From contig JAEVHO010000006.1 in NCBI GenBank assembly GCA_016802835.1, positions 1 to 35,709 on the forward strand: a DNA stretch of 35,709 bases, written 5' to 3'. Numbering within the stretch: position 1 is the first letter of the stretch; each line of letters begins with the position of its first letter. Origin of the DNA: Micromonospora sp. ATA32. Its GTDB lineage: Bacteria; Actinomycetota; Actinomycetes; Mycobacteriales; Micromonosporaceae. Shown here piece by piece: positions 1-35,709 of this stretch. Below the pieces are notes generated by a model, which saw only the letters and a program-made list of their open reading frames with translations, ran no database searches and had not been told where the DNA came from. A program made the position numbers and the translations under genes.

Positions 1-609
1 CGTCCCTCGCCCCGCTCGTACGCCGCCGCCGGCGCCGGCGAGCTGGCCCTGCAGCAGCTGCGCAAGCTCCCCGCCGTCGTCACCGATCTCAGTGGCAGGG
101 TCGTCGCCGACCTGGGCGGCAAGGCCGTCGTCACCGGCTTCGAGCTGCGCCAGAAGGCCACCGACACGCTCCGCACGGCCAACCTGACCGCCGGTGGGCT
201 GCGCGAGAAGGCCGTCCCGGCCGACCTCGACCTGGACAAGCTGCGCGAGGCCGCCAGCCGCAACGCCGCCGCCGTGCTGGCCGGCGCGCAGGCCGCCCAG
301 GAGCGGGCACTGGCCGCGTACGCAGGGCTGGTCGCCCGGGGTGAGCGCGTCGTCGGCGCCGGTGTCCTGGAGGCCGCCGAGACCGTGAACGCGGACATCG
401 AGGCGACCGAGGTCGCCACCCCGGCGCGGGCCACCGCGACCGCCCCGGCCGGGACGACCGAGGTCCCCACCCCGGCCGATGTGGCCGAGGTCGTCGAGGC
501 CAAGCCGGCACCGGCGAAGACCACCCGGACCCGCGCCGCCAAGCCGGCCGCCACCCCGTCGGGGAAGCTGCCGAAGGCGACCAGGCGGACCCGCCCGGCC
601 GCCGAGTAA
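1..609 (+). CDS. HbhA-like heparin-binding haemagglutinin homologue, C-terminal part
   Basis: The reading frame is open from base 1, so the N-terminus lies outside the window; 202 codons remain. The visible part is an alanine-rich, charged, mostly helical region with the pattern LREAASRNAAAVLAGAQ and YAGLVARGERVVGAGVLEAA, which resembles the coiled-coil region of mycobacterial HbhA (YNELVERGEAALERL). It ends in a low-complexity Ala/Pro/Lys/Arg tail (AKPAPAKTTRTRAAKPA), the counterpart of the Lys/Ala/Pro-rich heparin-binding tail of HbhA. In mycobacteria HbhA is a surface adhesin; in soil actinomycetes its role is unclear. The next gene encodes a DUF2516 protein, as downstream of hbhA in Mycobacterium (Rv0475-Rv0476), which supports the assignment. 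It could also be a generic Lys/Ala-rich DNA-binding or coiled-coil protein. Confidence 0.7.
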   Translation, partial: RPSPRSYAAAGAGELALQQLRKLPAVVTDLSGRVVADLGGKAVVTGFELRQKATDTLRTANLTAGGLREKAVPADLDLDKLREAASRNAAAVLAGAQAAQERALAAYAGLVARGERVVGAGVLEAAETVNADIEATEVATPARATATAPAGTTEVPTPADVAEVVEAKPAPAKTTRTRAAKPAATPSGKLPKATRRTRPAAE

Positions 610-620
610 TCGCTCGACCC

Positions 621-659
621 GCGACCCCGGATCGTCCTGTCGGACGGATCCGGGGTCGC
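621..659 (+). terminator. Hairpin terminator after the HbhA-like gene
   Basis: A perfect 13-bp stem, GCGACCCCGGATC (621-633) pairing with GATCCGGGGTCGC (647-659), encloses a short loop that itself contains GTCC/GGAC. It begins 11 bases after the stop codon. No U-tract follows, which is usual for high-GC actinomycetes. Confidence 0.7.
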
Positions 660-664
660 CGACA

Positions 665-670
665 TAAGCT
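665..670 (+). promoter_or_regulatory. -10 element TAAGCT, leaderless DUF2516 gene
   Basis: TAAGCT ends 7 nt before the ATG at 678 and no Shine-Dalgarno sequence is present, so transcription would start at or next to the start codon. No good -35 is visible. Confidence 0.45.
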
Positions 671-677
671 TGCCGAC

Positions 678-991
678 ATGGCCACTGCCGCGCCGATCTT
701 CGCGTTCCAGGTTCAGTACGTGATCGGGCTGATCCTCTCCATCTTCGCCCTCATCGTGGAGGGGGTCGCCCTGGTGCACGCGATCACTCAACGTGCCGAC
801 GCCTTTCCCGCCATCGGCACCCTGCCCAAGGCGGCTGGATCGCCATCCTGGCGGTCTGCATGGTGCTCACGCTGCTCGGCTTCGGCCCGACCAGCCTCTT
901 CGGACTCATCGGCATCGCGGCGGCCCTGATCTACCTGCTGGACGTCCGGCCCGGCCTGCGTGACCTGCACGACGGCAAAGGGTTCTGGTGA
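678..991 (+). CDS. DUF2516 small membrane protein, frameshifted
   Basis: The N-terminal half (MATAAPIFAFQVQYVIGLIL) starts at ATG 678 and has a first transmembrane helix. After FPAIGTLPK the frame is lost; the rest (GGWIAILAVCMVLTLLGFG, then a second hydrophobic segment and RPGLRDLHDGKGFW) continues in another frame to TGA at 989-991. Adding one G at about 830 (AAGGCGG to AAGGGCGG) restores a protein of about 104 residues with the usual DUF2516 layout: two or three membrane helices and a short cytosolic tail. Function is unknown. It follows the HbhA-like gene, as in Mycobacterium. The single missing G in a short run looks like a sequencing error rather than decay. Confidence 0.75.
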
Positions 992-1874
992 GAGGCTTCC
1001 GCTGGCCTCCGCCGCCGGACGGCGGCCCCGCACCTGGGGTCCGGGGCCCGGCGGTCCGCGTACCGGCCGGCCGGCGCTGCCCGAGCCGGAGACCGAGCTG
1101 GTCGCCACGCCGCACGGCGTACGGCTGGAGCGGCTGGTCACCGGCACCGGCGAACCGGCGACGGTGTTCGCGCACGGGCTGGGCAACGGCATCGCGACGA
1201 CCCGGCCGTTCGGCAGCGGGGTGACCGGTCGCAAGATTTTCTTCCAGTTCCGCGGCCACGGTCGGTCCGAGGCGCCGCCGGGGCCGTGGAGCTACCTCGA
1301 CCTCGCCCGTGACCTGCGAGCCGTCGCCGACCTCGGCGGCGCGACCCGGGCCTTCGGCGCCAGCCTCGGCGCCGGGGCACTCTGCCGGCTGCTGGTGGAG
1401 AGCCCGGACCGCTTCGACAGGTTGGTCTTCTTCCTGCCCGCCGTGCTGGACAACCCCCGAGGTGACGTCGCCCGGGACCGGATCGCCGATCTGCTCGACG
1501 CGGTGGCGAGCGGGGACGCCTCCGCCGTCGCCGATGTCGTCGCGATGGAGCTGCCGCCGGCCGTGCGCAACACCCCGGCCGGCTGGGCCCACCTGCGGCA
1601 GCGGCTCGACCAGCTGCTCCGCGACGGCCTCGCCGAGGGGCTGGTGACCCTCCCGGACCAGGTGCCGCTGCGGGACAGGGCCGCGCTGGCATCGGTCACC
1701 GCGCGGGCGCTGGTGATTGGCTGCGCAGGGGACGACCTGCACCCGGTGGGCGTCGCCGAGGAGCTGGCGGCCGCGCTGCCCAACGCCACCCTGCACGTGT
1801 ACGACCGGCCGGGCGTGCTCTGGTCGGAACGCGCCGACCTGCGCGAGCGGATATCCGGCTTCCTCAACGAGTAA
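988..1874 (+). CDS. Alpha/beta-fold hydrolase
   Basis: The body is an alpha/beta hydrolase of about 280 residues: oxyanion-hole motif FAHGLGNG, nucleophile elbow FGASLGAGA (G-x-S-x-G) and an acid candidate in CAGDDLHPVG. The usual histidine near the C-terminus is not in the expected place: the segment YDRPGVLWSERADLR has none. Start: a GTG at 988 overlaps the TGA of the DUF2516 gene (GTGA) and reads MRGFRWPPPPDGG, but joining the main frame needs one extra C in the C-run at 1026-1029. Without that correction the open frame begins at GTG 960, inside the upstream gene. Substrate cannot be predicted; an esterase, lipase or a non-hydrolytic relative are all possible. Confidence 0.75.
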
Positions 1875-1877
1875 CGT
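1872..1877 (+). promoter_or_regulatory. -10 element TAACGT before the AlaX gene
   Basis: TAACGT overlaps the TAA stop codon of the hydrolase gene and ends 8 nt before the ATG at 1886. No Shine-Dalgarno sequence is present. This suggests leaderless expression, although co-transcription with the hydrolase is also possible. Confidence 0.4.
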
Positions 1878-1885
1878 GCCCTGTC

Positions 1886-2623
1886 ATGGGCGTCATACAC
1901 CACGGCCGTACGCACCGGCTGGACCTCGCCGACCCGACCCTGCGCGAGTGGGAATGCACGGTGCTGTTGGCCGACCCGGAACAGGGCATTGTGCTGGACA
2001 GGTCGGCGTTCTATCCCGGCGGTGGCGGTCAACCGCCGGACCACGGCGTCCTGCTCTGGCAGGGGGTGCAGACCCGGATCGTCGGCACCCGCAAGGGCGA
2101 CGACCTCTATCTGCTCGCCGCCGAGGGTGACCCGCTGCCGCCGGCGGGCACAGCGGTGACCGGGGCGGTCGAGGACGACCGGCGGACCCGGCTGATGCGT
2201 ACCCACTCCGGGCTGCACGTGCTCTGCGGCGTGGTCTTCCGCGACTTCGGCGCGCTGGTCACCGGCGGCAACATGGAGCCCGGCGAGGCCCGGATGGACT
2301 TCAACCTGCCCGAGGTGCCGGCCGACTTCAAGACCCGGATCGAAGAGCTGGTCAACGCCGAGGTGGCCGCCGACCGGTCCGTCGCCGTCCGGGTACTGCC
2401 CCGGGTCGAGGCGCTCGCCCTGCCGGACATCATCCGTACCCAGTCCAACCTGATCCCGCCGGACGAGCAGGAGGTGCGGATCGTCGACATCGTCGGGCTG
2501 GACGTGCAGGCCGACGGCGGCACGCACGTCGCGTCGACCGCGCAGATCGGCAAGGTCCAGGTGGTCAAGGTGGAGAGCAAGGGCCGCGCCAACCGCCGCG
2601 TCCGGGTCCGCCTCGCGGACTGA
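1886..2623 (+). CDS. AlaX-type alanyl-tRNA editing protein
   Basis: A 245-residue free-standing homologue of the AlaRS editing domain. Such proteins deacylate tRNA-Ala mischarged with serine or glycine in the cytosol. N-terminal motif AFYPGGGGQPPDHG (residues 41-54) is the glycine-rich signature of the family. The zinc-site motif HxxxH is seen as THSGLH (His107, His111). The second half of the site, usually CGGTH, reads DGGTHVAST (Asp210, His214), so the cysteine ligand is replaced by aspartate. Length fits AlaX-M. Start at ATG 1886, 11 bases after the upstream stop. It converges on the PP2C-like gene. Confidence 0.9.
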   Translation: MGVIHHGRTHRLDLADPTLREWECTVLLADPEQGIVLDRSAFYPGGGGQPPDHGVLLWQGVQTRIVGTRKGDDLYLLAAEGDPLPPAGTAVTGAVEDDRRTRLMRTHSGLHVLCGVVFRDFGALVTGGNMEPGEARMDFNLPEVPADFKTRIEELVNAEVAADRSVAVRVLPRVEALALPDIIRTQSNLIPPDEQEVRIVDIVGLDVQADGGTHVASTAQIGKVQVVKVESKGRANRRVRVRLAD

Positions 2624-2698
2624 CCAGCCCAGCCGCCTTGCGGACTGACCGGTTACTCATACCACGCCAGGCGGCCGGGCATGCTCCGCTGGCGACGG

Positions 2699-3493
2699 TC
2701 AGGCCCCGCCGAGGTCGGTACAGTGTGCGATCGTCGCATCGTCCGCCGCCACCGCGTGGCGCGCCTCCGCCTGCCGGACACGATGGATGATTTCGGCGGG
2801 TCCGCTCGACGCTAGGACGGCCATGACCCCTGGCCAGTCGGCGAGCCGGAACCGGTCCACGATGCGGCTGGCTCCATTGCTGAGCAGGACGGCACCGGTC
2901 AGCTCGGAGATCGGACAGCTTCCGGTGATCGCCTCGTCTGCCGCCCGCGGGTCGTCCTTGGCCACCCAGAAGCCGCCCGGCTGGTTCCGGTTGGCGCGCA
3001 AGTCTCGGAGGACTCGGTGGTACTCGTCGCTACCCTCGGCGGCGGCCTCGAGCGCGGACCGATACGACCGGCTGATGATCACCTCCCGGGGATCGGAGAC
3101 GACGAGCGGCGCACCGTCTGCTCTGTCGAGCACGAGGACCGAGTCACCGAGCACCAGGTGCTCGATGAGGCCGTCGGACAGGCGCAGGATGGCTACGGTC
3201 GCCGATGGACTGATGGGGTCGGCGACATCGCAGGTGTCCCGGTGATCGTCCGTCACCTGCTCGATGGCCTCGGCGAGCAGCGCCGAAAGGCTGCGGTCCC
3301 GCACGAGTGACAAGAGGCTGAGGAGGCTGCCTCCCAGGCGGCTGGCATACCAGGCCACGCCGTGCCGGCAGATCGATTCGGTGCCGGAGATGCCGGCGCC
3401 GTCGATCAGCACCGCTGCCGTCGGTACGGCGCCGGTGAAGTCCTCGTTCGCGTGGCCAGTCCGTGCCGCAGTGCTCGTCATCGTCACCCGCAT
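2699..3493 (-). CDS. PP2C-like (PPM family) protein
   Basis: A 264-residue protein with the PPM-phosphatase motif order: HANEDFTG (metal-binding Asp region), LIDGAGIS (DG motif), LGDSVLVLD (GDS motif), LLSNGASR (normally SDG) and ADDATIAHC near the C-terminus. There is no membrane segment or sensor domain, so a cytosolic Ser/Thr phosphatase or degenerate regulatory relative is expected. The SDG aspartate, a metal ligand in canonical PP2C, is asparagine here, so activity may be altered. The start at ATG 3493 (MRVTMTSTAA) has a GGGAGG-like ribosome binding site about ten bases upstream; an internal ATG four codons later is the alternative. No neighbouring kinase or anti-sigma partner is seen. 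Confidence 0.75.
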   Translation of the reverse strand: MRVTMTSTAARTGHANEDFTGAVPTAAVLIDGAGISGTESICRHGVAWYASRLGGSLLSLLSLVRDRSLSALLAEAIEQVTDDHRDTCDVADPISPSATVAILRLSDGLIEHLVLGDSVLVLDRADGAPLVVSDPREVIISRSYRSALEAAAEGSDEYHRVLRDLRANRNQPGGFWVAKDDPRAADEAITGSCPISELTGAVLLSNGASRIVDRFRLADWPGVMAVLASSGPAEIIHRVRQAEARHAVAADDATIAHCTDLGGA

Positions 3494-3873
3494 GTCCTGC
3501 CGCCGCCCTCCCGCCGATTTGAGGCGTCGACTTTAACAACCGCCGACGCGCACGGCAGCGCGCCCACCACCATGGCCGACCCGGAGGGGCGACGAGTTCG
3601 ACGTCCCAGTGAGCGCGCGGCAACGCCGCGCCGGCCGGCCGCCCGCCCCGGTCCGCGGGTCCGGGAGGCCCGTTGGGTCCGGCGGGTCGGGCGGGTCGGG
3701 CCTGGACCGTCCACTATCGAGCGCCTTTGGAGCTGCCCGCACAAGCGGGGCGCGAAAGGAGCTGCGGCCGCGACGCCGGCAGGTCAGTCCCACGCATCGG
3801 GTGCTGGCCGTGGACGACACTGGTCGGCGAAACCGGACTTCGGCTGTCAGGTATCGCTGTCAGGCTCGGTGGC
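3494..3873. other. Divergent intergenic region, 380 bp
   Basis: No gene is supported here. It holds the presumed promoters of the PP2C-like gene (minus) and the SDR gene (plus). Immediately before the SDR are two direct copies of GCTGTCAGG (3843-3851 and 3856-3864) and CAGGCT (3861-3866), a possible -10 element 7 nt before the ATG. The middle is GC-rich low-complexity sequence with only shadow ORFs. Confidence 0.5.
3530..3535 (-). promoter_or_regulatory. Possible -10 element TAAAGT for the PP2C-like gene
   Basis: On the minus strand TAAAGT lies about 37 bases upstream of the ATG at 3493 and precedes the ribosome binding site. No convincing -35 is seen. Confidence 0.3.
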
Positions 3874-4787
3874 ATGACGAAACCGCTGACAGGGAAGATC
3901 GCGCTCGTCGCCGGGGCGACCCGGGGCGCCGGCCGGCAGATCGCCGTCCAGTTGGGTGCGGCCGGGGCCACCGTCTACGCCACCGGCCGCACACCCGGGA
4001 GCGCCGGTCGGAGATGGACCGGCCGGAGACGATCGAGGAGACCGCCGAGCTGGTCACCGCCGCCGGTGGCGCCGGCATCGCGGTCCAGGTCGACCACCTG
4101 GTTCCCGAGCAGGTCCGCGACCTGGTCGACCGGATCGACGCCGAGCAGGGCCGGCTCGACGTGCTGGTCAACGACATCTGGGGCGCCGAATCGCACATCA
4201 CCTGGAACACGCCGCTGTGGGAGCAGCCGCTGGACGACGGCCTGCACGCGCTTCGGCTGGCGGTGGACACCCACGTCATCACCAGTCACTTCGCGCTGAA
4301 GCTGCTGGTCCGCCACCCCGGCGGGCTGGTCGTCGAGGTCGGCGACGGCACCACGGCGTACAACGAGAACAACTACCGGGTCTCGCTCTTCTACGACCTC
4401 GCCAAGACCGCGGTCAACCGGCTCGCCTTCGCCCAGGCCCACGAGCTGCGCGAGCACGGCGCGACTGCGGTGGCGGTGACGCCCGGGTGGCTCCGGTCGG
4501 AGCTGATGCTGGAGATCTTCGGGGTGACCGAGGAGAACTGGCGGGACGCCACCGCGAGGCAGCCCCACTTCGCCATCTCGGAGAGCCCGGCCTTCGTCGG
4601 GCGCGCGGTCGCCGCGATCGCGGCCGACCCGGACCGCGCCCGCTGGAACGGGAAGTCCGTGTCCAGCGGCGAGCTGGCCCAGGTTTACGGCTTCACCGAC
4701 CTGGACGGCAGCCGACCGGACGCCTGGCGGTACGTGGTGGAGGTGCAGGACCCCGGCAGGCCCGCAGACGCGACCGGCTATCGCTGA
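3874..4787 (+). CDS. Short-chain dehydrogenase/reductase, frameshifted
   Basis: Starts at ATG 3874 (MTKPLTGKIALVAGATRGAG). The cofactor motif GATRGAG is near residue 15, NDIWG replaces the usual NNAG, and the catalytic pair is Y-D-L-A-K in LFYDLAKTAVN, so this is a complete classical SDR using NAD(P)H on an unknown substrate. The first 40 codons and the rest are in different frames. One extra base in ACACCC at about 3991-3995 restores TGRTTRERRSEMDRPETIEE. Reconstructed length is about 304 residues. Its 3' end overlaps the convergent WYL-regulator gene by about ten bases. The frameshift is probably a sequence error because both parts are well conserved. Confidence 0.82.
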
Positions 4788-5770
4788 CCGCCCCGCCACG
4801 ACTCCCGGTAGAGCCCGGCCGTCCGCTCGGCCGCCCCGGCCAGGCGCGCCCGCAGCTCGGGCGGGTCGAGCACCTCCACCTCCGGCCCGAGCCGCAGCAT
4901 CAGGCCGTACGCCACCTCGACCGACTCGACGGGCAGCCGGGTGACCGTCCATCCCTGCCCGTCGGGCTCACCGGCGGCGGCCACTGCCTCCTCGTACGCG
5001 AAGGGAGCCTCGGCCGCCCAGCGCAGCGCGCGCAGGCCGGCGGCGCTGAGCCGGACGACGACCTCGGCGCGGAGCATGTCGCGCAGGAACGCCTCGGCCT
5101 GCTCCCACCAGTAGCCGCCCAGGTCGAACCCCTCGTCCCGCTCGAAGGTCTCCTCGGTCACCTGGACCCCGACCACCCGGTCCACCCGGTACGTCCGGTG
5201 GCCGTCGCCGATCCGGCCGACGAGGTACCAGATCCCGCTCTTGAGCACCAGGCCGTACGGCCGCACGGTCCGGGTGACCTCCCGGTCGCCGCGCCGGTAG
5301 CACAGCTCGACCACCCGGTCCCGCCAGACCGCCCGGGCCAGCTCGGCCAGCCGCGGTGGCGGCCCGGCCTCCCGGAACCAGCCCGGCACGTCCAGGTGGA
5401 ACCGCTGTCCGGTCCGCGCCGGGGCGTCCCGCAGGCTGGGCGGGAGCGCGGCCAGCACTTTGAGTTCCGCGGCGGCGACCGCGTCGGCCAGCCCCATGTC
5501 GCCGGCCGGGCCGGGCAACCCGGAGAGGAAGAGCGCCTCCGCCTCGTCCCGGGTCAACCCGGTCAGCCGGGTCCGGTAGCCGCCGAGCAGCCGGTACCCG
5601 CCGGCCCGGCCCCGGTCGGCGTAGACCGGCACGCCGGCCGCGGAGAGCGCCAGCACGTCCCGGTACACGGTCCGTTCGGAGACCTCCAGCTCGCGGGCCA
5701 GCTCGGTCGCAGTCATCGTCTGCCGCGACTGGAGCAACAGGATCAGGGAGATCAGCCGGGAGGCGCGCAC
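4778..5770 (-). CDS. WYL-domain transcriptional regulator
   Basis: An N-terminal HTH of the HTH_11/DeoR type (MTATELARELEVSERTVYRD, about residues 18-37 from the chosen start) is followed by a WYL domain with the signature GIWYLVGRIGDGHRTYRVDR and a C-terminal WCX-like region. This is the common actinobacterial one-component regulator design; WYL domains bind ligands or nucleic acids, and the effector here is unknown. I prefer GTG 5770 (MRASRLISLILLLQ), which places the HTH in the usual position; a TTG at 5791 would add seven residues. The gene converges on and overlaps the SDR gene by about ten bases. Confidence 0.88.
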   Translation of the reverse strand: MRASRLISLILLLQSRQTMTATELARELEVSERTVYRDVLALSAAGVPVYADRGRAGGYRLLGGYRTRLTGLTRDEAEALFLSGLPGPAGDMGLADAVAAAELKVLAALPPSLRDAPARTGQRFHLDVPGWFREAGPPPRLAELARAVWRDRVVELCYRRGDREVTRTVRPYGLVLKSGIWYLVGRIGDGHRTYRVDRVVGVQVTEETFERDEGFDLGGYWWEQAEAFLRDMLRAEVVVRLSAAGLRALRWAAEAPFAYEEAVAAAGEPDGQGWTVTRLPVESVEVAYGLMLRLGPEVEVLDPPELRARLAGAAERTAGLYRESWRGGQR

Positions 5771-5852
5771 CCGCCCATCCTGCCCGTCCAAGGCGGGATC
5801 GTCGCCGATCCCCGTCCGGCCGCTCCAGCCGGTGCGACGTGCGGGCGGCCAC

Positions 5853-5858
5853 TAGGCT
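5853..5858 (+). promoter_or_regulatory. -10 element TAGGCT, leaderless EI24 gene
   Basis: TAGGCT ends 8 nt before the GTG at 5867, with no Shine-Dalgarno sequence between. Leaderless transcription is likely. Confidence 0.5.
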
Positions 5859-5866
5859 CTGCCGTC

Positions 5867-6658
5867 GTGAACGCAACCCGCCTCGCCGCGCCCGTGACCG
5901 GTGCCGTCGGTCGCTTCCTCGCCGGCGCCGGCCTGCTCCTGCGCGGCCTCGGCCTCTATGTCCGTAGCCCCGGGCTGGTGCTGCTCGGCATCGTGCCCGC
6001 GCTGATCTCCGGCGCGCTCTTCGTGGCCGGGTTCGCCACCCTGGCGTACTTCGTGGACGACCTGGCCGCGCTGGTCACGCCGTTCGCCGACGACTGGCCG
6101 GAGACCGCCCGCGGCCTGGTCCGGGTGATCGCCGGACTGGCCTTCCTCGGGCTGGGCGGCCTGATCGGGGTGCTCACCTTCACCGCCGTCACGCTGGCCA
6201 TCGGTGACCCGTTCTACGAGAAGATCTCCGAGCGGGTGGAGGAGCGGTACGGCGGCGCGCCCGGCGCGGTCGACGTGCCCTTCTGGGCCTCGCTGCGCCG
6301 CAGCGTCGTCGACTCGCTGCGGCTGGTGGCCGTCTCGGTGCTGGTCGGCATCCCGCTCTTCGCGGCCGGCTTCATCCCGGTGGTCGGCCAGACCGTCGTG
6401 CCGGTGATCGGGGCGGCGGTGGGCGGCTGGTTCCTCGCCCTGGAACTGGTCGGCGCGCCCTTCTACCGACGGGGGATGCGGCTGCCGCAGCGCCGGGCCA
6501 TCCTGAAGGCGGACCGGCCGACCGCGCTCGGCTTCGGGGTGGCGGTCTTCGTCTGCTTCCTGATCCCGTTCGGCGCGGTGCTGATCATGCCGGCGGCCGT
6601 TGCCGGAGCCACCCTGCTCGTCCGCCGTTCGCTGGGCCAGTCCATCGAGGAGCGCTGA
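5867..6658 (+). CDS. EI24/CysZ-like integral membrane protein
   Basis: A 263-residue multi-helix membrane protein: an amphipathic N-terminus, then hydrophobic segments around VLLGIVPALISGALFVAGFA, VIAGLAFLGLGGLIGVLTF, VAVSVLVGIPLFAAGFIPVV and VAVFVCFLIPFGAVLIM. The segment AIGDPFYEKISERVEERYGG is typical of the EI24 (PF07264) family, which includes the sulfate permease CysZ. In actinomycetes its substrate is not established. Start GTG 5867 was chosen because it follows a -10-like TAGGCT and gives the family N-terminus; the open frame continues far upstream only as an antisense shadow of the WYL gene. The stop is one base from the start of the macro-domain gene, indicating an operon. Confidence 0.85.
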   Translation: MNATRLAAPVTGAVGRFLAGAGLLLRGLGLYVRSPGLVLLGIVPALISGALFVAGFATLAYFVDDLAALVTPFADDWPETARGLVRVIAGLAFLGLGGLIGVLTFTAVTLAIGDPFYEKISERVEERYGGAPGAVDVPFWASLRRSVVDSLRLVAVSVLVGIPLFAAGFIPVVGQTVVPVIGAAVGGWFLALELVGAPFYRRGMRLPQRRAILKADRPTALGFGVAVFVCFLIPFGAVLIMPAAVAGATLLVRRSLGQSIEER

Positions 6659-6659
6659 C

Positions 6660-7012
6660 ATGGAGATCACCCTGGTCCAGGGGGACAGGCCGTCGCCACC
6701 ACGGCCGGGGACCTGCCGGCCCGCTGGGTGATCCACACGGTCGGCCCGGTCTGGTCCGGCACCGAGGACCGGTCGGCGCTGCTGCGCGACTGCTACGCCA
6801 ACAGCCTCCGGGTCGCCGACGAGCTGCGCGCGGCCACGGTCGCGTTCCCGCTGATCTCCGCCGGCATCTACGGCTGGCCGGTCGACGACGCGGTACGGCA
6901 GGCCCTGTCGGTGCTGCGCGCCGCCACGCCGACGACCGTCACCGAGGCACGGCTGGTGCTTTTCGACGCGGAGACCTACTCGACCGCCGAGCGGATCCAC
7001 GCCGCCGGTTGA
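6660..7012 (+). pseudogene. Macro-domain ADP-ribose hydrolase with internal deletion
   Basis: Starts at ATG 6660 with MEITLVQGD, the first strand of a macro domain. The next bases belong to a point much later in the family: QAVATTAGDLPARWVIHTVGPVW, in another frame from 6686 to the TGA at 7012. The missing part would contain the NAANS/GGGGVDGAI catalytic loop, roughly 45 codons. The second loop, AFPLISAGIYGWP, is intact. The family removes ADP-ribose or hydrolyses O-acetyl-ADP-ribose. GGAC occurs at the junction (6683-6686), so recombination or read collapse at a short repeat is possible. As written it cannot be functional. It sits one base after the EI24 gene. Confidence 0.82.
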
Positions 7013-7017
7013 GCCGG

Positions 7018-7914
7018 TCAGGAGAGCGTCCGCAGGCAGGACCACTGGGACGCCACCGGCCGGTAGCCGAGCCCCTCGTTGACCGCCAACATCGGCGCGT
7101 TCGCCTCGTCGTTGGAGGTGTAGGCGACGCGTACCCCGTCGGCGGCGGCCCGGTGCAGCGCGGCCCGCTTTGCCAGCCGGGCCAGCCTGCGCCCCCGGTA
7201 CGCCGGCAGCGTCGCGGTCATGTCCGACCACATCCGGTCCCCGTCCCGCTTGACCAGGCTGAACGCCACGAGTTCGCCGTCGATCTCGACGGCCGTGCTG
7301 ACCTGCCGGTCCAGGCCCACGTTGTCCCAGACCTCATAGCGCCAGTTGGCGTAGCTGACCGCGTCGGAGGGCGCGTCACCCGGCTCGTCCGCGCTGGCCG
7401 CGACGTAGGTGGCGTGCAGGCGGCGCGGATCGAGTTCGGTCAGGGCGCGCAGCCGTACCCCGGCCGGGTGGTCCGGCGGTGGCGGCGCGGCCCGGAGGTC
7501 GAGTGCGGAGTATCGCAGCTCCCGGCTCGGCTCGAAGCCACGCTTGCGGGCGAACGGCAGCGACGCGGTCAGCGCCCAGGTCCGTACCCGGCGGACACCG
7601 AGGGCAGTGAGGTGCTCCATCGCCTCGGCCAGCAGTGCGTCGCCGATTCCGTGGCCCCGGTGGTCCGGGTGGACGTGCAGCATCGCCACCTCGCCGAAGT
7701 CCGCCTCCGAGGTCCGGCCGTTGCGGTACGCCGACACCCAGCCGACGACCCGACCCTCCACCTCGGCCACGAACGCGGTCCACTCCTCGCCGGGCGGCGG
7801 TTCGGCGATCATCCGGCGGGTCGACTCGACCCCGCGTACCAGGTACGGGTGGACGAGTGCCCGCAGCGCCACCACGGCCGGCGCATCGTCGGGTCGGGCG
7901 GTACGGATCAGCAT
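7018..7914 (-). CDS. Tandem GNAT-family N-acetyltransferase
   Basis: 298 residues with two GNAT folds. The N-terminal domain carries a canonical acetyl-CoA motif A, HVHPDHRGHGIGDALLAEAM; the C-terminal domain has a degenerate version, PAYRGRRLARLAKRAAL. The duplication resembles mycothiol synthase MshD and similar actinobacterial acetyltransferases, but the sequence does not let me name the substrate. Start ATG 7914 immediately follows the TGA of the RidA remnant (TGAATG), so the two were probably translationally coupled. The C-terminus is convergent with the macro-domain gene five bases away. Confidence 0.85.
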   Translation of the reverse strand: MLIRTARPDDAPAVVALRALVHPYLVRGVESTRRMIAEPPPGEEWTAFVAEVEGRVVGWVSAYRNGRTSEADFGEVAMLHVHPDHRGHGIGDALLAEAMEHLTALGVRRVRTWALTASLPFARKRGFEPSRELRYSALDLRAAPPPPDHPAGVRLRALTELDPRRLHATYVAASADEPGDAPSDAVSYANWRYEVWDNVGLDRQVSTAVEIDGELVAFSLVKRDGDRMWSDMTATLPAYRGRRLARLAKRAALHRAAADGVRVAYTSNDEANAPMLAVNEGLGYRPVASQWSCLRTLS

Positions 7915-8010
7915 TCAGGCCGCCCCCGTACGGCGGCGACCGCCTCGACCTCGACGAGCTGGTCGGGGTAGCCGAGCACGTGGATCAGGTGAAGGGCGTC
8001 GGTCACCGGG
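7915..8010 (-). pseudogene. RidA-family protein, C-terminal remnant
   Basis: Reading leftwards, VTDALHLIHVLGYPDQLVEVEAVAAVRGRP ends at the TGA 7915-7917; this is the last strand and helix of a RidA (YjgF/YER057c) domain. The family deaminates reactive enamine/imine intermediates and is about 130 residues long, so only the last quarter is present. A GTG in the middle could start a peptide of about 30 residues, but upstream there is no family sequence, only unrelated codons up to a stop. It abuts the GNAT gene with no spacer. Confidence 0.6.
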
Positions 8011-8060
8011 CGACGGTAGCGTCTGTCGATCTGCTGCGCGACGGAATTAGCACCGGTCGG

Positions 8061-8264
8061 TCAGCGGTCGTCGTCGCCTTCGCCGGCCAGCTCAGGACGG
8101 TGCTTGGCGATCCACTTCTCCACATCCGAGGCGCGCCAGACCTTGCCCTGTTGAAGCTCGGCGATCGGCTCGGGAAACGACCGGTGCGACGTGATGGCGT
8201 AGACACGCTGCCGGCTGATTCCGCCCAGCCGCATCCGGATCTCGTGTGCGCCCATCAGTCGCAT
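8061..8264 (-). CDS. Small AlpA/excisionase-like HTH protein
   Basis: A 67-residue protein beginning MRLMGAHEIRMRLGGISRQR. It reads as a MerR/AlpA-type winged helix: recognition region GGISRQRVYAITSHRSFPEP, then KVWRASDVEKWIAKHRPEL. This layout is typical of excisionases and of small regulators of integrative elements; no integrase is seen here, so it may be a stranded regulator. ATG 8264 is preceded by TACGGT at 8272-8277 with a 7-nt gap, a leaderless arrangement. It is divergent from the orphan gene at 8369, and the region between them contains repeated GTCAAC half-sites, so autoregulation is plausible. Confidence 0.78.
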   Translation of the reverse strand: MRLMGAHEIRMRLGGISRQRVYAITSHRSFPEPIAELQQGKVWRASDVEKWIAKHRPELAGEGDDDR

Positions 8265-8271
8265 ACCCGCG

Positions 8272-8277
8272 ACCGTA
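8272..8277 (-). promoter_or_regulatory. -10 element TACGGT, leaderless HTH gene
   Basis: On the minus strand TACGGT ends 7 nt before ATG 8264. Two TTGACG copies upstream (8303-8298 and 8289-8284) are candidate -35 or operator sequences but neither is ideally spaced. Confidence 0.5.
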
Positions 8278-8283
8278 GGCGCG

Positions 8284-8361
8284 CGTCAACGGTCGCTCGT
8301 CAACTTGTCGCGGAGCAACATGCGCCAGGTTCTTGACGTGTACTGTTGTCATGAGTCAACG
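8284..8361. promoter_or_regulatory. Cluster of GTCAAC/TTGAC half-sites between divergent genes
   Basis: GTCAAC occurs at 8285-8290, 8299-8304 and 8355-8360, and its reverse-complement core TTGAC at 8333-8337. The first two copies are 14 bp apart; the last two lie over the promoter of the plus-strand gene. This looks like an operator array, possibly for the adjacent HTH protein. Confidence 0.4.
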
Positions 8362-8362
8362 T
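8333..8362 (+). promoter_or_regulatory. Promoter TTGACG-18-CAACGT for the orphan gene
   Basis: TTGACG (8333-8338) and CAACGT (8357-8362) are separated by 18 bp; CAACGT ends 6 nt before ATG 8369. This is the best-formed leaderless promoter of the window and decides the start. Confidence 0.5.
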
Positions 8363-8368
8363 ATTGGC

Positions 8369-8775
8369 ATGTTCACGAAGCGCACTGACCTCGTACCCAT
8401 GGCTCCTCGGCATCGCCGGGACCGGCGTCGGCTCTGGCGGGCGCTGTACCTGCGGGTGGTCGTGGCCGTGTCCAGACCGGTGGCGGTCGCGGTGAGCACG
8501 GAACCGCCACCGCACCTGGCGGTGCGTCCGCTCTGGCTCTGCCGGGCCTGCGCGGCGCCGTGGCCCTGCGGGCCGCCCGCCGGCATCTCCGCCGGGAGTA
8601 CGCGCCGGATCGCGTCGGACTCTCGGTCTACCTGGCCGGTGTGTTGTACGAGGCGACCGCCGACCTGCTCGCGCTCGGAACCGAGGTGACACCGAAGGAA
8701 CTGTTCGAGCGCTTCCTTGCCTGGACCCGACCGACCGTTTCCACCGGTACGGCCCGGCGGGCTCCGACGCGGTGA
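8369..8775 (+). CDS. Uncharacterised protein paired with the HTH gene, frameshifted
   Basis: From ATG 8369 the protein reads MFTKRTDLVPMAPRHRRDRR, then a hydrophobic stretch LRVVVAVSRPVAVAVSTEPP and a Cys/Trp-rich motif WLCRACAAPWPCG. The continuation REYAPDRVGLSVYLAGVLYE and ELFERFLAWTRP lies one frame over; one added base near 8571-8576 joins them into about 135 residues. The two Cys pairs (LCRAC and PCG) suggest a small metal or disulfide site. I do not recognise a family with a known function. It is divergent from the AlpA-like gene and shares its regulatory region, the pattern of a small accessory-element module. Confidence 0.6.
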
Positions 8776-8820
8776 ACTCCACCGGATGCTCGGGTTGCGC
8801 GATGTCGCGGTGTCCCAATG

Positions 8821-8848
8821 CGGTGTTGCCGCGACCTGCCGCACACCG
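8821..8848. terminator. Weak hairpin downstream of the sugar operon
   Basis: CGGTGT (8821-8826) pairs with ACACCG (8843-8848) around a 16-nt loop, between the convergent ends of the orphan gene and the LacI gene. It is only a 6-bp stem. Confidence 0.25.
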
Positions 8849-8864
8849 GCCAATGAAGGAGCGC

Positions 8865-9872
8865 TCAGGCCGACTCGCGCAGGACCAGTTCGGTGGGCAG
8901 CACCAGGGCCTGCTCCACGGTCTCCCCGGCGGCGATCCGCAGCAGCTGCCGGGTCATCTGCCGGCCGAGTTCGAGTATCGGCTGGCGGATGGTGGTCAGC
9001 GGCGGCTCGGTATAGGCGGCCGTCTCGATGTCGTCGAAGCCGATCACCGCGACGTCGTCCGGCACGCGCCGCCCGGCCTCGCGGAGCGCCCGCAGGGCGG
9101 CGTGCGCCATCAGGTCGGAGGCGGCGAAGACCGCGTCCAGGTCGGGGTGCTCGGCGAGCAGCTGACGCATCGCCGCCGCCCCGGACTCCCGGGTGAAGTC
9201 CCCGGTCGCCACCAGTTCCGGCAGCCCCGCCTCGGCCACCACGTCGCGGTAGCCCTCGAGCCGCTCGATGCCGGCGACCATGTCCTGCGGCCCGGAGATC
9301 GTGGCGATCCGGCGCCGGCCGCTGTCGATCAGGTGCCGAATGGCCCGGTGCACCCCGCCGACGTGGTCGACGTCGACGTACGGCACCTCCGCGCCGTCGA
9401 GCGGGCGACCGCTGCACACCACCGGGATGCCCAGCCGGGCCAGCCGGCCGGGCAGCGGGTCCTCGCCGTGCAGCGAGGCGAAGAGCACCCCGTCCACGTG
9501 CCGCCCGGTGGTGTACCGCTCCACCCGGTCGTGCCCGGCCGGCGAGCCCGCCAGCATCAGCACCAGCTGCTTGTCCGCCGCCTCCAACTCCTGGGCCGCC
9601 CCCCGGATGATCCCGGGGAAGACCTGGTCGTCGGAGAAGACCCGGGTCGCCGCCTCGGGCAGGACCAGCGCGACCGAGTCGGTCCGCTGGGTGACCAGGC
9701 TGCGGGCGGCCAGGTTCGGCACGTACCCCAGCTCCGCTACCGCCGCGCGGACCGCCTCCTGGATCGGGCCGGCGACGGTGGTGGAGCCGTTCACCACCCG
9801 GGACACGGTCGCCCGGGAGACCCCGGCCCGCCTGGCCACCTCTTCGAGCGTCGGCCGTTGCGCCGTCGTCAT
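8865..9872 (-). CDS. LacI-family repressor of the beta-glucoside operon (CebR-like)
   Basis: About 335 residues. The N-terminal LacI HTH and hinge are clear: [20 protein letters not shown] followed by [16 protein letters not shown] and [16 protein letters not shown]. The rest is a periplasmic-binding-protein-like effector domain ([52 protein letters not shown]). ATG 9872 is preferred because GGAGG lies five bases upstream; a GTG at 9884 is the alternative. It is the last gene of the operon, 19 bases after the GH1 gene. By analogy with Streptomyces CebR it should bind the two palindromes near 14560 and 14608 and be released by cellobiose or a similar disaccharide; the inducer is inferred. Confidence 0.9.
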
Positions 9873-9891
9873 CGCCGCCTCCACCAGATCG

Positions 9892-11275
9892 TCACAGCCC
9901 GTTGCGGGAGATCACCTCCTGGTACCAGCGGGCGCTCTCCTTCGGTGTGCGTCGCTGGGTCAGGTAGTCGACGTGCACGATCCCGAACCGCTTGCGGTAC
10001 CCCTCGGCCCACTCGAAGTTGTCCAGGAATGACCATACGAGATAGCCCCGCAGGTCCACGCCCCGGGCGATCGCCTCGTGCGCGGCCCGCAGGTGCCCGT
10101 CGAGGTAGGCGACCCGGTCGGTGTCGGACACCCACCCGGTGACGTCCGGGCCTTCGGTGCCGGTCTTGTCGGGGAACGCCGCCCCGTTCTCGGTGATCAG
10201 CATCGGCAGCCCCGGGTAGTCCGTGGCGATCCGCTCCAGCAGCCGGGTCAGCCCGGCCGCCTCGATCATCCAGCCCATGTCGGTCAGCGGCCCGACCGGC
10301 GGCAGGAACTCCACCGCCCCGTCGGTGCCCGGGTACGCGCCCCCCGCCCCCGGCCCCGTCGGCCGGCCCGCCACGTAGGTCGGCTGGTAGTAGTTGATGC
10401 CCAGCAGGTCGATCGGGGCGGCGATCACCTTCTCGTCCCCGTCCCGGATGAACGACGGCCGCACCATCCGGCTCACGTGCTCCAAGCACGTCGTCCGGGT
10501 AGCCGGCGCCGGTCAGCGGGTCGAGGAAGATCCGGTTCTGCAGCCCGTCGACCAGGCGTACCGCGGCGGCGTCGGCGGCGCTCTCCGGGTCCGCGGGGCG
10601 GACGTCGGCCGGGTTGAGGGTGATGCCGACGACCTCCGCGCCGGCCGAGCGCAGCGCCCGGGCCGCCAGGCCGTGCCCGAGCAGCAGATGGTGTACGGCG
10701 GTGAAGGCCGCCCCCGCGTCCTGCTCGCCGGGCGCGTGCACCCCGTTGCCGTACCCCAGGTAGGCCGAGCACCACGGCTCGTTGAGGGTGGTCCAGGTGC
10801 GGACCCGGTCGCCGAGCCGGGCGTACACCGCGGTGGCGTACGTGGCGAGGTGCTCGGCGGTCTCCCGGTTGGTCCAGCCGCCCCGGTCCTGCAACGTCTG
10901 CGGCAGGTCCCAGTGGTAGAGCGTGATGACCGGGTCGATGCCGCGGCGCAGCAGCTCGTCGACCAGGCGGTCGTAGAAGTCCAGCCCGCGCGGGTTGACC
11001 GGGCCGGTGCCGTCGGGCTGGATCCGCGGCCAGGCGACCGAGAAGCGGTACGCCTGAAGCCCCAGCTCCGCCATCAGGGCCACGTCGTCGGCGTACCGGT
11101 GGTAGTGGTCGCAGGCGACGTCGCCGGTGTGTCCCTGGTACACCTTCCCCGGCGTACGGCTGAAGGTGTCCCAGATGGACGGGCCGCGACCGTCGTCGCG
11201 GGCCGCGCCCTCGATCTGGTACGCCGCGGTGGCGGCGCCCCAGACGAAGTTCTCGGGAAATCGGAGATTGCTCAA
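9892..11275 (-). CDS. Family GH1 beta-glucosidase, frameshifted
   Basis: GH1 (BglB/BglC type), about 460 residues. The N-terminal signature [15 protein letters not shown] and acid/base motif TLNEPW are in the first frame; nucleophile motif LITENGAAF and the C-terminal [15 protein letters not shown] are in a second frame. A surplus base in CTTGGAGCAC (about 10484 on the plus strand) separates them; removing it gives [18 protein letters not shown]. Both catalytic glutamates are present. Start is TTG 11275, overlapping the TGA of the upstream permease (TTGA). It should hydrolyse imported cellobiose or aryl/alkyl beta-glucosides in the cytosol. No signal peptide is present, consistent with hydrolysis after uptake. 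Confidence 0.9.
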
Positions 11276-12105
11276 GCCTTGACCGCACCTTCCATGATCC
11301 CGCCGATGATCTGGCGGCCGAACAGGATGAAGACCAGCAGCAGCGGGAGCGTGGCGATGGCCGTTCCGGTGAACACCTGCGACATGTCCTGGTAGTAGCC
11401 GTCGGAGAGCGCCCGCAACGAGAGCTGCACCGTTGGATTCTCGGGGTCGTTGAGCACAGCGTACGGCCAGAGGAAATCGTTCCAGGTGGTCATGAAGGTG
11501 AGCAGCCCCAGCACGGCGGCGGCCGGGCGCAGCGCCGGCAGCACCACGTTCCAGTAGATCCGCGCGGTGCCGCAGCCGTCCATCCGGGCCGCCTCGATCA
11601 ACTCGGTGCTGACCGCCTGGCCGGCGTACTGCCGCATCATGAACACCCCGAACCCGGTGACCAGCGCCGGCACGATCACCGCCGGCAGCCGGTCGTTCCA
11701 GTTCAGTTTCGTCATCAGCAGGTACAACGGGATCACCCCGAGCTGGGTCGGCACCATCATCGTCGCGATGATCACCAGCAGCAGCGCGTTGCGCCCCCGG
11801 AACCGCAGCTTGGCGAAGGCGAACCCGGCCAGCGTGGAGAAGAAGACCACCGAGACCGTCACCGTTCCGGCCACGATCGCCGAGTTGATCAGACCGGTGA
11901 GGAAGTACGCGTCGGTGTTGTCGAAGAGCCGGGCGATGTTCGCGCCCAGATTCCCGCCCGGGGTGACCGGTGGGGGCACCTGCCCCATCGCGTCGCTGGA
12001 CCGGCTGGCCACCACGAACATCCAGTAGATCGGGAAGATCGACAGGAGGGCGGTGACCGCCAGCGCCGCGTAGGTGAGCCGGTTGGCGGACCAGAGCCGG
12101 CTCAC
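11272..12105 (-). CDS. Sugar ABC transporter permease, MalG/CebG-like
   Basis: 277 residues with about six membrane helices, starting at GTG 12105 ([20 protein letters not shown]). The ATPase-contact EAA loop is [20 protein letters not shown] with the following PALRP. The start codon overlaps the stop of the first permease (GTGA), and AAGGAGG lies just upstream, so translation is coupled. The stop overlaps the TTG start of the GH1 gene. It forms the membrane channel together with the preceding permease. No ATPase is encoded in this operon, so a shared MsiK-type ATPase elsewhere in the genome is expected, as in Streptomyces. Confidence 0.92.
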
Positions 12106-13091
12106 AGGACGTCCTCCTTGCCCGCCCCGCCGCCGAGCCGGCGGAGGATCAGCACGTTGATCGCCGCGACCACCGCGATCAGCGCGAAGAGCAGCCAGGC
12201 GACGGCCGAGCCGTAGCCGAAGTTGTAGTGCGGCGCGAAGGCGTTCTCGAACATGTACATGGTCACCGTCTGCGATTCGCGTAGCGGCCCGCCACGGATG
12301 GCGTTGGTGCCGGAGTGGAAGAGCCGGGGCTCGGTGAAGAGCTGGAGCCCACCGATGGTGGAGATGATGACGGCGAAGATGATCGTCGGCTTGAGCAGCG
12401 GGACGGTGATCGACCAGAACTGCCGGGACCGGTTGGCGCCGTCGATGGAGGCGGACTCGTACAGGTCGCGCGGGATGGCCTGCATGGCGGCCAGGAAGAT
12501 CAGCGCGTTGTAACCGGTCCACCGCCAGTCGACCATGGCCGAGATGGCCACCCAGGAGGCGACCCGGTTCGACTTCCAGTCGATCCCGCCGATCCCGACC
12601 ACGTCGAGCAGCCAGTTGACCATGCCGAACTCGCGGCCGAAGAGTACGGCGAAGACGATGGCCACGGCGGCGGTCGAGGTGACGTTGGGGATCAGCACGG
12701 CCATCCGCCAGGTGGTGCGCGCCCGGAGTTGGCGGTTGAGCAGGTTGGCCAGCCAGAGCGCGGCGAGCAGCTGCGGCACGGTGGAGATGACGAAGATGCC
12801 GAGGGTGTTGACGACCGCGTGCCAGAAGTCGGGATCGGCCATCAGCTGGGTGTAGTTCCGCGCGCCGACGAAGGGGTGGTCGGAGCCGAGCAGGTCCCAG
12901 TCGTGCAGCGACACCCAGAAGGTGTACGCCAGCGGGTAGACCCCGAAGACCCCGAAGAGCAGGAAGAACGGGGCGATGTAGAGGTAGGGCGAGTAGCGCG
13001 TGTCGAACCGGCTGAGCCGGACCCTCCCGGCATGCCGGCCGGTACGCGGCCCCGGCAGCACCGGCGGCCGGGCGTCGAGCTGAACAGCCAT
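12102..13091 (-). CDS. Sugar ABC transporter permease, MalF/CebF-like
   Basis: 329 residues. After a short cytosolic N-terminus ([20 protein letters not shown]) come helices such as [20 protein letters not shown] and [20 protein letters not shown]. The EAA loop is present as [20 protein letters not shown] followed by VPLLKP. ATG 13091 is supported by AAAGGAGGG eight bases upstream; the longer open frame to 13166 has no ribosome binding site. A strong stem-loop (13132-13181) separates it from the binding-protein gene, which probably sets the ratio of binding protein to membrane subunits. Confidence 0.92.
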
Positions 13092-13131
13092 CGGCCGTCC
13101 CTCCTTTCCGCTCCTCCCCGCTCCCGTCGAT

Positions 13132-13181
13132 CCAGGGCGTTTCGTCGCTGTTCGATCTCCGATCACAGCGATTCGCCCTGG
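13132..13181 (-). promoter_or_regulatory. Long stem-loop between binding-protein and permease genes
   Basis: CCAGGGCG (13132-13139) pairs with CGCCCTGG (13174-13181), and inside it TCGCTGT pairs with ACAGCGA around a 13-nt loop. Such a structure after the first gene of a sugar operon, as in malE-malF, usually stabilises the upstream mRNA or terminates part of the transcripts. Confidence 0.6.
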
Positions 13182-13203
13182 AGCGACGGGGAGTGCGGGA
13201 GGG

Positions 13204-14508
13204 CTACTTGGCGGCGGCCTTCTTGGCGTTCGTCACGGCGTCGGTCCAGCCCTGGGCGGGGTTGCGCTGACCCAGCTCCACCGTGCGGACGGCGTTCTCC
13301 ACCTCGGTGCGGACCGCCTGGTTCTTCGGGCCCATGTAGACCGGCTTCAGGCTCTTCGCCCCGGCGGCGAAGATCTTGCCGACCGGCGCTGCCGAGAAGT
13401 ACGGGTTCGTGGAGCTCGCGATCGCCGGGTCGTCGAGCGCCTGCGGCGACGACGGCAGCGGGCCCTTGGCCTTGAACGCGCCGATCTGACCCTTGGCGCT
13501 GGTCAGGAACTTCGCCAGCTCGATCGCCTCGGCCTGGTGCTTGCCCTGCTTCGGCACCGCCAGGTACGACCCGCCCCAGTTGCCGCCGTTGCCGGGCACC
13601 TGGGCGATGTCCCACTTGCCCTTGGCAGCCGGCCCGGCGTTGCCCTCGATGACGCCGGTCATCCAGGCCGGGCAGGCGATGGTGGCGAACTTGGCCTGCT
13701 TGAAGGCCGAGACCCACTCCTCGGACCAGGCGCCGTACTTGCCGGACAGGCCCGAGTCGATGATGTCCATCGTGGTGTCGTAGGCCTGGCGGACGGCCGG
13801 GTTGCTGTCGACCACCAGGTTGTCGCTGGTGTCGTAGTAGCTGTAGCCCTGCGCGTTGCCGGCGCTCTGCAGCAGGATGGTGTTGAAGGTGTTGGTCGCG
13901 GCATCCAGGAACGACGCCCCGGTGTTCGCCGCCTTGAACTTCTCACCGACCTTGACGTAGTCCTGCCAGGTCGGCCAGAGCTTCGACACGGCGTCCCGCT
14001 CGGTGGGGAGCCCGGCCTTGGCGAACAGGTCGGTGCGGTAGCAGATCGCCATGCCGCCGACATCGGTGCCGAGCCCGATCAGCTGCTTGCCGTCGGCGGT
14101 CATGCCGCCGTTCCACTTCCACTCGAGGAAGTTGCCCTTGAGGTCGGCGGCGCCGTGGTCGAGCAGGTTGACGAAGTTCTGCGGGTTGGCCTTGTACTCG
14201 ACCAGCAGCCCCTCCTCGATGGCGACCACGTCGCCCGCGCCCTTGCCGGCGGCGAGCCACTGGGTGAGCTTCGGCGAGTACTCGTCGAGGTTGCCGCCGG
14301 TGCCCCGCTCGACGATCTTCACGCCGGGGTGGCTGGCCATGTACTCCTGGTAGAGCTGTTCGTAGCCGAACTGGCCGAAGACGTCCACGGTCAGCGTGAC
14401 CGGGCCGTCCGCGGCGGGCTCGTCCCCGCCGCAGCCGGCGGTGGTGAGCAGTGCGGTGGCGGCGACAACGGCAACCGCCGCCATGCGGCGGCGCGCAAAA
14501 AGACCCAT
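13204..14508 (-). CDS. Sugar ABC transporter substrate-binding lipoprotein (CebE-like)
   Basis: 434 residues, family 1 extracellular solute-binding protein. The N-terminus has a positively charged segment (MGLFARRRM), a hydrophobic core and a lipobox LTTAGC with the lipidated cysteine at residue 26, so it is anchored outside the membrane. Typical regions include YRTDLFAKAGLP and the WxxWxx-type hydrophobic binding residues (AWSEEWVSAFKQAKFAT). It is the first gene of the operon. ATG 14508 has only a weak ribosome binding site. Substrate is inferred to be a beta-glucoside oligosaccharide from the linked GH1 enzyme and the CebR-type operators. Confidence 0.9.
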   Translation of the reverse strand: MGLFARRRMAAVAVVAATALLTTAGCGGDEPAADGPVTLTVDVFGQFGYEQLYQEYMASHPGVKIVERGTGGNLDEYSPKLTQWLAAGKGAGDVVAIEEGLLVEYKANPQNFVNLLDHGAADLKGNFLEWKWNGGMTADGKQLIGLGTDVGGMAICYRTDLFAKAGLPTERDAVSKLWPTWQDYVKVGEKFKAANTGASFLDAATNTFNTILLQSAGNAQGYSYYDTSDNLVVDSNPAVRQAYDTTMDIIDSGLSGKYGAWSEEWVSAFKQAKFATIACPAWMTGVIEGNAGPAAKGKWDIAQVPGNGGNWGGSYLAVPKQGKHQAEAIELAKFLTSAKGQIGAFKAKGPLPSSPQALDDPAIASSTNPYFSAAPVGKIFAAGAKSLKPVYMGPKNQAVRTEVENAVRTVELGQRNPAQGWTDAVTNAKKAAAK

Positions 14509-14552
14509 CTCTATTCGGACCTCTCAGGTCGTACGGGTGGTGGGGGGCGTGC

Positions 14553-14570
14553 TGAGAGAGCGCTCTCACG
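14553..14570. promoter_or_regulatory. LacI-type operator 1 of the sugar operon
   Basis: The 12-bp perfect palindrome GAGAGCGCTCTC (14556-14567) has the GAGCGCTC core of CebR/CelR boxes (TGGGAGCGCTCCCA). It lies at the predicted transcription start, between the -10 region and the binding-protein gene. Confidence 0.75.
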
Positions 14571-14572
14571 AA

Positions 14573-14601
14573 AGGGTGGGGGAGGTCACGGTCGATGTCA
14601 A
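14573..14601 (-). promoter_or_regulatory. Promoter of the sugar operon
   Basis: On the minus strand TTGACA (14601-14596) is followed after 17 bp by CACCCT (14578-14573), a weak -10. It is flanked by the two LacI-type palindromes, one against the -35 and one at the start site, which is a good layout for repression. Confidence 0.5.
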
Positions 14602-14616
14602 GAGAGCGCTCTCAGA
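14599..14616. promoter_or_regulatory. LacI-type operator 2 of the sugar operon
   Basis: A second copy of GAGAGCGCTCTC (14602-14613), 46 bp from the first, abuts the upstream edge of the -35 element. Confidence 0.75.
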
Positions 14617-14678
14617 CCGTTACCTGAGAGGCGGTCCGGTGATCCGGGCGCGGCGCGCTTTGGCGCGGTGGGGGTGCG

Positions 14679-15440
14679 TCAGCTGGTGCGGAGGCCGTCG
14701 AGCAGGGTGCGGTCGCCGGTCACGGCCAGGGTGTCGAAGCTGACCCGGCCCCACAGGGCGAGCTCCAGGTCGCTCGCGGTGGCGGCGACCTGCGCCCGGG
14801 CGTGGTGGTCGTCGTGGTCGAAGATGGTGGCGGTGTCGAGCAGGGCCACCCCCTGGCCGCGCAGTCGCAGGTACCACTCCTGGGCGGCGTCGGTGGCGGT
14901 GAGCTGCACGACCCCGTGCCACTGGCCGGGCGTCCGGCGCCGGCCCGCGGGCAGCCAGGTGTCCAGCACCTCGCTCACCCCGTCGGCGGCGAGCTTCGCC
15001 TCGACCGGCTCGCCGGCCGCGATGGCGAGTTGGGCGTCCCACCGGTGGATCGCGGTCTCGTGCGCCATCCGACGCGGCCAGAAGCCGGCCTTCTTCGGCT
15101 GCGGCGCCCAGTTCCACGCCGGGGCCTCCGGGTCGAGCCCGTCGAACAGGTTCATCAGCTGGTCGTACCCGTGCTGCCAGAGCTGGAGCGGGGTGGCGCC
15201 GGCGGGAAGGTCGACGTCCGCCGGGCGGCCCGTCGGCCGGGTGGTGGCGCCTGAGCCGGCGAACGAGTGCACCCAGTGGTAGATCCGGGCGAGGTGCAGG
15301 GTGAGATCGGCGACCGTCCAGCCAGGACAGGACAGCACCGGTGTCTCCGCCGGGGCCTCGGCGACGGCAGCGGCGAACGCCGGCCCCTCCATCCTGAGCG
15401 CGCCGATCCAGAAGTCCTTGGTGCCGTGCAGTCTGCTCAT
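14679..15440 (-). CDS. Mycothiol-dependent maleylpyruvate isomerase family protein
   Basis: 253 residues of the DinB/MDMPI_N fold. The N-terminal part (PGWTVADLTLHLARIYHWVH) and the metal-binding segment MAHETAIHRWDAQLA carry the three histidines expected of the family; a C-terminal MDMPI-like domain follows. Such proteins use or are related to enzymes that use mycothiol, the actinobacterial thiol, for detoxification or isomerisation. The true substrate is unknown. ATG 15440 is supported by GGAGG eight bases upstream. mshA, which starts mycothiol synthesis, is 3 kb away on the other strand but not in the same operon. Confidence 0.82.
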   Translation of the reverse strand: MSRLHGTKDFWIGALRMEGPAFAAAVAEAPAETPVLSCPGWTVADLTLHLARIYHWVHSFAGSGATTRPTGRPADVDLPAGATPLQLWQHGYDQLMNLFDGLDPEAPAWNWAPQPKKAGFWPRRMAHETAIHRWDAQLAIAAGEPVEAKLAADGVSEVLDTWLPAGRRRTPGQWHGVVQLTATDAAQEWYLRLRGQGVALLDTATIFDHDDHHARAQVAATASDLELALWGRVSFDTLAVTGDRTLLDGLRTS

Positions 15441-15495
15441 CGCGATCCTCCAGGGCGACCGGGCCACCAGTGGGTGCCGCGGCTTCCCCTCAGCC

Positions 15496-15501
15496 TAGGG
15501 T
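15496..15501 (+). promoter_or_regulatory. -10 element TAGGGT, leaderless murB
   Basis: TAGGGT ends 7 nt before GTG 15509 and no Shine-Dalgarno sequence is present. Confidence 0.5.
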
Positions 15502-15508
15502 GAAAGGC

Positions 15509-16600
15509 GTGTCAGACGTTAGTGCCCAACCGACAACCGAAGCCGATCCCGCCGACCCGACCACGTTGGCGAGGTACACCACTCTGCGCCTCGGTGGCCC
15601 GGCGGGCCGGCTCGAAACCGCTGCCAGCGCCGAAGAGATCGTACAAAAGGTGCAGGCAGCGCAGCGACGGGACGAGCCGGTCCTCATCCTCGCAGGGGGC
15701 AGCAACGTCGTGATCGGCGACGCCGGCTTCCCCGGCACGGTCGTCCTGGTCCGCTCGCGCGGGCTCACGGTGGTCGCCGAGGACGCCGGGACGGTCACCG
15801 TACGGGTCGAGGCGGGGGAGCCCTGGGACGACCTGGTCGCCACCACCGTCGCCAGCGGTTGGTCCGGGCTGGAGTGCCTCTCCGGCGTCCCCGGCTCCAC
15901 CGGAGCGACCCCGATCCAGAACGTCGGCGCGTACGGCCAGGAGGTCGCCGAGACCATCACCGGCGTCCAGGTGTACGACCGCAGCGACGGCAGCGTGGGC
16001 CGGATCGACGCCGCCGACTGCGGGTTCGCCTACCGGGGCAGCATCTTCAAGTACAGCGACCGCTGGGTGGTGCTCTCGGTCGACTTCCGGCTCGAACGTT
16101 CGCCGATCTCCGGCCCGGTCCGCTACGCCGAGCTGGCCCGCGCGCTCGGGGTCGAGGTCGGTGACCGGGTGCCGCTCGCCGACGCCCGCGCCACGGTGCT
16201 GCGGCTGCGCGCCGGCAAGGGCATGGTGCTCGACGCGGCCGACCCGGACACCTGGTCGGTGGGCTCGTTCTTCACCAACCCCGTGCTGGAACGGTCGGCG
16301 TACGAGCTGCTCCGGGAGCGTGCCGCGGACCTGGGTGAGCCGCCGTCCTGGTTCGGCGCCGGCGATGTGGTCAAGGTCAGCGCCGCCTGGCTGATCGACA
16401 AGGCCGGCTTCGCCAAGGGCCACCCGGGCCCGGAGGGAGTGGCGATCTCCAGCAAGCACACCCTCGCCCTGACCAACCGCTGCGGGGACGCCAGCACCGC
16501 CGCCCTGGTCGAACTGGCCCGGGAGATCCGCGACGCCGTCCACGACCGCTTCGGCGTGACCCTCCACCCCGAGCCCGTCCTCATCAACTGCACCATCTGA
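15509..16600 (+). CDS. murB: UDP-N-acetylenolpyruvoylglucosamine reductase
   Basis: 363 residues. MurB reduces enolpyruvyl-UDP-GlcNAc to UDP-MurNAc with NADPH and FAD in the cytosolic stage of peptidoglycan synthesis. FAD-binding motif ILAGGSNVVIGD is near residues 60-71; GVPGSTGATPIQNVGAYGQE and CGFAYRGSIFK are conserved substrate/FAD regions; the catalytic serine is in VGSFFTNP; the glutamate is in HPEPVLIN at the C-terminus. The presence of the YRGS loop indicates type I MurB. GTG 15509 (MSDVSAQPTT) fits a leaderless promoter. The open frame continues a little upstream without support. It is divergent from the MDMPI-type gene. Confidence 0.95.
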   Translation: MSDVSAQPTTEADPADPTTLARYTTLRLGGPAGRLETAASAEEIVQKVQAAQRRDEPVLILAGGSNVVIGDAGFPGTVVLVRSRGLTVVAEDAGTVTVRVEAGEPWDDLVATTVASGWSGLECLSGVPGSTGATPIQNVGAYGQEVAETITGVQVYDRSDGSVGRIDAADCGFAYRGSIFKYSDRWVVLSVDFRLERSPISGPVRYAELARALGVEVGDRVPLADARATVLRLRAGKGMVLDAADPDTWSVGSFFTNPVLERSAYELLRERAADLGEPPSWFGAGDVVKVSAAWLIDKAGFAKGHPGPEGVAISSKHTLALTNRCGDASTAALVELAREIRDAVHDRFGVTLHPEPVLINCTI

Positions 16601-16624
16601 CCCCCCGCGATCTGACCGCCGGCC

Positions 16625-16691
16625 GATCTTGCACTTCCTGCCCGGGCAAAGCTCTTGAACGCCGCGGAATCAGGGCCCGAGGTGCACGATC
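16625..16691. repeat. Imperfect inverted-repeat intergenic element
   Basis: GATCTTGCACTTC (16625-16637) and GAGGTGCACGATC (16679-16691) are inverted copies with two mismatches, enclosing about 40 bp. It lies between the convergent murB and methyltransferase genes. It could be a REP/MITE-like dispersed repeat or a bidirectional terminator. Confidence 0.45.
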
Positions 16692-16737
16692 GCCGAGGGG
16701 TCCCATTAGGGGTGGGGGTTGGCGGGCCAGGCGATGG

Positions 16738-17495
16738 TCAGTTCGCCCAGGCGCCAGCGGCGGGGCGGTCGAGGATGGGCCAGCCGGCCTCCCGCAGCGC
16801 GGTGACGGCTCGCCAGCCAGCGCTGCCGGGGGCCGAACGGGGCGTACGCCGGCGGGCGGCCCGCCAGGCGTCGTCGAGGGCCCGGATCAGGTCGTGCACC
16901 GGCTCGCCGGGGACGTTGCGGTGGATCAGGGCCTTGGGCAGGCGCTCGGCGAGCTCGGCGGGGCGGTCCAGGGTGGTGAGCTTCGCGGCCAGGGTCAGCG
17001 AGCGCGGACCGTCGGCATCGATCAGCAGCCAACCGCCGAGCCGGCCCAGCTCATCGCAGGTGCCCTCGACGAGCAGGCCGCCCGGGGCCAGCGCGCTGGT
17101 CATCGTCCGCCAGGCGTCGGCGACCTCGCTCTCGTCGTACTGTCGCAGCACGTTGAAGGCGCGGACCAGGGCGGGGCGCAGCCCGGCCAGCTCGAAGCCG
17201 CCCCGGGCGAAGGTCAGCCCGGGCGGGTCGGCGGCGGGCGCGGCGGCGGCGACGCGTACCGGATCGACCTCCAGCCCGACCACCCGGACGTCGGCGCGGA
17301 CCCGGGCGCGAGCCGGGCGCGCAGCTCGACGGCTGTGACCGGGGTGGCGCCGTAGCCGAGGTCGACCACCAGCGGATCCGCCGCCGCGCGCAGCCGGTCG
17401 CCGCAGGTCTCGACGATCCAGTTGTCCACCCGGCGGAGCCGGTTGGGGTTGGTCGTCCCCCGGGTGACCACCCCCGACGGACGCCGCTGGGCCAT
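16738..17495 (-). CDS. Class I SAM-dependent methyltransferase, frameshifted
   Basis: Starts at ATG 17495 (MAQRRPSGVVTRGTTNPNRL). Motif I is PLVVDLGYGATP and the next strand, VVGLEVDPVRV, lies in a shifted frame; one base near 17303-17311 joins them. Then ALVRAFNVLRQYDESEVADA and LAPGGLLVEGTCDELGRL follow, giving about 252 residues in total. The Rossmann-fold motifs support a methyltransferase, but the target (small molecule, rRNA or protein) cannot be told. It is downstream of an SDR gene on the same strand with a 58-base gap, so the two may be co-transcribed. Confidence 0.75.
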
Positions 17496-17553
17496 CTCAG
17501 CCACCTCGCGTTCGCGACTGCGGGGCTCGCAAGCCCGGCTCACTCCTCGTGCT

Positions 17554-18318
17554 TCACAGAACCCGGTGCACCTTGTGCTGGGCGGCCTGGGCCAGCGGAC
17601 GGACCACCAGCCGGTCCACATTGACGTGCTGCGGGCGCGTCGCGCACCAGGCGATGCAGTCGGCGACGTCCTCGGCGACCAACGGTTCGGCCACCCCGGC
17701 GTAGACCGCCGCCGCCCGCTCGCCGTCGCCGCCGAACCGGACCAGCCCGAACTCCTCGGTCTTCACCATCCCCGGGTCGATCTCGATCACCCGGACCGGG
17801 CGGCCGCAGAGCTCCAACCGCAGCGTGCCGGCGATCGCGGTCTGGGCGTGCTTGGCGGCGGCGTATCCACCGCCGCCCTCGTAGGCGGTGAAGCCGGCGG
17901 TGGAGCTGACGATGACGATGGTGCCCGCGCCGGAGGCCTCGAGGGCGGGCAGCAGCGCCTGGGTGACCCGGAGCGTGCCGAGCACGTTCACGTCGTACAT
18001 CCACTGCCAGTCGCCGACGGACCCCGACTCCACCGGGTCGAGCCCGCGGGCGCCTCCGGCGTTGTTGACCAGCAGGGTGACCGGCCCGGGCGCCCGGGCG
18101 GCCGCCTCGGCCAGGCCGGCGACCGACTCGTCGGAGGTGACGTCGCAGGCCACCGCGGTGGCGACGCCGCCGGCCGCCTCGATCTCGGCGACCAGCTCGG
18201 CCAGTCGGTCGGTACGTCGGGCGGCGGCGAGCACGTGGAAGCCCTCGGCGGCCAGCCGGCGGGCGGCGGCCGCGCCGATCCCGCTGGAGGCCCCGGTGAC
18301 GATCGCGACAGAGGTCAT
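17554..18318 (-). CDS. Classical SDR oxidoreductase
   Basis: 254 residues. The N-terminal cofactor motif is VTGASSGIG, then ACDVTSDESV (Asp for the adenine ring), LLVNNAGGARG, serine in VIVSSTAGF and the YxxxK pair in GYAAAKHAQTA. All catalytic residues are intact. NADP is favoured by the AARRTDR region after strand 2. Substrate unknown. ATG 18318 is chosen; an upstream extension to 18390 lacks family similarity. It is divergent from mshA and upstream of the methyltransferase gene. Confidence 0.9.
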   Translation of the reverse strand: MTSVAIVTGASSGIGAAAARRLAAEGFHVLAAARRTDRLAELVAEIEAAGGVATAVACDVTSDESVAGLAEAAARAPGPVTLLVNNAGGARGLDPVESGSVGDWQWMYDVNVLGTLRVTQALLPALEASGAGTIVIVSSTAGFTAYEGGGGYAAAKHAQTAIAGTLRLELCGRPVRVIEIDPGMVKTEEFGLVRFGGDGERAAAVYAGVAEPLVAEDVADCIAWCATRPQHVNVDRLVVRPLAQAAQHKVHRVL

Positions 18319-18510
18319 CCGGCCATTGTCTCCCGAGCCGCCGGGCCCGTGCCGCCGGCCGGGACCGCCGGTATCGATGAGGTCGGTCACGCCGGAGGAT
18401 GGCCCCGGCGCATTTCCGAACCGCGATGGGGAAGATGACGTCCGGCGCGGAGGTTGTCCGAGAAGCGCCGGTCGTGCGGGACGGCATCAACCGTGACAGA
18501 GGGAGCGGAC

Positions 18511-19876
18511 GTGGCGGAATTGCACACCGGTGTCGGTCGTCAGCGGGGTGCCCAACCGTGGCCGCGGCCCCGGCGGATCGCGACCCTGTCGGTGCACACC
18601 TCGCCGCTGCACCAGCCGGGCACCGGCGACGCCGGCGGCATGAACGTCTACATCCTGGAGGTCGCCCGGCGACTCGCCGAGGCCGACGTGGAGGTGGAGA
18701 TCTTCACCCGGGCCACCTCGGGCGACCTGCCCCCGGTGGTCGAGATGGCCCCCGGCGTGCACGTCCGGCACATCACCTCCGGCCCGCTCGAGGGGCTGAC
18801 CAAGGAGGAGCTGCCCGGCCAGCTCTGCGCCTTCACCGCGGGCGTGCTGCGCGCCGAGGCGGCCCGCCCGCCGGGCCACTACGACCTCATCCACTCGCAC
18901 TACTGGCTCTCCGGCCAGGTCGGTTGGCTGGCCAAGGAGCGCTGGGGGGTGCCGCTGGTGCACACCGCGCACACCCTGGCGAAGGTGAAGAACGCCCAGC
19001 TCGCGGCCGGCGACCGGCCGGAGCCCAAGGCGCGGGTGATCGGCGAGGAGCAGGTGGTCGCCGAGGCCGACCGGCTGGTCGCCAACACCAAGGTGGAGGC
19101 CGGCGACCTGATCGAACGGTACGACGCCGACCCGACCCGGGTCGCCGTCGTCGAGCCCGGCGTCGACCTGGACCGGTTCCGGCCCGCCGCCGGGGACCGG
19201 GCCGCTGCCGCGCTCGCCGCCCGTCGCCGGCTGGGCCTGCCCACAGACGGGTACGTGGTGGCCTTCGTCGGTCGGATCCAGCCGCTGAAGGCGCCGGACG
19301 TGCTGGTCCGCGCCGCCGCCGCGCTGCGCGAGCGGGAACCCGCGCTCGCCGACGAGTTGACCGTGGTGATCTGCGGCGGTCCCAGCGGCAGTGGCCTGGA
19401 CCGGCCGACCGCGCTGATGGAGCTCGCCGCCTCGCTCGGCGTTGCCGACCGGGTGCGCTTCCTGCCGCCGCAGACCGGCGACGACCTGCCCGCCCTGTAC
19501 CGGGCCGCCGACCTGGTCGCGGTGCCGTCGTACAACGAGTCGTTCGGCCTGGTCGCCCTGGAGGCACAGGCCTGCGGTACGCCGGTGCTGGCCGCCGCCG
19601 TGGGGGGGCCTGGTGACCGCGGTGCGGGACCAGGTCAGCGGGGTGCTCATCGACGGCCACGACCCGGTCGACTGGGCCCGTACGCTGGCCCGGCTGCTGC
19701 CGGACCGGGAGCGCCGGGCCAGCCTCGCCCGGGGTGCCGAGCGGCACGCCCGCAACTTCTCCTGGCAGCGGACCGTCTCCGGGCTGCTCGCCGTCTACGG
19801 CGAGGCGATCTCCGAGCACCGCGGCCGGCTCGCCTCCGAACTGGCCGGTGACCCGGCCCTCTCCTGCTCCTGGTGA
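18511..19876 (+). CDS. mshA: D-inositol-3-phosphate glycosyltransferase (mycothiol biosynthesis), frameshifted
   Basis: MshA, a GT4-family GT-B enzyme, transfers GlcNAc from UDP-GlcNAc to 1L-inositol-1(3)-phosphate, the first step of mycothiol synthesis. GTG 18511 ([11 protein letters not shown]) has GGGAG six bases upstream. Family motifs: [20 protein letters not shown] near the N-terminus, [33 protein letters not shown], and the EX7E motif [10 protein letters not shown] run of seven G at 19602-19608, where six are expected ([14 protein letters not shown]), shifts the frame before the last 90 residues. Reconstructed length is about 455 residues. The extra G in a homopolymer looks like a sequence error, because the downstream frame is fully conserved. 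Confidence 0.93.
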
Positions 19877-19926
19877 CGGCGGGGCGGTGCGCCTGGTGAC
19901 GGGGGCGCCCGTGCTCCTGGTGACGG
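19869..19926 (+). repeat. Three direct copies of CCTGGTGACGG at the mshA stop
   Basis: The 11-mer occurs at 19869-19879, 19892-19902 and 19916-19926, spaced 23 and 24 bp. The first copy contains the mshA stop codon. Confidence 0.6.
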
Positions 19927-19998
19927 CGTGGCCCGTGTCCCGGGTTGGCCGGCCACCCGTCGTGGAACGGCCTTAGGGTGCGGTCCGTCGGGCGACCG

Positions 19999-20004
19999 TA
20001 GAGT
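19999..20004 (+). promoter_or_regulatory. -10 element TAGAGT, leaderless YbjN gene
   Basis: TAGAGT ends 7 nt before ATG 20012; the intervening GGGGCCG is a poor ribosome binding site. Confidence 0.45.
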
Positions 20005-20011
20005 GGGGCCG

Positions 20012-20614
20012 ATGAGCGCGAAGAGCGACGTTGCCGCCCTGATCGAGTCGGTCTGCGCCGAGCGGGAGCTCGACTGCGAGTCGACCGGCGACGGGGCGTA
20101 CGCGGTCACCCTGCCCGGCACCCACAAGCTCAAGACGGTCTGCAACCTGATCGCCGGCGAGCACGCGCTGCGGGTCGAGGCGTTCGTGATGCGCCAGCCG
20201 GACGAGCGGCGCGAGGAACTCTGGGCCTGGCTGCTGCAACGCAACGCCCGGATGTACGGGGTGTCGTTCTCCATCGACGCGGTCGGCGACGTCTACCTGA
20301 CCGGCCGGGTCAACCTGCGCGGGGTCGACGCGGACGAGCTGGACCGGCTGCTCGGGGCGGTGCTGACGTACGCCGACGAGTCCTTCGACACCATGCTGGA
20401 GATCGGCTTCGGCACCGCGATCCGCCGGGAGTGGGAGTGGCGGGTGAAGCGGGGCGAGTCCACCGCCAACCTGGCCGCGTTCGCGCACCTCTTCGAGCCG
20501 TCCACCACCGGTGGGCCCGTCGCCGACAGCGCCTCCGCGAGCGCCTCGCCCTCCGACGACGCGCCTGTGGGTGGGAGCCCGGCGGGCGCAGATCCGACTC
20601 CGGCCGGCACCTGA
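20012..20614 (+). CDS. YbjN-domain protein
   Basis: 200 residues. The core (about residues 5-150) has the YbjN / type III secretion chaperone-like fold: LIAGEHALRVEAFVMRQPDE, then ELWAWLLQRNARMYGVSFSI, and VYLTGRVNLRGVDADELDRL. The C-terminus (SASASASPSDDAPVGG) is a low-complexity Ser/Ala/Pro tail. The domain is widespread downstream of mshA in actinomycetes, but its function there is unknown; in E. coli YbjN influences stress and motility. ATG 20012 follows a leaderless-type promoter. Confidence 0.82.
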   Translation: MSAKSDVAALIESVCAERELDCESTGDGAYAVTLPGTHKLKTVCNLIAGEHALRVEAFVMRQPDERREELWAWLLQRNARMYGVSFSIDAVGDVYLTGRVNLRGVDADELDRLLGAVLTYADESFDTMLEIGFGTAIRREWEWRVKRGESTANLAAFAHLFEPSTTGGPVADSASASASPSDDAPVGGSPAGADPTPAGT

Positions 20615-20711
20615 GGTTCGGACCCGTTCTGACGGGTATGCCGCACCGCGCGGTGCGGCACTGGGACCCACCGCCAGCCGAGGACGGACTGTCGAGGAGC
20701 GTGAGCGTCCC

Positions 20712-21000
20712 ATGGCTCAGCGGAACAGCTCAGGTCGCGGCGGGACTGCGACCAGGACCAAACAGCAACCGGGCAACCAGACGCCGAACACGCCGGGCGT
20801 CTCCGAATCCGAGATCTCCCGGATGCGGGTGGACGACATCCGGGGCCAGCTCCGGCGGCGCGGGGTGTCCGGCATCTCCGCGCTGCGCAAGCCGGAACTG
20901 GTGAAGACACTGGCGAGAACCCTGCGGACCGAGAGTCGCGCCGGTGGTGCGGCGCGGGGCAGCACCGGACCCGCCGGCCGCGCCGCCGGCGCGGCCACCG
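20712..21000 (+). CDS. Rho N-terminal-domain protein, 3' end lost or fused
   Basis: ATG 20712 opens MAQRNSSGRGGTATRTKQQP and then a Rho_N/SAP-like domain: SRMRVDDIRGQLRRRGVSGI followed by SALRKPELVKTLARTL. This short helix-extended-loop-helix domain binds nucleic acid. After about residue 75 the sequence turns into low-complexity Gly/Ala/Arg and, in this frame, continues only as a shadow. In the neighbouring frame the coding sequence for a membrane protein is already running. Either a base is missing and the Rho_N domain is the cytosolic N-terminus of that protein, or the end of one gene and the start of another were deleted. The end coordinate is approximate. Confidence 0.55.
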
Positions 21001-21639
21001 AAGCAGCGCCGTGGCGCGGCCCCGCCGCCGGTCGCGCCGCCGAAGGGATGGCAGGCACCCACGGGATACGTGCCGGTTGCCGTCCGCCGCCGACGGCGCT
21101 GGCCCTGTCTGCTGCTGATCGCGCTGGCCTGCTGCTGCGGCTGCCCCGCCTGGTTCGGCAAGCCGATGTGGGAGCAGTACCCGGCCAACGCCGTGCTGCC
21201 CGAGCAGGTCGCCGACCTGCGCCTGCGCGACGACAACAGCAGCACGGTGGCCAGCAAGCAGCTGGAGACGCAGGTGCGCCAGGCGCACCTGCTGGCCGAG
21301 GACGTCTTCGCCGGCGTCTACGTGACCCCCGACGGCAAGCGGGTGACCGTGTTCGGCGGCACCGGCTTCCGACTCAGCCCGGAGAGCGACGCCGCAGCCG
21401 AGCTGGCCCGGCTGAAGCCGCAGTACGAGCTGCAGGACCCGCAGGTGGTCGACACCGGGATCCGCGGCCGGTACGCGCAGTGCGCGGTGGGCCGGTCCGA
21501 GGGCACCGACGTGGTGGTCTGCACTTCCGTCGACTACGGCAGCCTCGCCACCGCGGTGTTCACCCGGCTCTCCCTACAGGACAGCGCGACCCTGCTGGAG
21601 ACCCTGCGGGAAGAGATCGTCAGGCCGCAGCAGAGGTGA
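20944..21639 (+). CDS. Membrane-anchored protein of unknown function (paralogue of 34867-35550)
   Basis: A Pro/Ala-rich leader (PPPVAPPKGWQAPTGYVP) precedes an arginine cluster and one transmembrane helix (RRRRRWPCLLLIALACCC), so the remaining 160 residues should lie outside the cell. The exported domain has VLPEQVADLRLRDD, a core VFGGTGFRLSPESD, and two cysteines in GRYAQCAVG and VVVCTSVDYGS, likely a disulfide. The protein encoded at 34867-35550 has the same order of motifs. I know no function for the family. The true N-terminus is uncertain because the start runs into the Rho_N frame; GTG 20944 is only the first in-frame start. Confidence 0.65.
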   Translation: MVRRGAAPDPPAAPPARPPKQRRGAAPPPVAPPKGWQAPTGYVPVAVRRRRRWPCLLLIALACCCGCPAWFGKPMWEQYPANAVLPEQVADLRLRDDNSSTVASKQLETQVRQAHLLAEDVFAGVYVTPDGKRVTVFGGTGFRLSPESDAAAELARLKPQYELQDPQVVDTGIRGRYAQCAVGRSEGTDVVVCTSVDYGSLATAVFTRLSLQDSATLLETLREEIVRPQQR

Positions 21640-21689
21640 TTTGTCGCGGCGCTGTTGCCAGGAGGCCGCTGTCGGGAGCCGCGCGAGGC

Positions 21690-22391
21690 TCAGGACGCGA
21701 TGGGGGGCTCGCCGCTGACCGGCGGGTGGGCGCGCGGCGGGGCGTAGCGGGGGACGTACTCCTGGCCGGTGAGCTTCTGGATCTCGGCCATCAGCTCGTC
21801 GGTGATCGCCCGCAGCGAGGTGCGGTCGTCCGGCCGGCCGGTGAAGTCCAGCGGCTTGCCGAACCGGACGATGATCTTGGCGGCGCCGGGTCGGGGCACG
21901 CGGGCGCCGATCGGCTGCGCCTTGTCGGTGCCGATCATGCCGACCGGGATGATCGGCACACCGGCCGCCACCGCCAGCCGGGCCGCGCCGGTCCGCCCCC
22001 GGTAGAGCCGCCCGTCCGGCGAGCGGGTCCCCTCCGGGTAGACGGCGACCAGGTCACCGCCCTTGAGCGCCGGGATGGCCGCGTCGAACGCCGACAGCGC
22101 CGCCCGACCACCGGCCCGCTCGACCGGGATGGCGCCGAGACCGGTGAGGACGAACTTGGAGAACGCGCCCTTCACCCCGGTGCCCTTGTAGTACTCCGAC
22201 TTGGCCCAGAAGGCGAGGTGCCGGGGCACCACGGTGCCGAGGAAGAGCTCGTCGGCCACCGAGAGGTGGTTGCCGGCGAAGATCGCGCCACCGGTCGCGG
22301 GGATGTGCTCCAACCCTTCCACGGTCGGGCGGAACGCCAACCGCAGCGCGGGCGCCACGGTGAGCTTGCCGATGGTGTAGAGCAGCGGCAC
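21690..22391 (-). CDS. 1-acyl-glycerol-3-phosphate acyltransferase-like protein (PlsC family)
   Basis: 233 residues. Catalytic motif I, NHLSVADE (H42, D47 in HX4D), motif III YPEGTRSPDG (E120-R123) and motif IV region GVPIIPVGMIGT are all present, as expected of LPLAT/PlsC enzymes that acylate lysophosphatidic acid to phosphatidic acid at the membrane. The N-terminus (MPLLYTIGKLTVAPALRLAF) is amphipathic. GTG 22391 is preceded by GGAGGA. Many actinomycetes carry several such paralogues, so the acyl acceptor could be another glycerolipid or phosphoinositol mannoside. It is downstream of ileS on the same strand after a hairpin, so probably separately transcribed. Confidence 0.88.
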   Translation of the reverse strand: MPLLYTIGKLTVAPALRLAFRPTVEGLEHIPATGGAIFAGNHLSVADELFLGTVVPRHLAFWAKSEYYKGTGVKGAFSKFVLTGLGAIPVERAGGRAALSAFDAAIPALKGGDLVAVYPEGTRSPDGRLYRGRTGAARLAVAAGVPIIPVGMIGTDKAQPIGARVPRPGAAKIIVRFGKPLDFTGRPDDRTSLRAITDELMAEIQKLTGQEYVPRYAPPRAHPPVSGEPPIAS

Positions 22392-22518
22392 TGGTCCTCC
22401 GGCGATCGTGCTGAACAGGCGGTGTCACGTTAGCCGACGCCACCGGCGGTCCCCGACCGGGTGGCGGGCGGACCGGCTGGTGGGCGGGCGCGGGGGGCTG
22501 TCCCCGCAGCTACCGGGT

Positions 22519-22554
22519 GGTGGTCCGGCGACGCGGGCGCGCCACCGGACCACC
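22519..22554 (-). terminator. Hairpin terminator after ileS
   Basis: GGTGGTCCGG (22519-22528) and CCGGACCACC (22545-22554) form a perfect 10-bp stem with a 16-nt loop, 13 bases beyond the ileS stop codon. Confidence 0.65.
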
Positions 22555-22567
22555 GTCGGTCAGGACC

Positions 22568-25500
22568 TCATACCCGGCGGACCGAGACCGTCACCCGGTC
22601 GCCCTCGCCGACCTCACCGGTGAACCCCTCGATCCCGTCGCCGAAGTCGACGGTGTCGGCCAGCACCTCGCGCGCGACGAAGTCGGTGAACGCCGACACC
22701 GCGGCGCGGACCTCCTCGGACGCGGAGACCATCAGCACGATCCGGTCCGAGACGTCCAGGTCGGCGTCCCGGCGGGCCTGCTGGACCACCCGGACCACGT
22801 CCCGGGCCAGCCCCTCGGCGGCCAGCTCCGGGGTGACCTGGGTGTCCAGCACGACCACGCCCTCGCCGCCGGGCAGCGGCGCGGAGTTCTCCGCGTCGGC
22901 GGCGACGAGGCGCAGCTCGTACTCGCCCTCGGCGAGGGTGACCCCGGCGGCGACCGGGGCGCCCTCGACCAGCTCCCAGTCCCCCGCCTTGACCGCCTTG
23001 ATCACCTGCTGCACCTGCTTGCCGACCCGCGGGCCGAGCGCCCGGGGCACCACGGTCAGCACCTGCTGGCAGTACGCGGACACGTCGTCGGTGAACTCCA
23101 CCGCCTTCACGTTGACCTCGTCGGCGACCAGGTCGGCGAACGGACGCAGCTCGGCCGCCAGCGGCGAGGCCACGATCAGCCGGGGCAGCGGCAGCCGGAC
23201 CCGCAGGCCCTTCGCCTTGCGCAGCGACAGCGCCGCCGAGCAGACGTCCCTGGTGGCGTCCATCGCGGCCACCAGCTCGTGGTCGGCCGGGAAGTCCTGC
23301 GCCGACGGCCAGTCGGTCAGGTGCACCGACCGCTCGCCGGTGAGCCCGCGCCAGATCTCCTCGGCGGTCAGCGGCGCCAGCGGCGCCACCACCCGGCAGA
23401 GCGTCTCCAGCACCGTCCACAGCGTGTCGAACGCCTCGACGTCGCCCGACCAGAACCGGTCCCGGACGGCGCACGTACCAGTTGGTCAGCGCGTCCAGGA
23501 AGGACCGGACGGTGGCGCAGGCGCCGGAGATGTCGTACGCCTCCATCTGCCCCTGGACCGTCTCGACCAGCTCCCGCGTCTTGGCCAGCACGTACCGGTC
23601 CAGCAGGCTGCCGGCGGCGGCCGCGCCGGCGGTCGGCTCAGCGTCCACCTTCCGCTTGGCCACGTAGCCGTCGGCGTTGGCGTAGAGCGAGAAGAAGTAC
23701 CAGACGTTCCACAGCGGCAGCAGCACCTGCCGGACGGCGTCCCGGATGCCCGGCTCGGTGACCGCCATGTCCCCACCGCGCAGCACCGGCGAGGACATCA
23801 GCATCCAGCGCATCGCGTCCGAGCGTACGCATCGAAGACGTGGTAGACGTCCGGGTAGTTGCGCAGGCTCTTGGACATCTTGCGCCCGTCCGAGCCGAGC
23901 AGGATGCCGTGGCTCAGGCAGTTGCGGAACGCCGGCCGGTCGAACAGCGCGGTGGCCAGCACGTGCATGGTGTAGAACCAGCCGCGGGTCTGCCCGATGT
24001 ACTCGACGATGAAGTCGCCCGGGTAGTGGTGCTCGAACCAGTCACGGTTCTCGAACGGGTAGTGCACCTGGGCGAACGGCATCGAGCCGGACTCGAACCA
24101 GCAGTCCAGCACCTCCGGCACCCGGCGCATCATCGACTTCCCCGTCGGGTCGTCCGGGTTGGGACGGACCAGCTCGTCCACCGCCGGCCGGTGCAGGTCG
24201 GTCAGGCGTACGCCGAAGTCCCGCTCGATGTCCGCCAGCGAGCCGTAGACGTCGAGGCGCGGGTAGTTCGGGTCGTCGGACTTCCACGCCGGGATCGGCG
24301 AGCCCCAGAACCGGTTCCGGCTGATCGACCAGTCCCGGGCGTTGGCCAGCCACTTGCCGAACGAGCCGTCCTTGATGTGCCCCGGCGTCCAGTTGATCTG
24401 CTGGTTCAGCTCGACCATCCGGTCCTTGAAGCGCGTCACCGCGACGAACCAGGACGACACCGCCTTGTAGACCAGCGGGGTGTCGCAGCGCCAGCAGTGC
24501 GGGTAGGAGTGGGTGTAGGTGTCCTGCCGCAGCACCACCCCCCGCTCCTTGAGCTCCCGGATCACCGGCTTGTTGACGTCGAAGACCTGCTCGCCCTCGT
24601 ACGGCGGGACCAGCGCGGTGAACCGGGTGCGGTCGTCCACCGTGACGATGGTCGGGATGCCGGCCGCGTTGCAGACGTTCTGGTCGTCCTCACCGAAGGC
24701 CGGGGCCAGGTGGACGATCCCGGTGCCGTCCTCGGTGGTGACGAAGTCGGCGCCGAGCACCTGGTAGGCGTTCTCGCCGGCCTGATCGACCAGGAAGTCG
24801 TAGAGCGGGGTGTAGCGCCGCCCGACCAGGTCGGCGCCGCGCACCGTGCCGACCTGCTCGAACCCCTCCAGCTCCTTGGCGTACGCCCCGAGCCGGGCCG
24901 CGCCGACCAGGTGCCGCTGCCCGTCGCGCTCCAGCACCGCGTACTCGATGTCCGGGCCGACGGCGAGCGCCAGGTTGGACGGCAGGGTCCACGGCGTGGT
25001 GGTCCAGACGCCGAGCCGGACCGGGCCGCGCACCAGCTCGGGGGCGGACTCGTCGGCGGTCAGCCCGAACCACACGGTCAGCGTCGGGTCGTGCCGGTCC
25101 CGGTAGACGTCGTCCATCCGGGTCTCGGTGTTCGACAGCGGCGTCTCGCAGCGCCAGCAGTACGCCAGCACCCGGAAGCCCTCGTAGACCAGACCCTTGT
25201 CGTGCAGGGTCTTGAAGGCCCACATGACGCTTTCCATGTAGTCCAGATCAAGGGTCTTGTAGTCGTCGGTGAAGTCGACCCAGCGGGCCTGCCGGGTGAC
25301 GTACCGCTCCCAGTCCTGGGTGAACTCCAGCACCGAGGTACGGCAGGCCTCGTTGAACCGGGCCACGCCGAGGTCGAGGATCTCGGCCTTGCTGGTGATG
25401 CCGAGCTGCTTCTCGGCGACCACCTCGGCGGGCAGGCCGTGGCAGTCCCAGCCGAAGCGCCGCTCGACGTGCCGCCCGCGCATGGTCTGGTAGCGCGGCA

Positions 25501-25738
25501 CCACGTCCTTGACGTACCCGGTGAAGAGGTGGCCGTAGTGCGGCAGGCCGTTGGCGAACGGCGGACCGTCGTAGAAGACGTACTCGTTCTTGCCGTCCTC
25601 GCCGGTCGACCGGGCCTCGACGCTGGCCTCGAAGGTCTTGTCGGCCGTCCAGTGCTCCAGGACCCGGCGCTCGACCGCGGGCAGGTCCGGGCTCGCCGGG
25701 ACACCGGCGGCGGTCGGGTCGTGCAACGGATAGGCCAT
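22568..25738 (-). CDS. ileS: Isoleucyl-tRNA synthetase, two frameshifts
   Basis: Charges tRNA-Ile with isoleucine. ATG 25738 ([20 protein letters not shown]). The class I HIGH motif appears as HYGH (residues 67-70), and KMSKS is at about 620-624 in [10 protein letters not shown]. The inserted CP1 editing domain lies between them. Total length is about 1057 residues, and HYGH with this length fits the eukaryote-like (type 2) IleRS found in actinobacteria. The frame breaks twice: one G/C missing at about 23824 (expected [13 protein letters not shown]) and two bases missing at about 23463-23471 (expected NWYVRRSRDRFW). An essential enzyme with two breaks strongly suggests sequence errors. It is controlled by a T-box leader. 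Confidence 0.95.
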
Positions 25739-25740
25739 CG

Positions 25741-25975
25741 GGGGTCGCTCTCCTCGCGCAGCTCACGGTCAGTGGGTCTGCGAGGACGAGCGTCTCCGGG
25801 TACGCCTCTCGGCCCGCCCGGGTGGCCCGCGGTACCACCCCGCTTGGCGGTCAGGATCGACCGCCCGCTCGTTGGCCGGCTGTGACGGGCCGGACCCGTC
25901 CGGTTCTACTGGGCCGGTTGCCCGGCTGTTCTTCCGGAGGCTCGCCGGTGATGGCCGGGTCGGCGCCTGTATGCC
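25741..25975 (-). promoter_or_regulatory. Translational T-box riboswitch of ileS
   Basis: The leader contains the diagnostic T-box sequence TGGTACCGCGG (25837-25827 on the minus strand), which pairs with the free CCA end of uncharged tRNA. A specifier ATC (Ile) is at 25952-25950 in CCGGCCATCACCGGCG. A stem II/S-turn-like AGTAGAACCG follows. There is no terminator before the gene; instead TCCTCGC (25786-25780) can pair with GCGAGGA (25757-25751), covering the GAGGAG ribosome binding site. The order matches the mycobacterial and Nocardia ileS T-boxes that act on translation. Uncharged tRNA-Ile should expose the ribosome binding site and increase IleRS synthesis. Confidence 0.92.
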
Positions 25976-25979
25976 GTCA

Positions 25980-25985
25980 AGCGTA
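25980..25985 (-). promoter_or_regulatory. -10 element TACGCT of the ileS leader
   Basis: On the minus strand TACGCT lies just upstream of the predicted 5' end of the T-box transcript (about 25973). The -35 is not clear. Confidence 0.4.
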
Positions 25986-26139
25986 CTCGACCCGGTACGG
26001 GGACCGCCGCCGAGTAATCCCACGGCGTGATCCGGATCGAGCTGGACGAACCCTGGCCCGTACCCGGATCGCGATCAGCCGGTGACCATGTCGGCCTGAG
26101 ATTCGGCCGGAACGGAATTCGTTTCCCCGCCCGCCGTGC
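25986..26139. other. Region between ileS promoter and ABC remnant
   Basis: A GTG at 26027 opens a short frame VIRIELDEPWPVPGSRSAGD that could be the damaged N-terminus of the following ATPase (family members often begin MIRI...), but it is out of frame with the Walker A segment. No other feature is seen. Confidence 0.3.
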
Positions 26140-26532
26140 GAGCTGTTCGGCCTGCTCGGCCCGAACGGCGCTGGCAAGACCACCACCATCAAGCTGCTGA
26201 ACACGCTGCTCATCCCGACCGCCGGCACCGCCCGGATCGCCGGCTTCGACGTGGTCACCCAGACCCGGGAGGTCCGCCGGCGGATCGGCTACGTCTTCGG
26301 CGGTGACCGGGGCCTGTACGACCAGCTCACCGCCCGGGACAACCTGCGCTACTTCGCCGAGCTGTACGGCGTGCCGGGTCGCGAGCAGCGGCGGCGGATC
26401 GCCGAGATGCTCGACCTGGTCCGGCTGGGCCGGGTCACCGCCCGGCAGCCGACCCTCGAGGACGCGTACGTGGCGATCGTGAACCGGGTCGCCGCGCAGC
26501 GGGAGCGGCCGGTCGGGGCGGTGGCCGCGTGA
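26140..26532 (+). pseudogene. ABC exporter ATPase (DrrA-like), internally deleted
   Basis: From 26140 the frame reads ELFGLLGPNGAGKTTTIKLL, a perfect Walker A, then the Q-loop region and YDQLTARDNLRYFAELYGVP as in daunorubicin/ABC-2 exporters. After EMLDLVRLG it jumps directly to RVTARQPTLEDAYVAIVNRV, the extreme C-terminus of the family. The ABC signature (about SGGxxQR), Walker B, D-loop and H-loop, roughly 150 residues, are missing, but the frame is kept. No proper N-terminus is present either. The protein could not hydrolyse ATP. Its stop overlaps the GTG of the permease remnant (GTGA), the normal operon arrangement. Confidence 0.8.
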
Positions 26533-27014
26533 GGACGCTGCGGCTCGTCGACGCCGGCAACGGCCTGCTGATCGCGGTCAGCACGCTGACCATCGGCTCG
26601 CTGCTGCTCGGGCTGCGGGTGCCGGTGGGCGCCCTGCCCGGACTGCTGCTGACCCTGGCGGTCGCCTCGCTGGCCTGCGGGTTCTTCGGGTTGACCCTGG
26701 GCGCCATCGGGCTGCGCTTCCGGGACGTCTGGCTGATCTCCAACGTCTCGGTGGCGCTGCTGCTCCTGCTCACCGGGGCGAACGTCCCCGCCGCCGGGCT
26801 GCCGGCCGGGATGCGGGCGGTGGGCCAGGCGTTGCCGATCACCCACGCCGCCGAGGCGGCCCGCCGGCTGGCCGGGGGCCAGGGCTTCGCCGCCGCGGTC
26901 CCCGCACTCGCCGCCGAGGCGGCGGTCGGCCTCGGGTACGCCGTGCTGGCCGCCGCCCTGCTCAAGCTCTTCGAAGCCGAGAGCCGCCGCCACGCCTCCC
27001 TCGACACGCTCTGA
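26529..27014 (+). pseudogene. ABC-2 type exporter permease, N-terminal half deleted
   Basis: GTG 26529 gives MRTLRLV, like the first residues of ABC-2 permeases, then the sequence continues with DAGNGLLIAVSTLTIGSLLL and further helices TLAVASLACGFFGLTLGAIG and VWLISNVSVALLLLLTGANV, ending with LKLFEAESRRHASLDTL. The family has about six helices and 260-290 residues; 161 remain. The first two helices and the loop seem to be missing. As with the ATPase, the deletion is in frame. Two independent in-frame deletions in neighbouring genes are odd. A hairpin terminator follows. Confidence 0.72.
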
Positions 27015-27021
27015 GCCGCCG

Positions 27022-27049
27022 GGGCGGGTCGGCATCCACCGGCCCGCCC
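27022..27049 (+). terminator. Hairpin terminator after the ABC remnant
   Basis: GGGCGGGTCGG (27022-27032) pairs with CCGGCCCGCCC (27039-27049) with one G-T pair and a 6-nt loop. It starts seven bases after the permease stop. Confidence 0.7.
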
Positions 27050-27094
27050 GATCGTCGGCCAGCGGGTGGGGCGGGACCGGCGCCGGGCGGCGCC

Positions 27095-27124
27095 TTGACT
27101 TGCCCCTCCGCCGCTGACCAGAAT
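27095..27124 (+). promoter_or_regulatory. Promoter TTGACT-18-CAGAAT, leaderless acyltransferase gene
   Basis: TTGACT (27095-27100) and CAGAAT (27119-27124) are 18 bp apart; CAGAAT ends 7 nt before GTG 27132. No ribosome binding site is present. Confidence 0.55.
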
Positions 27125-27131
27125 TCGCCGG

Positions 27132-28421
27132 GTGACCGCGATCAGTTACGCCGAGTACCGCTCGATGCGACGATTTCCCGCCTTGGACGGACTCCGCGCG
27201 ATAGCCGCGGTGATCGTCGTCGCCTTCCACTTCGGGGGGCAGGAGTGGCGCTGGGTCTCCGGCTGGGTGGGCGTCCAACTGTTCTTCGTGCTGTCCGGGT
27301 TCCTGATCACCACTCTGCTGCTGCGGGAGGAGGAAGGGCGGGGAAGGATCTCGCTGCGTTCCTTCTACATCCGCCGCTTCTTTCGGATCCTGCCGGTCTA
27401 CTTCGTGGTGCTCGCCGCGACGTACGCCGTCGCCCACCTCAACGGCACCGGGGCGAAGGTGCGCGAGTCGATGCCGTACTACCTGCTCATGGTCAACGAG
27501 TTCGCGCCGAACTCGGCGTTCCTGCACTCGTGGACGATCGCCATCGAGCAGAAGTTCTACCTGGTCTGGCCGGTGCTGGCCTTCGTCGTCGTCACCGGCG
27601 CCGTCCGCCGCCGGATCGCGGTGACGCTCCTGGCCATCGCCGGCCTGGTGGCGATGATCCCGCACGCGACCGACTGGCCCTACTGGCCGATCCACTACGT
27701 GTCGATCCTGGTGGGCTGCCTGTTGGCGATCGTCATGCACTATCCCCGGGGATATGCGCTCGTCCGGCCGTTGACCCGGCCTGTGGTGTCCGTCGCTGTG
27801 CTGATCGGGTTCGTCGCGGTCCACCTGTCGCTGCCATTCTGGCCGCCCGCCGAGGACGGCCAGTCGGAGCTGATGATCGCGGTCTACGCGGTGGCGGTGG
27901 CCCTGCTGCTTCCCGCGATGCTCGCCCCCGGACTGCCGACCAAGGCGCTCTCCTGGCGGCCGCTGGTGTTCGTGGGCGAGCGCTCCTACTCGCTCTACCT
28001 GGTCCAGTACCTCGCCGCGAAGACCGCGATCGGACTGGTGCCGGCGTTCGCCGCGCACGGGACCCGGTTGTTCCTCGCCACCACCGTGATCGGTCTGCTC
28101 GCCGCCGACCTGCTGTTCCGGTGGGTGGAACAGCCGATGATCGTCGTTGGACGCCGGATCGCAGGGAAGGGCAGGACGGTCCCGGCGCTTCCGACCCGCG
28201 CCAGCACACCGCTGCCGACCGTATCCGGGGAGCCGGTCACATCCGGTGCGCGGACCGTGCCCGGAGTGCCGGTCACATCCGGTGCGCGGACCGTGCCCGG
28301 GGTGCCGACCGACGCCCACCAGGCGACCGCCCATCCCGACCTGACCGAGACGCGGATGACCGACAGCCTGGCGCCGGCCGCCCGGCTCCCCGCCCATCGC
28401 GACATCGCCCAGGTGCCGTGA
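27132..28421 (+). CDS. Membrane acyltransferase, OafA/YrhL (acyltransferase 3) family
   Basis: 429 residues. Acyltransferase 3 proteins are integral membrane enzymes that O-acylate sugars, antibiotics or cell-envelope glycans. Motifs: FPALDGLRAIAAVIVVAFHF with the catalytic-type His in VAFHF, RSFYIRRFFRILPVYF (RxxR), and LHSWTIAIEQKFYLVWP. About ten helices extend to residue 345. The last 80 residues are an unusual Pro/Thr/Val-rich tail that contains a duplicated 12-residue unit (PVTSGARTVPGV) and no SGNH domain. GTG 27132 follows a good leaderless promoter. It is monocistronic and converges on ndk. Substrate unknown. Confidence 0.9.
   Translation: MTAISYAEYRSMRRFPALDGLRAIAAVIVVAFHFGGQEWRWVSGWVGVQLFFVLSGFLITTLLLREEEGRGRISLRSFYIRRFFRILPVYFVVLAATYAVAHLNGTGAKVRESMPYYLLMVNEFAPNSAFLHSWTIAIEQKFYLVWPVLAFVVVTGAVRRRIAVTLLAIAGLVAMIPHATDWPYWPIHYVSILVGCLLAIVMHYPRGYALVRPLTRPVVSVAVLIGFVAVHLSLPFWPPAEDGQSELMIAVYAVAVALLLPAMLAPGLPTKALSWRPLVFVGERSYSLYLVQYLAAKTAIGLVPAFAAHGTRLFLATTVIGLLAADLLFRWVEQPMIVVGRRIAGKGRTVPALPTRASTPLPTVSGEPVTSGARTVPGVPVTSGARTVPGVPTDAHQATAHPDLTETRMTDSLAPAARLPAHRDIAQVP
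28233..28304 (+). repeat. 36-bp tandem duplication in the acyltransferase tail
   Basis: Two copies of a 36-bp unit starting CCGGTCACATCCGGTGCGCG at 28233 and 28269 differ at one or two bases and encode PVTSGARTVPGV twice. Confidence 0.75.
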
Positions 28422-28455
28422 GCGGTACGGGGGAGGCGGACAGCGGCTCCTGCAC

Positions 28456-28476
28456 CCTCACCTCCCACAGGTGAGG
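28456..28476. terminator. Bidirectional hairpin between acyltransferase and ndk genes
   Basis: CCTCACCT (28456-28463) and AGGTGAGG (28469-28476) form a perfect 8-bp stem with a 5-nt loop, 35 bases after the acyltransferase stop and in the convergent region with ndk. Confidence 0.6.
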
Positions 28477-28587
28477 CTGAGCGGCGCCGGAGGCGTACCA
28501 GGCGGTGCTGGGGCTGGAGCAGTACGTCACGGGCGGTGGAACGCCGAACGGCCGGTGCGCGGTGCACACCGGCGTCGCTGCCGAGGG

Positions 28588-29012
28588 TCAGCCGAGCTCG
28601 GGAACCAGAGCGCGATCTCGCGCTTGGCGCTGTCCGCCGAGTCCGAGGCGTGCACCAGGTTCTCCCGGTTCGACAGGGAGAGGTCACCGCGGATCGTGCC
28701 GGCCGCCGCCCTGCGTCCGTCGGTGGCCCCGACCAGCCCACGCACCACGTCGATCACCTGGTCGCCGGAGAGCACCAAGGCGACCAGCGAGCCGCCGGTC
28801 ATGAAGTCCTTCAGCGGCGGATAGAACGGCTTGTCCACGTGCTCGTCGTAGTGCTCGTCGGCGAGCGCCGCGTCCATCGTCCGCGTCACCATGGCGTCGA
28901 TCCGCAGGCCCTTGCGCTCGAAGCGGGCGAGGATCTCGCCAACCAAACCACGGCGCACCGCGTCGGGCTTGATCAGTACGAGCGTGCGCTCGTCCGGGCT
29001 GGTGCTGGACAC
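28588..29012 (-). CDS. ndk: Nucleoside diphosphate kinase, frameshift at the C-terminus
   Basis: NDK equilibrates nucleoside di- and triphosphates through a phosphohistidine. GTG 29012 (MSSTSPDERTLVLIKPDAVR) has AGGAGG eight bases upstream. The active-site motif NLVHASDS carries the catalytic His. The C-terminus should read IALWFPELG and stop at 28588-28590; one G is missing at about 28599-28602 (TTCCCGAGCTC for TTCCCGGAGCTC), so the raw frame runs on to 28527. Reconstructed length is 141 residues. A missing G in an essential gene again points to a sequence error. Confidence 0.95.
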
Positions 29013-29123
29013 GCTGGGTTCCTCCTGTGCGCGGAAGGCGGTCGGGCTGGGTACGGTCAGCCTAGCGACCCGGTCCCGGCGCCGGCGCGGCGGCTGCTCT
29101 TTCCCTCGGTTGCCGATCCGGCT

Positions 29124-29147
29124 TAGCCTGGCCATTGACCTGGGAGG
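29124..29147 (+). promoter_or_regulatory. -10 element TAGCCT and ribosome binding site of the TM-VOC gene
   Basis: TAGCCT (29124-29129) is followed by GGGAGG (29142-29147), six bases before GTG 29154. Unlike its leaderless neighbours this gene has a short leader with a strong ribosome binding site. Confidence 0.45.
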
Positions 29148-29153
29148 TCCACT

Positions 29154-30421
29154 GTGGCGAATGGCGGGAACCGCACCATCGCGCCGGTACGCAAGTTGAT
29201 CGCCGCGGTGCTGGGCACCCTGGCGACCTTCGTGGTCCTGTTCGGGCTGGGCATGACCAGCTGGGCGATCGTGGCGCTCGGGGTCGCCCTGCTGGTGCTG
29301 GCGATCGCCCTCGCCACGGTCCGCGGCGGCGGGCGCACCTGGGTGGTCGGCGTCGGGCACGTGCACAGCGCCTCCGAGCCGCCCACCGCGTACGCGTTCG
29401 GCCGCTGCGAGCTCCAGCTGGTGATCGACGCGCCGGGGCTGCCACCCCGCTCGAAGAAAATCATCGAGCCCCGGGTGCCGGTCGCGAAGTGGCCGTCCAT
29501 GGGGCAGACCCTGCCGATCCGGGTCGCCCTCGACGACCAGCGGCATGTCCGCGTCCTCTGGGACGACGTGCCCACCCACGCCGAGACCGCCGCCGCGACG
29601 GCCGATCTCCCGCCGGAGTACGCCGACGCCGAGCCGATCGACGAGGTGCTGATCCAGCAGGAGGCCCCACCGTGGGCCGGCCGGATGCCGGACGACGACT
29701 TCCGCGACGACCCGCTCGCCCCGATCCGCTGCGGGACGACGTCGGCGGGCTGCGGGACGACGTCGGCGGGCTGCCGACGAGCGCAAGCCGGTGGTCGTGC
29801 ACCAGCGCCCCGGCGGCCCGGTGGTGCTGGAGGGCACACTGGTCGAGCAGCCGGCGAACCCGCGGCCTCCCGGGGCCACCCCGTCGCCACGACCGCCCGC
29901 CGAGGAGCGGTTCGACGTGCCGTTCTCGGCCGAACCGATCGACGTGCCGCTGGACGACCCGGCGCCCGAGGCGACCATCACCCCGGACGAGCTCGAGGCG
30001 ATCTTCGGGTACGACCCCGGCGGCGGCGACGCCGGTCCGGCCGCGCCGATCAGCGGTGTCGGGATCACCCTGCTGGTCACCGAGCTGACCCGGTCGCTGG
30101 AGTTCTACCGCGACGTGCTCCGCTTCGAGGAGGTCGACCGGGGCGCCGGCAACGCGGTGCTCGCCTCCGGCACCACCCGCCTGGTGCTGCGGGAGGTGAC
30201 CGGGGCGGCCCCGATCAGCCGCCGCCTGGTGCACGTCAACCTCGAGGTCAACGACATCCAGGCGGCGTACGAGCGGTTGCGGGAGTCCGGCATCCGCTTC
30301 ACGTACGCCCCCCGGGTGGTCAACCGGGGGGGCGAAGCTGGAGGTGTGGGCGGCCGCCTTCCGGGACCCGGACGGCCACGGCATCGCCCTGACCCAGTGG
30401 CGGACCCGGGCCGACGCCTGA
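29154..30421 (+). CDS. Membrane protein with C-terminal VOC/glyoxalase-like domain, frameshifted
   Basis: GTG 29154 (MANGGNRTIAPVRKLIAAVL). Two adjacent membrane helices (residues 12-60) are followed by a soluble beta-rich region (TWVVGVGHVHSASEPPTAYA, then ELQLVIDAPGLPPRSKKIIE), an acidic proline-rich linker (ERFDVPFSAEPIDVPLDDP), and a VOC domain (GVGITLLVTELTRSLEFYRD, LVHVNLEVNDIQAAYERLRE, AAAFRDPDGHGIALTQW). The frame breaks near 29770, after a tandem 21-bp repeat, and at the G7 run 30326-30332. About 420 residues when repaired. VOC domains serve as glyoxalases, dioxygenases or resistance proteins. The metal ligands cannot all be placed. It could be two genes whose boundary is blurred, but I see no start in between. 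Confidence 0.7.
29729..29770 (+). repeat. 21-bp tandem duplication in the TM-VOC linker
   Basis: Two identical copies of CTGCGGGACGACGTCGGCGG plus one G (29729-29749 and 29750-29770). They encode LRDDVGG twice in the expected frame. Confidence 0.8.
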
Positions 30422-30430
30422 GTCCGCGCG

Positions 30431-30852
30431 TCAGCCCAGGATCACCCGGCGCACGTGCAGCGCGTAGCCCCACACCACGGCGAAGATGATGCCCAGCGCC
30501 AGCAGCGACCAGTGCAGCAGGCCGGCGAGCATCAGCGCGCCCTGGAGCACGGTGCCGGCGTGCCACGCCCAGTGCCTGCGCATCATGCCGGCGAGGACCA
30601 CCGCCGCGACGGCCAGCGCCACGATCACCGCGATGGTCGCGCCACCGAGGTCGCCGCCGACCACCCGGATCGGTTGGATGGCGAGCAGCAGCACCAGGGC
30701 CTCCAGGCTCAACGTGCCCGCGCCGAGCCCGCGCACCGCCCGCTCCGGGTTGCGCAACCGGACCGGCGCGGCTCTCCCGGCCCGGCCTCCCCGCCGGCCC
30801 CGCGACCCGCGTCGGGGTCCCCGCTCGGGTGCGCCTCCCGTGGGCCGGTCAT
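30431..30852 (-). CDS. DUF4233 membrane protein, frameshifted
   Basis: The membrane part (LRNPERAVRGLGAGTLSLEA, then helices ALVLLLAIQPIRVV, IAVIVALAVAAVVLAGMM and LLHWSLLALGIIFAVVWGYA) is the DUF4233 family, about 100 residues with four helices. The N-terminus MTGPREAHPSGDPDAGRGAG begins at ATG 30852, overlapping the folC stop (TGATG); one base is missing near 30758-30762 between the two parts (expected RRSGLRNPERAV). Reconstructed length is about 140 residues. DUF4233 genes regularly follow folC in actinobacteria; the function is not known. It is the last gene of the valS-folC operon. Confidence 0.85.
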
Positions 30853-32183
30853 CACGTGAGCAGCCGGCGGGCGTCGGCCACGGTCACCACCGAGCCGGTG
30901 ATCACCACGCCGACCCCGCTCAGTTCCCCGGGCACGTCGGACTCTGCCTCCGCGACGGCCAGCTCGATGGCGTCCGGCATCTCCTCGGCGATCTCGACCC
31001 GGTTCGGCCCGAAGATCTCCCGGGCCAGCTCGGCCAGCTCGTCGACCGGCATCGCCCGCGGCGAGCTGTTCCCGGTGACGACCAGCATGTCGAGCACCGG
31101 CTCCAGCAGCTCCAGCAGACCGGCGGCGTCCTTGTCGGCCAGTACGCCGACCACCCCGACCAGCTTGCTGAACGCGAACTCCTCCTGGAGCGCGGTGACC
31201 GTGGCGGCCATCCCCTGCGGGTTGTGCGCGCCGTCGAGCAGGATGGTCGGCGCGGATCGGACCTTTTCCAGCCGGCCGGGCGAGGTGGCAGTGCCGAAGC
31301 CCTCCCGGACGACCTCGATGTCGAGCTGCCGCTTCGTTCCGGCGCCGAGGAACGCCTCGACCGCCGCGAGCGCCACCGCCGCGTTCTGCGCCTGGTGCGC
31401 GCCGTGCAGCGGGATGAACACGTCCTCGTACACCCCGCCGAGGCCCTGGATGGTGAGCACCTGCCCGCCGACGGCGATGGCCCGACCCAGCACGCCGAAC
31501 TCGGAGCCCTCGCGGGCGATGGTCGCGCCGACCTCGGCGCACCGCTCCAGGATCGGCCCGGCGGCCTCGTCGTCCTGCGCGGCCGAGATCACCGTGGCGC
31601 CCTTGTGGATGATGCCGGCCTTGGCCAGGGCGATGTCATGGAGGGTGTCGCCGAGCCACTCGGTGTGGTCCAGTCCGATCGGGGTGATCACGGCCACCCC
31701 GGCCTGGATCACGTTGGTGGCGTCCTCGGCGCCGCCGAGCCCCACCTCGACGACCGCGATGTCGACCGGCGCGTCGGCGAAGGTGGCGAAGGCCAGCGCG
31801 GTGGTCATGTCGAAGTAGGTCAGCGGCTCCGTGGAGTGCTGGTCGACCAGCTCGGCGAGCGGGGCCACCTCGCGGTACATGGACACGAACCGGTCCTCGC
31901 TCACCGGCTCGCCGTCCAGGCTGATCCGCTCCCGGACGGTCTCCAGGTGCGGGCTGGTGTACCGGCCGGTGTGCAGCCCGAATGCCCGCAACAGCGAGTC
32001 GATCATCCGGGCGGTGGAGGTCTTGCCGTTGGTCCCGGTCAGGTGGATCGCCGGGTACGCCCGCTGCGGGCTGCCCAACAGGTCGAGCAGGCTCTCGATC
32101 CGGTCCAGGTCGAAGACCATCCGGGTGAAACCGCGGCCGGCCAGTTCGGCGGCGACGGCGGCGAAATCGTTGCGGTCGGTCAC
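30852..32183 (-). CDS. folC: Bifunctional folylpolyglutamate/dihydrofolate synthase
   Basis: 443 residues, Mur-ligase superfamily. FolC adds glutamate to dihydropteroate and to tetrahydrofolates. The P-loop is LTGTNGKTSTAR (about 48-59). Other motifs: YTSPHLETVRERI (folate/Mg region), TYFDMTTALAFATFA, AVVEVGLGGAEDATN, TPIGLDHTEWLGDT and the ribose-binding LDGAHNPQG. GTG 32183 overlaps the valS stop (GTGA), and its own stop overlaps the DUF4233 start, so the three genes form a translationally coupled operon. Confidence 0.95.
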   Translation of the reverse strand: MTDRNDFAAVAAELAGRGFTRMVFDLDRIESLLDLLGSPQRAYPAIHLTGTNGKTSTARMIDSLLRAFGLHTGRYTSPHLETVRERISLDGEPVSEDRFVSMYREVAPLAELVDQHSTEPLTYFDMTTALAFATFADAPVDIAVVEVGLGGAEDATNVIQAGVAVITPIGLDHTEWLGDTLHDIALAKAGIIHKGATVISAAQDDEAAGPILERCAEVGATIAREGSEFGVLGRAIAVGGQVLTIQGLGGVYEDVFIPLHGAHQAQNAAVALAAVEAFLGAGTKRQLDIEVVREGFGTATSPGRLEKVRSAPTILLDGAHNPQGMAATVTALQEEFAFSKLVGVVGVLADKDAAGLLELLEPVLDMLVVTGNSSPRAMPVDELAELAREIFGPNRVEIAEEMPDAIELAVAEAESDVPGELSGVGVVITGSVVTVADARRLLT

Positions 32184-34797
32184 GAGGGCAGTGCCTCCAG
32201 GGCAGCGTTGATCCGGGTCAGGTCAGCTTCGGCCACGGCGAGCCGGTCGCGGATCTTGGCGACCACCGGCTCGGGGGCCTTCCCGACGAAGGCCGGGTTG
32301 TCGAGCTTCGCCCGGGCCTGCGCGGCCTCCTTCTCGGCCGCCGCGCGGTCCTTGGTCAGCCGGGCCCGCTCCGCGGCCAGGTCGATCGAGCCGCGGGTGT
32401 CGAGCGCCACGTCGATCGGGCCGGGCATGGCCAGCGTGGCACTGGCCTGGAAGTCGTCACCGGCCGGGTCGAGCCGGACCAGCGAGCGGATCAGCGGCTC
32501 GTGGGCCGTGATGCCGGCCCGCCCAGTCCGTCCAGCCGTGCGGCGACCCGTTGGGTCGGGCGCAGCCCCTGGTCGGAACGGAACCGACGGATCTCGGTCA
32601 CCACCCGCTGGACGGTGCCCACCTCCGCCTCGGCGGCGTCGTCGACCAACGTACGGTCGGCGACCGGCCAGGCCGCGGTCATCACCGTCTCCCCGCCGGT
32701 GAGCGCGATCCAGAGCTCCTCGGTGACGAACGGGATCACCGGGTGCAGCAGCCGCAGCAGCTGGTCGAGCACGTGCCCGAGCACCCGGCGGGTCACCTCG
32801 GCCGCCACGCCGCCCTCGGCGAGCACCGGCTTGGTCAGCTCGACGTACCAGTCGCAGACGTCGTCCCAGGCGAAGTGGTACAGCAGGTCGCAGACCTTGG
32901 CGAACTCGTACGCCTCGAACTGCTTGTCCACCTCGGCGGCGACGTGCTGGAGCCGGGACAGGATCCACCGGTCGACGGTCGACAGCCGGTCGGCCGCCGG
33001 CAGCGGACCCTCGGTGTGCGCGCCGTTCATCAGCGCGAACCGGGTGGCGTTCCAGAGCTTGTTGCAGAAGTTGCGGGAGCCCTGGCACCACTCCTCACTG
33101 ACCGGGACGTCCTGGCCGGGGTTGGCGCCCCGGGCCAGGGTGAACCGGGTGGCGTCCGCGCCGAAGCGGTCGATCCAGTCCAGCGGGTCGACCACGTTGC
33201 CGAACGACTTGGACATCTTCTTGCCGTGCTCGTCCCGGACCATGCCGTGCAGCGCGACCACCTCGAACGGCGGGGTGCCGTCCATCGCGTACAGGCCGAA
33301 CATCATCATCCGGGCGACCCAGAAGAACAGGATGTCGTAGCCGGTGACCAGCACGCTGGTCGGGTAGAACTTGGCCAGGTCCGGGGTCTGCTCCGGCCAG
33401 CCGAGCGTCGAGAACGGCCACAGGCCGCTGGAGAACCAGGTGTCCAGGACGTCCTCGTCCTGCCGCCAGCCCTCGCCGGTGGGTGGCTGCTCGTCGGGTC
33501 CGACGCAGACGATCTCCCCGTCGGGGCCGTACCAGACCGGAATCCGGTGACCCCACCAGAGCTGCCGTGAGATGCACCAGTCGTGCATGTTGTCGACCCA
33601 GGCGAAGTAGCGCTTGGCCAGCTCGGCCGGCTCGATCCGCACCCGGCCGTCCCGCACCGCGTCACCGGCCGCCTGGGCCAGCGGCGCGGTGTTGACGAAC
33701 CACTGCAGCGACAGCCGCGGCTCGATCGTCGTCCTGCACCGGGAGCAGTGCCCCACCGCGTGCACGTACGGCCGCTTCTCGGCGACGATCAGCCCCTGCT
33801 CGCGCAGTGCCGCCACGATCGCCGGCCGGGACTCGAACCGGTCGAGCCCCTGGAACGGGCCGTGCGCGGTGATCAAGCCCCGCTCGTCCATGATCGTGAG
33901 CGACGGCAGGCCGTGCCGCTGGCCGATCTCGAAGTCGTTCGGGTCGTGCGCCGGGGTCACCTTGACCATGCCGGTGCCGAAGCTCGGGTCGACGTGCTCG
34001 TCGGCGACGATCGGGATGCGGCGGTCGGTCAGCGGCACGGCGACGTCGGTGCCGATCAGGTGCCGGTAGCGCTCGTCGTCCGGGTGCACGGCGACGGCGG
34101 TGTCACCGAGCATCGTCTCGGCCCGGGTGGTGGCCACCACGACGTCGTCGCTGTAGCGGATGGAGATCAGCTCACCGTCGTCGTCGGTGTGCTCCACCTC
34201 GATGTCGGACAGCGCGGTGAGGCAGCGCGGACACCAGTTGATGATGCGCTCGGCGCGGTAGATCAGGCCGTCGTCGAAGAGCTTCTTGAACATCGTCTGG
34301 ACGGCCCGGGACAGGCCCGCGTCCATCGTGAAACGCTCCCGGTCCCAGTCGACGCCGTCACCCAGGCGGCGCATCTGGCCGAGGATGGCGCCGCCGGACT
34401 CGGCCTTCCACCGCCAGACCCGCTCGATGAACTTCTCCCGGCCAAGGTCGTGCCGGGACAGGCCCTCGGTGGCGAGCTGCCGCTCGACCAGGTTCTGGGT
34501 GGCGATGCCGGCGTGGTCCATGCCGGGCAGCCAGAGCGCCTCGAACCCCTGCATCCGCTTACGCCGGGTGAGCGCGTCCATCAGGGTGTGCTCGAACGCG
34601 TGGCCCATGTGCAGCGAACCGGTGACGTTCGGCGGCGGGATGACGATGGCGAACGGGGGCTTGTCGCTCCGCGCCGACGCCCGGAAGTGGCCGGCGGCTA
34701 CCCACTGCTCGTACCGTCGCTGCTCTACCTCGCCCGGCTGGTACTGGGCAGGCAGGTTCGGGGCGTCGGGGCGTCGGGCATCCAGTCTCTCGGTCAC
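32180..34797 (-). CDS. valS: Valyl-tRNA synthetase, frameshift in the C-terminal arm
   Basis: Charges tRNA-Val with valine and edits threonine. GTG 34797 ([20 protein letters not shown]). The HIGH motif is HMGH (63-66) in [14 protein letters not shown]; the editing domain has [25 protein letters not shown] is at 527-531 in [10 protein letters not shown]; the zinc-type pairs CPRC and CSRC are present. The frame breaks after [11 protein letters not shown] where one G is missing (plus strand 32517-32520), and the remaining C-terminal coiled-coil arm ([20 protein letters not shown]) runs to TGA at 32180. About 872 residues when repaired. Start follows TAGACT with a 6-nt gap, so leaderless. Confidence 0.95.
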
Positions 34798-34803
34798 CCT
34801 GAA

Positions 34804-34809
34804 AGTCTA
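34804..34809 (-). promoter_or_regulatory. -10 element TAGACT, leaderless valS
   Basis: On the minus strand TAGACT ends 6 nt before GTG 34797. No T-box or long leader is present before valS, in contrast to ileS. Confidence 0.5.
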
Positions 34810-34853
34810 CGGAGCGCTTCGGCGGACCTGACGTGCGCCACCTCTCATTCGCG

Positions 34854-34859
34854 TACGGT
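34854..34859 (+). promoter_or_regulatory. -10 element TACGGT, leaderless membrane-protein gene
   Basis: TACGGT ends 7 nt before ATG 34867; the same hexamer and spacing serve the small HTH gene at 8264. It is divergent from the valS promoter 45 bp away. Confidence 0.5.
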
Positions 34860-34866
34860 GGCGGCT

Positions 34867-35550
34867 ATGTCCGACGCACATCTCACCGAGCGTCAGCTCG
34901 CCGAGGGGCCCGACCCGATCGACCTGACCGACGAACCGATCCAGCTGAGCAACCGCGATCCGGACGACACTCCCGGTGGCCGGAGGACCCGCTCGCGTGG
35001 TCGGCGGGTGGCCGTGGCGGTCGCCCTCGTCGCTGGTCTCGCCGGCGTCGGCGCCCTCGGTACGGCGGGCTGGCGGGTGAACCAGCAGAAGGACACCAAA
35101 CTGAGCACCCCGGCGCAGGTGGCGGGCCTGAGTCGCGACGACTCAGAGCGGGCTCGGAGCACCGCCGACTACCTGCGCAGCGGGTTCTCCGCGGACATCG
35201 ACCTGGACCGCAGCTTCGGCACCGTCTACCGCGATCCCGCGGACGACAAACGCTCCGTGCTCATCTTCGGCGGCACCACCTTGCTCTGGCAGCCGGAACG
35301 CGACCTGGACAGCCTGTTCGGCCTGATGACCGACGCGACCGGCAAGGTGACCGGGATGCGGGACGTACCGGCCGGCCGGCTCGGCGGCGTGATGAAGTGC
35401 GGCAACACCAGCGGCGACGGCGGCGACTTCGCGGTCTGCGGCTGGGCCGACCACGGCAGCGTGGTGATGGCGATGTTCCCCGGGCGGTCGGTCGACGCCG
35501 CCGGCAGCCTGCTCCGGCAGATCCGCGAGGGCATCCAGACGCGCGGCTGA
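34867..35550 (+). CDS. Membrane-anchored protein of unknown function (paralogue of 20944-21639)
   Basis: 227 residues. A charged cytosolic N-terminus (MSDAHLTERQLAEGPDPIDL) ends in an Arg cluster (RRTRSRGRR), followed by a single helix VAVAVALVAGLAGVGALGTA and an exported domain. Matching positions with the product at 20944-21639: TPAQVAGL / LPEQVADL, DDKRSVLIFGGTTLL / DGKRVTVFGGTGFRL, MKCGN / AQCAV, FAVCGWADHGSVV / VVVCTSVDYGSLA, LLRQIREGI / LLETLREEI. The two cysteines may form a disulfide. ATG 34867 fits a leaderless promoter. Function unknown; the location next to valS and an rRNA operon says little. Confidence 0.8.
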   Translation: MSDAHLTERQLAEGPDPIDLTDEPIQLSNRDPDDTPGGRRTRSRGRRVAVAVALVAGLAGVGALGTAGWRVNQQKDTKLSTPAQVAGLSRDDSERARSTADYLRSGFSADIDLDRSFGTVYRDPADDKRSVLIFGGTTLLWQPERDLDSLFGLMTDATGKVTGMRDVPAGRLGGVMKCGNTSGDGGDFAVCGWADHGSVVMAMFPGRSVDAAGSLLRQIREGIQTRG

Positions 35551-35615
35551 TGCCCAGGTCGGGCGCACCCGCCGATCGCCGGTCGGTGTTCTCACCGTTG
35601 TCCGACCGGGAATAC

Positions 35616-35651
35616 AAATTAGGGCCACCCCCGAAGGGGTGGCCCTAATTT
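35616..35651 (-). terminator. Rho-independent terminator of the rRNA operon
   Basis: AAATTAGGGCCACCCC (35616-35631) and GGGGTGGCCCTAATTT (35636-35651) form a perfect 16-bp stem; on the minus strand the loop is a UUCG tetraloop closed by C-G and followed by a U-rich stretch. This is the strongest terminator in the window, just after the 5S rRNA. Confidence 0.95.
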
Positions 35652-35659
35652 GAATGGTT

Positions 35660-35709
35660 GTCCGGCGGCGTCCTACTCTCCCACACCCTCCCGAGTGCAG
35701 TACCATCGG
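35660..35709 (-). rRNA. rrf: 5S ribosomal RNA, 3' end
   Basis: Read on the minus strand, the last 50 bases contain CCGATGGTACTGCACTCGGG and GTGTGGGAGAGTAGGACGCC, ending GCCGGAC, the conserved helix IV/V and 3' strand of bacterial 5S rRNA. The 5' part lies beyond the window. It implies a 16S-23S-5S operon reading into the window from the right. The exact mature 3' end (about 35660) is estimated. Confidence 0.93.

Follow-up and report, generated by a model that had tools for sequence, protein, structure and literature searches.

An isoleucine T-box leader, very probably of the translational class, upstream of ileS in Micromonospora sp. ATA32

The leader of ileS, the gene for the isoleucyl-tRNA synthetase (IleRS), in Micromonospora sp. 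ATA32 raises the question whether it is a T-box riboswitch and, if so, whether it acts on translation or on transcription. A first-pass annotation of the 35,709-nucleotide stretch analysed here (in the following, the window) had placed a compact actinobacterial T-box of the translational type in front of this gene. Our analysis bears this out: we consider it very probable that the leader is an ordinary class II (translational) isoleucine T-box riboswitch. The class assignment is based on the sequence, the conserved anatomy, covariation, a cognate tRNA in the genome and the predicted masking of the ribosome-binding site in the folded leader (Table 1), while the binding of tRNA, the sensing of its charging and the direction of regulation would correspond to what is described for homologues.

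Table 1 Features of the ileS locus and the two further T-boxes of the genome.
Feature	Position	Strand	Remarks
-10 candidate TACGCT	25980..25985	minus	based on TAnnnT spacing across leaders; transcript start inferred near 25972
ileS T-box leader	25972-25739	minus	start inferred, at about 234 nt upstream of ileS
Ultrashort Stem I, CCGG-CCAUCA-CCGG	25945..25958	minus	no unpaired cells across 34 leaders
AUC specifier (Ile), followed by purine A	25950..25952	minus	inside the six-base apical loop
Stem II, purine-rich putative S-turn, GCAA loop	25899..25938	minus	AAGAA 25933-25929 opposite AGUAGAA 25910-25904
Stem IIA/B pseudoknot	25876..25898	minus	both-side changes in 3/4 pairs; 86.3% of cells paired
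Stem III	25846..25865	minus	both-side changes in 6/7 pairs; 88.1% of cells paired
Antisequestrator	25780..25843	minus	helix A1 25843-25838/25785-25780; helix A2 25830-25825/25791-25786
T-box bulge UGGUACC	25831..25837	minus	UGGU complements the ACCA end of uncharged tRNA-Ile
T-box motif TGGTACCGCGG	25837-25827	minus	exact
Sequestrator hairpin	25747..25791	minus	25791-25780 with 25757-25747; predicted fold
Shine-Dalgarno GAGGAG	25750..25755	minus	from sequence
ileS	22614..25738	minus	ATG at 25738; split over frames in the draft; low end approximate (end of second listed ORF)
Second ileS T-box, AUC	G000:C9:21272-21444 (L125; gene in L093)	minus	model R1 149 bits
T-box with TGGCACCGCG before aspartate--tRNA(Asn) ligase	G000:C464:2535-2684 (L127, L132)	plus	model R1 47.7 bits

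Position and detection of the ileS leader

The leader is flanked by ileS and by a divergent ABC-transporter-like frame with an apparent start near 26130 (read from the sequence), and an ABC2 membrane domain comes after this start, at 26529-27014. The first piece of ileS matched TIGR00392 with 668 bits, and the nearest named protein relatives of the IleRS among the best 80 loci belong to Micromonospora. In 21 of 22 leaders a TAnnnT element starts 24-28 nt ahead of the CCGG of Stem I (shuffled sequences: mean 2.6, maximum 8 of 22). From this near-constant distance, transcription is expected to start near 25972. In the sole leader without the element (L018), the contig edge (near position 8) is occupied by what looks like an adapter in place of the promoter region; we take this sequence to resemble a transposon-library adapter.

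The invariant T-box motif noted in the first-pass annotation is present as an exact match, on the minus strand, which the annotation had left unstated. As evidence on its own this 11-mer was discarded, since its frequency is close to chance: with up to one mismatch it occurred twice in the window (1.48 matches expected), and exact matches in the genome numbered 11 versus 5 for the reversed pattern. Together with the missing Rfam call described below, this would fit a chance T-box-like match in GC-rich DNA. The position directly before ileS and the recurrence of the element upstream of 45 of the best 80 ileS loci speak against such an origin. It is refuted by covariation and by a covariance model built independently of the window's leader (R2), and we regard its probability as negligible.

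Two covariance models were used. Model R1 was built from 34 leaders including the window's own and matched the window leader with 138.7 bits (E 4e-35), a score to which the leader itself contributes. Model R2 comprised 19 leaders, none of them from Micromonospora by title and one (Actinorhabdospora) from the same family, and still gave 137 bits (E 1e-28), with all other matches in the window at E 0.48 or worse. Relatives had been gathered with the first 160 residues of the IleRS, and the best 80 loci were taken. TGGNACCGCG was found at most 450 nt upstream in 45 of these loci; R1 recovered the same 45, 32 of which had helped to build it. Among the 35 loci lacking TGGNACCGCG, 23 are named as Acidimicrobiia-type or other phyla and two as Actinomadura, and in four the sequence available upstream is limited to 4 to 317 nt. 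Since L047, a carrier, bears the title Acidimicrobiaceae, the taxonomic split of carriers is imperfect.

At gathering thresholds (93 bits for RF00230) Rfam returned no match for the leader. In a focused search of 501 bases, RF00230 reached 20.5 bits (E 0.018) and aligned with the 3' domain (model positions 156-216), leaving the 5' half of the leader unmatched. The check with this model that the first-pass annotation had proposed therefore came out formally negative, yet it is uninformative, since 19 of the 45 element-bearing relatives were scored in the same way and all stay below the cut-off (eight have E below 0.05). Four ileS-leader loci also fell under it. As these relatives miss the cut-off too, the gathering score was dropped as the deciding measure, and the leader is a T-box by its anatomy while lying outside RF00230 membership. 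According to PMC7778990, TBDB uses a separate model for T-boxes of the translational class, which agrees with RF00230 missing the ileS leaders. The leader-derived covariance model shows that the Rfam T-box cut-off misses this class.

Conserved anatomy and the predicted switch

The leader combines the features of class II T-boxes, namely a cognate specifier with its tRNA, a UGGN bulge facing NCCA, the anatomy of Stems I, II, IIA/B and III, and two mutually exclusive hairpins. The ATC specifier claimed in the first-pass annotation is presented in the apical loop of Stem I, and all 47 of 47 leaders retain AUC-A (a pattern search showed it in 45, visual inspection in L047 and L064). In L064, Stem I shows a compensatory change to GAGG/CCUC instead of CCGG/CCGG. 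The same genome carries a tRNA-Ile(GAU) on contig C5, the anticodon of which matches the AUC specifier. It was found with a third search pattern; the first gave 0 matches here and the second 3 matches in 21 genomes, none of them in Micromonospora sp. ATA32. In this tRNA (L131) the discriminator A is followed by CCG, so that CCA is not genome-encoded, and the UGGU of the bulge fits ACCA.

Covariation was assessed in two alignments. The narrower one (A1) comprised 19 leaders, consisting of the window and Micromonosporaceae-like loci within L009-L029 (19 of 21 extracted leaders were used; L010 and L013 were omitted). Here, 95.4% of cells were paired. Changes on both sides occurred in 11 pairs, whereas shuffled alignments gave 6.2 and reached this value once in 500. 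The wider one (A2), which is also the source of model R1, comprised 34 of 47 leaders from a wider range of organisms; 94.0% of its cells were paired and 24 pairs changed on both sides versus a shuffled mean of 13.2 (0 of 500 as high), and pairing fell to at most 49.2% when the partners were slid. At least one pair changed on both sides in each of eight helices of this alignment, the IIA/B pseudoknot and Stem I included, and in the upper helix of Stem II all five pairs did so. Antisequestrator cells were paired to 99.0% in helix A1 and 95.0% in helix A2 over the 34 leaders, and one pair of helix A1 was found as G-C, A-U and G-U.

In Paractinoplanes, the IIA/B pseudoknot region is reduced in one leader (L023) and nearly missing in another (L025), with the remaining T-box present.

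T-boxes of this kind have been known since 2005, as PMC1262725 indicates, and the window leader is a routine, clean instance. The actinobacterial ileS leaders described there share the gene, the T-box sequence, a hairpin over the Shine-Dalgarno sequence and the lack of a terminator. Compared by description we see no difference of substance, and Micromonospora is absent from the text of that paper. For the ileS T-boxes of Nocardia farcinica and Mycobacterium tuberculosis, complexes with tRNA have been solved (6UFM and 6UFG; PMC7583486). By the description given there, the window leader resembles them in its short Stem I, the apical specifier followed by A, the Stem II S-turn, the IIA/B pseudoknot and the discriminator domain; the S-turn itself is assigned by this likeness and is thus a putative one. 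The loop of antisequestrator helix A2 is long in the window (39 nt from the T-box motif to CGTCC), which we list as a difference from the 6UFM and 6UFG systems.

The expression platform is predicted to hide the ribosome-binding site. The arm 25791-25780 is shared by antisequestrator and sequestrator, which makes the two hairpins mutually exclusive. Folded without constraints, the 3' domain is predicted to adopt the sequestrator, with 9 of its 11 pairs at a probability above 0.8, and the core Shine-Dalgarno bases are almost never unpaired in it, in agreement with the hairpin over GAGGAG that had been claimed from the sequence. When either fold was forced on the 3' domain, the energies were -53.0 kcal/mol for the sequestrator and -39.5 kcal/mol for the antisequestrator; this unaided gap of 13.5 kcal/mol takes no account of tRNA, of the S-turn or of Mg2+, and a reversible switch would be expected to show a smaller one. 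The leader as a whole is only moderately more stable than shuffled sequences (z -2.35; 6 of 200 as low).

The sequestrator arms were also swapped between leaders. In 27 of 47 leaders, chosen by hand, the native combinations had a mean of -15.3 compared to -15.0 for the best of 1000 permutations. A repeat with 31 leaders, i.e. all extracted leaders ending in ATG or GTG (16 were dropped), gave a native mean of -15.04 and a best permutation of -14.54. Relatedness among the leaders can inflate this permutation test. The support for the sequestrator is pooled over leaders; in the window leader itself the native arms have no advantage over swapped ones (18 of 26 exchanges were equal or better). Across the leaders no covariation was seen in the proximal sequestrator helix, as is to be expected since both of its strands are pinned by other functions.

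On the minus strand we found no terminator-like site and no run of U longer than one base, which upholds the earlier statement that a terminator is lacking. An intrinsic terminator competing with an antiterminator, by which class I (transcriptional) T-boxes are recognised, is thus not seen here. A T-box could nevertheless act mainly on transcription, for instance through Rho-dependent termination if ileS stays untranslated, as ribosomes would be barred from the ileS message by the sequestrator. Another mycobacterial leader reportedly combines a translational platform with Rho-dependent termination, going by the title of PMC12810186. The missing intrinsic-terminator-like site and U run and the direct pairing of the ribosome-binding site in the predicted fold argue against such a main mode of action, which we consider unlikely.

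Under the favoured translational mechanism, the apical AUC of Stem I would pair with the tRNA-Ile anticodon, GAU, and the S-turn of Stem II would brace the codon-anticodon duplex. The free ACCA end of an uncharged tRNA would pair with UGGU; the antisequestrator would then form and engage its 3' arm, leaving GAGGAG accessible to the ribosome. With a charged tRNA, the antisequestrator would not be held, the same arm would pair with GAGGAG and translation of ileS would stay low. The switch hence probably uncovers the ileS ribosome-binding site as isoleucine-free tRNA accumulates, a mechanism described for homologues in PMC1262725 and PMC7583486.

valS and the frame breaks in the draft assembly

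The first-pass annotation had further contrasted ileS with the valS gene of the window, which was said to have no leader and to be controlled by the opposite strategy. The first part held as far as T-boxes are concerned, as neither R1 nor R2 found one before valS; for opposite strategies there is no support, since a valS gene without a T-box is no evidence for an opposite strategy. valS is encoded on the minus strand from a GTG at 34797 and comprises class I synthetase and anticodon domains. TAGACT lies six bases ahead of this GTG (34797-34809), a spacing from which the valS message may be leaderless. The contrast is overdrawn; more remarkable in this genome is that a second ileS gene has its own T-box.

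The ileS gene changes frame twice (23798-23823 and near 23465), resulting in three profile pieces. These pieces and the existence of an alternative ileS might indicate that ileS became a pseudogene after the second copy took over and that the leader is a decayed relic. Every element of the leader is intact, which speaks against this, and valS, which changes frame once (32491-33091) and falls into two frames, is split too, as is the second ileS. Since three synthetase genes are broken alike in a draft of 891 contigs, the breaks most likely represent assembly indels, which would explain all three. The pseudogene reading was dropped in favour of these indels, and we regard a relic as very unlikely.

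Two further T-boxes in the same genome

A search of the whole assembly with R1 revealed three T-boxes, before the ileS of the window, before the second ileS on contig C9 and before a gene on contig C464. The latter was detected with 46.5 bits by R2, and the downstream enzyme is an aspartate--tRNA(Asn) ligase (PRK05159, 532 bits), which we take to be of the archaeal type. Close relatives of this enzyme are present in 28 of 41 family genomes, and TGG[CT]ACCGCG occurs shortly upstream of all 28 (21 with C, 7 with T); it is absent upstream of two more distant loci. With E values up to 1 allowed, R1 matched 27 of the 28 aspartyl leaders, and 19 of them had E below 0.001. A GAAGAC motif is present in 21 of the 28 and missing in 7, and its GAC (Asp) is the likely specifier. 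By eye, Stem I of the T-box on C464 is longer. In the part of PMC2494555 consulted, a T-box-regulated aspS is named only in Clostridium.

The leader on C9 scored 149 bits with R1, the alignment of which contained it, and 136.8 bits with R2, from which it was absent. The enzyme encoded downstream differs from that of the window in its motif, GTHH versus HYGH. In IleRS2, GXHH gives mupirocin hyper-resistance, according to PMC10485003. The second ileS has an open frame of 877 aa, with the C-terminal DUF5915 piece in a separate ORF, while most second-type copies in the family genomes compared exceed 1030 aa. A close copy of this gene is found in 40 of 150 family genomes (59-100% identity), and in 4 of the 40 carriers it is the only match listed. 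Among 30 second-type loci examined, GXHH was present in all and a T-box (E below 1e-8) in 17, with none in the other 13; on visual inspection, all 17 have AUC within the match or immediately ahead of it. The best 80 loci of the housekeeping type have HxGH in 78 cases and HYGA in one, and in one the motif was not found. In the C9 leader we found no clear sequestrator: its arm pairing of -13.0 kcal/mol is weaker than the mean of -15.0, and, by eye, a further hairpin separates the antisequestrator arm from an SD-like AGGGAG situated well to its 3' side.

In several second-type leaders (L104, L110, L113, L120, L124 and others) AUC is present and the four-pair Stem I is altered. Upstream of it lies a stretch like CCGGGG-N2-GGTGGAAGCCCGG, which suggests a longer Stem I variant.

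About 3 kb from the second ileS are YcaO/SagD- and SagB-like genes (G000:C9 about 9120-17150, L162), a cluster of the azole-peptide type. Self-resistance of an antibiotic cluster was considered as a role for the second ileS and set aside as weak, with YcaO within about 10 kb on the same contig in only 2 of 30 second-type genomes (G000 and G055). The closest relative (G143) gave no YcaO match at all.

The two isoleucine T-boxes, which would read the same tRNA-Ile and precede two IleRS genes, tentatively point to a circuit of effect-induced resistance, in which poisoning of the HYGH enzyme could induce the GTHH enzyme; we rate this as possible and rather less than even. The idea is not wholly new, since a figure legend in PMC2494555 names a 'mupirocin resistant tRNA ligase' among the T-box-regulated families. 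Within the open-access literature on T-boxes together with mupirocin or Streptomyces we found no actinobacterial report, and the searched text of PMC12452182 does not address the question. If the circuit exists, resistance would be switched on by the effect of the drug, i.e. the rise in uncharged tRNA-Ile, and not by the drug itself. The window leader is thus an entry point to two less routine T-boxes, those of a GXHH ileS and of an aspartyl-tRNA synthetase gene, and the T-box before the GXHH ileS makes resistance induced by the effect of a drug testable.
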